A stretch of 64,000 bases of DNA, from contig JABYQR010000222.1 of NCBI GenBank assembly GCA_022592445.1, positions 1 through 64,000 on the forward strand, written 5' to 3'. Shown here piece by piece: positions 1 to 64,000 of this stretch. The stretch is from Cytidiella melzeri. Taxonomy: Eukaryota > Basidiomycota > Agaricomycetes > Polyporales > Irpicaceae. Below the pieces are notes generated by a model, which saw only the letters and a list, made by a program, of their open reading frames with translations, was not told the origin of the DNA and did not search any database. Position 1 is the stretch's first letter, and each line of letters starts with the position of its first letter. Made by a program: the position numbers and the translations under genes.

Positions 1-494
1 ACTTCCGTCTGCGGAGGCAAAATGTCCAGCGAGTCGACGCCCGGCGGGACACAGCGTTGGTCGACGCGGCGTAGCGGCGCGCGCCCTTGCGCTGCCGGAG
101 CGCCAACCGCCGCGAGCAGGTGATGAGGCGCCGTCCAGGAGTTGCACAGCGTGGCGTGATAGGAGTCTTCCTGAAACGGGGTTCGCGCGTCAAGTTTCTT
201 CTACCGTTGGTCCGACCCGTGTCCGAAACGCTTGGTGGCTGGCCGGCCCATGCTCCGATGCAAAAAGGGGCGTGTCTGTGTGTCAGAGTTCGGTGCGATT
301 CCTCGGCCTCGGATGTTCCCGGCGTATTGCTCCGTGTCAAGTCCTCGGATCCTCGGCGGAATCCTCGTGACCCCGGCGAACTCCTCGTGCTCTCGGCGAA
401 CTCCTCGCGTTCATGACGCTGGGAAAGTGGAGGGACTTGCCGCGCAGGATGACGCGGGCCGCGCAAATGGCGGGCTGCTGCCGTTTCTCCGCGC
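1..494. other. GC-rich stretch, no gene resolved
   Basis: GC-rich DNA lying downstream, in the minus-strand sense, of the retroelement ORFs. Short open frames exist on both strands but none shows a domain or splice pattern. Around 300-410 there are degenerate repeats of a CCTCGG / CTCCTCG motif. It may be the start of the next ORF or the 3' part of the retroelement, which would continue beyond the left edge. I see no supported gene. Confidence 0.4.
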
Positions 495-815
495 CTAGCC
501 GATTTCCGGGCGTATCAGCGTGATGCGACGCGGCGTGTGAGGCTGCATCATGTAGGAAGTTCCTACGAGGTTTGTGCGCGTCATGTCCAGGTGCAGCACA
601 CGATCCTCAAGGAACTCATCTTCTCTGACATAATCAAAGGATGACATTCGGGCTTCATAAGCCGTTCTATACTCAGGGGCACCCGACCAGAAGTCGGGTG
701 ATTGGTCTCTAGAGTACGTGGGTGACACTTGACTCTCACGGTGTATGGGTGTCAGGGGCTCTGCCCTGATTGGGCTCGGCGTTCTGGGTATCATGTTACG
801 GTTGTCACAATACAT
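495..815 (-). CDS. hypothetical 106-aa ORF downstream of ORF1-like gene
   Basis: Open frame just after the stop of the zinc-knuckle ORF, on the same strand, with about 40 bp between. A likely start is the inner Met of the MIPRTPSPIR segment. The protein is proline-rich at the N-terminus and charged in the middle, with no motif I recognise. Its position suits a small second ORF or the N-terminus of the retroelement polymerase ORF, but a stop closes it at 495. Function unknown. Confidence 0.3.
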   Translation of the reverse strand: MYCDNRNMIPRTPSPIRAEPLTPIHRESQVSPTYSRDQSPDFWSGAPEYRTAYEARMSSFDYVREDEFLEDRVLHLDMTRTNLVGTSYMMQPHTPRRITLIRPEIG

Positions 816-854
816 AAAAAAGAAGTAGCAGTTATTTTACAAACGAGCTATCAG

Positions 855-2111
855 CTATTCGTGCTGACCATCCTCTATCTCAGAGGCGCCAGCACCGATA
901 ATCTCAACATCATCCTCAGACGTCTCTGCGACTTCCGACAATGCCTCGTACCTTCCAGACTTAACGCGCTTGCGTTGTGTCGATGGGCCAGCAACCGGGG
1001 TCGACTCGCGCATGGGAACATTCCCTTCATGATCCTTCGCTGCAATCAGAGCCGCTGCAGCCTCTTCGGCTCGCTTCTTCTGAGTGCGAATGGCGCGGTT
1101 AGCAGACTTGGTCGCGTTGTTGTCCAACTGACGACCAGCCTTGCATGGAACAGCCGGGACATCCCGACGAAGTTGGGTGGCGGGGTCGACGCCTTGCATG
1201 TACGCCTTGTCCCCCCGCTTCGAGTACCTCGAGCATCTGTTCGAGTAATGTCCGTGGCCAGTCTTACCACAATTTGCACAGATCCAGTGTTCGTTCGGAC
1301 ACGGCCACGTTTCTGTCTGAAGCCTCTCCCTTGTGGGGATACAGCAAGGAGCAACCTCATTATGGTCCTCCGTCCTGTGGTTCGCTGGGCAGACCTTGCA
1401 CCATTCGAACGCTCCGTTTTTGCACTGGTCCCTCCAGTGTCCAATACGATGGCAGTGAGTGCACATCGCAACACGAGCCGTCGACTGAGCAAGTACTAAA
1501 GAGCACTTTTTCGAGCCGATGGTAACCCTCTCCTGGATAAGGCGTTGGGCGACCTCGCCGCCAACGTCATACGCGAAGATATGAAGGGGCCCTGGAGAGC
1601 CTTTCCTATGACCAGCACCCCAGAACGCGACAGGGGTGTAGTTCGACGGGACCAGGTGCTGGAAAACCTCAGGATTGTTCCTCGACATTTCCGCAAAGAT
1701 ATCCTGAATTGATAGATCCTTGCTTGGGCAAGCCTGGATCACGAGTTCCGCCATCGACGTGTACATATGTACCAAGAGGACAGGAGGGTATGAGGAGGAC
1801 AGGGGATAACCAGCGATATCCTCAGCGGTCATCTTCGTCCAGACGTCTTCGAGCCAATTCACGAAGTTGAGTTCGGGATGCACTTGGAAAGCCAGCTGCA
1901 GCTGGTTTCGCCGTTTCTCGTCCCACTTCACCCTGATAACAGGATTCAGTTTCAGTTGGAGGGTGGTCGTCGCGCCTCCCTTCTTTTCGTGCTCAGCAAG
2001 CTGCCATCTATGATAAAGTCGGGCCACAATGGCTCGAACTTCCTCTTCCTTGCGGATTGACCCCTCGTCAGCAGACTGGTGGAACGTAATCACCACCGTA
2101 GTCTTAGACAC
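855..2111 (-). CDS. Gag/ORF1-like protein with CCHC zinc knuckles
   Basis: 418-aa open frame. A knuckle of the form CTHCHRIGHWRDQC (CX2CX4HX4C) lies near residue 220, a cysteine/histidine pair CxxC..HRTEDH follows, and a second knuckle CANCGKTGHGHYSNRC lies near residue 285. The segment before the knuckles (RLIQERVTIGSKKCSLVLAQ) resembles the pre-knuckle region of fungal LINE ORF1 proteins. The C-terminus is Ala/Lys-rich then acidic. Expected role: binding of element RNA in a ribonucleoprotein. The true N-terminus is probably upstream in another frame (2257-3947), so this ORF is likely the C-terminal two fifths of a longer protein broken by frameshifts. Confidence 0.65.
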   Translation of the reverse strand: MSKTTVVITFHQSADEGSIRKEEEVRAIVARLYHRWQLAEHEKKGGATTTLQLKLNPVIRVKWDEKRRNQLQLAFQVHPELNFVNWLEDVWTKMTAEDIAGYPLSSSYPPVLLVHMYTSMAELVIQACPSKDLSIQDIFAEMSRNNPEVFQHLVPSNYTPVAFWGAGHRKGSPGPLHIFAYDVGGEVAQRLIQERVTIGSKKCSLVLAQSTARVAMCTHCHRIGHWRDQCKNGAFEWCKVCPANHRTEDHNEVAPCCIPTRERLQTETWPCPNEHWICANCGKTGHGHYSNRCSRYSKRGDKAYMQGVDPATQLRRDVPAVPCKAGRQLDNNATKSANRAIRTQKKRAEEAAAALIAAKDHEGNVPMRESTPVAGPSTQRKRVKSGRYEALSEVAETSEDDVEIIGAGASEIEDGQHE

Positions 2112-2256
2112 TGGAGGCCGGGGGGCATGGACGACGGGGCCTTAGGTTTAGGCTCACGTACGAGATTTGCTCTCGCATCTGGTTTGGTATCATTCGCAGG
2201 GTGGGTGCCTGGAACAACAATTTTCCCCTTTCCCTTGTCTCGTGCTGCCGGGGTAC

Positions 2257-3947
2257 TCACACCCTGTCCTGCCGAAGCATTTGCAGGGGGGTTCGCCTGA
2301 GCAGGAGGAGGGGGGGGGCGGATTGGGAGGACACCTCGATCGGAAAACCAAAGGAGCCCATTCGTTGACCAGTCGCTAGGATCTGGTCGATGCTAAAGTC
2401 AACGGCCGTAGGGCCCAAGACTCGTAATCCCAGGGCGAAGTTGTTGATCATCTCCACCGAGAGCGACTTGAACCAGTCGTCAGCAGTCTGAAGCTTCTTC
2501 GCTGGCGGAGCCGCGGTAGATGGAGTGTCAGGGCGCTCCGTGGTGTGAGTGGAGTCCGCACGCGGACGCTTCCAAGACTGGTCTCTCCCGCACAGCAGGA
2601 GGAGCAGTCGTCGATGTGGAGCAGAAGCAGCCGCCTTCTTGGCAGCCGCTGCTTGGCGCTGACGATGGCTCAACGCGACTGATGGGTGCATACCCTCAAC
2701 GGAGACTTGGCCGGCGCCTTGTCTTTCCCTTCGTTTTGGTGGCATCGGCGTACTCCTCCGAGCTCCCGGTGTCATGATCTCTTCCGCTTCGGAGGCAGCA
2801 CCACCCTCGTCTGCAGAAGTCATCGCATCGCTTACCGCGCCGCCATGCTCTCTACGAGAGGCACGACCGGGGCAACACAAATCGAGTCGAGCGTCTTTTT
2901 GGCCTTGGGACCAGGTCCCTTGGCTGCAGACACTTTTGTCAGGCGGGCATACGACGGCAAAGCCTCGTTGTCCACTTTCATATGTTCCTGTTGGAACCTG
3001 AGCCTCCGCTCACTACGCAGCTTGGCCATGTCAGAGCGAATCTGACTGACGCTGGAAGCCATGTCGGACACCGTGCCCCGGATAAACGTTGAGGCCTCGA
3101 TGTGTCGGTGCGCCTGAGTAGACGCAATGAGGAGAGAAGGGGAAGCAGGGTCCCACTTTCGGAAGTACGCTTTGAAATGGTCTGTCACCATCTGTAACAG
3201 ACCCACGATGCGATTACGAGCGAATTCCCGCCTACCTACAGGCAGCTCCGCGAAGAACGCGCCAGACGGGTCCCAACTAGGGGCCGCCATCGCGATATTG
3301 TCGAACACTCGATGACACGATCCAGGATGTCACCCACTGCGTTCTCGCCTCTGCACACGAATGCGTGAAGGATAGATCCTTCCTCGGTTCGCTGCGATTG
3401 GTTTCTGTCCTCGGGCTCACTGGTGTGCGTTCGCCCTTGGAAAGGATTAGACCCGGCTGGAACAGCCTGGGTCGATGTCGGAATCTGAATTCGAAACACA
3501 ATGTAAGCGCAGTCCCATATTGCGCAAAGTAAATCCTCGTGCCCATCAGATGACAGGCACGTGGATCGATGGATAGTTGGGGGGTGCGTATGCTTACCTG
3601 CAGCGGCACCTCATTCGCCTGCGACGTCTGGACAATAGTCGCATACGTCGGGGGGCATGAAGTTGAGTCCCGTGCGAGCCAGCACCCGAGCTATGCGCAG
3701 GGGCGGTGGAACCCTCAGGGATTGGTTTGAGGTCTCTAGCAGTTGCACCACTAGAGACTTCGGGGTCCTGCAAGGCAGGGGCCTCTTTCGAGGTCAAAGA
3801 TCTGGGAGCAGACTTTTTAGGTCTGCCCCCGTATGGTTCAAAGGGCTCCACAGAGCCCTCTCTCCGAACGGGTCCAGCTGTAGGTGAGCTGGACTTCGTT
3901 CGCGCTGCTGTCGCCATAGGTACGTCGAGAGTCGAAGGAGTAGTCAT
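2257..3947 (-). pseudogene. N-terminal part of the ORF1/Gag-like protein, frameshifted
   Basis: Three overlapping minus-strand frames give protein-like sequence that hands over from one to the next: 3947-3600 (Ser/Thr/Pro-rich start, MTTPSTLDVPMATAART), 3490-3236, 3308-2832 (helical, charged, with RRLRFQQEH) and 2880-2257 (Lys/Arg-rich basic patch, then FNLALGLRVLG-like helix). A GT at 3599 and an AG near 3491 would remove a 109-nt intron. The frame changes near 3300, 2850 and 2200 indicate single-base indels, so this copy is probably dead unless the assembly is at fault. Confidence 0.4.
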
Positions 3948-4008
3948 GGGCGTCTGTCTTCGATGGTGGTGGTACCGGTACAAGAGAGGATGGAAGTGGA
4001 AGGATTGC

Positions 4009-4029
4009 AAAACAAAACAAAACAAAACA
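4009..4029. repeat. (AAAAC)n simple repeat
   Basis: Four tandem copies of AAAAC on the plus strand, immediately upstream (minus-strand sense) of the ORF1-like start. It could be a simple repeat at the 5' end of the element or coincidental. Confidence 0.8.
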
Positions 4030-4388
4030 GTGGTGGTGCACGTGACAGGCGCCTAGCGCCGCAACAGCATACAAGAAAACAACATTGGTTTCATTAAAGA
4101 CATATTCTACAGCCACAATCCTCAATTTTTAAAAAAAGACAGATTAAAATACACAGTATTGAGCTCAAACAGTAAGCAAAGAGTTGTGAGCTTGCGGTGT
4201 TGCAAGACTTTTTGCCGCTACTACATATGGTATGACACAATACTGCGAAGATCTGTATGTTGAATCAATTACACGAGGGAGTATAGATGAAAAGCAAGCA
4301 TGCAAGGAGAGATTGGTAATTTGGCGAAGTAATTAACTTGTGTGAAAGGGGAGCGGAGATCATAGCACATCGTAAGGCTTCAAGCTTT
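4030..4388. other. intergenic, nothing recognised
   Basis: AT-richer DNA between the retroelement and the Zn-binding protein gene. It includes the 3' flank of the latter. No ORF, RNA gene or repeat stands out. Confidence 0.5.
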
Positions 4389-5228
4389 TCATGTTCTCGA
4401 GCAGTTCAAGCAGCCGAAGCAAGCTATTGATCCACTAGAACGGGTTGTTGTTGAATAAGAAGTTGGATAGACTGACAAGGCCCACCTTGAGATGTCCTCC
4501 TTCACACAGTTTTTGCAAAACGTCGCCTCCACTCCAGCAGAGCAACCGTCACCCTTCGGGTCTGGGTCAACTATGGCCACAGCTTCTGAAATTGCGATCG
4601 AGAGGTTGTGTTTCTGAGGCCATGAGGTTCCTACAACGGTGGATTGGCCAGAGTGCGTAGCATTGTTCTTAGACAGGTCGCTCTGGTTCGTGGTGGCGAC
4701 GTTCACGCGTAGAGGCAGTCGTCTCATGGGCATGGTTTTCCGCGAAGCTTGGACTGGGCCCCGTGAGCAAAGCATTGAACGCGTAGCTGGATTCGGCGGT
4801 GTCGAAGGCATCAAAGACACGCCTTCACACTTCCTGGAACAAATTACGCACGTCGGCTTGCGACATCTACAGAACATACATCGCGTATATCAGCACCACA
4901 TTGTCTGTCATGCCTGCAGCCACGACAAGAACACGAGTAGAAAGACATAGATGCAGACGTACCGCACACATGAGACCACAACAGCTGCTACCGACGAAAA
5001 CCCCGCCCTTGCTATAACACGATGGCACGACGAGCAAGCCATGGTGCTGACATCGATTTTTGCATGCAATGGGTCTGTGGCAAACGACACGTCTGGAGAT
5101 GAAGTCGAAGTGGGATGAGATAGTGGGCCTTCAGCTGAAAATGATTCCAGCTTCCGACGTTTGACAACTTTTCGCGCGGTGGACACGTCGGTGTCGACAG
5201 CAATCGACGATTGGTACAGCATACGCAA
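4389..5228 (-). CDS. cysteine-rich putative zinc-binding protein (conserved fungal type)
   Basis: Three exons: 5228-4963, 4866-4486, 4434-4389; introns of 96 and 51 nt; total 693 nt, 230 aa. Splicing joins cysteine pairs into a zinc-ribbon-like pattern: CSSCHRVIARAG near residue 56, CVRCRKPTCVICSRKC after intron 1, CSAGVEATFCKNC near residue 200, and a C-terminal CFGCLNC gained only after intron 2 is removed. This spacing of CxxC knuckles resembles uncharacterised fungal proteins; I know no assigned function. The middle is Ser/Asn-rich. The Met at 5228 is the first in frame, but an upstream exon is possible. It is transcribed toward the retroelement and away from tRNA-Gly. Confidence 0.6.
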
Positions 5229-5414
5229 CTGGCAGCAGTCAATTACTGGTTACGACGGCGAATGGTGGCCCTAGTGAAAAGGTCCTCCAGCACGATGAAA
5301 AAACTAGGATGACGACGTGTGAGTAAGACGCGAGATGGAGGGTATACGTACAGCAGCTCCCCATAAAGTGGCCACTGGCGTGCAGAAGAAAATCAAAACA
5401 CCGCTTTGAGGCAT

Positions 5415-5485
5415 ACACCGAACGGGAATCGAACCCGTGCCGCTTGCTTGGAAGGCAAGCATGATAACCACTTCACCATCGGTGT
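5415..5485 (-). tRNA. tRNA-Gly (anticodon UCC)
   Basis: The reverse complement folds as a 71-nt cloverleaf: acceptor ACACCGA pairs with TCGGTGT, anticodon stem CTTGC/GCAAG, loop CTTCCAA with anticodon TCC, and T-loop GGTTCGATTCC. No intron is seen. A run of T is not obvious directly downstream. It sits between the Zn-binding protein gene and the epsin gene. Confidence 0.95.
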
Positions 5486-5731
5486 TACCTACAATCTAGT
5501 GCTTAACGCTATATAAACAGTATCGTAACCGATGCGCGTGATGCTTTGTCTCACTTGCGGTCAACTGGAGCCACAACTTCCTCCTGCCACAAGCGCAGCT
5601 GTACTGGAGCAGTCTATCCAAAGCGATCTCGATACATATATAGGTAGCTACGACTATCTTACAAGTCCTTGACTCGCGTCTCACGCTTAAGTCGGAAAGG
5701 AACACTCGACGTATTCGGTAGACAAGCGGCG

Positions 5732-7873
5732 ATGTCGACCGTCCAGAACTTTGGTAAAGGTGTTATACGTGTCGCCAAAAACTACACAAAAGGCTACTCC
5801 GATGTCCAGGCCAAGGTTAGGGAGGCGACCAGCAACGACCCGTGGGGACCGTCTGGTACGCAGATGAACGAGTTGGCGCAGTTGACATACAACCAGTGCG
5901 TTGCACACCACAACATTACCTGATCTTCGTCCTCGCTACCTTATCACTCCTTCGTATTGATCATCTTTGTCTTTGGATGCTCTATGTAGCTGACTCTCGC
6001 TAATTATCCGCTCGTATTGCGTAGGAACGACTTCATCGAGATAATGGAGATGCTCGACAAACGCTTGAATGACAAGGGCAAGAACTGGCGTCATGTTTTC
6101 AAGTCACTCACAGTCCTCGACTATCTTCTGCACGCTGGCTCGGAGAATGTCGTCATCTATTTCCGGGACAATCTCTATGTCATCAAAACATTGAAAGAGT
6201 TCCAGTTCGTCGATGAGTATGGTAAAGATCAAGGCGCGAACGTCAGACAGAAGGCCAAAGATATCTCGAATCTGCTCACGGATGAAGCAAGGCTGAGGCA
6301 GGAAAGAAGAAGTCGCGCAAACATGCGAGATCGCATGATCGGAAGCAGCGGAGAAGGCGAAGAAGATTTCGAAAATGAGAATGCCAGGCGTAGGAGCAGG
6401 ACGCCAACGCGTGTGGGCGGGAAGCCAAGGGGCGGGGACGATGACGAGTTGAAGAGAGCTATTGAGGAGAGTAAGCGGTCTTTGGCAGAGGAGCAGGTGA
6501 GATGGCCGTGGTGCTTCCTCGTAATGTGTTAGCTGATAGCACACTGATTTCCGTTGTTGCAGGCTCGGAAAGGCGTTCTTACCGCCGAGGAACGTGACCT
6601 TCAGCAAGCACTCAAGCTTTCAGAGGACGAGGAACGAAAGCGAGCCGACGAGCTGGCCAAGTCCAACCAAAACTCCCTCTTTGACGATCAGAGCAACAAC
6701 CTGTGCGCTGGCTATTTGCAAAGTAATGTTTCTCGCTGACTGACAATTGAAACATCTAGTGTCAATTTGAATGCAGAGACGAACCCATTTCCCCTTGTGG
6801 ACACTGGGGGAAACCAGTTCGGCGGTATACAGCCGCAATTTACTCAGGTGCGTATTCATTGAATACAGAGCAATCTGGACCAACTACATGTTTAACCTTT
6901 CACAGCAAGTACCACAATTTACGAGTTTCAATCCATATCAGGCGCAGATGCAACAGGAAGCTTTGCAGGTGGGTCCATCACATTCACCGTTTATGTTGCA
7001 TCGTTTTGTATCATGCCGGATCACGGAGCAGACGCACTTTCTTGCTAGTCTGCTGAAACTCAGGCTATTGATGTCGCGTGCTATAGAGCAAGCAGCATTT
7101 GTCGAAGTGAGCAGCATCACTAATTATATCACGGGAATTAGGCGGAATATTTGCGTCAGCAGCAAGAGTGGCAGCAACAGCAGCAGTTGCAACAACAACA
7201 GGAGCTCTTTGCTCAACAGCAAGCCCAGCAGCAACAGGAAGAATGGTTCCGCCAACAACAGCTGCTTCAGATGCAGGCTCAATCGCAGCAATTAGTCCCA
7301 CAGCCCACAGGATTTGGGCAAGTCATTGACTGGAGTGCGCCCATACTCACACTAATTGTAAAATCTTGCAGGTCAAACAATCCATTTGCGGCTTTCGGAT
7401 CTGGTCCCTCGAGTCCTTCGAACTCATTCCTCTCTCCCTCTTCGCAGCCCCCTCAGCAATCCCACTCGCCAGTATCATTCAACCTCCAAGGAACATACAA
7501 TAACTCCAACGGACCCTCTCTCTCGACGTCGAACTTGCCATCGACATCGTCTTTCTCACCACCACCTCAGCCTCAGTCAGCTCCGCCAACTCAAAGAGCT
7601 CCAACAAAGGCAGATCAGGAACACGCTAACCTTGCGAACCTATTTGCGAACCGCGACGACGGCGTGGATTCGTTCGGTAATTATGGCCAGCTGAGGTTCG
7701 TCCTTTTTTGCGCCGTGAAAGTGCGAAATCATGTTGACGTGTCTCTTCATAGATATGGTCAACAGGCCTCTCGCTTTGTTGGGACTCAGAAAACCGGTGC
7801 GACTAACACTCACAACCCTTTCGCTCAGCAGCAACAACAGAGCGGAAGCGACCAACCATTCTTTTCGATCTAG
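5732..7873 (+). CDS. ent1: epsin (ENTH-domain endocytic adaptor)
   Basis: Eight exons: 5732-5895, 6025-6496, 6563-6702, 6760-6847, 6906-6968, 7142-7317, 7372-7695, 7753-7873; all phases agree; 515 aa. Residues 1 to about 150 form an ENTH domain (YSDVQAKVREATSNDPWGPS, LTVLDYLLHAG), which binds PI(4,5)P2 and bends plasma membrane at clathrin pits. Two ubiquitin-interacting motifs follow (LKRAIEESKRSL and LQQALKLSEDEE), then a Gln-rich tract and three NPF motifs (TNPFPL, NNPFAAF, HNPFAQ) that bind EH-domain proteins. The 7318-7371 intron starts with GCAAGT (GC-AG type) and is 54 nt without a stop, so its retention would add 18 residues in frame. The 6969-7141 intron is unusually long (173 nt) and may hide a small exon. 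Confidence 0.93.
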
Positions 7874-10043
7874 CGCCTCTCATATTGACGCACGGTGAGA
7901 TGTCGTGCGTGTGATAGCGGACTGCACCGTTAATTTTTCCTTCAAAGCAGGGTGTCCCGCCCATTGTCCCGAACAGACCGGAATGCTACGAATCACGCTC
8001 CTTTCAATTCATCAATCAAAGCGGACGCTGTTGCCTCTGATCTACTGCGACGTAGCCAGTTATACCCATTACCACTCCTTGACAAATATTTCCAACGCTA
8101 TAACAATATATTACCTTCGATTGAGCGCCTGTGCCATTCTCTTCGCTCTCCGTGTTGACTTATGTCTCATTTTCTCCGGCATGTGGGTTGTCTTACTTTT
8201 GTGCAGTAGTTTGATGGTGGAGGGGACTTCTAGCTTGTAACAGTGGCATCCTTGATAATCTCATCTTGTTTGCACCCTCAGGAAAGACATGTCATCCGCT
8301 GAGCTTGTTTGTTCTCCTCAAGCAAGTATTACGCTTAGCAACTCGGAGTAGTGAGTCTGATTACGGTTTCAAGTATTCCACGATGATTGATAGCACACCC
8401 TAGGCTTTTTTTGCAGACAACATAGCACAAGATTCCACATGCTGCTATGTGATCTACGTTCGATGGGCAGATGGGGTGTTAGCATTGCTTTAGAGCACTG
8501 TATCTTGATATCCTTATACCTCCCTTTCTCCGAGCTACCACTGCTCCGGAATGGTGGTGGAGGTACGTGCTGCCGCCGATCTCTCCATGCTTTATCCCTG
8601 TAATCTCAACAGCAGTATCTACTGTACACATCTAGTTGGTTCAACGTGAGTACCCTTCTCTCTCGGTCAAGCTATCATCTTACTTCTTCAATAAGCACAG
8701 TCGCGGTCGCTTCAAATTCCGACTCTCCTGCCTATATACGCGCGCAGTCTGTCTAAGATAGGATCTATGTAGTTGCGTGTGAGTAATCTTGGCGTTCTGC
8801 GTACTTCATCCGAGTCCACGGGTTTGTACTTCCGGTTCCAGGCACCTGTGAACAAACGTTAAGACCATCTTGAAGCGCGACGCGGCACGAGTGTCGTCAC
8901 TAAACGGCAGGTGTCAAGCACCGTTCGGTCGTTGGGTGTCGCCGCACGATGTAACGACGACGGCGCTGTTACCAACTCAGGCTCGCCAATGATCTGATAT
9001 CGCACGCGACAAACGCTCGTCGTATCGTTTGGACTGGCTTCATTTCCCTTTCAACATAGGGTCACCTCAACAATGAAAGATATGGAGGTACGCCCCTGGG
9101 TGACACACCCTCTTCGTAAGCGACGGATCCCAATACAGGGCCTGGCTCTCCGGAGCGCGGAACTGGACGCCCGCTATAAAGGTTAGGACCTCACTAGGCC
9201 GCGACTTGTTGCGGTCGCCGACAAATCAGAAGAGCCGAAAGGGTACGTCGTATCATCTGCTCATACATGTTGCAGCAGCAGATGCTGACATAGGTAACAA
9301 AGATATTGCACGGTCCTTTGTTTCAGTACACATGCCATGCCCGTGCTCTGGTGCTGCTTAAGCACTTCTGTGCTATACTGGCAGCGTTGAAGAGTAGGTC
9401 GGGTGCGTGGCAGTGGGTGCCTAGTAGCCTCGGCTAGTGGTTCGACAATCCCTCAAAAACAACCTGACATGATCTGTGTGCTACGTTTCATTGTTACAAT
9501 GTAAATTGACATGCTTAAATATTGTTGACATAACACAGTTTCAACGCGGATCAGTAATTGAGACATCTTAGTGGTATCGAAGGGTAGATGCAGAGAGAGG
9601 CCAACAGCTACATACAGTTCAAGAGACGTATAAAACAATTCGCCCGAAGACATGTACAAAGATGTATACAGTGGCGATAGATGGCAGCAATGGATATCGA
9701 TATTGATAGATGTCCGAGTCCATGTTTCCGCATGCGGTGCTTCATCATGCATCATGCATCATGCGCCACCCTGGCAGGTGACGGAAAGGGTTCGCAAGGC
9801 ACCCGAGCTGCTCGTGTGACACACACAAACACACAAGTCGCAAGGCATAAGTACATGCATGTCGGATGTCAAGCATGCTGTGTAGCATCGCAGTGTCTTG
9901 GTCGCAGTGCGCTCCGCATCGGAGCCTTGCCGTGTCACAGGCTGAAAGCTGAGAGGCTCTTGAATGGCAGCAAGGACTCCGACGGGTTACGATTCATTGG
10001 CTTTGCCAAAGCGAACCCAGAGACCGCCCTGTAAGGTGATTCA
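7874..10043. other. long intergenic region, no convincing gene
   Basis: About 2.2 kb between the convergent epsin and P450 genes. Only short open frames occur. Several GT..AG pairs near 8640-9300 look intron-like around an ATG at 9073 but do not join into a conserved reading frame. A short CATCATG repeat lies at 9747-9770. A non-coding transcript cannot be excluded; I see no recognisable RNA structure. Confidence 0.4.
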
Positions 10044-12237
10044 TCATAGTAAGCACATCATACTCAACCTAGGAACAGAATCACGGACCTTGACAAAGAG
10101 TGTCATGGCGTATTGTGGACATATTTTTTCTACAGGCTCTCGACCGGTACCATGCTGCCACTGTGGCGGCGGCAGTGACCCGGCTGGGTGCGCCTCTGGC
10201 GCGAGTGTGAAAGTGTCGAATTCTTGCAGGAGGCGGACAATGAGGAACGTCGCTTCGTTTCGCGCGTAGTTCTGGCCCAAGCACTGTATTACCCACAACG
10301 GTTTCGTTCAATACACAAGTTGTCGAATGAGGATAGGAATGGAATCAACACGTACAATCCTCGGACCACCGCTGAACGGTGTGAAGACCATCGGTTTCTC
10401 TGTGAACCGCGTGAGCCGCTCGTCGAGCCATCGGTCAGGGTCGAATTTGTAAGCGTCGTCACCCCAAAGCGCGGTATTGTGCTGGATAAGCAAGGGAAAG
10501 TACATGAGCACAGTTTTCTCGGGGACGTAGATTGGTGTGGGATCGGGTTCGGTGTAGGTGCCATCCGAGGGCGGGAAAACGACTCCCGACTCGCGGACTT
10601 CGCGGACGTTGATGGGGACGGGGGGAAAGAGGCGGAGAGTCTCGTTTATGACTGCGTGCACTAAGAAATGACAAGTGTTCGGTAGTTGGTTTTGGTTGGA
10701 AAGATAGACAGGAACGAACCATAGCGCATAGACTTTACAGTCTCGAACGTCGGCACACCCGTTTGGCCGCAGTGCTGAAGCACTTCCTCGCGCATTTTCC
10801 GAGCTACATCAGGATACATTGCCATGGCGTAAGTGAGGAATGTGAGCAGGCACGCCGTGGTGTCGCGACTGGCTAGTAGAACGTTCAGCAGCTGGTCGCG
10901 GATGACTTTTGGATCTGTCAACAGAATGATCAGTCCCATCTTGAAAGGAGTGACATTGTCACAGAGCATACCCTCAGTGTTGTCAGCGAGGTAGTGGAGG
11001 AATGTACTGTGCTCTGTGGACGAGCGTACTCCTGCTTCCTTCATCTTTCTCGCGTTCCTAAGCGCGCTATCGACGATAGGGTTCAGGAAGTCGGTAGTGG
11101 CCTTGACATGCGGGTCCATGTCGTCTTTGAACAGTTCAAACACGGGCCAGAAGTACCCACGCCTCGCTCGTTGAGCCACAATTTCCTGCATCGCCTCGAA
11201 AGACTGGGTGAACGTGCCAAATTCATCGTTCGTCGCGGTCCCCTTTGTGCTCATACTTGTTTGGCCTGCGACGGGGAGCGTGCCGTCCAAGGTGTCGAAT
11301 CTGTGACCAAAAAGGAATTCCCCCGCCGAGTCGGCCGTGAAGCGAGCGAACAGATCCTGCGCTTCGATGGCCTGCCCGGTGCGAGATGCGTTTGAGATGA
11401 TGGCGACGGTCTTCTGGGCGTACTTTTCAAAGACGTCAAAGTCGGACGTCCGATCTTTCGCAAAGAAGGGGCGCGCAAGGGCACGATGCTATGGGGAAGC
11501 ATCAGACGAGGTCGCCGGCGCGATACGCGCATTGACGAACCTTCTTCCAGTCCTACGAATGGCGAGGTCAGTACGTGTGGTAGAGCCGAAGATGTGTGGG
11601 CTTCTGATTACCTCGTCATCGCGGTTGAAAATGCCGTCCCCGAGGAACTTTTCCCTGCGAGAAAGGTCAGGGTCGGTATAACAGTTGCAGCGCTGATCTT
11701 ACATGCGTTCTTTCTGTCTGCGACCTCTCCAGAAATGATTGAAACCAGTAGAAAGGACGGTTTTCATGTGCTGTTCGTCCATTGTAATGATCTACAGCCG
11801 AAAATAGATTAGAATTAGAGTGTCGATGCCGGTGACAATGCTTCTATGCGTACAAGATCGGACCAAAGCAACTTGAGGTTCAGGGTGGTGCATTGGTATT
11901 CGTCGAATAAATCGCGGAAAAATGCAGCGGGATACCTGCTTTTTGCTGCTTTGCCGAGTTTGATGAGGACATCGACGTTCCCTGGCCATTTGCCCACGAC
12001 CTCGGTGGGGAGCCTCCCGCCTGCTCGCCTCGCGGCACGAGCCTGGAAATAACCGGTGATCTTTACCCTGGTTAGCCCAACAGCAAACAGCCAGAGGATA
12101 TACGCTGGTGGAGTTGTCCATGGTAAGGATACTCCGTTGTAGTGAATGATGGCCACGAAGAGGATGGAGGGAGTGAGCAGGATGCGGACAAAGTCCCAGA
12201 AGAGACGGAGACGGTATCTGCTGTAGGGGTGGGCCAT
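10044..12237 (-). CDS. cytochrome P450 (CYP63-like)
   Basis: Eight exons: 12237-11854, 11791-11703, 11654-11612, 11552-11541, 11488-10972, 10914-10720, 10660-10356, 10283-10044; total 1785 nt, 594 aa, all phases consistent. Hydrophobic N-terminal segments (ILLTPSILFVAII, YILWLFAVG) anchor it in the ER membrane. Visible motifs: GDGIFNRDDE then DWKKHRALARPFF (C-helix), I-helix LLASRDTTA, ExxR helix NETLRLFPP, FDPDRW, and the heme ligand loop FSGGPRICLG, whose Cys appears only after splicing 10284-10355. Expected role: NADPH-dependent mono-oxygenation. The length and N-terminus suit the CYP63 family of basidiomycetes (alkane, fatty acid and aromatic oxidation), but the family name is my inference. 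Exon 4 is only 12 nt. Confidence 0.93.
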
Positions 12238-14309
12238 TCTGCGCGTCGAAAGTGTGTAAAATGGGGAGGAGGAGAGCAGAGAGTTAGTATAAGTAGTTGC
12301 GGGTGAGATGTGTTGTCAGGCGAGATGTCTCATCGTACATACCGAACGGAGGAGGGAGATCTGTAACAGACCAGTGACAGTGAACCCACCGGCCCTGGTC
12401 GTATCCCATCATGCATCATCGGCCATTCACAACCACCGCTCTTCCGAGACGCCCCCGCTTGCACGACTCTTTAATGCTACTCTCGCCGTCCCTCCGGCGC
12501 ATTCCCTCCTCGCCCCCGTCGCTCTCCCACACAATACTCCGGCCCAACGTCTTCAACTGGCGAGCACTGGTCGGCCGTCCCTGACATAGACGCTCGGGTC
12601 CGGAAGCAGAATTCCCTTACATAGCAGTCCCACGCTGGTCGCAAACAACCACCTCGGCGGCTGAAGAAACATACATATGATACAGCCCTTTGCCGCACAG
12701 TATCATGCGTTGTGTGTCAAGACATTCCTCTATGTTCTTCCGCACAACACAGGGTAAGCACGGTTATTCAGGTGCTCCGTTTGAGATGCGCACATGGCGT
12801 GCTCATCGAACAATGAGGCTCACCCCTGCGGAGTAACGTCCTGGCTACAAAACGGTGCGGGTGTGTTTGCGCGTCATATGATTCATTATTTGTGACAAGC
12901 ATACTGATCTCCCATATCCATGCTGTGACCTGTGTCGCCAGGATATCATGATCGCGGCACGGACCCGTCCCTGTCTACCGGGAAACCTGGGCATGACCCT
13001 TTCTATGCATCTCAGGATCGTCGCCTCAGTATACGGTCCTGCGCCAACTGGGAAGGCTTACTCTCCCTCTCAGGCTTGCCCTATCCAATTTGCGTATGTG
13101 CGTGGTCAAGCTTACCCGCGTCTCACCATCGGTGGCAAGTAAATGCCGACATTGCGAAAACACGAGAAATCTGATAAGTTCCTATCAAGACAGCTCTATC
13201 GCCTTGTCCATGATGGGCTCTATGCGCTACAAACTTCTTGGCTCACACACTGCTGGCATCACTATGTGAACAATTCCTCAGTCCAGTCATTTTGAAGCTA
13301 TTCAGTGGGTACTGGACTGATCTCGCCATAATCTTCTTTAATTGACGAACAATGAGCATGACAGACCAAAGGTGCGTGCGTGACTCCACTAAGCTGACCA
13401 CCCGCAAGGCACCACTGCAGCCGGTAGCTGTGACGTGCTTTGAAACAGTCTCGATGCGGTATACCTCTTGAGGCTAATCCCTGCAGGCGCTATGCACGGC
13501 CAGTATCCACGTTTAACCCGTTTTGTCTCATTCTCGCCAGCTGTTAGCACGACAAGGTCAGTGTCGATTGGCTAGTATGAGACGAGTCGATCGTCACAAG
13601 CTTTTGAGTAGCTCATTGGATACATGAGCAGTAGGCGTTGCAGAAAGCCTGGACACCAACGCTTCGAACATCGGTGCTGAAATTTGTCCGTGAACATCTC
13701 ACGCTTACCTCCAGATGAAATGGCTGATTTATACAAGGCGCGGACGATTTACCAGCGTGACCACAACACCTTCCATTTTTGGGTCGAGCACGAGCAAACT
13801 AGAGTACACAACGCGCTTCGGCATCGACACCTGAAATGGATACGAATCGTTATGGGAATGTTGTTGGCCAGTCTCAATTCGAAGCGAGAGAAACAGTATA
13901 TCGCAAGTCTAATACTATTTTCCTTCGTAATGGCTAATATGTCATACATATCACCGTCTATTGTACACACACACACATCAGCGCGTGTAGTACTATGACG
14001 CCTAGTGAATAATCCAAAGCATTTCGATGATATCCGTTCCTGTCATCTCCTCAGTATGTGCTGACTTCTTCCCTCGGCCTCTGATTCTCTCCGACAAGGA
14101 TTGGAGGAGTAGTCACCACCTGTCTCACGGCCCACCACCAGATATCCGTCCACTACGCCGCAGTTATCATTCCTTCCTGTCTTTGTAACGCTAAAATTCA
14201 CCGTCGTCGTCGACATGGCACTCAAAATCTTCACTTTCCAACGCCCAGGACGCCGCGACGCCACCGCCACCGCGTAATCCACCATCGTCGCCACCGTCAT
14301 GATCCGTCA
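12238..14309. other. intergenic, only short unsupported ORFs
   Basis: Upstream region of the P450 (12238 to about 12700, pyrimidine-rich stretches) followed by 1.6 kb without a convincing gene. Short open frames at 12932-13174, 13684-13998 (plus) and 14043-14300 (minus) lack domains, conserved-looking sequence or clean splice pairs. I see no repeats or RNA genes. Confidence 0.4.
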
Positions 14310-14509
14310 CGGTTAATTATCCGATCAGGAACCGAGTCTGGAAGAACATGGGTCAAAAGAGGGATTCACATAGTATATACATACTGCCTCCTCCTCAAAA
14401 GATAGTGATTTGTCCCAGTCGTGAATCAACCCGTCCATCGGCGACACCGACGCGTAAACTTTCGATCACTCCGGAGTTCGCATACTTGCAGGACTGAGAT
14501 GAACGCGGA

Positions 14510-14806
14510 TCAACTTCGCGTCTGAGAGTTGCTGTATGACCATGGGGACGGTAGGATTGGTGAGCCGACATTTGCAGGTCGGAAAATATGGACGATTGGA
14601 CGCGTCTGAGCGCCTGGACTTCTAAAAGAGCAATATTTACAAAGCAATTGGTTAATCAGCATGACGGTCAGAATGTAGAAGGATGTACGATACCTAGGCC
14701 GTAAGATGGACCCGTAATCGTGGCGGGTGCATAGAATGGAAGTGGCGAAAAAAGCCTGCCTCGGAGGAATCACGACACTCCGACGCCGCTCCGGACGCTC
14801 GCCCAA
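14510..14806 (-). CDS. possible small gene, function unknown
   Basis: A minus-strand Met at 14806 opens a basic N-terminus (MGERPERRRSVVIPPRQAFF). A good donor (AG/GTATCG) and an acceptor preceded by a CTGATTAAC-like branch site and CTTTTAG would remove about 72 nt, joining to a frame ending at 14510. The spliced protein would be only about 75 aa. No domain is recognised. It may be a chance ORF; the sole support is the well-formed intron. Confidence 0.22.
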   Translation of the reverse strand: MGERPERRRSVVIPPRQAFFATSILCTRHDYGSILRPRYRTSFYILTVMLINQLLCKYCSFRSPGAQTRPIVHIFRPANVGSPILPSPWSYSNSQTRS

Positions 14807-15084
14807 ATGCTGACCGCTTTAGGAGCGTGTTCTCCAAGTTTTCCTGGATTCCATGCCGCCGTCGGGTCTTCATGAAAACTTGCGGCTACGGGTACGCGGC
14901 ATGCGTATTCAAGCAGCAATTCAAGTCATGCGTGCTGCGGTCGGACTTTGAGTATCACCGACGGGGATGTTCAGCCCGCCTCAAGGAACAGGCGTGCTGC
15001 TGAGAGTAATAAATACGCACTGCATATATATGTAATAACATAAGCCTGCTAATAGTCAGTATATGTTCCAATGTACTGCTGTTT

Positions 15085-15800
15085 GTTTATTCTGCATACG
15101 AAACCACCACCTTTACTCTCCCAGAGACTCTACGCGTCTTGATCGCAGGAGCTTGTTCAGCCACGCCGTCTTCCTCAGTATCAGCTGTTAAACGTTTGCG
15201 ATTAGTGCTGGTGGAAGCCTTGGAGGGAGCAGCAGCTGATGTCATTCAATATGTGATAGAATGACTTGGGTATATGCGTGTATGTGTAAGCATCAACGCA
15301 TAGGTTGGCAGCTCCTTTGCTTCAGAGGTCTCAGCTTCCTTTTCTTCTTCGGATGTAGACCCTGGAGCTGTCTTGACCATCTTCGCGCCCGAGGCTTTAG
15401 GCCTAGCCGCCGCTACAAAATTGCCGTCAGCATCGCATATCATGCACACAGATAAAGTCGCATACCGCGAGGTTTTTTAGCGGGAGGCTCGGGCATTGGA
15501 ATGAGACGATTCTCACAGTAATCTTCCAGTTTTTTTCTCCGTCAGGCTTTCGAGATGTACGTTGCGTTTATTTGTTGTCAGTCATCCCAGTTATTCCGAA
15601 GACTCGCTGGCTGGGCTCACCGTGCAATACACTTTGGGGCCTATGCCGTTGAGATTCTTCAGCTATAACGGCTGCTCATATTTGATTTCACAACACCCAA
15701 GGGAACGTATTCCGTTTTCGTAGCCGGTCGAGCGAGGAGGTGCGCCGCGAGTTGAAAAATTGAGGAAAGCTGATACCATGACATTAATGATTATGAGCAC
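15085..15800 (-). pseudogene. broken minus-strand gene with charged, Lys/Ala-rich C-terminus
   Basis: Exon-like pieces on the minus strand: near 15660-15620 (LNGIGPKVYCT, ending at a GTGAGC donor), 15560-15465 (LEDYCENRLIPMPEPPAKK), 15413-15310 (ARPKASGAKMVKTAPGSTS, acidic tail) and 15240-15085 (NRKRLTADTEEDG..KTRRVSG, stop near 15095). One intron (GTATGC..TTGTAG, 15466 down to about 15414) is clean. Frames do not join around an A7 run near 15534: one more A would continue PDGEKK into LEDYCENR. The intron between the last two pieces is also out of phase. It is either a decayed gene or a gene with an assembly indel. Family not recognised. Confidence 0.4.
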
Positions 15801-16090
15801 GATTTTATCCGTTTACTTGCCTTTGATCCATTTCAAAAAGAGAGGATTGGCATATTTTACCATTGTTTTTGACAGCAGCAAATAGTCAGTCGCTTGGGTG
15901 ACAATTGACGGTCGTGTTTTATCACGTGGCTGTGACGTCACGCGTTTGAACTTTGATCTCGAGCTTGCGATAAACTCGCTGAAGCGTGAGTACTTTTGGC
16001 CTTCGGCACTCCGAGTCGCCGTAAAGGAGCTGGGTGAGAGGATTGAGAGACTTGGACAGCCACATCCATCTGATATACCACATATTGCCT

Positions 16091-16986
16091 ATGACCTCTA
16101 TTCTCAGCGCAGTAACCAACGCAGCCCATGCCACTGCAGCTAACCTGCTGTCGTCTGCGGAGATCCAGCCAGGTCTGTACTCAACGACTTCACACACGGT
16201 TCGCTTGATTTCTTGGCTGGCTATATGCTAATCTTTTTAATCTGGCACGAATCCTCTATCGTGTCTTCGTCCATAGGTGGAACGATTCCTACTACTGTGA
16301 ATGTCAAGGAGGATTCCGCGGACAAGCCTTTCAATTTCGAGGGTATCGCTGGCAAAAATATCTTCGTACGTTTCGAATCTTCAGGGAATACTACCTCACA
16401 GTCTGGACACAATAATTTGTCTGCGTCCTGGTTAGGTCGGAGTCCCAGGCGCATTCACTGGTACCTGCTCACGCCAGATCCCAGGATACATCGAAGCCTA
16501 CAAGCAATTCCAAGAAAAAGGCATCTCTAACATATACGTCGTAGCTGTGAACGATGTCTTTGTAATGAAGTGAGAACATTTCTTTACCTTGTCGTTTTTT
16601 GTTGTCGACCGGACGTTCATGCTTTTGCAGGGCATGGAAAGACTCTATGGCTGCTGCCGGAACTCGTGCGTACCGCCCGAACTAGTTACTTCATAGCTCA
16701 TCCATCCAGCATGCATCATCCTCTGCAGCCATTCACTTTATCGCCGATGACTCTGGTGCCTTCTGCGGAGCTCTCGGCATGCTCTTCGATGCCACTGGGC
16801 GTTTGGGCTCCCCTCGTGCCAAGGTCTGCTTTCTCACCGATGGCAACCCAAATCGCAATTGCTGACAATCATACCTAGCGGTTCGTTCTGATCACAAACG
16901 GTGACAGTGTCGAGACTGTGATCGTCGAGCCTCGCACTGGCGAACTCACCGTCACTGGTGCTGATAAGGTTCTATCTCTTTTGTAG
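16091..16986 (+). CDS. peroxiredoxin, atypical 2-Cys / PRX5-type
   Basis: Six exons: 16091-16172, 16277-16365, 16436-16569, 16631-16665, 16729-16823, 16879-16986; 543 nt, 180 aa, phases consistent. It reduces hydrogen peroxide and organic peroxides using thioredoxin or glutathione. The peroxidatic loop PGAFTGTCSRQIPGY carries the P-x3-T-x2-C motif of the PRX5/AhpC-TSA redoxin family, encoded at the start of exon 3; FCGALGMLF further on holds a second Cys that could resolve. The N-terminal 28 residues (MTSILSAVTNAAHATAANLL) are uncharged and Ala-rich, compatible with an organelle presequence, while the mature start GGTIPTTVNV fits the family. The tail LSLL is not a canonical peroxisomal signal. 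Confidence 0.92.
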
Positions 16987-17255
16987 GTTCAGCACTAAGT
17001 ACAGTCGATAGGAAGGAAGTGTACTATAGCATGAGAACGGGCAATCACAGCTTATGGTAAGCCGTGAGGATCCTATTGGTTTCCGAATGCAGGAGCGGGC
17101 AGTTCCTGCCAGAGAAACGCCGATGTGGTGTCAAGCTCACGCCCCACTAACGGTACGGGTTCAGGTTGAACACAACAGATCAGCGTCTTCAGCATGTTGC
17201 TTTATATCTACAGAGACAAACTAGCTAGGTCAATCTAGTAGCAGCGAGTCTGCTT
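16987..17255. other. convergent 3' region
   Basis: Short spacer between the 3' ends of the peroxiredoxin and 2-hydroxyacid dehydrogenase genes. No feature recognised. Confidence 0.5.
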
Positions 17256-18559
17256 TCAGTACCCTCGCTCTCTACTAACGACGTTCAACAAGCTCTTCCC
17301 TTCCTGATAGCACTGGACATTCACAATAAGGATATCAACCACACGATCATAGTAACCCGCCGCAAATCCGCAAAGATGTGGCGTGATGATCACGTTCTTC
17401 CGCCCATAGAGTGTATGACGATCCGGAAGAGGCTCAGGATCAGTGACGTCCAGAGAAGCCCCGGCGATCCTCCCTTCGTCGAGAGCAGCAACAAGCGCAT
17501 CGGTGTCAATAGCGTCTCCTCTGCCGACATTGACAACTATGGCGGAGTTTTTGAGGTGAGCTATGGTTTTTGCGTTGAGAATCTTGTATGTGGATGGGGT
17601 AGATGGGAGAGACATTAAGATGACGTCGGATTGCGAGAGAAATGTGGCGAGAGATGAAGGGTCAGTCGTTGAATACCACGCGGACGGAATACTACGAAGA
17701 GGAACCAAGTCAGGCCTTGAGGTCACTGGGCGCAGAGAAGATGGATGCTTACCTTCCATCTGGATCACCGAACCCTGGGATGATGTACCCATCTTGCGGC
17801 CTTTTGGTTCCTGACGAGGTTGCAGCAATAATATTTGCCCCGAATGCTTTGGCCAGTCGGGCAGCTTCTCTTCCGATCTGCCCAAGTTTAAGTCAACAAG
17901 CGAGTCTACAGCAGCCCGCCTGACTATAGAGAGTTATAGCCACATACATGCCCATATCCCAAGAAGCCGACTGTCTGACTGCAGAGCTCCCTGTGACCGA
18001 ACTGCTCGCCGAGCATTTCAGTACGGCTTCCCCATCGTTTCTCAACCTAGGTAAAGTCAGATCTTGTGAGCCTGAGATGTGGGTATCAATGACTGACATA
18101 GGAGGTCACAATCTGTTCCTGCAGATGATGGAACAGTGCTAGAGTGGTCGCAATGAAATGCTTGGGGACACCATGGTCAGCTGCAGTATTCCCTTGGCAT
18201 TGATGATGTAGAGCACTCACTTGCGGAATAGCAGTTGTATGTACACCCGACGCAGAGCAAATGGTGAGATGCTTCGAGTCAGGGTCCTTTAGGAGCGGAC
18301 TAGCTAGCACCAGCTCGCTACCTGCACTCGTCAGCTGTATAAACTTCAATCTAGGGACATGACTAGCGCTCTGGATTGTGTTGATGGGATACCCGTATAT
18401 GACATCTGCCTTAGCGTACTGCTCGTCGGTCACTGGTGTATCAGTGCTTCCGATGTAAGTGATTGTGGTGAAGTGGGCTGACAGACGTTCGCGTGCTGCT
18501 TCGCTGAAGGGAACACCGATGATTAGTAAATTGGAGAGTTGGTTAGGGTCTGTTGGCAT
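17256..18559 (-). CDS. D-isomer-specific 2-hydroxyacid dehydrogenase
   Basis: Five exons: 18559-18221, 18160-18110, 18046-17948, 17877-17753, 17691-17256; 1050 nt, 349 aa. It is an NAD(P)-dependent cytosolic oxidoreductase that interconverts 2-keto and D-2-hydroxy acids (glyoxylate/hydroxypyruvate-like; exact substrate unknown). The Rossmann motif GYGHIGREAA is formed across the 17878-17947 intron. Catalytic residues are visible: Arg in VVNVGRGDAI, Glu in DPEPLP, His in TPHLCG. The start at MPTDPNQLSN is preferred over an upstream in-frame Met because it fits the family length. An apparent 36-40 nt intron near 18200 was rejected: the acceptor at 18161 gives a 60-nt intron and restores IPQHFIATTLALFHH. 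Confidence 0.92.
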
Positions 18560-19330
18560 TGTCCTAGTAAGGTTTGAACGGGTTATGTGAATTGGTATCG
18601 TCAAATGAAAGAAGCTCACATGTACTTACGCCTGGTTAAAATACTCTGAGCTCGTAGCGGAAGGGCTGATACATATCCTCCCAGTTTGACGGGCCTTTTA
18701 TACTGTAAATCACCGCTGCTAATCAAGACAATCGGACTTTTTATCGCATAGCAAAAAATCTATGCAGTACCCCAAACACCACGAATGATCGGTCAGTATG
18801 ACAACTGGGCACAGCTGTGGTAGGCTAACCAATTGCAAAAACCTCTAAAAATGAGGCGGTGTTGGCAAAGCTGTCTGGTTACCACTCAAGTCGTTGGCAA
18901 TGCTTGGATTTGATGATTCCGTACCTCCCACACTTCCTGTCGAGTGGCGGCCTACGGCCTTCGTGTGAGACGAGACCAGTGTCAACAGTGTCCGATCGGA
19001 TGGGGGCTTGAAGGTGTCTCAGTATTCTACGGACCTAAACAGCGCGATTTTGGTTGCATCGTACGAATACCGAGTGCAGCCGACATTACCCCAACAGCAT
19101 CGGCAGAGCGCGAAGTCGAAGAAAGTACCAGAAGGAAAGAGCCAAATGACTTTGGAATGATCTCCACAGTGAGTAGACAAAGCCCGAGTGATTTGACTAG
19201 TGTTTCCGGCTCAACTGATTGTTGGTACAGTACGCTAGGGTACATGTCAATAATCACAACGCGCCGTAGCACACTAATGACTCCGATATAACATACGGCT
19301 GGCCGGATGGAGGATATCTGCCAAGACAGT
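18560..19330. other. spacer; includes possible aberrant 3' extension of Eaf3
   Basis: Region upstream of the dehydrogenase and downstream of Eaf3. If the frameshift in the last Eaf3 exon is real, that reading frame continues to a stop at 19027 and adds about 115 non-conserved residues. No independent gene is recognised; an open plus-strand frame at 18944-19291 has no supporting feature. Confidence 0.4.
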
Positions 19331-20705
19331 TCATGAGCGGGATATATTTTGATATTGCACGGACGCAGAGTCGTATTCCACAACGAATATTCGATTCTTT
19401 TCTTGCAGCATCCACCTACAGCAACAAGTGTTCAGTGCATTTCGCGTACTATTCAGGATGCTACTCACGCCATGAGCTCATTTACGTAATCTCGAACAAT
19501 GCCAACGCTCTCTGGATCCATAGTCGATGTTGCCACCATCGCTGGCATGCTCACTGCATGGATGTTAGTGTGATATATGCTCGACAGAATGACTGACATA
19601 CCAAGCATCCTCAATAGGTGTTCGGCGCCGTACACAGCACTCATGTCCTTCTCTTGCCCCACTATCACTGTCTGCCCAGTCACGTATTGTCTTCGAATTT
19701 CTGCAAACTGGGGTCTCTCGAAGCGATACAACAGGTTGGCACCTAGAGCGCGATCGAAATAAGTCTGTAATCCAGCAATAACAGTGGGCAGAACAATCTT
19801 TGGATCGCGTAGTCTGCATGAGAAGTCACGGGGATAGAGTAAATCAGTCAAAAGCATGAGAACCATGTGGGGACACGTACGTCGTCTTCGGGTCATTGAG
19901 GACATGTTGTTCGAATTCCTTCAGTAGCTCTATCACGTTGGGCGACCTAGGTAGTGGTACAAGCTATATCATTCAAATGTTAGGCGAGTATGTGTAGTCT
20001 GTAGACCACGACTTGCCTGATTGTTCTTCGTGACAGCCTCCCAGTCATCGACCAAGAGAACCTTCAGGGTCTCCGGTACGTTGAGCTTCATTTCCGGCTT
20101 TTTCGACAGGTCATCCTGGCAAAAGTGCTTGTTAACACAGTTCTCGACTATAGTAATATATGCACCAGGATAAGTCTATAACACTCACTTCGTCCCGTCC
20201 TCGTTTGACTCCTCGACCATCCTTTCTGCCTGTGATACCCCGCCCAGCATCCTTCTTCCTGTAACGTACACGCATATAAGCTGTTATATGACCAATACAA
20301 GGCAATTCTTACTCACCCGACACCTTTAACATGCGACCCTGAGCCAGAAGCCGAAGAAGACAGTGCTGCATTCGCCGCAGCATTCGCTTGCTGGAGCGTC
20401 TTTTGCAGGTTAAGGTTGGATTCAGAGAATTTGAGCAACCTGGTGGGATGCACCCATTCGTCCCACCTGGCCACCTGACTTTAGTTTAGCTGGATAAAAC
20501 GAAGTCTTCAAACTCACGTCTGCTTCCACCCCTTGTAATGTACGAAGAAATGAGGCCCAAGGTCACCGTTCTTCGTATTGGACTCGTCCCAGTGCTCCGA
20601 CTTTAGGATTTTAGCCTCGTAGACAAGAGGACCGTGGTAGCATAGAACACGCTCGTTTATTGAAAAAGAGGCGGGCGGCGTACTGGCTGTCAAATTTGTG
20701 GCCAT
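19331..20705 (-). CDS. eaf3: Eaf3/MRG15-type chromodomain protein, 3'-end frameshift
   Basis: Exons: 20705-20518, 20466-20317, 20258-20189, 20115-20017, 19963-19881, 19813-19602, 19553-19469, 19417-19331. The N-terminal chromo barrel (INERVLCYHGPLVYEAKIL, HYKGWKQTWDEWV) reads methylated H3K36; a Lys/Arg/Gly linker and the MRG domain follow (VDDWEAVTKNNQLVPLP, LGANLLYRFERPQFAEI, MVATSTMDPESVG), which scaffolds NuA4 acetyltransferase and Rpd3S deacetylase complexes in the nucleus. The intron 19964-20016 begins GCAAGT (GC-AG type). In the last exon the expected end EYDSASVQYQNISRS with stop at 19331 is present, but two extra bases (TG in a GTGTG run near 19381) put it out of frame with WMLQEKNRIF. 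The start follows the conserved domain edge. Confidence 0.88.
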
Positions 20706-20952
20706 GAACTTGAAGTCCAGGGGCCAAGTCGTGTTATATGCTGCGCCTCGACCCTCGGGCATACCATATAAGTTACGCCACGTGATCGTGCCGTTTCGCG
20801 TTTTCGCGACTTGGCCGCGTTGTTTGTACAGGACCAAGTGAGACAACGCCGTGACGATAAGCTGATTATTGTTCTGCTACTGATAGGCTGTTCATGTGCC
20901 AGTACTGCCGTATCATACTATTCCTCCGAGTCAAATGTCCATACACTGGATT

Positions 20953-22105
20953 TTACACAAGTACGAAATCTCCATGGACAGCACAGCTCCTAGTCACATC
21001 TTGCCATTCGTTCAAGTTCTTCAGCCGATCCATGCAATAACTCCTCAAACCCTGCTCAGCATCTGTGCCCAACACGAGCCACAACGGCATCGGGCGTCCC
21101 GAAGCAATGCCCTCGCCTTTCACCACATCAACTATCGCCGTCATCGCCTTCTCCGGGTCGCCTGGCTGTTTACCGTTCTGTTTGCCATATTTTGCCACCG
21201 TTTCCTCCTTCATTTGTTCATAGTCGGGGATGCTCTCCTTCGCGAAGTTCTTGGCAAGTGAAGTGGTGATGGCGTTTGTGCGATGAGCTCCTGGTTGAGC
21301 AATCAAGATGCGGATGCCGAATTGCTTGGTCTCAGCTTGCAGTGTCTCTGCATATGCTGCCAGTGCGATAGTGACAATAAGTGGTGGAAAGCATGCCAAT
21401 CTGAAGGAGGCGGTCAGGCATACCATGTAACGCTGCTTTTGAGGAGCTATATAACGCTGCGCCCAGTAAGCTCATGGTGCAAGGTTTGTGTTTCCAATCC
21501 TTACCTAAAGTCTTGAAAAGTGTTGCGGTCAGGCTGTTGACAACAGTACTATAATCGTGGGGTTGCTTACCGGATTCTGTGTGGTCCATGCGGATCGACT
21601 TCCGATAAAGACCACAGTTCCAGAGTTTGCGGCTCGCATGTATGGCAAAAAAGCGTTGGTTATGTTGATAGTGCCGAAGAAGTTTGTCTGGAATTGCTTA
21701 ATAAAGCCAGCGGATCTCCAGTCAAGGTCAGCAATGCACCCGGCAGGTCAAGAAATCGGTGCATACCCAGCTTCCTCAGCAATTCCCAGAGCCCCGACGC
21801 CTGCGTTGTTGACTACGACATCGACACGGCCCCAAAATCCTATAGCTTCCTTTGCTTTTCCTTTGATGACTTCTTCATTGTCTGTGATGTCAAGCTGCAA
21901 GGTTCTGCAATTGGTCGACTCTAAGTGGGCTATTTTGTCTTGAGATCGTGCGGTAGCAACTACACGATCTCCTCGAGCAAGTATTATTTTCGTTAGGTGG
22001 GAGCCAAAGCCCGCCGAGGCACCTATATGGGTCTATCATTCATGCATTGCTCGCGGTATGTAACTTTAGCGCACCAGTAATAAACCACACCATCGTTTTG
22101 GTCAT
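20953..22105 (-). CDS. short-chain dehydrogenase/reductase (classical SDR)
   Basis: Exons that read well: 22105-22075, 22022-21767, 21715-21571, an exon of unresolved 5' edge ending at 21424, and 21356-20953. Removing the first intron creates TGASAGFG, the SDR NAD(P)-binding TGxxxGxG motif. Then LDITDNEEV, the NNAG motif (VVVNNAGVG) and the catalytic region with Ser (FIGSRSA) and YSSSKAALH (YxxxK) follow; the C-terminus is WLVLGTDAE..NEWQDV. The junction between 21571 and the YSSSK exon does not resolve in phase with a standard acceptor: a use of AAG/GATTGG near 21500 keeps frame but adds non-conserved residues. It may be mis-spliced, frameshifted or a decaying gene. Substrate unknown. Confidence 0.78.
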
Positions 22106-23013
22106 ACTAGTCTGTATGTTGAGGTTAACTTCGCACCACGTATCGTACTGCAAGTCGCCACACGTATGAAATATGGGAAGATTACGTACGCGCCAGCTGA
22201 CCTGCGTGAAGCTCGAACGATGTGACCTATGAGCAGACCTAAACTGATGACATAGGACATAGATCAGCTCACTGTTTGGAGGAGTCACTAGTCGCTGCTA
22301 GAACTGCGACTAGTATGTAACAGGGCGAAGTGTTCATATCGATTCCAACGTGCCCGCCGGTGTCAATGACGTGCACGTGAATCGCACATATCCGTAGTAA
22401 ACCACACACGGAGCCAACATCGTGAGACATCGTAGCAGTGCGTATAGGATGAGACAGTCTTCGCAATGTCCTTCGACTCTCGTTGGCATTAAGGCCTAGT
22501 GAAAAGTCACCGTGCAGCGCGCATTGAGTGGCACGACCACTTTATAGCTCAGTCACACATGCAGGGGACGAGAAAATTACGACAAAAAGTATCCACTCAT
22601 CTTCAGACAATCGCTGCGTAGTGTTGTAGGCTCAGAACCTTCGAATCGGTTGCAACAACTTCAAGTTCGGGCGAAGTGGTAACAGATTCGCCTCCAGGTA
22701 ATTACCGCATCCGAGAGGACATGGGCCATGCTGTACAATTGGTGTCCCCGTTCAGGCCTTCAGAGAGTGATTAGCTTCAGTATGCAAGTTTGCAATAGAT
22801 GAACTACCTTGTACTGAATCCCGAAATATATGTAGTCGCGGGAGTCTGAGAGATTTATTGGTCACGGAAGCACGCGTGACAGCGTTACCCGAACGGATCA
22901 GAATGAGCGCTAACAGGGCCATTGACCGAGGAATGAACTTGCCACGAGTGGAACTCGACCACGGACTACATTCCATTGTACTCTACCTGCGGTTGCGGCT
23001 TGACTCCCGCATC
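22106..23013. other. bidirectional upstream region, no gene seen
   Basis: Region between the divergent SDR and mitochondrial S10 genes, likely holding both promoters. Short minus-strand frames at 22269-22466 and 22752-22976 lack support. Confidence 0.45.
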
Positions 23014-23776
23014 ATGTTTTCGCAAAGTAGGCGTGGGGTGGTCTCTGCGGTTAGATGGGCTCGCTGGAACAGTGACGTTGCAACTACCACGTCGTGAGTT
23101 ATCACGGACTAGTACAATAGAGGCCTCAGCTGAACCAATTATCATCAGAAGTAGCGCTGTAACCCCTCGCATAACAATGACACGGAGAGGACCAGCGATA
23201 GATGGCGTTAGTGAACCAGAACTGGCTGCTAAAGTCGTTCATGGACGAGCCGTTGTTGAACCTTACTACCACCCTCGGACACACAACATCCCTGCCGCCG
23301 TCATCCACCTACGGTCCCATTACCCACCACTTCTCGACCTCTTTACTCTGTTCCTAAAGCACTCTGCATCTGCGCTGGCAATTCCTATTTCCCGCCCAAC
23401 GATGCTCCCGACTCAGCGCAGTCTATGGACAGTTCCCCGAAGTCCGTTCATCCACAAGAAGAGCCAGGAGAACTTTGACAGAAAGACGCACAAAAGGGCG
23501 GTGAAGGCTTGGGATACGGATCCTGAAGTCATTGAACGATGGGTCAGGTATCTCCAGATGCATCCTGTGGCTGGGGTTGGTATGCGGGTTGTAAGGTGGG
23601 AGAGAGCACCGGTTAGCGTAGGCAAGAAGATTATGCACACCGTTCGAGCGCAACTGGGTGAGGCAGAGACTACCAAGGTGCAAGTGGAGAAGCTGGGGAA
23701 GAAGATCATTGAGCAGGAGCTAGCTGCTGCAAAGGATATCGATATGCTGCAGGTCGAAAGGAAAAAGCGGGTATAG
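23014..23776 (+). CDS. rsm10: mitochondrial small-subunit ribosomal protein uS10m
   Basis: Two exons, 23014-23093 and 23149-23776 (intron 55 nt), 708 nt, 235 aa. Exon 1 encodes an Arg/Ser-rich presequence without acids (MFSQSRRGVVSAVRWARW), as expected for matrix import. Exon 2 holds the S10 fold: AAVIHLRSHYPPLLDLFTLF, then ISRPTMLPTQRSLWTVPRSP and FIHKKSQENFDRKTHKRAVK, the most conserved stretch of mitochondrial S10, followed by a C-terminal helical extension typical of fungal members. An open frame runs upstream of exon 2 to 22976, but the spliced form gives a credible targeting sequence. It sits 62 bp from a hAT transposon target site. Confidence 0.93.
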
Positions 23777-23830
23777 AATGTGAATCTCGATATACCGGGG
23801 CACATTCTACTCTTCGTACACACTGTTACT

Positions 23831-23838
23831 ACATTTAC
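23831..23838. repeat. hAT target-site duplication, left copy
   Basis: ACATTTAC directly before the transposon terminus TAGGGTTCCGT; the same 8 bp follow the right terminus at 31147-31154. Confidence 0.93.
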
Positions 23839-24040
23839 TAGGGTTCCGTCGGAAATTCAGTGCCGACTTTCCGACAAATGTTAGAAACAAAATGCCGGTA
23901 GAGGTGTTTCCAACATATGTTTTAAACATGTTAGAAACAAAATGTCAGTAAGTGTTAGAAACATGTAAGTAAATACTTTCTGACAATGTAAGTAACAAAA
24001 ACAACATTGGAAAATCTGCGTGTAAACAACAAGTCAAGTC

Positions 24041-25246
24041 TCAAAAATCTACAAACTCCGAGTCATCAACTACATCTGATGCCAAGGTAGGAGCTACAAT
24101 AGAGGCTTTGGGAGAGGTTGTGCGAGGAGTATCAGATAGCATATCCAAGAGCGCAGTGGAAGCCAGATTGATCTCAAAATCAGAGGAAATCTTCCCAAAT
24201 GAGACTGTGGTGTTTGTGCCAAATGGCTGGTCAAGTTCGTCATCATCTCCATTGCCATTGCCATTGCCATTTGTCTCATCATCATCCTCATCATCCTCAT
24301 CATCCTTGTCATCAGTATTTGCAAGAGAGTGCAAATCTTCTCCTTGAACTTCTTGAAGGAGGTCCTTATTGATATCATGGAATTTGACAGCTGGTTGAAA
24401 CCTTGGAGTGCAAAGAACTGGTCCAGTGTCATTCTGTAAAATAATATATAGGCCAATTCATGACACATAATAACTCTGCTTACCTTGCGTGTGTAGTACT
24501 GACCTACTTGAATCATATCAACCAATGTCTGTGCATGTTGATTTCCCCGAAGGGGAGAATTCAGCCATGTGAATTTGGATCCAGTTTGCTCATTGGGCAT
24601 TGAGTTCACCAGAACTGAAAAGATCTTGATGCTGACCATCTTTGCTATGATTAGTATGATGAAAGTCAATGTTGCTCAAGAAGACATACTGCAAGTACAC
24701 GAGCATCACGGTGATGTTGAAGATCTTCCCACCACTCCAGTGTAGATTTTCCAGACAGCTCTCGATCAAATGGGAATTTATGACGCCAGTAAGCTTCAAG
24801 CTGTTGCTTTAGCTCTAGTGATGCTTGTAGAGCTGTAAGCTGCCCAAGAAGAGGGTATGCACCACCATTACAATGTTGCTTCTTCCAATCCACCATCTCC
24901 CGAAGTATTCCCTTCACAAACTCCTTTGTGCAATTGTAAGCACGTGGGAAGGGCATAGTGAGGTTGGCTCCAGCACAAGGTACAGTGATGCTGGGGTTTG
25001 CAGTTGGAGGAATGAGGAGGTAATCGGACATGGGGTATCCTTGAGCAATATTAGCAAGCCAGTGAGAATCAATATCAAAGGCTGGGCTTACGTGGATCAA
25101 GAGCAAATGCAGCAAAGTAGATGTCACTGTGAAAGAAGAACTTGTCGTATTCATCATTGAAGATCTTGATGACAGATGTGGCCAGTTCTTCTGTAATCCC
25201 TGTATGAGTAGTGTTTTGCTTGAACAGGTCCTTCAGTGCAGCAATC
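24041..25246 (-). pseudogene. hAT transposase, C-terminal part
   Basis: Minus-strand exon-like pieces with protein-like sequence: LLIPPTANPSITVPCAGANL, MVDWKKQHCNGGAYPLLGQL, STLEWWEDLQHHRDARVLA (the WW segment of the hAT dimerisation region), then IFSVLVNSMPNEQTGSKFTW and HAQTLVDMIQVGQYYTRK, a short intron, and an acidic Asp/Asn/Gly tail ending at 24041. The order matches the C-terminal hAT dimerisation domain that assembles active transposase. The upstream part is on the far side of the copia insertion at 30019. Confidence 0.82.
25242..25246. repeat. copia target-site duplication, left copy
   Basis: CAATC before the 5' LTR; the same 5 bp follow the 3' LTR at 30014-30018. Five-base duplications are standard for Ty1/copia integrases. 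Confidence 0.9.
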
Positions 25247-25538
25247 TATTGTAATTTATGACGCGCCTTTGGACCATACACGGAAATCCCGAAGTCCCGA
25301 CTGCTTCCGCCACTCCCGCGTACTATTTCTATCTATTCCGTTCTCTTTCTGTTACGCATAACTGTACTTGTATTACCGCTCTCCACTTGTATCCGCGCAT
25401 CCGTCCATTTCTCTCTTTCCTATTTTATCTTATCCTTTATTTTGTATAACTATAAAAACACTTGTATTCGCCTCATTTTAATTATCATCTCATTTTCTGT
25501 TCTCTCTCTCGTGTGTTCGCAATCCTCTCGCAACAACA
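25247..25538 (+). repeat. copia 5' LTR
   Basis: Begins TATTGTAATTTATG, ends CGCAACAACA. A TATA-like CTATAAAAAC at about 25448 probably drives the element transcript. The likely primer-binding site GGTTATGAGCCCCG follows at 25539. Confidence 0.95.
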
Positions 25539-25685
25539 GGTTATGAGCCCCGCGCTCTAACCGCACGAGAATTCCTATCCATCAAGCTCTATACTTGAAC
25601 TCTATTGAACTAGGCGACAGTACGTCGGCATTACGCCCGTAGGCCATCATTATCTCTATCTTTTGATCTTGCGATTAGATCTACT

Positions 25686-28600
25686 ATGGCGACAACCACT
25701 GCCGCAGCTTCCGAGACGTCGGGCAGCTATCGTATTGAACCGCTGAAGGGCGCCGAAAATTATATTACTTGGCGCGTCCAGATCACGGACATTCTCACGG
25801 ACATGGAGCTGTGGGAATACACTTCAGGCGACACCACCAAACCCGCTGATGCAGTCCAAGCTGCCGAGTGGACTAAGAAGGATCGGAAGGCGCTTACAAC
25901 CATCCGACTCCGCGTTTCAAACTCAATGATGGCGCATGTGATTTCCGCCAGTACCTCAAAGGATGCGTTCGACACACTTTCTAATGTCTTTAACAATGAA
26001 GGTGCCGTCGCTCTTATTGTTTTACGTCGCCGCTTTCTTCGTTACCAGATCCCTGAGGAGGGAGATCTCGGCGAAGAACTACGCAAAATCAAGGGGCTTT
26101 GGCAGGAGATCAATCTGGTACAGACATCAAAAATCTCTGACAACGAGTTAGCTTCCGTTATCCTCACGGCGCTACCGCACTCTTGGGACCCCCTGATCTC
26201 ATCAATTTCCCTTGACAACACTTTGACATCAGCCAATATTATTGGACGAATTCTGCAGGAAGATAACCGTCGTAAGGAACGGACTACAGCAGAAACTAGT
26301 CTATATGCGAATACCCGGCGCGTAAAATCAAAGTTCCGCGCTGGAATCTTCTGCCACGGCTGTGGAAAAGAAGGCCACATTAAACCCGAGTGTAGAAGTG
26401 GGGGGAAGAATAAGGAAGACGGTAAGAACGAAGGACAGGCAAAGGAAAGGAAGGGAAAGGAAAGGAACAAACTGAAGAGGGCTCACGCCCATATCGCCGA
26501 AGAACAGGACGACGATATCAACAATGAACCCGATGAATACGCTTTTTCGGTCACCGAGAACGCTCCTGCCGCTCCCACTAATATTTGGCTTGGCGACTCC
26601 GGCACATCATCCCATATTGTGAATAACAAATCCTTATTCATTAATTTTTCCCCCGTCAAAGGTTCCATTCATGGTGTCGGCAACTGCTCAAGCCTTGGTC
26701 GCGGCGACGTACGCATCGCGTTCATCACCAAACAAGGGACTGTTCCGGTTATACTCAAGGACGCCTTATACGCGCCATCAATGAAATTTAACCTCATTTC
26801 ACTTGGCAGGCTTACTAGCGCTGGCCTTTCCTATGAAGGCAAAGGGACGGAACTTTCCATCAAAAACGGAGAAAAGGTGATCGGACATGGAACTAAATCA
26901 GGAAATCTCTACCGAATGGCCGTTAAACCCGTCGACGCAATCTCAATGATCGCTCGCTTCGATCGCTCTTGGTATGAATGGCACTGTGCGCTTGGGCACA
27001 TCAACAAGGGACAGTTGAAAGAAATGCACCGCGACGGTCTAGTATCAGGTATGAATGTTGATACTACTTCTGATGATGACTTCATCTGCGAAGCGTGTAT
27101 CGCTGCGAAACACTCTCGCGCATCAATTCCCCTCCGGACCTTACGGAAAATTTCGCAAATCGGAGAAATCATCTTTTCCGATATTTGGGGACCGGCTACT
27201 ACCAACTCTATTGCGGGGCATTCCTATATGATCTCATTCACCGATGGGAAGTCGCGCTTTGTATGGGTCGACTTCATGAAAGATCAAGATGAGGCACCAG
27301 AGAAACTAGAGAAACTCGACGCTTTCATCGAGAACCAGTGCGGTTATAGAATGAAAGTTCTACGCGTCGATAACGCGAAAGAGTACGTGCAAGGGAAAAT
27401 GAAGTCTTACACTGATAAGCGCGGTATTAAGATTGAACCAACCACTCCCTACACACCCGAACTTAACGGAGTCTCCGAACGACTCAATCGCACACTCGTC
27501 GAACACGCACGTGCCATGTTACTCGCTCACAAATTACCCAAATATCTCTGGGAAGACGCCATTACCTATGCCGCATATCTCAAGAACCGCTCTCCTACTC
27601 GTGCTTTGCCACATCGCACTCCATTCGAAGGTCTTTGGAATAAGAAGCCGGATGTGAGTACTATACACGAGTTCGGAACTGATTGCTGGGTTCGGGTAAA
27701 TGTACCCACATCAAAACTCAATGCTCGATCAGTCAAACGGACTTTCGTTGGAAATACCGAAGGAACGGTGGGATACAGGTATTGGGTACCTGAAACGCGT
27801 AAAGTTTTGACGTCTCGTGATGTCATTTTTCCTCGATCAGACGAGCTTACAGCGCCCATCGTCGAGACCTCTGCTGGTCTTGAGGGGGAGAATCCTACAC
27901 AGCCACCACCCACTGCTATCCAATCCAAGACCATTTCGGTCTCTCCCTCTGCACCTACTCGCACTCTTCGAGAGAAGCCACGTGTTGACTACTTGAAACT
28001 TAACGACGGTCCTCAGAAATCACTTCGATCACTCTCTGCTAAACCAAAGGCGACTAAAACCAATTCAACTCCGGTATCCAAATCATCGGTTCAGGAGAAT
28101 CCTTTGGTTACAGAGGTACCGTCCCTCGAGACGGAAGCAGAATTATGTTTCCTGGCTGATAATCCAGATTCACCACAAACTTTTGACGAAGTCAGGAAGC
28201 GCGAAGATTGGCCTCTTTGGAAGGAGGCAATGGACAGAGAAATGGCGCAGCTCGATAGGCTTGGCACATATTCGATTTCGGACCTTCCGGTCGATCGCAA
28301 AGCTGTCGGATGCCGCTGGGTGTTCACTATCAAACGCGACTCTAATGGCAACATCCTGAAGTACAAGGCCCGCCTCGTCGCACAGGGATTTTCCCAGATC
28401 CCAGGCCAAGACTTCTTCGCAACTCACGCTCCAGTCATCCGACTTGAAACTTTTCGCATTCTAGTCTCCGTTGCCGCTCATCTTGATCTCGAGCTTCACC
28501 AGGTCGACGTCGTCGGTGCTTACCTGAACTCACCTCTCAAAGAAGATATCTATATGAAACAAGCACCCGGCTACGAAGACAATACCTCTCATGTTTATCA

Positions 28601-29714
28601 CCTCCATAAAGCCCTCTACGGCTTGAAACAAGCAGGCCGAGCTTGGCGCGCTGAGCTCGACCGCGTATTACTCGAGGCTTTGGGATTCACGCGCTCTCAG
28701 GCCGATCCATGTTTGTACTATCAAGGAACCAAATCCGACCTTATCCTTATTGGCACACATGTCGACGACTGCCTTGTGGCGTCCACAAATCTACAGATTC
28801 TTTCCGACCTTAAGGCCAATCTCAAACGATTCTTTGATATCACCGACCTCGGAGAAGCAGCACTCTACGTCGGTATCCAGATCGCTCGCCAGCGAGACAA
28901 AGGCACGATCACCATTTCCCAGACACGTTACACTGACGGCATTCTCGCTCATTTCGGCATGGAAACTTGCAACTCCGTGTCCACACCGCTCGATGCCAAC
29001 GTCACACTACTTCCCGCTACTACGGATGAAGAGCTCGCATACGATATACCTTACCAAGCCGTCATCGGCTCGCTCATGTATGCCGCGGTTGGCACTCGTC
29101 CCGACATTGCATTCGCCGTCCAGGCCCTCAGCCAGTTCAACTCGTCTCACACTACTGCTCATTGGACCGCGGCGAAACACGTGTTACGCTATCTCAAGGG
29201 AACTCGAGACTTAGGTATCACTTACAGTGGAACTCCCGATCTAACCGTCTCAGGTTTCAGCGACGCCGACTGGGGCCAGAACCGTGTCGATCGACGATCG
29301 GTATCTGGATACGCTTTCATCCTCGGAGGAGGAATGGCTAGCTGGAGTTCGAAGAAGCAGAGCACAGTCGCTCTCTCTACTATGGAGGCCGAATACGTCG
29401 CACTTGCTCACGCGGCGAAGGAGGCTATCTGGTTTAGGGAAATTCTTACAGAACTCGGATTTGCGCCTCCGGGACCCACTATTCTTGCCACCGACAACCT
29501 CGCCGCTATTTCATTCGCTCAGGACCATCAGTTTCATTCCCGATCGAAGCATATCGATATTCGGCATCACTTCGTCCGTGAGCGCATTCTCGACGGAACC
29601 ATTCTCGTCCCTCATTGTAGCTCGGACGACAACTGCGCCGATATTCTTACCAAGGCGCTCTCACGCATCAAACATTCAGAGCAACTCGCTCTCATCAAAC
29701 TCGCCGCTCGTTGA
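25686..29714 (+). CDS. copia Gag-Pol polyprotein
   Basis: 1342 aa in one frame, start ATG 25686 in the 5' leader after the LTR. Order of domains (Ty1/copia order, integrase before RT): Gag about 1-215; CCHC knuckle CHGCGKEGHIKPEC near 222; aspartic protease with DSG (WLGDSGTSSHI) near 300; pre-integrase WHCALGHINKGQ; integrase with FSDIWGP and VDNAKEYV plus ELNGVSERLNR supplying the D,D,E triad; reverse transcriptase GCRWVFTIKRD, QVDVVGAYL and HVDDCLVAS (in place of YVDD); RNase H with SDADWGQN and STMEAEYVALAHAAKEA, ending TKALSR. All catalytic motifs are present and no frame break is seen. Confidence 0.97.
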   Translation: MATTTAAASETSGSYRIEPLKGAENYITWRVQITDILTDMELWEYTSGDTTKPADAVQAAEWTKKDRKALTTIRLRVSNSMMAHVISASTSKDAFDTLSNVFNNEGAVALIVLRRRFLRYQIPEEGDLGEELRKIKGLWQEINLVQTSKISDNELASVILTALPHSWDPLISSISLDNTLTSANIIGRILQEDNRRKERTTAETSLYANTRRVKSKFRAGIFCHGCGKEGHIKPECRSGGKNKEDGKNEGQAKERKGKERNKLKRAHAHIAEEQDDDINNEPDEYAFSVTENAPAAPTNIWLGDSGTSSHIVNNKSLFINFSPVKGSIHGVGNCSSLGRGDVRIAFITKQGTVPVILKDALYAPSMKFNLISLGRLTSAGLSYEGKGTELSIKNGEKVIGHGTKSGNLYRMAVKPVDAISMIARFDRSWYEWHCALGHINKGQLKEMHRDGLVSGMNVDTTSDDDFICEACIAAKHSRASIPLRTLRKISQIGEIIFSDIWGPATTNSIAGHSYMISFTDGKSRFVWVDFMKDQDEAPEKLEKLDAFIENQCGYRMKVLRVDNAKEYVQGKMKSYTDKRGIKIEPTTPYTPELNGVSERLNRTLVEHARAMLLAHKLPKYLWEDAITYAAYLKNRSPTRALPHRTPFEGLWNKKPDVSTIHEFGTDCWVRVNVPTSKLNARSVKRTFVGNTEGTVGYRYWVPETRKVLTSRDVIFPRSDELTAPIVETSAGLEGENPTQPPPTAIQSKTISVSPSAPTRTLREKPRVDYLKLNDGPQKSLRSLSAKPKATKTNSTPVSKSSVQENPLVTEVPSLETEAELCFLADNPDSPQTFDEVRKREDWPLWKEAMDREMAQLDRLGTYSISDLPVDRKAVGCRWVFTIKRDSNGNILKYKARLVAQGFSQIPGQDFFATHAPVIRLETFRILVSVAAHLDLELHQVDVVGAYLNSPLKEDIYMKQAPGYEDNTSHVYHLHKALYGLKQAGRAWRAELDRVLLEALGFTRSQADPCLYYQGTKSDLILIGTHVDDCLVASTNLQILSDLKANLKRFFDITDLGEAALYVGIQIARQRDKGTITISQTRYTDGILAHFGMETCNSVSTPLDANVTLLPATTDEELAYDIPYQAVIGSLMYAAVGTRPDIAFAVQALSQFNSSHTTAHWTAAKHVLRYLKGTRDLGITYSGTPDLTVSGFSDADWGQNRVDRRSVSGYAFILGGGMASWSSKKQSTVALSTMEAEYVALAHAAKEAIWFREILTELGFAPPGPTILATDNLAAISFAQDHQFHSRSKHIDIRHHFVRERILDGTILVPHCSSDDNCADILTKALSRIKHSEQLALIKLAAR

Positions 29715-29721
29715 GGGGGAG
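29713..29721 (+). other. copia polypurine tract
   Basis: GAGGGGGAG immediately 5' of the 3' LTR, where plus-strand DNA synthesis is primed. It overlaps the TGA stop region of Gag-Pol. Confidence 0.85.
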
Positions 29722-30013
29722 TATTGTAATTTATGACGCGCCTTTGGACCATACACGGAAATCCCGAAGTCCCGACTGCTTCCGCCACTCCCGCGTACTA
29801 TTTCTATCTATTCCGTTCTCTTTCTGTTACGCATAACTGTACTTGTATTACCGCTCTCCACTTGTATCCGCGCATCCGTCCATTTCTCTCTTTCCTATTT
29901 TATCTTATCCTTTATTTTGTATAACTATAAAAACACTTGTATTCGCCTCATTTTAATTATCATCTCATTTTCTGTTCTCTCTCTCGTGCGTTCGCAATCC
30001 TCTCGCAACAACA
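29722..30013 (+). repeat. copia 3' LTR
   Basis: 292 bp, same ends as the 5' LTR and same length, with a single visible substitution. Followed by the CAATC target duplication. Confidence 0.95.
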
Positions 30014-30018
30014 CAATC
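30014..30018. repeat. copia target-site duplication, right copy
   Basis: CAATC directly after the 3' LTR, matching 25242-25246. Confidence 0.9.
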
Positions 30019-30700
30019 CATGAAAAGCGACTGAAAATTCTTGTCCTAAACATGATATTGAAGCAACAAGACACAAAGAGGTGCTGTAGCAAGACATACC
30101 TTGAACCTGATCTTCCTTGCTTGGACAAGTGACCGGATCTTGGGCAATGCTGGCAGCAGTGACTGTGCACTAGTCCAGTATGTTCCAAATCGTGTCAGAT
30201 GTTGTATAGTTAGGTAGCTTCATATTTTGGATTGCCCCTGTGTTGCACTGCTCAGGTACCCATACAAGTTTCATAGTGTTGTGTAGCTACCTTAGTTGTC
30301 TGAACTGCCTCTCACAGACTGCATATGTACACAAACACCTCAGAGCTTCTTATCTACACAAAGTTGTAAGCCTCTATCAACTCTCACTTTTTAGCCATGG
30401 TACTCAGATGACTGGGCCTGGGTGCATGTATTCCAGAGTATCGAGAAGCAGCAGTTGGCACTTATTACAAGTGGTCCTGATGGCATAGGCTTAGTAAATC
30501 ATTTGTTTGAGTACATTGAACAACAACCTGGTCCAGAGAAATATGATGGTCAATATCTGACAGCATCCAAGGTGTATTGGGTGAATGAGCTGATAATTTG
30601 TGTGTAAATATTACTGTCTATTCTCTTCTGGTCAGTGCTGACATTATTTCAGTGATTGAAGTGTTTGTAACTAGCAGGGAGATCAATCTGTCCATGATGG
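30019..30700 (-). pseudogene. hAT transposase, middle part, cut by copia
   Basis: The minus strand reads FGTYWTSAQSLLPALPKIRS followed by KIRFK and a GTATGT donor near 30100, a segment typical of mushroom hAT transposases between the catalytic core and the C-terminal domain. Further upstream the frames are broken and I cannot place the N-terminal zinc finger. A piece at 30240-30310 resembles the minisatellite that flanks the palindrome near 46.5 and 50.3 kb. Confidence 0.55.
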
Positions 30701-31146
30701 TTTGTTTCTGCCACAGGCTTCTAAATCATTGATATTGTTCACACCAGCTTCTGCAGCCACCTGAATGCCAGCACCCAGTCCTCTTCAGACACAAAAGCTC
30801 CAGTTCTAGGCAAAAGTAAATCTTCAAGCTAGTAAGTGACTCTTGACGAAGGGAGGATATTGGTATCCAATGGTAATCATCAGATACACCCCAGTTGAAA
30901 TATTCAATGGTATTTGCTAAGCACTACTTCTGGGGTGATAAAGTCCACCCAGCCCTTGCACTGAGGGCTTGTTGTTGATTCCACAGACCTCTCAGAATCT
31001 GTAGCATTTCCAACATTTTCCGACATTTATATACATGACATTTTTGCCGGTCCGTGCCCTTGGTGTTAGAAACATGTTAGAAACATGTTTCTAACACCAT
31101 TTACTGACATGTGTTTGTTAATATTGACTTACCAACGGAACCCTAA

Positions 31147-31154
31147 CATTTACG
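31147..31154. repeat. hAT target-site duplication, right copy
   Basis: ACATTTAC following the right terminus CGGAACCCTA. Confidence 0.93.
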
Positions 31155-31384
31155 TCTCATGCACACGCAGCTCAGTAGTCTGGCGAACGATAACGGCAGG
31201 GATAGGCACTACTACTGGGCCAAAATCATTCAGGGCAAACCGTCAGAAATGACTGCGTGCAATGAAGATCCTTAATTGATACTATTTGCACCATGCGCGA
31301 CGCGCGTGCTGTCGAATGATACCAGGCCTCAGAGTGGGCGTAACAAACTCAAACAACGATGTATAGCGTGGCCGTCAAGGAATT

Positions 31385-31789
31385 ATTTACATAAGGAATA
31401 TATACAGACTTAATGAACTTGCAGGCATGTGTAAAGCTACCTGATAGTAGTTTGTATACTCGAAAACAATACCGCCGAGGTAATGGTCATATGTGAGTTT
31501 CGTAAATCTGTGGGGGAGGGCGGCTGGTGAGACGACAGTTAACCATGCAGCTCGATCACTAGTACGCGATACGCACTGGTTCATTATTTGCCAGAATTCT
31601 TGCCAAGGATTGATGAGTGTACACGCCATGGCTGGGCCTTGGCAGTTTCGACTGATAATCAAAGAGGAGCTCGTCGAGCACACCGCACATTATCAGGGTA
31701 ATCTGCGTACCTGTTGTTGTAGGTGCGGCGATCGTAACGCAGGAGAGTGCCGAGACGATGACCGTGCTGAGAAGAATATGGCAACGCAT
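31385..31789 (-). CDS. candidate small secreted protein
   Basis: The Met at 31789 opens a clear signal-like sequence MRCHILLSTVIVSALSCVTI ending AAPTTT. A donor GTACGC and an acceptor ATTATCAG would remove about 61 nt. The downstream sequence (MACTLINPWQEFWQIMNQCV, YDHYLGGIVFEYTNYYQ, stop near 31385) looks like a secreted-protein body, but it is one base out of phase with the signal-peptide frame. It is therefore either a frameshifted gene or my splice site is wrong. Function unknown. Confidence 0.35.
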
Positions 31790-32823
31790 TGCAGTGGTCT
31801 GGAAGAGGTGAGCTGTGGGTGATGTTAGCTTCCCATCCGCTCGCCGCCACTTTTATATAACAAACACTGATGCGTGTTGTCCATTCAGCTGCGACATTTG
31901 CCGAGATTGTCATCGTGCAAGGCACAAGCCTATCCTGATGCCTGGGCACGACGGCGTAGTGCTCCGAGCAACGCATTGTACTGGTGGGACCGCGTACCAT
32001 TTGGTGCCATTGATAATGAAGTCGACGATGTCTCAGGCGCACGGATTAAGCTGCCATGTTGGTGATGGGTAGGCGGTGAACTTGAGAAAGTCCGTCAAGA
32101 GTTGATGAATTTCTAGGTTCGTTGCCACAGCGTGCTTGGCTGACAGACAGAGGTCAATGGATCTCCTCGACGTTTACGATAGGCAGTACGTGCTGGGTGT
32201 CCCTGTTCCGACCAAATTGAAGTAAGATACAGAGTAGAAGGGGAAACGAAAACGTTTCCAACTCCAGCCCATGTATTCCTCAAGATCACTGATTAGGCCT
32301 CATGTTGGAGGTGCGACGTGCTCGCTGCTGCCATCATGTCCATTGGATAGATGTAATAGCTTGACTAGAAGAAACAGAGATGAAAAGTGAGTACGGTGGG
32401 CAGAACATCGATAGCGATAGCCACCTCGTGCTGTGTTCCCAGCCGGCGCACTTGTGTACGTATTGCAATCTAGAAGTCACGCAAAAGCTGGAGCCAGGTG
32501 CAAAGAGAGGATCAAGATGCACGAGCATAACTCGGTGAAGTATCGCAATTGGCCTAACCTCCACGCCTGGACAAGCTTGTTAGCAGCCTCACCTTACACG
32601 TGATCTTTCTCATCTCATGCGGCCATGACTGTAGTTGTCGGTAGGTGGGTCTTTCTAGCAAGTTCAACTTGTTCGTTAAACGAGTTATGCGCGGATTCAA
32701 GTCGGCATGGGCATGGCTACTCTCACGCCATTGGCTCGGTAGTTCCCGAAGTCAGCAAAGCTGACTAGGCGCCTGCCAACCTCTTCTTCCAACCTCTACC
32801 TCCAGCAGCTCTGCTCAGCCAAC
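31790..32823. other. intergenic, nothing recognised
   Basis: About 1 kb upstream of both the secreted-protein candidate and mago nashi. No coding or repeat structure supported. Confidence 0.45.
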
Positions 32824-33599
32824 ATGACCTCGTACGAGAATGACCCATTTTACCTGAGGTATGAAGACATTGCTTCGGCGTGTGCAGTATCTGCTCACGC
32901 CGCCATCGCTTAGATACTAGTGAGTATCTTTGGACTGTATTATCCGCGTCCATCTTTCTGAAAGCGTGGCGTAGCACCGGCCATTCAGGCAAGCACGGGC
33001 ACGAGTTCCTCGAGTTCGAGTACTCGCATGGACGCTTGCGTTACGCCAACAACTCAAACTATAGGAATGACAGTCTCATTCGTAAAGAGAGTGAGTAATC
33101 ATGCTTGTAAACGCAACCGCGTGCTGTGCATGACGCGTGCTGCAGTGTGGGTTGGGCCTCTGGTCGTGAAGGAGTTGAAAAGGATTGTGGAATCCAGCGA
33201 GATCACGAAGTATGTCATATTTCTGCTGTCAACGCGGGCTTCGTCTGACTATGCCCTATAGGGAAGACGACACGAACTGGCCCAAGAAGAACATCGTTGG
33301 AAAGCAGGAGTTGGAGATTCGTGTCGGCAATGATCACATCGCGTTTGAGGTGCATAGAATACTGCATAAAGCTACCGGAAAGATGCTGATAGTCCGTTCC
33401 AGACAGCAAAAATTGGCTCCCTTGTCGACATCCAAGACAGCGAGGATCCTGAAGGCCTTCGTGTGTTCTACTATCTCGTGCAGGATTTGAAGGTCATTAA
33501 TTCTGTTATGAGAAGCTCACGTTAGCAATACTAACATACTTTCTCCAGTGCTTGATCTTCTCGTTGATTTCTCTGCACTTCAAGATTAAGCCAATCTAA
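32824..33599 (+). CDS. mago: Mago nashi, exon-junction-complex core protein
   Basis: Seven exons: 32824-32858, 32914-32919, 32975-33090, 33146-33209, 33262-33349, 33403-33492, 33549-33599; 450 nt, 149 aa, the usual family length. Conserved blocks are unmistakable: [65 protein letters not shown] and [12 protein letters not shown]. Mago pairs with Y14/RBM8 to lock eIF4A3 on spliced mRNA in the nucleus. Exon 2 is only 6 nt (ATACTA) between two 55-nt introns; skipping it would replace the invariant RYY by a single Ser. A good branch site (ACTAACATACT) precedes the last acceptor. Confidence 0.97.
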
Positions 33600-33814
33600 A
33601 AGATGGTCCTATTGTAACATCGTGCTGCTACTGCTACGCCTGACATTTGCTCTGCTGTGTCTCACAATGAATATAACACGCTGCATGGAAGTCAGCTAGC
33701 CCATATCCCTCAGTCCATTCAATAGTAAAGTCCGATTATCTTGACCTACGAGTGTGCAACCCTGACAAGCAGATGCAATGAGTGTACGGTAACACCTAGT
33801 TTTTCTGAAATGAC
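33600..33814. other. convergent 3' spacer
   Basis: Short spacer between mago and the first secreted paralog, which is on the opposite strand. No feature seen. Confidence 0.5.
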
Positions 33815-34739
33815 TTACCCAACTTGCCAGGAACCGTCGGATGGAGTACAATACCCCGCAGAGTTGACCGGCTGCACTGGAGGGAAACATGCGGATCCTG
33901 CGCCTTGCGCCTCCTGGGACTATGAAATGTCACGACAATGCTCAGCCCCGGTGAGTTGGTCCATTTAAGATGTTAAGCTTACCAACGCGCTCCAACAGAA
34001 CGTCACGGTTTCGTTGCTGAAGTTCTCGAAGAACACACGGCAAGTTCCAAAGGTGAGCTGATGAATGTTGTTGGACGGGATATCAAATGTCGGCGCTGAA
34101 AATCCAGTGATGGTCACTCAGATTATTCACTACGGGAGTGACTCGTACGATACCCACCAATGGATCCGCTGGTAATGTTCAGAGCGTCGTAAATCTGCTG
34201 GCAATCTTCAGAGATTGGAGGAAGGTCTCCAAGGGACCCGCACGAGTTGGTGCCTAGATTACATTCAGCCAGCATATCCGTCTCTTTCTTCAATGGAAAC
34301 TTACAGGCGACATCGCACACGTTGACGGTGGTGGGCGTTGGGCTGGCACTCGCACTCGTACTTGTGCTGGTACTTGCGATCGTCTTGGTTGGTCTAGGCT
34401 TAATCGGAGGTAATGGGAATGGGAAGATGGGCCACGGAAAAATGGGGATAGGAATGATTATTCCTCCGATGCGCAAATCCACCGCGAACGAAGTACTAGC
34501 TGGGGCACAGTCGAACGTCGCGAACTCGATGTCAATCCCGTTCAAGTTCAACGTTGTATTTGACACTACCGTGCCGCTAGCACAGACGGACTCTGCATCG
34601 GCGACGTCGCGATCTGTGCGAGTGTGTTGGTGAGTACGAAGAGGGCGTGCTAGGCAGATTGCGGTTACTGACTGGTGTACAAGGCGTTGCTTGTCGAAAC
34701 GACGGCCGCCAGAGCAAAGAGTTGGAGAACGGCTTTCAT
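33815..34739 (-). CDS. secreted two-domain protein A (Y3-like glycan-binding candidate)
   Basis: Exons 34739-34673, 34613-34305, 34253-34158, 34095-33983, 33919-33815; 690 nt, 229 aa. Signal peptide MKAVLQLFALAAVVSTSNAL, then a small module with two Cys (ESVCASGTVV..FATFDC), a Pro-rich stretch (IPIPIFPWPIFPFPLPP) and Ser/Thr linker, then the conserved C-terminal domain: VNVCDVC, GDLPPISEDCQQIYDAL, PTFDIPSNN, LTFGTCRVFFENFS, FCW, ACFPPVQPVNSAGYC. All cysteines fit disulfides in a secreted protein. The C-terminal pattern recalls the glycan-binding Y3-like domain described from mushrooms; that assignment is from memory and unverified. The intron at 34254-34304 is missing from paralog B. First of three tandem paralogs. 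Confidence 0.85.
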
Positions 34740-35876
34740 GACTTGGAAAACGAGGTGCGCTATACCTTGACAAACCGGTCTTTGCGAGGGCCTGCTGACT
34801 TTTGATATAGTAGATCTCCTTTATACCAAACCTGCGCATACGATGAACATGTCTTACACGCCAATGCGACAGTTCAATACGCTGATTTGTTCACCGCCAC
34901 TGCCGTATTTTGCATGCAAACAATGTCAGATACCTGATAGAACGTCTAGGCACGGATCCAAAGGACTCTTCCCTACCTTCTGGTGACTAAAGTTGGCGGT
35001 ATGTCAGGGGGAAAAACAACGTGAATAGCAGGTTTCTGACTCACAACAACTGGTGGCGAAGGCATATGTCCATCAAACATTCATTCACCACGCTCGGCAC
35101 GCTCACATGGCAAGAACAACGGTCACTGCGGCGATAGAAGACGCATTTCGTGTGAGCGGAACTGTCGGAATCGCTGACAGGTCAGGGGGCGATCCGCGAA
35201 GACGTCGAGCACATTATGGCAGTAGGCGGCAGTCTGTCGTTCTGTCCGAGGCTGGATCGTCCTCCCATTTATTTTCCGACATCGGGTGCTACGTGGCCTC
35301 GACATTCGCGAGAGACAAGTATACAAGGCCAAGTCTGATGGTGCAGCGATGCATGGAAAGACAGATGAATGCGGGAAACATACGATTTTTCCATCTGCCA
35401 TGCAGGAGGGATTCGCCGGGCGTGCTTTTGAAGGGTTTTGCTGATGTTTTATCCTCCATGACCGTCGGCTGATTGAACCACGGGCCTCTTACAGCGACAA
35501 AAACGCCACAAATGGCAGCGGCTGAGGAACGAGTTGTGTGTACCTGGATAGACAGCTGAAAGGTTTCAAAGGTCGTCGGCCGCCTGAGTACGTGCTGGTG
35601 TTCATCTTTCTGCACGAGATGTCACTCGGCCTCAGCTTCCTTAGCCTCCCAACACGTGACAAGGGCTACATATGGTGGCTGTGCCGGGATTATCGGACTA
35701 AGCCACGTCTGCTGCCGAGTATGTATTCTCGTTCAATTACAGTTCACACAGAAAAACCCATAATATTTCCCAAGGATATAGACCAACAAACAACGAGTGC
35801 TGCTGTTTAGGAATGGCCAACGCTGGCAGGAATAGATCGTGTTGAGTGTGCATCCCGTATCGTCAATTGTGCATAC
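34740..35876. other. spacer between secreted paralogs A and B
   Basis: 1.1 kb holding the promoter of A. A plus-strand open frame at 35053-35472 and minus-strand frames nearby show no signal peptide, cysteine pattern or splice sites like the neighbouring paralogs. No gene supported. Confidence 0.45.
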
Positions 35877-36653
35877 TTACCCAATTTGCCAGGTTGTGTC
35901 CGCAGCATTGCAGAGCCCAAGAGACTGAACTGGCTGTGTCGGCGGGAAGCACAGAGTACCGGCTGCCGAAGCTTGTTGGGACTAGACCTCACGTAAGGAC
36001 GAATCTACCATGCGTCGCGTTCCGCACTCACCAACGAAGTCCAGCACGAGGTGATCGTCTTTGTCGAAAAGTTGTTGAAAAAGACGCGGCAGGTGCCAAA
36101 CGTCAGCTGCTGAGTGCCGCTGGCCGGAACGTCAAAGGTCGGTGCTTGATGCGTACTTGGGTGAGTCGAATACGAGCATTCGAGATGTGTAGCGGCTTAC
36201 CGATGGACCCTTGAAGGATCGTTATGGAATTGTAGATTGTCTGACAGTCCTCAGAAATGGGAGGAAGATCGCCGTCGGAGGCGCAGCTGTCACTGCAGAT
36301 TTGTCCACACACGTCCACAGGGGTCGCAGCTGGAGCAGCGGAAGACGAAGTCTTGGTCGACGACGTCTTTGGCGGATCCGGATGAGTGGCGAACAAGCCA
36401 CGCTTCGCCGCAGACTCTGCGCATGTCAGAGTCTCGACCACGACGGCGTTCTCCCCTACCATGACGGTGGAGCTGTTGACGACAAGCGCATTGGCACAAG
36501 CGATACTTGCAGAATCGCTTCGGGCTGTCATTCAGTTGTATCTTTAGGTGGGAAGTCTGTTGAACAGAATGACGAAAAAGGCTGACCGACATAGAACGCA
36601 GAGCTTGCGGTGGCGAGAGCTGCGAGCGCAAAAAGACGTGAAAATGGAGCCAT
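35877..36653 (-). CDS. secreted two-domain protein B (paralog of A)
   Basis: Exons 36653-36587, 36524-36201, 36144-36032, 35981-35877; 609 nt, 202 aa. Signal peptide MAPFSRLFALAALATASSAF; first module SIACANALVV..VVETLTC; short Ser/Thr/Pro linker (KTSSTKTSSSAAPAATP); C-terminal domain VDVCGQICSDSC, GDLPPISEDCQTIYNSI, PTFDVPASG, LTFGTCRVFFNNFS, SCW, LCFPPTQPVQSLGLC. Intron positions and phases after the signal peptide, after GSI and before the last exon match those of A, and the last exon has the same length (105 nt). It lacks the intron that A and C have inside the cysteine cluster. Extracellular; function unknown, possibly carbohydrate binding. Confidence 0.88.
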
Positions 36654-37195
36654 CGCAAAGCGAGGGCTTTCTCTTTCTTGACGGTAGAGTTCTTCAGTGC
36701 GTTGAACGCTTCGCTTATAACCTACACGCGTTGACACCCACACGGCATGTACAGTGTGAACGCTGATGAACATGTTCCGACAGTCTCGACAGTCTCGACA
36801 CTTCGGGACATTCAGAACTGTGAATGTCACGGAAACTTCAATTTTGTATCAGAAATATAAATGATGCCGGTAGGGCCTAGAGTTTCTTTGTGCTTCCCAC
36901 GGACGTGTAGAGAATAAATACTCTAGCCTTTGCGGTACAACATGGACGGTCGGAACAGACAGCAGGTTGCCATTGTGTGACCACAGAACAGCTGTTTGAC
37001 ATGAATTGACAAGGACATTTAACAGATGGAGAGACGCTTTACAAAGGGAGGCCTAAGGCCCTTCCATTCTTCGAGATTGATGGACCCTTAACCTTCATAG
37101 CTCTTATATCTCAGTAGTGAGCGATCTCAAGAGTGCGCAATCCTATTGAACACACGAGTAAGGCTCAAAACGAGATGCATAAGGCACAACCAAGC
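36654..37195. other. spacer between secreted paralogs B and C
   Basis: Contains the upstream region of B; no gene or repeat recognised. Confidence 0.5.
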
Positions 37196-38295
37196 TCACC
37201 CAACTGCCCAAGTACCACTATTAGCAGTGCACAACCCGAGAGATTGGACCGGTTGAGTAGGCGGGAAGCAGAGCGTCCCAGCAGCTGAAGCAGTGTCGGC
37301 CTGTTCCACGCGAAACTCCTGTCAGGTACGGCAGACTAAGCAGGAGATGGCTACCATGCGTACCAAGGCAGCCCAACAGAACGTTTCAGTCTGGAAAGTG
37401 CTCAGATTCTCAAAGAATACGCGGCAAGTTCCGAACGTAAGCTGTTGGATGGAGTTGGGAGGTACGTCGAATGTGGGGGCTGGCATAAACCAAGGTTCAG
37501 TCCACTAATTTCATCCATCAAGCCACTGTGAACGATTACCAATAGAGCCACCTAAAATAGTGATAGAGTCGAAAATTGTAGCACAATCCTCTGAAATGGG
37601 AGGCAGGTCTCCAAGCGTCCCACAGGTGTTGGAGCCTTTCACGCGAATTTAGTATCAACGACGGCTGTGTAGCATAAAAGAAGACTGACAGAGTTGACTG
37701 CACACATTGATGGCTGGAGGCGGAGTTGGCACAGCAGGTGGAACAGAGGTTACTGGAGCAGTTGGTGGTGGTGGGCTGGCAGTAGTCTTTGCAGTCGTAG
37801 ACTGAAAAACATCAGTAAAGATGACGGTTTGGGATAGATCACCAACTACTTACTGATGGCATACACTGAGAGAAATATGGGTTCCACGCTTCACAAAAGA
37901 AACCTGAAACGCAAGTAGAAGAGCCGGTGAATCCAATGCCACCACCTAAGCAAGGCGGGTGCAATGATTTAGTCCGGTTTGAAGATGATTGATTATAACA
38001 AGCACCTACACTGCGCGTACGCCTGAGCAATCCCTGAGAGCTGGAACGTATCGGCATGGACAGAGCCGCCACATGAGAGACTCTCGAAACGGATGACATT
38101 TTCTCCTAGTGCCACATCAGTCGCAGAGAGGGAGACAGGATTCGAGCACGAATAGTTCTCGTTATGAACTGCGAGCGCGTCGTCAATGCTAGGAACATAT
38201 GAAGGACAATATGTGGACGTACATCGAATAGCTGTGGTTTTTATGACGGCACAGAAAAGAGGTGCTAGCGCGCAGAGAGAGGTGAAAGGTTTCAT
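37196..38295 (-). CDS. secreted protein C with CBM1 cellulose-binding module (paralog of A and B)
   Basis: Exons 38295-38010, 37945-37854, 37801-37690, 37635-37540, 37479-37364, 37318-37196; 825 nt, 274 aa. Hydrophobic leader MKPFTSLCALAPLFCAVI, first module (NYSCSNPVSL..FESLSC), then exon 2 encoding a fungal CBM1: CGGIGFTGSSTC followed by FFCEAWNPYFSQC, with the first Cys codon completed at the splice site. A Pro/Thr/Val linker follows, then the shared domain: INVCSQLC, GDLPPISEDCATIFDSI, PTFDVPPNS, LTFGTCRVFFENLS, FCW, LCFPPTQPVQSLGLC. The CBM1 should tether the protein to crystalline cellulose or chitin-like surfaces. A and B lack this exon, so it was gained in C or lost in the others. Confidence 0.88.
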
Positions 38296-38590
38296 GACTG
38301 ACTGCACTAGGGGGAGTCTTCACAGTGTGCACGGCTTTCCAGTAAACAGGTGCTGCCTTTTATGCTCCCTTGAACCATGACGCCAAGTAAAGCAATGATC
38401 TTTGGCACTATCCTTCGTTTGACACAAAGAAAAGCCCTTCGCTAGATCGACAGTAGATCGACATCCTCGTTTGCGGTTTATCGCATTGAGTTGCTCCGAG
38501 TCGTAGTCGGTGTTAGAGCCGTATTGACGTCGAAACATGTGTGAGTGATATGTCGCCCCGTCTTGTCCAACCTACCAGAACAGGTCCGGG

Positions 38591-38830
38591 TTACTCTGGA
38601 CCTGATGATCGGGAAGATTTGACGACAGCACGGGTTGGGGCGTGTCCTACCCATTCAACCCGAACATGAGCTTGGATACAGTGTACGTTTTTGCCAATGC
38701 AATGGGTGCGTACCGTTACATCGAGGCGTCCGAGAACAACCCATAACGGAACAGGTCTGTCAGAAGGCAGCAGCTTCCACATACTAGCATTGAGTGTGTA
38801 TACATAAGCAGATTGTTTGATGTTATTCAC
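38591..38830 (-). pseudogene. possible SDR C-terminal remnant
   Basis: The minus-strand frame includes SDRPVPLWVVLGRLDVTVRT, which parallels SGRPMPLWLVLGTDAEQGLR near the end of the SDR at 20953-22105. Nothing else of an SDR is visible around it. It is probably a relic of a duplicated dehydrogenase; short length keeps confidence low. Confidence 0.3.
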
Positions 38831-39312
38831 TCACTCACGAAGACAGGTATGCTCTTCGGGATGCTCTCTCATACTATATTGTCGAGAAATACCGATGTTG
38901 AACTGCTTTCGTGAGCACTGAATAATATTCAGCGCTCTCCCAGTTGACCATACCCATACCCAGCTACGCCCGCGGTCTAGCCAAGGATTTCAATTGACTA
39001 TGCCTCCAATCCCATGCTGCGCAGATTATGAGAAGGGAGTAAAGTGACCGTCCTGATCCGTGAATCTAGCGAAAATGGCATACCCCTCCCGATTCACCAA
39101 AGTGCAGTTCGTAGACGTCAGGCGATTTTGGGAGGATACTTGTCGCGGGCCCCCCGACGCATTTGATAAACACCGAGATGATTCAACCAGCCACAAGTAT
39201 GCACCGACTGCCAGCGCCGATATCGGGGAAGTATGATATTAGATAATGCGAAGGGACATACTTAGCCCTCCATTGAAATGAATTGCAGAGTTTCCATACA
39301 TGTAGCGTTTCG
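38831..39312. other. intergenic, nothing recognised
   Basis: 3' flank of the p24 gene. No supported feature. Confidence 0.45.
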
Positions 39313-40269
39313 TTACACCTTGTATCTCCTACCAGTCTTCGTAAAGAATGTGGTTAGGATGTGTACTTGTGCTCTGCATAAGTGTCTCAGCATAGGTGCC
39401 CAGACAAATCAACAAGTAAGGGAGATGCGTACACTGCCATGCCAACTATGCCCAGAGATTCGAGTACTGCGTACCAGAACAGTCGGCTGCCAAGAGGATG
39501 GACCATAAACAGCTGTTATCAATGACACGATGCAGTCGACGTACTTTAGAGTGGATTTTACGGTATCAAACCCTCGATTTTCTCTCGTATGGAAGCTGCG
39601 CGTTTCTAGTCAGAATTTTCTTGCGAAACACGCGGTAAAACAATTGTGTGGCCAACTCACTACTTCTGCGTCCTCTTGATGTTCAGCATATACCCATTCA
39701 ACCTGAAGATGCTCTCCTCCAACGCGCTCGTGTGATCCGCAAGCTGCGCCTGCTTTGCTGGCGGGTCTCTTCTCGGCTCGCTCTCCACCATAATGTCGAA
39801 GTCAATTAACTTTTCCGTCAAAGTTGACATATCATTCTCAAAACAGAAGGAGTATTCGCCAACGACATTGGCAGTGAGGACGTAATCCCCCTGGCGCTCG
39901 CGTTGACCATCTAGGAGTACTCTTGAGTTGGGGTCGAGAACTTCGTAATCTATATCGAAGGACCCGCCGGATTGAACCTATGTATCAAATGGATTGACTC
40001 TGCCATTTCGAAAGTATAATCTATTCCGACGTACAGCGAAATAAAACTACGGAGATCATGACGCGTATAAGCACAGTAGATTGCACCTCACATATGAGTA
40101 CCAAACTCACCCCGAGCTTCTCCCCAGCCTTGTCCACATCAGCGTAGAAGCACAACCTTTCATTTGCGGCAATGGCGGTCGTGAGCGCGGTGGCTCTAAC
40201 GACTACCAGAGTCTTGAACAAGAATATGCACGAGAGGGTGAGTGCGTATAGTGATCGACTCGATAACAT
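39313..40269 (-). CDS. p24/emp24-gp25L family cargo receptor (Erp-type)
   Basis: Five exons: 40269-40111, 39977-39661, 39595-39545, 39486-39433, 39373-39313; 642 nt, 213 aa, the usual p24 size. Signal peptide (ALTLSCIFLFKTLVVVRATA), GOLD domain beginning ANERLCFYADVDKAGEKLG with paired Cys (CFYAD and YSFCFEND), luminal coiled-coil (LADHTSALEESIFRLNGYML), then FHTRENRGFDTVKS and a single C-terminal membrane segment (FWYAVLESLGIVGMA) with a cytosolic tail ILTTFFTKTGRRYKV. The FF pair and basic tail bind COPII and COPI. Role: cargo selection in ER-Golgi vesicles. Splice choice of the last two introns was fixed by the conserved membrane segment and tail. Confidence 0.92.
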
Positions 40270-41169
40270 CGTGGGACGAGGTTGAGCTGACGTGGATATA
40301 CGCTCGTCGTAGGCGTGTCGTCGTTGGTGGTCAAGATTGTCAGACGCTCGGACTGGCATCCGTGGCGTGGATGGGGGTTGCCGGAGAGCTTCCCACAAGC
40401 TCGAGTCTCTGGTTTCACGACTTCAAATGTGCTGCAAGGTCCTTACATCTTGTAGGTGAGGTATATGTTGCATTTCTGCCAGCTTACCACGATGCCTCCA
40501 ACGCTGAGCACGTACTCATGAGACCAAAATTCACCAAATGGAAAACACCCGCGCAGTTCAGAGCGGTCTCTCAAGTTATGCCTGCTGTCAGAATATATAT
40601 GTACGCTACCTTGTCCTCAATTTACACCTGACTATTTTTTGTCCTCAGAAATTGAGAGCATCTATTGCAAAACTAACGCACCCTTTTAGCACGGACACTC
40701 GAAGCTAAGACATTCTGGATAGGTCGTGCAGATATATGCAAGTATGGTGCCGTTCAGTGTAACACCACTAGACTTGAGATGGTCTATAGGAGCAAGTGAG
40801 TATCACCCGTGCCAGTGGAGGCGAGCTCTCGTGCATGGATGCATGATGAGTTCAAGGGACGCGCACTGAACCTGGTGGAATAGTCTGCAGGCAATCTTCC
40901 ATCGACAACCAATATCCGGCGACCCTCTGGTGACCATTGCTACCGCGTATCTCGCTTAAAATGTCTCTTGGTCAATTCAAATGCCGTCCAAGACGCCATC
41001 TCGTAAACCCGCCCTATTCAATCCCTCACGCGAAGCAAAAAAAGGCTCTTTTGCCGTTTTCCAAGTGCGCGTACCTTGTGGCGAAGGCTATAAGTATGTT
41101 GCAATGGTTCGCCTCTCGTAGCACCCACCGTTTCTTCTGTCCATCTTGGTCTAACCAGCCGCGGTCACA
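40270..41169. other. divergent promoter region
   Basis: Upstream region shared by the p24 and MFS genes. Small open frames only. Confidence 0.45.
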
Positions 41170-43403
41170 ATGCAATCCTTTCCTCTTGCAGTGACGTCTG
41201 ACGTTCAACCCGTCTCAGAATCTGGCGATGGTGGCTTGCAAAAGCACTTCGCATCCTCTCGAGAAGACATATATCTCGAGAAGGAATCAGCGTCGTCAGT
41301 GGAAATTGACCCGAATGTGATGCGTTCTGCACAGTGGAAAGTCGACATAGTCGTCGTTCCTCTTGTGGCGATGTATTGTGCGTTGCGTACTCCTCTGACA
41401 CCTGAGAGTTACTAATCGACGCTCGGTTCTAATGCAGATCTACTCTCGTTCATCGTACGCAACTCAGGTTGCACTCTGCCACTTGGTAATACTGACCTAT
41501 CTTACAATCGTCTATTCAGGATCGTTCGTACGTCTTTCAAACTTCTAGCTGACAACTCAAGTCTTACTGATGTTGATTACGCTTCTCCACACGCAGGAAT
41601 ATTGGCAACGCACGAATCGCTGGTTTGCAAACTTCGCTTGAAATGACGAATCACGACTTTTCCACGGCGCTCACCATAACCTAGTGAGTCCTGATCTTTC
41701 CCTTCTGCACTCCTCGGCAGACCGATTGTTATGTTGCTGCCATATGCGTTTTTTTCGATCCACACTCCTCTCCTCACCAGGATGCTAACACCACTCTATT
41801 TTTGTCTTCAGTGTGCCCTACATTCTTATGGAGCTCCCAATGAACCTCCTCATGAAACGGATCGGGGCGAACTACACACTGCCACTTATGGTTACGCTAT
41901 GGGGGGTGGTAACAGCGTGTCAAGGGGCCGTCAAGTCATACAACGGCTTGCTTGCCTGTCGATTTTTCCTCGGTGCATTAGAAGGTAAGCCTTGTCTGCT
42001 CGGCCGGACGTGTATCATGTGTCAACACCTCCGCAGGTGGTCTTTTCCCAGGAATTGTCTTGTATATGTCGTCGTTTTACAAAAGACACGAGCTCCAGGT
42101 GCGATTCGCGATGATGTTCAGCGCAACATCACTCGCGGGTGCATTCTCTGGTTTACTGGCAGCTGGCATAGAAAATATGGATGGGATACGCGGTCTCCCT
42201 GGGTGGGCATGGATATTCATCTTGGTTCGTCGATTCTACTTCTTGTCTTGCAGCTCGCTTACATACCGTCTTGTTAGGAAGGGCTTTTTACCACCCTCTT
42301 TGGGCTCGTGACGTTCCTGGTTGGCATCCCCTCTAGCCCTGCCAACTTTCCGAACAATCGGTTCCTCAAGCTCACTCCCCTCGAGCAGGCGGCCTACTGC
42401 GAGGCTTTGACGCAGGATTGGAGTGGGGATGCGGATGCGGATGGACAAGAGCACGAAGTGTTCTCGTGGAAGGAGGTAAGCAGCGTGTTCACAGACGCAG
42501 CACAGGTGTGGCTTGTTTGTGTGCCGCTTTTCTTCAACGGTGTTACGGTGTGTTAAGCGTCTCATATCTGGTACTTGAACTTACTAAAGCGGCTCGAATA
42601 GCTCTTTGGTTTGGCAAATTTTACGCCGACTATCGTGGGTGCTCTCAAGTTCAATGAGACCCAGACACAGCTCTTGACTGTACGTTTCGCTGACGACAGA
42701 GGCTCCGATAGTTTTTGTTGACTAATGCTCTCAAATTCTATCAGGTCCCACCATACGTTTGCTCGTTCGTTATCAGCATCCTGTGCTCGTATCTTTGTGA
42801 TAAGTACAAACAACGGGGTATCATGGTTGTCGGGGCAAGCTTGGTTGCATCTGTCGGATATGCCATATTCCTTGGTGAGAATCAAGTCGATGTTCAACAG
42901 ACCTCGATTGCCAGCCACATACACTGATTCTGTGCCATAGGCTCGACGAACAAACACGTCGCCTATTTCTCCCTCTTCCTGCAGATCACAGGCGTGTACT
43001 CAGCCGCGCCTTGTCTCTCGGTGTGGAACGCAAACAATGTCCAGCCGCATTACCGACGAGCGACATCCATCGCACTGGCATTCGGAGTCACTAGTTCTGG
43101 TGGTGAGCCATCCATTTCAACTTCTTTTGATGTGCAGATTTCTGACGTCAACCAGGAATTCTATCGACATGGATCTTCGTTGACCCGCCCCGGTTCCACA
43201 TCGCCACGAGCATCAACCTCGCTTCGGCGCTCACCATGGTGGCGGTTAGTGCAATCACAATTTTCTATCTCTCCCATGTAAACAAGCGTAAGAGGGAAGA
43301 GGTAGCGAGGTTGGAAAGGGAGATGCCTAACGGAGAGTGGGATTCGAGAAGGGAAAGGAGAGGGCTCGGCGATAGGCACCCGAGATTTGAGTATACTTTG
43401 TAG
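41170..43403 (+). CDS. MFS permease, Dal5/allantoate permease (ACS) type
   Basis: Eleven exons: 41170-41377, 41438-41454, 41520-41527, 41597-41683, 41812-41984, 42037-42224, 42278-42547, 42602-42679, 42745-42874, 42941-43102, 43156-43403; 1569 nt, 522 aa, all phases consistent. Cytosolic N-terminus, then YLLSFIDRSNIGNARIAGL (the signature after helix 1 of anion:cation symporters), YVPYILMELPMNLLMKR, FFLGALEGGLFPG, a central loop KLTPLEQAAYCEAL, and later LCDKYKQRG and NNVQPHYRRATS. It should be a plasma-membrane proton symporter for an organic anion or nitrogen compound; the substrate cannot be told. Exon 3 is 8 nt (GATCGTTC), encoding DR and part of S of the signature. The tail is basic and charged. 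Confidence 0.94.
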
Positions 43404-44891
43404 GTATATGAATACTGGAAAGTAATGTAAAAGCTTCGAGCCTGAAGATAGTTTGAATTTAGAGCAACAGAATGATAGCGGCTGTCTGACACCTAAAGTT
43501 CAGGCCCATGTACTCATCCTGACTGCCCCATATAAGCAGCCCATTCCAGCTGTCTCAAACACAGTTGAACCTCTCCTAACCCATACCTCTATAACCCCAT
43601 AACTGTTGTTGTAGTATGAATCCTTGACTGCTGTCAGTCCTTGTGCATTGAAAGTCAAAATTTCCTGAAGGTACCTACAAGTATACCTGTGGTGGCAAAA
43701 TCCAGTTACCTGCACCTGTGACATACCTGTACAGGTAGGTACCTGCTACCTGCGGGTCAGATACCTGCAGGTGTTGGTGCAGGTCAACCTACAAGTCACC
43801 ACAGGTATTTGCTACCCATGCTGAGCTTTACAGCAAGTACAATTGCTGAACTTATCAAGGTGTATCTACCACTGTGTCTGTAACACTTGGCAGAGAGATC
43901 AACTGCCAGATGGGATTGTGTCAAAGCGAGAGTGTATCACTGATTATTGGAGATCAGATCTATGGACGATGTAGATTAGATATGTAGATAGATAAGAACA
44001 GATAGTACATAGCATGTGATTCCATCATCATTATGGCCACACATGATGTGATACTTGCACCTTATTGCATTGTGTTCCAGTAGTTTCCATGACTGAATAG
44101 CAGAAGTCCCATGAGGCTTCTGCATGACACATATTTTATATACCAAATGTATTGAGCTTACTAAAGGCTCAGTCAGCACCATTCAGTTAGGTAGGATGCT
44201 CAGTCATTGCTTACATTCTCTATTTAGTAGTATTAGCAAGCAGGACTGTGCATTACCAATCCTTACTCATATGACATTACTGTAGCATTAGTAATCTAGT
44301 TACAGACATGTATATATACTGCTCCTAGAGAGCAGAGAAATAAGAAGACACTTACTCCCAGAGTTAGTTGACCTTCCAAGTCATCCCCTACACTCGTAAC
44401 TTTCAAACAGATTGTGTCATCACATACTTCCATTTCTGAGTAAATCATTGTGCTATATTCACTCAGATAATTCAGCTTTGTTCAAAATAGGTCCTGCAAA
44501 AGTGACATAGGGGCATATGTGCAGCATATCACAGGAAACTTGTGGAGACTTGATATATTTGCTAGAATCACCTTGTTGTGATCCATGGCACCAAAAAGAT
44601 ACTATGACATTACAAATGTGCCTACAGTCACCTACAACGTTTGTTGCAGTCAGAAATTGTAGTAACCTCAGAGATGACAATAGCAGCTTGCACTAGTTTG
44701 ACTACCATAGCTTAGTATCACAAGCTTTCCTGGATTGATACCAATTGTCCTGGAGCAATTGTGCATGCATGGTCAGAAAAACTTGGAGAACCACAGAGGG
44801 GCACAAGGGCTATTTAGCTGATGATGCAGAGCAAGTGAGATAGTACAACTGAACTGCAGGATCCTACAGAGTACAATTGTGATCTGTAGTG
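43404..44891. other. AT-rich repeat-island DNA without genes
   Basis: Beginning of the transposon-rich segment. Besides the ACCTG/CAGGT cluster noted separately I see no coding potential; base composition drops relative to the gene-rich part. Confidence 0.45.
43670..43815. repeat. dense ACCTG/CAGGT direct and inverted short repeats
   Basis: About a dozen copies of ACCTG or its complement in 150 bp, including the palindromes ACCTGCAGGT and ACCTGTACAGGT. The arrangement looks like the subterminal repeats of a DNA transposon; no partner end was found in the window. Confidence 0.55.
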
Positions 44892-45404
44892 CTACATGAT
44901 AGAGTGCTTTTGTAAATCAGCTGCAGTTCTTAATTCCTCTCCCTCTCTAAGAACTGGCAGCTGCAATTCTCCTATTTTCCTCTGGGGCGCTAAGCTGTGT
45001 CCCTTGTGCACAACTGGTAACTTTGGCAGGGGATCCAGCATGCCTGCTTGCCTCAACAACTGGATGTGCTTCCATATAATGTATTCATTGCGATCAGAAG
45101 GCTTTGTACGCCTGTCCAATAGTTTCCTGTATAGAGCGCGTGTGTTTTGGTCCTTTTTCAACTCCACATAAATCCCTGCCTCTTCCTGTGTCAAAGGTTC
45201 AAAAAATTCCGGTGTACCAGAGACATATGCACTGGAACCTTTGTCTGTGCCTGCACTTCGTTTCTCTGAATAACCAGGGCTGTTGGAGAGACATGAATCA
45301 CAGGACTCTCCTCTTCCAACATACGGCGCAGCAGACACAGTCACAACATTTGATGTGCCAGTGATTATAGTGGCAAGCAATAGAAGAGTGGTTGAAAGCC
45401 GCAT
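44892..45404 (-). CDS. single-exon secreted protein, function unknown
   Basis: 170 aa, uninterrupted. Strong signal peptide MRLSTTLLLLATIITGTSNV with likely cleavage after TVSAA. The mature part has a CDSC pair, a charged helical middle (LTQEEAGIYVELKKDQNTRA, RRTKPSDRNEYIIWKHIQLL) and an acidic/Leu-rich end. No family recognised. It lies alone in AT-rich, transposon-dense DNA. A dibasic KR near residue 48 could be a protease site. It may be a lineage-specific effector-like protein or an ORF carried by a repeat; the intact frame and signal peptide favour a real gene. Confidence 0.55.
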   Translation of the reverse strand: MRLSTTLLLLATIITGTSNVVTVSAAPYVGRGESCDSCLSNSPGYSEKRSAGTDKGSSAYVSGTPEFFEPLTQEEAGIYVELKKDQNTRALYRKLLDRRTKPSDRNEYIIWKHIQLLRQAGMLDPLPKLPVVHKGHSLAPQRKIGELQLPVLREGEELRTAADLQKHSIM

Positions 45405-46040
45405 GATGGTATAGAATGTTGGAGAATGATTTGTAATGGGTGTGGAAAGGGTGTGAAAAAAATGTGGAAAGCAGTTTTTGACAGGGTTTGGACTCTTTGG
45501 AGAGGTTTTGAACTTTCAAAAGACAGCTGTGAGAACTATTTCAATATCACAACCCAGAGTGCAGCATAAACAGCAATGTTCTTACCAACCAGTGCTGAAA
45601 AAACAGAAGAATCTGGAGTTTTGCTGAGGTATGAGGATGCTAGTCAGAGTCTTTATATATCTTGTGGCTCATGTGCAGTGCTGAGCTAAACATGTAAGTT
45701 CTTCAATTGTCTCAGATGGCAGCACCCAAGCTGTTTCATCCTCATCACAATAGAAAGTATTTATTGGTTACCATGCAATAGCACAGCTCCCCAGAACAGT
45801 TTGTAGCAACCAGCCTTGAGTGTGCATTTCAATTTACTCATGAACTTCTGGCTGTATTCTGAAATCATTTTGATTTCACAAGTAATACATACTATTCATA
45901 AAGCTAAAACCACTGGTACAATGGCAAATGCTTTTATACCTGGTGTCCACTGCTGATGCAGCAAAAAAATGCTGATGCAGCAAGAAAATGATGTGCCCCC
46001 TAAATATATGAGTTGAATTGTTTTAGAATCAGCTTCCAGA
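45405..46040. other. AT-rich spacer, upstream of the secreted-protein ORF
   Basis: Includes a short tandem duplication TGCTGATGCAGCAA around 45950-45985. No gene supported. Confidence 0.4.
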
Positions 46041-46215
46041 GCAAGTTACATGTGTCCTGTTGATGTTTGAACTGCTTCATCCTCATTGAAACTGCCACAG
46101 GCTGTGTTTTGATGGTAACTATTGCTCAGAATGCAACTAACTGCAATTCCTGAAGAATGAAATTATTGTTGCATGGAGAATGAGGAAGAATTGTTCCAGT
46201 TACAATTCCTGAATA
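46041..46215 (-). repeat. truncated fragment of the palindromic repeat family
   Basis: GCAAGTTACATGTGTCCTG and the following 90 bp (including GAAACTGCCACAGGCTGTG) match the inner part of the right arm of the 46657-50293 palindrome (49120-49200) with scattered substitutions. It is followed by two diverged copies of the palindrome terminus AATTCCTGAAGAATGAA. It shows that the family has older, diverged copies next to the young palindrome. Confidence 0.7.
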
Positions 46216-46479
46216 GTGTGTGGAAAAAATACCGTTATAATGCACTATAATCTTAGAATATCACTAAATACCCATTAATTACTCTCTTGTGCAGAAAATC
46301 TCAGAATATGAGTACCATTCAACACAACTCATTACATTACATTACAATACAACACTACACCTGTATGTAATGGTATTCTGAGATATTATACATGTGAAAC
46401 GTTTTGGGCACCAACACCTGCATGCAACTGAAACCTGAGGCTATGTGTGTTTCATCCTTGTTTCCTCCACTTGTACAGC

Positions 46480-46656
46480 CTCTTTACTACATTTTGCACT
46501 GTTCATGCATCCATACATGTTTTGCAATGTTGCATAGCTACCTTAATCATGTGTACTGCATTTGTTTTGCGCTGCTCATATACTCATACAAGTTTGATAA
46601 TGTTCCAGCTATGTTTGTTTGATCTTTATCTCTCCACTTATACAGACTGTTCCCTA
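46480..46656. repeat. minisatellite, left flank of palindrome
   Basis: Imperfect tandem repeats built on TTTTGCACTGCTCATGCA..CATACAAGTTT..GTAGCTACCTTAATCAT. The same array resumes in the same orientation right after the palindrome at 50294, so the palindrome was inserted into it. Confidence 0.7.
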
Positions 46657-48333
46657 TTACAATTCCTGAAGAATGAAGAAGAATTGTTCCAGTGTGCTCC
46701 AGCACATTGATGTCTTTTCAGATGTGACCTTTTTGTCCCCCAAAGTGTGGGAATTTGATGGCAGAATACAGAAAGTAACAGTGTCAATAACAAAACAATG
46801 AATACAGCTGATGGCATCACACTGGCCTTGTTATCAGCCCTTTATAACTTTGTATCAGATCACTTTTGCAATCAAAATGCACCTTTTGATTTTTACAGAC
46901 TGAAAATGGGTACAAATCTGTACATATAATACACCATTGGATAGCCCTATCTTGTGACAACATCCTGGTACAAACATCCTGTCAATTGGAGTGGAATTGA
47001 GGAAGTTATGGCCAGTCTACTAAAAAAAGTCATCCAGACTCAGATTCAAACTCCACACCTGCTGGCAAATGATGTCAAATCCTGGTCAGGTGCATGTGCA
47101 GCAATCTACACACATTGCTTGCTCTCTGAACAAGAAATACAATTAGAAGACATGCCACACATAGTATTGGCTCTGAGCAAGAGTTACCAGTACTTTAGAT
47201 GCTAACTACAAAGTGTCAATCCCTACATTCTTGGACAATGTAAATTTGTGGCTGCATTAGTAGTGAGTACTGTACCTGATTGGTTCACAAAGTTTCACAA
47301 CTGTGAGTTGCTCTTGCTCTCTAAGCAGGAATTACAATCAGAACACAGCCTGTGGCAGTTCCAATGGGGGTGAGGCAGTTCAGACATCAACAGTACATGG
47401 TTGCATCAGCAGCAAGCACTGCATTGAATTGTTGCACAAAGTTTCACAAGCATCAGTTGCTCTCTAAGGAGGAGGTAAAATCAGAACATAGCCTGTGGCA
47501 GCTCTGATGGGGGTGAGGCAATGCAGACATTAGCTGGACATGGTTTCATCAGCAGCCAGCACTGCATTCAATTGGTCCCCAAAATTTCACAACCATTAGT
47601 TGCCTTCTAAGGAGGAGTTACAATCAGAGCACAGCCTGTGGCAGTTCTAGTGGGGCTGAGGCAGTTCAGACATCAGGATGTGGTTGCATCACCATAGAGC
47701 ACTGCCTTTGATTCTTTCACACGGTTTCACAACCACTAGTGGCTCTATAAGCAAGAGTTACAATCAAAACACAGCCTGTGGCAGTTTCAATGGAGATGAG
47801 GCAGTTCATACATCCACAGGACACATGTAACTTGCTGTGGGAGTTGATCTAATGAGACACCCTCAAGCCCTTTATTTCGTATGCAAGCAATTTTCTGTCA
47901 TCAGCAATGAACACTGCACTAGATTTATGATAAGATATATGAAGCCCCTTGCTACCATTGGTAACTCCCATCATCAATGTATGGCTCATTTTCCTGTAAC
48001 CAGACTTATCATTTGTAGTAGAGTCACTTTATCCCAGATCAAGTTGCCTATAAACGGTGTCACCAATAGAAAATGCCCGTAATACAGTTGATATTCATGA
48101 CCAGATGGCTTGGCAAGGTCCTTACCAGGAACAGAGTTGTTTACTCAGGTTCTTTTTGGTAACAAAGTCACAGGTGCAATTAACTATTTCATGCTATATG
48201 ATTTATTCAATTATCAATAACATAATCACTTGCAACCCTGCTCCTGCAGTTTACCAGATTGTATCTAGAAAATCTAACATAGTTCAACACCATCAAGAAG
48301 AAGACGCACGTCAAACAATCTTTATCTCCATGC
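46657..48333 (+). repeat. palindrome left arm
   Basis: Begins TTACAATTCCTGAAG, ends ..TTATCTCCATGC. Contains open frames at 46954-47205 and 47837-48082 that are mirrored in the right arm; neither has a recognised domain and I do not call them genes. Tandem repeats occupy its middle. Confidence 0.85.
47230..47830 (+). repeat. tandem ~125-bp repeat inside the palindrome arm
   Basis: About five diverged units, each with GTTTCACAA..TAAGNAGGAGTTACAATCAGA and CACAGCCTGTGGCAGTT..GAGGCAGTTCAGACAT. Mirrored at about 49120-49720 in the other arm. Confidence 0.75.
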
Positions 48334-48616
48334 TTTACTCCACCAACTTGTACATGTTTTAATTCTGTATTTACACCCATTGTTGCACTTCAAACAATAC
48401 AGCACGGTCCCTCTTCTTTCATGAATAATTGTGTGCTCCAGTGGAAACAAATCACCAACTTACTATACATTACTCATTGAAGAAGCCATTCCTACCATTA
48501 TTACTTGTTTAGGCTACTACCAGCACCAAGTTTACCTACAAATCTGGCTCTAAAAGTAGTATTTCATTCAATCTTCAGGAATTGTACTTGCCGCTTGCCG
48601 GCCTTGCTAACGCTAG

Positions 48617-50293
48617 GCATGGAGATAAAGATTGTTTGACGTGCGTCTTCTTCTTGATGGTGTTGAACTATGTTAGATTTTCTAGATACAATCTGGTAAA
48701 CTGCAGGAGCAGGGTTGCAAGTGATTATGTTATTGATAATTGAATAAATCATATAGCATGAAATAGTTAATTGCACCTGTGACTTTGTTACCAAAAAGAA
48801 CCTGAGTAAACAACTCTGTTCCTGGTAAGGACCTTGCCAAGCCATCTGGTCATGAATATCAACTGTATTACGGGCATTTTCTATTGGTGACACCGTTTAT
48901 AGGCAACTTGATCTGGGATAAAGTGACTCTACTACAAATGATAAGTCTGGTTACAGGAAAATGAGCCATACATTGATGATGGGAGTTACCAATGGTAGCA
49001 AGGGGCTTCATATATCTTATCATAAATCTAGTGCAGTGTTCATTGCTGATGACAGAAAATTGCTTGCATACGAAATAAAGGGCTTGAGGGTGTCTCATTA
49101 GATCAACTCCCACAGCAAGTTACATGTGTCCTGTGGATGTATGAACTGCCTCATCTCCATTGAAACTGCCACAGGCTGTGTTTTGATTGTAACTCTTGCT
49201 TATAGAGCCACTAGTGGTTGTGAAACCGTGTGAAAGAATCAAAGGCAGTGCTCTATGGTGATGCAACCACATCCTGATGTCTGAACTGCCTCAGCCCCAC
49301 TAGAACTGCCACAGGCTGTGCTCTGATTGTAACTCCTCCTTAGAAGGCAACTAATGGTTGTGAAATTTTGGGGACCAATTGAATGCAGTGCTGGCTGCTG
49401 ATGAAACCATGTCCAGCTAATGTCTGCATTGCCTCACCCCCATCAGAGCTGCCACAGGCTATGTTCTGATTTTACCTCCTCCTTAGAGAGCAACTGATGC
49501 TTGTGAAACTTTGTGCAACAATTCAATGCAGTGCTTGCTGCTGATGCAACCATGTACTGTTGATGTCTGAACTGCCTCACCCCCATTGGAACTGCCACAG
49601 GCTGTGTTCTGATTGTAATTCCTGCTTAGAGAGCAAGAGCAACTCACAGTTGTGAAACTTTGTGAACCAATCAGGTACAGTACTCACTACTAATGCAGCC
49701 ACAAATTTACATTGTCCAAGAATGTAGGGATTGACACTTTGTAGTTAGCATCTAAAGTACTGGTAACTCTTGCTCAGAGCCAATACTATGTGTGGCATGT
49801 CTTCTAATTGTATTTCTTGTTCAGAGAGCAAGCAATGTGTGTAGATTGCTGCACATGCACCTGACCAGGATTTGACATCATTTGCCAGCAGGTGTGGAGT
49901 TTGAATCTGAGTCTGGATGACTTTTTTTAGTAGACTGGCCATAACTTCCTCAATTCCACTCCAATTGACAGGATGTTTGTACCAGGATGTTGTCACAAGA
50001 TAGGGCTATCCAATGGTGTATTATATGTACAGATTTGTACCCATTTTCAGTCTGTAAAAATCAAAAGGTGCATTTTGATTGCAAAAGTGATCTGATACAA
50101 AGTTATAAAGGGCTGATAACAAGGCCAGTGTGATGCCATCAGCTGTATTCATTGTTTTGTTATTGACACTGTTACTTTCTGTATTCTGCCATCAAATTCC
50201 CACACTTTGGGGGACAAAAAGGTCACATCTGAAAAGACATCAATGTGCTGGAGCACACTGGAACAATTCTTCTTCATTCTTCAGGAATTGTAA
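48617..50293 (-). repeat. palindrome right arm
   Basis: Exact reverse-complement counterpart of the left arm as far as I could follow. Identity stops at 48616/48334 on the inner side and at 50294/46656 on the outer side. Confidence 0.85.
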
Positions 50294-50565
50294 CACTGCT
50301 CATGCATCCATATACAAGTTTTCACGTTGTGTAGCTACCTTAATCATTTGTGCTGTCTCTGTTTTGCACTGCTCATGCATTCATACACAATTCATAGTGT
50401 TGCAGCTATGTTTGCTTGATCTTTGTTCTCTTCCCTTGTACAGCCTGCTTTCATTATTTTGCGCTGCTCATGCACCCATACATAGTTTTTAGTGTTGTGT
50501 ACTTACCTTAATCATTTGCACTGCCCCTTTTTGCACTGCTTATGTACTCATACAAGTTTCATAAT
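50294..50565. repeat. minisatellite, right flank of palindrome
   Basis: Two to three more units of the same GCACTGCTCATGCA / CATACA / GTAGCTACCTTAATCAT array, ending where a Ty3 LTR begins. Confidence 0.7.
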
Positions 50566-51170
50566 TGTAACAGTAAGGTTACTACTCACCAGATAAGTTG
50601 TTAGACTTGAGAGGATAGTGTGAGAGGTGTGCTAAGCAAAGTACAGGAGAGTACTGAGTAGTCCTTTATCAACAGAGTGGATAAGACTGAGGTAATATGC
50701 CCTCACGATACACATGAAGGGGAGGACCCCAGGTACTACCCTAAGACCCCTGATACCTACATGAGTAAGCGAAGTAATCTACCTTACTAAGCATTCCCTA
50801 TGTCCTAGTGGTGCCACTTCAATAATCAACCAATAGCAATTGTCCCCATGACCTGACCCCATGACCTAGTCCCAAAGCTAGACTTGTTCTAGCTTGTTCT
50901 AAGACAAGGCTAGACTTTTCCAGAAGGTTCTAAGAACTATGACATCATCTAATGAAATGTTCTATACTATGACATCATAGTTCCAGCATGTTCTACAAGG
51001 TTCCAGAGAGTGATACACAGATAAGGAAAGGAGCACATCAGCGCATCAGAGACAGAGGGCACATCAGCGCATCAATTAGACAGATAAGCGCTGGATAAGG
51101 ACCTAAATATTCCCAATAATACCGTTGCCTAGTAAGGCAAGTCTTGTAGAAACATTGAAAATTTGTGACA
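50566..51170 (-). repeat. Ty3/gypsy element A, 3' LTR
   Basis: 605 bp. On the minus strand it begins TGTCACAAATTTTC and ends TTACTGTTACA, directly preceded by the polypurine tract AAGAAGGGGGGTAA (51171-51184). A second, longer copy in the opposite orientation lies at 52327-53020. Confidence 0.85.
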
Positions 51171-51184
51171 TTACCCCCCTTCTT
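51171..51184 (-). other. polypurine tract of element A
   Basis: Minus strand AAGAAGGGGGGTAA abutting the LTR, fixing both the LTR edge and the element orientation. Confidence 0.85.
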
Positions 51185-51340
51185 GCTTTGAACTCTGTGC
51201 AAAGAGTTTTGAACGAACACCTTGGTCATTGAGTCCACTTTTTCACCATTGTCAAGAGGGTTCTTCAGCAGTTCTGAGTAACTCTAGCAGCTTCTACCAA
51301 TGCCCCTGACAGGGTTCACACCTCATTGGCTGATGGTAGT

Positions 51341-52326
51341 CTAGTCCGTACCCTCCTCGGTTGCGTCATGGGATTGTGGATGATCCTTGGTGTGTTGTTT
51401 GTAACTTATATATACACAGTAGATTGTAGCTGAGCAGATAGCTCGGGGATGATCGTTGTAGAATATCTTGATTGCTTCTTGAGCATGCGTGATGTTTTCC
51501 ACAGGTTCCCACGTGTCATCATTTGGTTCATAGCCTTTCCAGTGTATGTAATACTGAAGCTTTTTCACACGACCTGTATGTCTTGACTTGAGAATGTTCT
51601 TGACTTTGTATTCTTCTTCTCCGTCAATAATATCTGGTGGAGGCATCTCCAGCTTTTGGCCTTCGAATTCAGGTTTGTTATACAGTACCAACTTGCTTGC
51701 ATGGAATACAGGGTGTATCCTTGGTGAACATTCGGGCCATTCCAGTCTGAATGTGACCGGCGAGAGCTTTTCAGCAATCTTGAATGGGCCATAGTACTTG
51801 GCTGATAGCTTATGTCCAGAATTTTGATAGTCTCTCAGAACCAGCATGACCTGATTGCCTTTGTTGAAGGGGACCTTCTGGACGTGCTTGTCATAGTACC
51901 ACTTCATGCGTTCAGCCGCAAGTTGTAACGCCGCTTTAGCATGCTCTTGAGCTTGCAAGCGGTTCCACATGATGTCATTCATGTCAGACCTTTTCAGGTC
52001 CTTAGTAAGCATTGGACCAGCTCTAGGGTGTCTGCCGTATTTGAGGTAAAAAGGCGAGTGCTTAGTTCCCTCGTGCGCTGCATTGTTGTATGCAAACTCA
52101 GCCGAGCTGAGCAATCTAGCCCAGTCATCATGTAGTTGATCAACGTAACAACGCAGGTACTGTTTGAGCGTTTGATTAACTCGTTCAGTTTGACCATCAG
52201 TCTGCGGATGATATGCGGTGGTCATCGTAGATTTTATCCCTAGCATTTTACACCATTCCTGGAATAAATCTGCTGCAAATTGTGGACCTTGGTCGGAAAT
52301 AATTTGCAAAGGTAACCCATGGATAG
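51341..52326 (-). pseudogene. element A integrase C-terminal half plus chromodomain
   Basis: Open minus-strand frame (ORF 51341-52372, whose first residues come from antisense LTR sequence). It contains integrase core residues ISDQGPQFAADLFQEW and TTAYHPQTDGQTERVNQTL, the GPY/F-like KYYGPFKIAEKLSPVTFRLE, and a C-terminal chromodomain (YKVKNILKSR..YYIHWKGYEPNDDTWEPVEN), which targets integration to marked chromatin in chromoviruses. The core is cut at its N-side by an LTR insertion, so no intact integrase can be made. Confidence 0.88.
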
Positions 52327-53020
52327 TGTCACATATTTTCAATGTTTCTACAAGACTTGCCTTACCAGGCAACGGTATTATTGGGATCAGTTAAGCGCTT
52401 GTCAAGCGCTTATCCAGTGCTTATTCCGGCGTCTATTTAGATGCTGATCCAGCGCTTATCTGGCGCTTATCAGGCGCTTATTCCAGCGCTTATTCTCAGT
52501 GCCTATCAATTGATGCGCTGATGCGCCTCCTGTCTCTGATGCGCTGATGCGCTCCTTTTCTTATCTGTGTATCACATGATAGAACTCTCTGGAACCTTGT
52601 GGAACATGCTGGAACTATGATGTCATAGTATAGAACATACCATTAGATGATGTCATAGTTCTTAGAACCTTCTGGAAAAGTCTAGCCTTGGAGCTGGGTC
52701 ATGGGGTCAGGTCATGGGGACAATTGCTATTGGTTGATTATTGAAGTGACACCACTAGGGCATAGGGCATGCTTAGTAAGGTAGATTACTTTGCTTACTC
52801 ATGTATGTATTAGGGGTCTTAGGGTAGTACCTGGGGTCCTCCCCTTCATGTATATATAGAGGCACTCCTGAGGGCATATCCCCTCAGTCTTATCCACTCT
52901 GTTGATAAAGGACTACTCAGTACTCCCCAGTACTTCGTTCACCACACCTCTCACACTCTATCTCACTCTATCCCCTCAAGTCTAACAACTTATCTGGTGA
53001 GTAGTAACCTTACTGTTACA
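52327..53020 (+). repeat. second LTR of family A, opposite orientation, inside integrase
   Basis: 694 bp, TGTCACATATTTTC to TTACTGTTACA. Longer than the 605-bp copy because of tandem GCGCTTATC-type repeats at 52390-52500. A TATA-like TATATATAGA lies near 52852. It separates minus-strand integrase codings LLYERVWTL (right) and HGLPLQIISDQ (left). Flanking 5-mers GATAG and GAGGG do not match, so either the duplication has decayed or it did not arise by simple integration and LTR recombination. Confidence 0.82.
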
Positions 53021-53926
53021 GAGGGTCCAGACTCTCTCGTAGAGTAGAGCTGCAAGATCTTTTGCCGAGAATCTGTTTACAATAGGGAAGAAGTGCACCC
53101 TTTTAGTAAGGCGGTCTACAACTACGCAGATAGCATTGAAGCCATCAGACTCTGGTAACTGAGTAATCAAGTCGACAGTCATGATATCCCATGGTTTGGC
53201 CAGAACCAGATTAGGGATGAGTGGTCCTTAAGGCTGTTGCAGACAAGTCTTCATCTGCTGACATGTGTCACAGCCTGTCACACATTTCTTGACATCAGCG
53301 GTTAAACCTGGCTACCAGTAGTTTCTTGAGATCAGTTTGTACGTTTTCCATCTGCCAGGATGTCCGGCAGAAGGTAGATTGTGATGCATCTGGATGATTT
53401 GGCATCTCAGATCTAATTTCTGAGCTTTGGGGATGTAGACTTTTCCACAGTATAGGAGTAATCTGTTCCCAAAATTCCATTCCTCTAGTGATTTCTTGAA
53501 CTCCCTAGGACCAGAGTTAAGTAACTGCTGATAGTCCTTGGTAACTTGATTGTTCATGAGTGCTTCCTTGACCTGTCTTAGGATCTCATCATTGTTGATA
53601 GGCGAGTCATGAGAGTTTTCAATAGCAGAGATGGCAAAAAACTCGGGTTTAAGGATAAGTTTGTTCTCTTGATTGGAATTTACCCCCTCTTCATGTTCTG
53701 GCCTCCTGGACAGAGGATCTGTGGTAAGCATGGTCTTTCCAGGTTTGTGCCGGAGCACAGAATGGAATTGCGTAAGGTATAACACCCATCGTGCTTGTCT
53801 CCAAGTCAGCTTCTGAGCATTCCTAAAATATGTCAGGTTTTGGTGGTCCAACCATATTTCTACAGTAATCGGGTGTCCCTCCAGATGTTGACAATACTCT
53901 TCCAGGGTGCGGATAATAGCCAACAA
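53021..53926 (-). pseudogene. element A RNase H and integrase N-terminal part
   Basis: Minus-strand frames: LAIIRTLEEYCQHLEG with WLDHQNLTYF (RNase H), TTDPLSRRPEHEEG, the integrase zinc-binding region HHNLPSAGHPGRWKTY, then after in-frame stops MTVDLITQLPESDGF and VVDRLTKRVHF (integrase core). Stops near 53310 and 53228 and the LTR insertion at 53020 disable it. Confidence 0.82.
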
Positions 53927-53932
53927 CCCATG

Positions 53933-55281
53933 TCATCACTTACGGACCAAGTCAACCAGCTGGGAAATCAAAGGGTTTTTTAGAAAGGACTCCGGGTGAA
54001 ACTGCACCCTTGCATCCCTCTAGAAAGACCTACATAGAAGAAGTGGAGGACGTTGATGATTCCCCCATGGACACCAATTTTAGCATCCCTGTAGTGAATA
54101 CCCGCCCCGCTCAGCAACCTGATTTGCAGCCTTCAGCTTCATTTAACAACATGTATAACTACTACGAAACCTTGTTGTCCTGCATAGTGCCTGTAATAGA
54201 CCCACTTAGCATGCACTTCCGAGTTCCAATTACGCTCAAAGGAGTGTCCAGAGAAAAAGGCATCAAAGCTATGATTGACTGAGGAGCCACCGCATCATTC
54301 CTAAGTCAAGACTTTGTCAACTGGCACCAAGTACGTATGGTCCCCTTATAAAGACAGATCCCACTCCACAACATTGATGGGACTCTAAATCAAGGAGGAC
54401 ATATCACACACAGAGCAGAGCTTGAGCTACAAGTTGGAGCTATCAAGAGAACGCAACATTTTTGGTCACAGACATCGGACCGGAAGATTGCATTCTAGGC
54501 CTATCCTGGCTTTGCAAAGCAAACCCCAAGATTAATTGGGCTACCGGAGAAATGGAGTTGCAAGCCAAGGAGGACTTCGAGCCCTTCCAGTCTATCACAG
54601 CCAATTAGAAGCAAAGACAGGCCTGGCTCAGGGCCGGCATCATTCAGGACACCAAAGAAGATCTTTGGACTTGTGCCAGTTTTACATATTCTATGGACAT
54701 TGCCGCCAACGCCCACCAGTCTAAAGAACAAAAGACATTTGAGCAGATGGTTCCAGAAGAATATTGTACACATCAGACAGTCTTCTCAGAAGAAGCATCA
54801 CAGCGCCTCCCAGAGCATCAGCCCTGGGATCATACAATTGATCTGACAGAGAACCCAAGGGTGTTCAGATCCAAGGTCTACCCAATGTCTCCAAATGAAC
54901 AGGCAGAGCTGGACAACTTTATTGAGAAAAACCTAGCAAAAGGGTATATTGTTCCATCCAAGTCGCCTATGGCCTCACCGGTATTCTTTGTCAAGAAGAA
55001 GGATGGCAAGCTCCAGCTTGTTCAGGACTATCAACAGTTAAATGACATCACAATCAAAAACATCTACCCACTCCCCTTGGTATGAGACATTACCAATCGG
55101 CTTTATCAAGCCAAAATCTTTACCAAGTTTGACGTACAATGGGGCTACCATAACATCCGGATCAAGGAGAATGATGAATGGAAGGGTGCATTTGTGACAA
55201 AGCGAGGGCTGTTTGAGGCTAAAATGATGTTGTTTGGCATGACCAACTCTCTGGCCATGTTTCAAGCAATGATGAATTTCA
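53933..55281 (+). pseudogene. gypsy protease-reverse transcriptase fragment, head-to-head with element A
   Basis: Plus-strand frames with stops: MHFRVPITLKGV then a protease motif MID-stop-GATASFLSQDF (family form DSGA), LHNIDGTLNQGGH, FLVTDIGPEDCILGLSW, then the linker [15 protein letters not shown] and reverse transcriptase [50 protein letters not shown]. It stops in mid-RT at 55281 where a palindrome-family repeat is inserted. Orientation is opposite to the adjoining RNase H/integrase part, so the region is rearranged or made of two elements. Confidence 0.8.
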
Positions 55282-55746
55282 TTACAATTCCTGAAGAATG
55301 AAGAAGAATTGTTCCAGTGTGCTCCAGCACATTGATGCCTTTTCAGATGTGACCTTTTTGTCCCCCAAAGTGTGGAAATTTGATGGCAGAATACAGACAA
55401 TAACAGGGTCAATAACGAAACAATGAATCCAGCTGATGGCATCACACTGGCCTTGTTATCAGCCCTTTATAACTTTGTATCAGGTCACTTTTGCAATCAA
55501 AATGCAGTTTTAGATTTTTACAGACTGCATATGGGTACAGATTTGTACACATATTACACCATTGGATAGCCCTATCTTGTGGCAACATCCTGGTACAAAC
55601 ATCCTGTCAATTGAAGTGGGATTGAGCACATTATGGCCAGTCTACTGACAATGGTCTTCCAGACTCAGATTCAAACTCCACTCCTGCTGGCAAATGATGT
55701 CAAATTCTGATCAGGTACATGTGCAGCAATCCACAGACATTGCTTC
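55282..55746 (+). repeat. single diverged copy of the palindrome arm terminus
   Basis: Starts with the same TTACAATTCCTGAAG as the palindrome arm and follows it for about 465 bp (through GCAGCAATCCACAGACATTGCTT) with scattered substitutions, then diverges. It interrupts the RT frame of the gypsy fragment, which fixes an exact insertion edge for this repeat family. Confidence 0.8.
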
Positions 55747-56652
55747 ATCTCGTAAAAAAACAAAACATTATTGCACAATACCTACCACTGTAAACCCGAG
55801 CATTACAATATAACATTGAGCAAACTTTATCTCACACAATCTCTGTACCTAGAAAGTTATAAACACCCGGCACCCACAATAATGGTCTGCGGGCCACTTT
55901 ATCTTGCATGGTAATACGTTTTAATGTCTCCGCCCACAGTTTACAGTGCAAGATAATCTCGCCGCCGGTAGTTTATATTGTCATACACATCAATGCAATG
56001 CTTTCAAGGCAGTAGTTCTCGCATTAGGGTGCATAGCAACAATGGCAATGGATTGAACAGCGCAATGGCGAGAACATCAGCTAATCAATAATACAGCGCG
56101 AGCATGGTGAAAGAAATAGTCAGGAATGTGAGAGCATTGCAGGCAGAGGTGGGTGTCATTGAATTGTAGCGACCGTGAAAGAAAAACGAGAGTGTTTGTG
56201 CAAGATGACGTCCTGCGGGTGTTGGCTGCTTAACCATCAGGTGAGAATTCAAGCGGTATCAGTACTGCGACTTACCTTAGGGCCACCCGTCGCCATACAC
56301 AAGGCTTCAGCTGCTCGCGCAGTAGATCTTCTCGCACTCCTCAACGGTGTGGTTCATGCAGAAGGCCCAGAGGGGGTGTGGTACCGCAGCAATGGCCCAA
56401 TAGCTGGTTGGCAGAAGTCTGTCAGCTTGAAGTCGTTTTACACATGACTGCGAGGGCTCACCAACAGAGCAAGTGCGCGGCTTTGACCTGCGTCCAGTTT
56501 AACAGAGAGGGCCGTGTTGTAAGGGCCGTTCCGAGCCGCGCCCTTCGGGGCAGCGGAAGAGGCCCGGCCGTCATGGCGTGCTTCAGCAGCGAGAATGGAC
56601 TAGAATACGGCGGATGAGAATACAAGAAAACATTTTTTGAAGGGGTACTTAC
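55747..56652. other. spacer with possible further exons of a truncated gene
   Basis: Minus-strand open stretches near 56620-56500 and 56400-56290 (WAIAAVPHPLWAFCMNHTVE) could be downstream exons of the gene cut at 57062, but splice phases are not resolved. Confidence 0.35.
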
Positions 56653-57062
56653 AGCGGCGTTAGTAAGGGTGCCTTGTTTAAGATGAGCTGGGCAGCACCT
56701 GTGTACGCAGAGGTACTGGTGCCTTCGAGCGCCATGGAGAGGGCAATGAATGACTGGTTCTGATACAACTCCTGAAATCAGAGAAAGCACCCTATATCAA
56801 TGGGTCAAATCAACGTGTATATAGCATTCGGGCATGGTACACTTACCCTGCGGTCGCCAGTTTTAGACTGGCAAACCCCTAGGATTTCCCATTGGTGATG
56901 TAGCTGGTCTTCGAGGGACGCCCACTGATCGTCTCGGTCCGGTGTGACCTGCACGTCCACCAATGCGGTGTCATGCATCTTCAAGGCATCTTCGCTGACT
57001 GGACAGCTCTGTTCGAAGAATCGAACCGCATGCGAGTTGTGACCCGCTTGATACAACGTCGC
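56653..57062 (-). pseudogene. host gene fragment cut by gypsy LTR (TPR-like, possibly separase-type)
   Basis: Two clean minus-strand exons: up to 57062-56847 and 56771-56653, intron 75 nt with good GTAAGT and TTTCAG. The protein reads LYQAGHNSHAVRFFEQSC, QWASLEDQLHHQWEILGVCQ, SKTGDRR then ELYQNQSFIALSMALEG: a helical, TPR-like pattern that reminds me of the N-terminal repeats of fungal separase, which is an unverified guess. Coding continues to the first base outside the LTR; the apparent ATG at 57068 lies in the LTR. The gene's 5' part would be beyond the inserted element, outside the window. Confidence 0.5.
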
Positions 57063-57662
57063 TGTCATGGATGGCCTGACTAGCCCTTAATTTTCGCAAT
57101 TTACCTCTTGTTTTTATCTGTAAAACTCCGGGCTACAACCCAGTTACAACCTTTTCTGCACAAACTCCCTTTGCACGTCTATTAAGCGCCCGTATCACGT
57201 GGCTTAGACGCTCCACACGGTCACATTACTTGCTACTACGTCACACTGGCATGTGACTTAGCTTAAGTAAGACCACATGGCTACAACCACATGGCTCAGC
57301 CCATAGCTAGGGTTTGACGTCATAGATACCGTCCACATGGGCTCCTTATTGTTCTTTCCCTATTGTTCTCTTTATGGAAGGATGTTCTCACAGGTGTGGG
57401 AATGGAATACAATAGTTGGTCTCCTTTTAGATAGATTCTCTCACGGGTAGAGTTCTTGGCAAGGTCTAGACAATAGCTATTGTTCTCCTTTAGGTAGTTC
57501 TTTTGTTCTTCGTTCACACGGCTTCTTGCAAAGCCTGCCCTTAACATGGTCTGTGCGCAGGCCCCTGAAGTCTATATAAGCAGCTACATGTATGCTCCTA
57601 GCCCTCATCTCGACCTCTTGGTCTTTACTGGGCTAGGTAAGCAACACCCCTCTTGCACTACA
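57063..57662 (+). repeat. element B 5' LTR (right edge approximate)
   Basis: Left edge fixed by identity with 63970-64000. Right edge estimated at a ..CACTACA end near 57662; it cannot be checked because the other LTR is cut off. TATA box TCTATATAAG at about 57571 and pyrimidine-rich leader fit an LTR promoter. Confidence 0.75.
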
Positions 57663-57965
57663 TAGCGAGTAGTATCAATGCTAACTTGGTCTTTACTGGG
57701 CTAGCTTTCTGAATAAGTTTGATAGCTGGTGAACGCATTGTGCTTCACGCCTGCCACCACCTCCTTGTTGTCATCCACATCGTGTCCCTGTTTGTCATGT
57801 CGAGCCCTGTCTCCGTGTCATTAGGTCGAGATCGTTGTGTAAACCCTGGGTCCCCATTCCCACCGTTTTAAAAAGTTTATTCCTGTTTGACGAGTACGTC
57901 TCCGGTCTTCTCATACCGTTGAGCTACACTTACGTCGTCCGTTTCTACCCCCTGCGCGTTGTCTA

Positions 57966-58693
57966 GTGCCCAAGGACACGCGCCCCCGTTTTTCTAAAAA
58001 CCTCTCTACAACTGAGCCTCAGCTCAAGAGGTCTCTTCCATCATCGTTCCTTGACGCTCTCGCTGAAAAGCGTAAGAGCGGTCAACCTCATCGCTGGTCT
58101 GACAAAGACCTGGTCACCGTCGCGAAGTACGTGTCCAAGAAGCCGCCTGTCAAAGGCATCACCCTCACCGTCCCCTCTTACGAGGAAAACCAACAACTCC
58201 GCGCTTCTGCCAGAGCATACGGAGAACGCGCCGCTGAAGAACGTGCTCGCACTCTAGCTGAGCAGCGAACCCACAAGCCAACTCTCTCGGAGCAGCTCGC
58301 CAAACTTCCTCCGCCCACTCCCGCCCCCGCAGCACCCAAACCGGTACTCATCGACTTTGAAAAGTTGACGCCGGTAGATCTCGTCGGCATCTTCAAGCCA
58401 AAACTCACCGCCGTCCGTACTCGCTTGCAAGCTCTCACGGAGCTTGAAGAACTCCTAAACCGCGCCAACCCGACCACCGTCGCGCGCTACTTCACCTCGT
58501 CAACAAGGTCAATCGTTTCCTCAACCGAGTCGACGATCTCGCTCCCGTCACAGCAGACCGCGAGTGGCAGCTCTTGGACTGGGGTTGTAAAGCAATTGGG
58601 AAAGTTTCCTTCAAGCAGCTTCGTAAAAACTACGATAGAGTTTTAGCACAACTTAACGTAGTCAATAGTGATAGCTACTTTGAGTGGATCTAG
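57966..58693 (+). pseudogene. element B ORF0 upstream of gag, one frameshift
   Basis: Begins MPKDTRPRFSKNLSTTEPQL after the LTR. Basic and Ala/Pro-rich with coiled-coil potential (RAYGERAAEERARTLAEQRT). At about 58490 the good sequence moves one frame: VNKVNRFLNRVDDLAPVTAD, EWQLLDWGCKAIGKV, ending SDSYFEWI with stop near 58693. Function unknown. Confidence 0.6.
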
Positions 58694-58765
58694 ACACAAC
58701 CACAGTTTTGCCCACCACGCTACAATCACATACATTTCTTCGATTCGAGCACGGTCACAGACGAC

Positions 58766-60012
58766 ATGGATCCCAACCAGCCCGCCGCCCCTGCTGCCCC
58801 AGCTGCCCCAGTCGCCAACCTGAGCCAGCAAGACGTCCTGAATATGTTGGGCGTCTTGACACAAAAGATGGTAGACCTGACCAACCAGGTGACTGCACTT
58901 GCAGCTGCACAGACACCAGCGGTTGCCGCTGCTACCCACGCTTCTCGGGAAAGAAGCATAGTTGAGAAACCAGTCTCCTTCAAGGGGAAAACATCGTCGG
59001 AAGCCCGGCTCTTCGCCACGCGTTCATAGTATGGGCGCAAAATCAAGGAAAAGCGTTCTTCCAGCAAGACGCGCAAGGCCAGGTCCGAGTGGACAACAAC
59101 GGCGCGAGGATCTTTGATCCTCATAAACTCATCACAAGCGCCCTGTCCTTCATGCAGGAGGACGCCGCTGATTGGGCTCGCCCTCACATTGAGGAGTTAG
59201 CCAATAGCAAACCAGCATTTGGAAATGACTGGGACACATTTATCGAGGCTTTTAAAGCCAAATTCGAGCCTATAGATGCTGTCATGGAGGCCAAGACGAA
59301 AGTCGCCAACATGAAGCAAGGCAACAAGACCTTCGCCGCCCACATCTCCAAGTTTGAGACATGGGCCCCTTGCACTGGCTGGAGCCAGCAGGACCTCTTT
59401 GACCGCCTCAAGTCGAGCTTGAGCACCGAGTACTTGCAACGTGTCTCGTACTTTCAAACCCGTGCCGCCACCTATGACGCACTCAAAGACCAATGCAAAG
59501 CGGTCGATGCTCAACTTGCCGATCTTCGCAACAGCACCGGCAAGGTCATGGTGGACAGCTCGTCAGGGCACGGCAAGTCCCATCAGCAGGCGTTCCGCGA
59601 TCCCAATGCTATGGAGATCGATGCCTCCCGTTTCTCCGCCTCGTTTGACTCGCTCTTTGCGGGTCTGGGCAAACAGGAGATCTTCCAGAAATGGAAGAAG
59701 GAGATGAGCAAGCGCTGCTCGGTTTGCGGATCTGAGAGTCACAAGAAGAGGGACTCGAAGCACCCAGACGACCCGGTCTGCAACCACTGCGGTGGCACCG
59801 GTCACTGGGGGGCAGTTTGCCTAAAACGGCTCCAAGGCGTCCCTAAGGGACAAAAGGTTGCCGCTACCTCGTCGACATCGTCGACTACTACTGCAGCCAA
59901 GCAAGACGCGTCCAACACAAGGATGCTAAAATTGCTGCGCTCAAGGACATGCTTGACATCCAGAAGAAGCAAATGGATGAGATGGCAGCAAAAATTAATG
60001 CGGTTTTTTGAA
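58766..60012 (+). pseudogene. element B Gag, frameshifted
   Basis: Start MDPNQPAAPAAPAAP, helix LNMLGVLTQKMVDLTNQVTA, then a frame change near 59020 into FIVWAQNQGKAFF and the capsid-like ITSALSFMQEDAADWARPH with DTFIEAFKAKFEPID (retrotransposon gag domain). Nucleocapsid knuckle CNHCGGTGHWGAVC near 59790 plus an upstream CSVCGSESHKK. A second frame change near 59930 leads to KKQMDEMAAKINAVF and a stop at about 60010. At least two indels prevent a full Gag. Confidence 0.82.
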
Positions 60013-60059
60013 GCGGACTCGTGACACAGCCGCAGCTGCGAGTCCCCCAGATACCCTGT

Positions 60060-63000
60060 CCTTGCCTCCTTCGTCGTCCTCGTCTTCTGCCTCGTCTTCC
60101 TCGTGTACAACGTCTACTCCATGCCCGTCATCTACTATCTCCTCATGTACTATATCGTCGCTAGATCGGTTATCATCTCATTTCCGTGTACATGTACTAG
60201 TTAAAGGTCTGAATAGAAGCATTCGCGTTCCTGCTATGATCGATTCAGGAGCTACGGCTTTATTCATCAGTCACCAGTTCGTCAAGAAGCATAAAATTAT
60301 TCAGCACCCGCTCGAAAGGGTCATCTCATTGCATAACATTGACGGAACTAAGAATAAAGCTGGCGGATTAACGCACTTCGTTCGCCTTACACTCACAGTT
60401 GGAGATCACACTGAAAAGGCAGAGTTTCTCGTCACGGACTTAGGTCCAGAAGACGTCATCCTTGGGCTACCATGGCTCAAGCGCGTAAACCCTACTGTCA
60501 ACTGGGAAAAGGAGAAATGACAATTCCGAGCGGCTCGGAAGAATCTCCTAATGAACCTTTCCAGAAGGTTGACGGTAATCGCAAAGAACGTAGGCAGTGG
60601 GTTAAAGCAGGTATCATCCAAGACACCACTGACGAAGTCTGGTGTATGGCCGGCTTCACCTACTCTACTAAGCTTGCGGCCGAAGCAAACGAAGCTAAAG
60701 CTCAGCGCTCCTTCGAAGACATCGTTCCATCAGAGTATCACAGACACGCTAAAGTTTCTCTGAGGAAGAGTCTAATCGGCTACCCCAGCATCAGCCCTGG
60801 GACCATTCGATTGATCTCAAACCAGACGCTCCTGAGACCATCAAATCGAAAGTTTATCCTATGCCCCTGAACGAACAAGCCGAGCTTGACAAGTTTATTC
60901 AGGAGAACCTAGCAAAGGTTACATCACGCCTTCTAAGTCTCCAATGGCTTCTCCGGTCTTTTTCATCAAAAAGAAGGACAACAAACTCCGACTTATTCAG
61001 GACTACCGCAAACTCAACGACATCACTGTAAAGAATCGTTACCCACTACCGCTTGCTACCGACATTATCAACAAGCTCAAGGGTGCAAAGATCTTCACCA
61101 AGTTTGATGTTCGTTGGGGATATCACAATGTCCGCATCAAAGAAGGAGATGAGTACAAAGCGGCTTTCGTTACCAACCGAGGACTTTTCGAACCTAAAGT
61201 CATGTTCTTCGGTCTCACGAACTCACCCGCTACCTTCCAAGCTCTGATGGACAACATCTTCGCCGACCTCGTGGCCGAGGGCAAGGTGGCTGTCTATTTA
61301 GATGACATCTTGATCTGGAGTAACAACCTGACAGAGCACCGCAAGGTTGTTCATGAAGTCCTCGAGCGACTTCAGCAGCACGATCTGTATCTTCGTCCGG
61401 AAAAGTGCGAGTTTGAGAAATCTGAAATCGAGTACCTCGGATTGATCATTCGCGCCGGCGAAGTAGCTATGGACCCTGTCAAAGTCCAAGCAGTTTCTAC
61501 GTGGCCCACACCCAAGAACCTCAAAGAAGTTAGAGGATTCATAGGGTTTGCCAACTTCTACCGACGCTTCATCCAAGACTTCTCAAAGCACGCGCGGCCT
61601 TACACGACCTTACTAAGAAGGACGTACCGTTTGTCTGGGGTCCAGCACAAGAGACTGCCTTCACGTTGCTAAAGAAGGCCTTTACCACTAAGCCTATCTT
61701 GGCAGTCTGGGACCCTGAACTCCCTACACGTCTAGAAGTCGATGCCTCGGGCTATGCGACCGGTGGAATCATCTCCCAGAAATCGAAGGAAGATGGATTC
61801 TACCACCCTATCGCCTACCGGTCCGCATCTATGACTGAAGCAGAACGTAACTACGAAATCTTTGATCGGGAGATGTTAGCCATCACCGAAGCTCTCAAAG
61901 ATTGGCGCCACTACCTTGAGGGCTCAAGGAACCGTTTGAGATCTGGACAGATCACGCAAACCTGCAGTACTGGAAGACTGCGCAACACCTCACTCGACGT
62001 CAAGCACGTTGGTCATTACTCTTGGCTGACTTCGACTTCGTGTTGGTACACAAGCCCGGTAGTACCATGATACACGCTGATCCTCTCTCTCGTCTTCACT
62101 CTCACGCTGTCACGGACGAAGAAGACAACAAGGATCAGGTGGTACTGAAACCGGAACACTTCCGGATCCTCGCTACCAGTGCGCTCGCCACTGCTTCTCC
62201 ACTCGAATCAAAGATCCGAGAATGCACGGAGCAAGAAGCAGAAGTCGCACAAGCTCTCGCTACCCTTCGCAAGAAGGGTCCTCGCAAACTTGTCGGCGGT
62301 TTACTCGAATGGGAAGAGAGTGACGGGCTCATCTATTACAAGGGAAAACTCTACATCCCTAACAACAAAGAGCTCCGTCACGAAATCGTCAAATCTTGCC
62401 ATGACACACCCGCGGCTGGTCATCCGGGCAAACACGGCACCATAGAGCTAGTCTCACGACACTATTGGTGGCCAAGATGAATGCCTTCGTCGAGACTTAC
62501 GTACTAGGTTGTGATCGCTGTCAACGCTAAAGTCAGCTCCACACCCTAAAGCAGTACTACAGCCTCAGGAAACTCCGGCCGGACCTTGGGAACACGTCGG
62601 AGTAGATCTCATCACTCAGCTACCACCTTCTAAGGGATTTGATTCGATCGCGGTCTACGTCGACCATTACTCCGATCAAACGCACATCATCCCACTACCA
62701 CTAAGGTTAACGCTGAGGGGATTGCCGATCTACACTACAAAGAAGTATTCCGACTTCACGGCATTCCCAAGAAGGTGTTCTCTGACCGAGGACCCCAGTT
62801 TGCAGCGCGCTTCATGCGTGCGCTCTATCACCGCCTAGGCATAGAGACTGGTTTTACGACCGCCTATCATCCGCAAGGAAATGGCAAAGTCGAACGCAAA
62901 AACCAGGATATCGAACAGTACCTGCGTCTATTCTGTCAGCAACGACAAGACGACTGGGTCGATCATCTGCCGGCGGCTGAGTTTGCACTCAACTCGCGAG

Positions 63001-63804
63001 TACATGCGGGTAACTCACAAACACCGTTTGAAGTCATCTACGGATATCGCCCCGACTTCACCATACCAGTCGGCAAGCGAAGCAATATCCCTCACTCGAT
63101 GAGCGCCTTGACAATATGGCTCGAGTACGAAAGAGACCGAAGCAGCTCTTCGTCTAAGCAAAGAAAAGATGAAGCAACTTTACGAGTCTGAGAAGCGTTC
63201 TCCACGCGTCTTCCAAGTAGGGGACATGGTCTGGCTAAACGCTAAGAACGTCCAGATTCACCAGGCTACCCCTAAACTCGGTCCTCGACAACTCGGCCCG
63301 TACAAGGTCATCGAACGCATTGGCGATCTCGATTACAAACTCGATCTACCCAGCTATCTCCGAATCCACCCCGTCTTCCATATCAACCGTCTAAGTCCCT
63401 GGCACGACAACGGCAAAGACGTACCTCCACCTCCTGATCCTATTGTCATAGAAGGAGAAGAACAGTACGTCGTCGAAAAGGTGCTAGACAGCAGGCTACA
63501 CGGACGTTGGAAGAAATTGCAATTCCTTGTCAAATGGGAAGGGTATTCAGACGGACACAATAGCTGGGAACCAGTAGAAAACCTCGAGAATAGTCAAGAA
63601 GCGATTGACGACTTCTACAAAGCAAACCCCGGAGCGCCCCGGGTCATCAAAGCTTCACTCTTCGCGGATCTCCGCTCGCACTTTCGGGAATTCAATACCC
63701 AGACCGACCCCGCTTTCCTTCGCACGATCTATCCATCTACATACGATCTTAGCTGGGATGAAGGCAAACACATCGGTCTGGATATCTCAAGAACATCACA
63801 CTGA
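60060..63804 (+). pseudogene. element B Pol (PR-RT-RH-IN-chromodomain), frameshifted
   Basis: Protease MIDSGATALFISHQF (60237); linker with frame changes near 60510, 60770 and 60916; RT ASPVFFIKKKDNKLRLIQDY, FTKFDVRWGYHNVRI, active site VAVYLDDILIW (61290); RNase H LEVDASGYATGGII and ERNYEIFDREMLAI; integrase zinc region CHDTPAAGHPGKHG then GCDRCQR, core FSDRGPQFAARFMRAL and TTAYHPQGNGKVERKNQDI, GPYKVIERIGDLDYKL; chromodomain YVVEKVLDSR..FLVKWEGYSDGHNSWEPVEN (63465-63600). Catalytic residues are all present; damage consists mostly of 1-base indels (about 60510, 60770, 60916, 61610, 61935, 62530, 62690, 63110). Confidence 0.9.
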
Positions 63805-63956
63805 CGGGTAACGTCGAGTCAACGACACCAGAAGGGGAGAAACTTCCTAGCATCCTTCTGACTAGACAATCGGGGCAATTCTGCTGAATCCCTGTAGACG
63901 GGTAGAAGACCTCTATCACCACAGCACAGTGATGCTTCGCGAGGACGCTCGATTTT

Positions 63957-63969
63957 AGGAGGGGGGTAA
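63957..63969 (+). other. element B polypurine tract
   Basis: AGGAGGGGGGTAA immediately before the 3' LTR; nearly the same form as in element A, suggesting related families. Confidence 0.88.
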
Positions 63970-64000
63970 TGTCATGGATGGCCTGACTAGCCCTTAATTT
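63970..64000 (+). repeat. element B 3' LTR, first 31 bp
   Basis: TGTCATGGATGGCCTGAC.. identical to 57063 onward; continues past the window edge. Confidence 0.95.

Follow-up and report, generated by a model that had tools for sequence, protein, structure and literature searches.

How a palindrome of about 3.6 kb came to lie within a minisatellite array is the question raised by this locus of the polypore Cytidiella melzeri, a species on whose genome our literature search found no paper. Perfect palindromes of large size are seldom seen and tend to be unstable; the usual explanation for them is breakage followed by fold-back of chromosomal DNA. The window, i.e. the whole 64,000-nucleotide stretch that was analysed, corresponds to contig C138 of the searched genome (49.7 Mb in 731 contigs). 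Comparison of the two arms demonstrated that they are exact reverse complements, with 1677 of 1677 bases paired and no mismatch, and an inverted repeat of this length cannot be due to chance. The original prediction of a near-perfect palindrome was thus worded too weakly, while its arm coordinates, its axis at 48475 and its 283-bp centre were all correct, as was its claim of tandem repeats inside the arms, which have a period of approximately 143 bp (Table 1). Beyond the arms the symmetry ends abruptly, and the 12 matches in the adjoining 40 flank bases correspond to the chance level. Ordinary chromosomal fold-back is therefore disfavoured, since it would have mirrored the host flank as well.

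Table 1. Positions in the window of the palindrome, its component elements and the adjoining host array
Feature	Position	Strand	Basis
Left palindrome arm	46657..48333	+	Reverse-complement comparison
Right palindrome arm (element B)	48617..50293	-	1677/1677 identity to element A
Element A, complete, non-autonomous, rolling-circle-type, 1960 bp, 5' TTACAATTCC, 3' CTAG	46657..48616	+	Copy boundaries
Palindrome centre (3' 283 bp of element A)	48334..48616	+	Single copies elsewhere
Fusion point, exact CTAG terminus of A to position 1677 of B, followed by G, not T	48616..48617	.	
15-bp asymmetric terminal inverted repeat, 5' copy	46658..46672	+	Recurs at the 5' end of B
Asymmetric inverted repeat, 3' copy, set back 30 nt from the 3' end	48572..48586	+	
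3' tail ending in CTAG, weak hairpin with 4-bp stem (GCCG/CGGC)	48587..48616	+	
Tandem repeats of ~143 bp within element A	47314..47823	+	
Tandem repeats of the same ~143-bp kind within element B	49136..49636	-	
Host minisatellite, left flank	46497..46656	+	Alignment with the C187 array
Host minisatellite, right flank, same orientation as left	50294..50565	+	Alignment with the C187 array

The identity of the arms became clear from their distribution in the genome. With one arm as the query, 115 matches were obtained from the 40 scored of 841 candidates, and the full copies looked at were single elements rather than pairs. Element ends were set by where many copies begin and cease matching: numerous copies begin at the first base of the arm, and in single copies the arm continues into the sequence that forms the centre of the palindrome, terminating in ...CTTGCCGCTTGCCGGCCTTGCTAACGCTAG. 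Arm and centre together make up one complete element of 1960 bp, which is found singly elsewhere. For the centre, a query of 317 bases was matched over at least its positions 2–316, at 91–98% identity, in 39 other places (40 scored of 564 candidates). The family is abundant, with 359 matches to its 5' end (30 bases, at most one mismatch) and 417 to its 3' end (22 bases, at most two mismatches). The palindrome accordingly consists of a complete plus-strand copy, element A, and an inverted copy, element B, which runs from position 1677 to position 1 with its 5' end intact at 50293 and without the 3' 283 bp.

The 5' end of the element reads TTACAATTCCTGAAGA, part of which recurs in inverted orientation over 15 bp (TACAATTCCTGAAGA), 30 nt before the 3' end. 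The hairpin of the 3' tail is non-significant (z of -0.78 for the last 30 nt and -0.48 for the last 60 nt), and the first 60 nt of the element fold better (z of -2.08). Among the fetched loci, counted without the overlapping loci L015 and L023 and without L001–L008 and L029–L040, the first two bases were TT in 29 of 31 and the base following CTAG was T in 23 of 27, while the base before the 5' end was G in 16, A in 10, T in 4 and C in 1, i.e. a purine in 26 of 31. Target-site duplication or deletion was absent at both of the nested sites read: at C179 the flanks of the host copy rejoin into 50 bases that match the uninterrupted element of the window exactly, and at C726 the host sequence, judged by eye, is continuous across the insertion. 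On C179 (41668–53463; L010 and L011), an 11.8-kb family copy that contains a Ty3-type LTR retrotransposon is nested in another copy.

These features allow the element to be placed among known transposons, as a newly described member of an established kind. Internal tandem repeats are a trait of HINEs, and the element carries such repeats. It further resembles Helentron/HINE (DINE-1) elements in having subterminal inverted repeats at both ends with the 3' copy set back (15 bp and 30 nt here), and in its coding content, as no stop-to-stop frame of more than 127 aa overlaps A or B. Helentron families are defined by sharing identical subterminal repeats that are 11 bp or longer, and, as here, their insertion leaves the target site unchanged (PMC4067079). 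In contrast to these elements, the target consists of one T preceded by a purine-rich base rather than of TT, the base preceding the 5' end being T in only 4 of 31 loci. Because the TT target is lacking, the 3' hairpin is weak and no partner with these ends was found in the fetched flanks of the RepHel loci, the element was not filed as a Helentron. It also shares with canonical Helitrons and Helraiser a 3' CTAG (which fits CTRR), a T after the 3' end and the lack of a target duplication, but differs from them in its 5' TT instead of TC, in possessing a terminal inverted repeat and in the base before the 5' end, A being found there in no more than 10 of 31.

Asymmetric terminal inverted repeats define Helitron2 elements in the broad sense (PMC5148889), and these are present here. 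The element shares them with the FoHeli elements of Fusarium, whose asymmetric repeats have a 3' member approximately 20–40 bp from the end, and which likewise form nested and composite copies, their multiple 5' termini being ascribed to self-insertion (PMC5148889). Their ends and targets differ from those found here (e.g. TCAG...ATTTT in FoHeli1/2), and the composites described for them arise by nesting, the sections consulted containing no perfect palindrome that is joined at the 3' terminus (PMC5148889). With its asymmetric inverted repeats, its 3' CTAG and its lack of a target duplication, the element looks like a non-autonomous, rolling-circle Helitron2-like transposon in the broad sense.

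A possible autonomous partner was sought among the Helitron genes of the genome, which holds 12 Helitron_like_N matches. The termini of the element did not occur in the fetched flanks of the RepHel loci L029–L042, and scanning L041 and L042 for other ends combining an inverted repeat with CTAG gave weak candidates only. The RepHel genes themselves fall into at least three groups that are approximately 95–99% identical within each group, namely L029/L030/L041 (C201, C188), L031, L032, L034–L036 and L042 (the C364 group), and L033/L037 (C45, C610), and could include autonomous partners.

With the ends of the element established, the architecture of the palindrome can be read in terms of them. 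Element A is joined bluntly at its CTAG to element B, so that the last G of CTAG abuts position 1677. The outer edges each coincide exactly with a 5' end of the element, and beyond them the host minisatellite resumes. At all informative points, the limits of the palindrome are ends of a rolling-circle element. Genome-wide, 181 of 183 exact 17-base 3' ends are followed by T, the two exceptions being the palindrome junction (G) and a copy on C55 (A), for which no inverted copy was seen within the 3,601 bases fetched. An 80-base query across the junction matched over its full span in the window alone (40 scored of 673 candidates). Three of the partial matches that extend furthest, on C99, C187 and C446, run 10–16 bases past the join; all three have T after CTAG and then unrelated sequence, with no inverted arm in the fetched stretches, and these matches are due to chance. 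No microhomology that could account for the restart at position 1677 is visible at the join.

The copy in the window is very young, as the original prediction had suggested. It carries no private substitutions over positions 1–590 (22 rows) and 1168–1677 (17 rows), as judged against matches at fetched loci covering at least 97% of the segment, with the repeat region 591–1167 left out; two other rows in each set were likewise free of them. A single private substitution, at position 1839, was found in the 3' 283 bp of element A. Of the full copies compared, the nearest one, on C723, differs by 19 substitutions and one gap over 1960 bp, and by 12 substitutions and one gap over the arm stretch, while the palindrome arms do not differ at any of their 1677 positions. 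At such a young age, two copies that descend independently from one recent source could be identical as well, and with no private substitutions in the arm segments the identity of the arms was dropped as proof of a single event.

The host site provides a further constraint. The flanking minisatellite has a period of approximately 160 bp and, as predicted, continues on both sides in the same orientation: when joined, the flanks can be aligned over their full length to a paralogous array at C187 (442 of 535 columns identical, 15 gap columns), which has no insertion at the corresponding point. The flanks join as CCCTA|CACTGCTCATGCATCC, compared to CCCTATGGTTGCTCATGCATCC in the paralogous array (host site CCCTA|CACTGCTC; paralogue CCCTATGGTTGCTC). 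As the joined flanks match this array, little host DNA was lost, and such a near-clean site, reconstructed from a paralogue, fits a single event. The left target reads A|C rather than the N|T usual in the family, unless at least one T was lost, and element A read as a plus-strand insertion thus departs from the N|T rule unless such a loss took place. By our reading of the junction, element B taken as a minus-strand insertion agrees with the rule exactly (G|T, zero host loss). Either A or B may be the original, since recombination can invert the spacer of a palindrome and an assembly can place it in the wrong orientation.

The reading that we prefer, with a probability of roughly 0.5, is that a very young Helitron2-like element was turned into an inverted self-duplication during its own replication or transposition, and that the second arm would have been made by synthesis starting from the element's own 3' terminus, with the element as template, and running back to the nicked 5' end. 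By analogy with Helitron models, the transposase would nick the 5' terminus and one strand would be displaced. Synthesis, or the released strand, would then arrive at the 3' terminus with its 3'-OH exactly at CTAG, where the observed junction lies. Missing the host T, this 3' end might switch or snap back to the element's own displaced strand and begin copying 283 nt inside the end, the inverted copy being seen to start from position 1677. Copying would halt at the nicked 5' terminus because the template ends there, which may be why the inverted arm stops exactly at the first base of the element, and the new end would finally be attached to host DNA no more than a few bases from the target, in keeping with the near-clean site seen via the paralogous array. 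Copying back from CTAG to the 5' end would explain every boundary at once. Of the origins named in the original prediction, a hairpin-derived duplication gives the best fit, though the bounding of the structure by a transposon's own 3' and 5' termini had not been recognised. Products of ODIRA, the template switching between leading and lagging strands, are not known to be transposon-bounded, whereas the palindrome here lies between transposon ends. The likeness is in the outcome, as such switching yields inverted duplications by copying back along the complementary strand (PMC10766183), and for Helraiser both displaced-strand and circular double-stranded intermediates have been described (PMC5876387). 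Weighing against a replication error are the lack of microhomology at position 1677 and of a second palindrome among the head-out pairs inspected. The A|C left target, the non-significant 3' hairpin and the failure to find an autonomous element with these ends in the fetched RepHel flanks count against it too, and the identity of the arms does not in itself call for one event.

An alternative that we regard as unlikely, though still a serious competitor, is that the same active source inserted twice in opposite orientations, with A nested in or beside B, after which the 3' 283 bp of B were deleted; gene conversion between the arms may or may not have contributed. The family does show nesting of oppositely oriented copies, at the two sites read (C179 and C726), and the copy is young enough for two independent insertions to be identical; C186 has an inverted truncated pair, its arms 87% identical, and the exact G|T target of B as a minus-strand insertion is in line with such a scheme. 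The deletion, however, would have to hit both the CTAG end of A and the boundary between the host and the 5' end of A exactly, and the remainder of B is absent to the left of 46657, where the host array is found instead. Moreover, an A that had nested normally should be followed by T and is followed by G.

It is rather improbable that the structure is an artefact of assembly or haplotype merging, in which a single element acquired an inverted arm from chimeric reads or because two nuclear haplotypes of a dikaryon were merged. Assembly is indeed hampered by identical copies of elements of this sort, as with the FoHeli elements (PMC5148889), and the junction was absent from all other scored places (40 scored of 673), yet the novel junctions would have to occur in some read, the two flanks fit together as a single uninterrupted array with a plausible target site at the join, and the edges sit exactly on element termini. 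The unmirrored flanks also speak against a simple hairpin-read artefact, and the chimeric join that the original prediction had offered as an option is disfavoured on the same grounds. Its other option, a true foldback transposon family with terminal inverted repeats of about 1.7 kb, describes the one copy in the window and was rejected as a family, its probability being very low: the other full copies looked at are single, CTAG-ended elements with short asymmetric ends, flanked by unrelated or host sequence and without long terminal inverted repeats, the inverted repeat of the family itself measures 15 bp, and the junction occurs nowhere else among the scored places (40 of 673 candidates).

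Other palindromes in the family were looked for by picking head-out pairs by eye among 100 listed of the 359 5' ends. No second palindrome of the same kind was found in this set, including the fetched C77 candidate, which was rejected as two separate near-complete elements, 85% identical and 449 bp apart. The head-out pair on C186 is not of the same kind either, given the lower identity of its arms. There (L020:4049-5867), two elements are fused head-out in mid-element and the join carries a short inverted repeat, making it an imperfect cousin of the palindrome.

To our knowledge the palindromic product is a new variant, and no Helitron-type palindrome fused at the 3' terminus was described in the literature material searched. 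More tentatively, the locus could be a natural record of a rolling-circle transposon that turns at its own 3' terminus and copies the displaced strand to the nicked 5' end, giving a self-palindrome with two outward-facing 5' ends. If real, the structure would link rolling-circle elements to palindrome formation and provide structural evidence on how synthesis behaves at a Helitron-type 3' terminus in vivo. It would also represent a terminus-bounded, homology-independent route to perfect palindromes, and a self-palindrome of this type might insert as a unit via its two 5' ends. The analysis also adds to what is described for wood-decay basidiomycetes a family of elements that is abundant and was active recently in one of them.

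Other repeats occur in the same window. A degenerate piece of the family's internal repeat region (46023-46139, minus strand, 86%) lies to the left of the minisatellite, and a further 5' fragment of the family, 470 bp long and 92% identical, is found at 55282-55751 on the plus strand. Between 50566 and 53932 the minus strand carries Ty3-type integrase/chromodomain frames, together with two LTR-like copies in inverted orientation (approximately 50566-51176 and 52321-53019) that are 82–94% alike, the second of which appears to be a solo LTR breaking the reading frame. Further upstream, a ribosomal S10 protein was read at 22937-23773, with a match to Cytidiella melzeri at 100% identity covering 75% of the query, and an uninterrupted Copia-type gag-pol frame of 1366 aa spans 25614-29711 on the plus strand.
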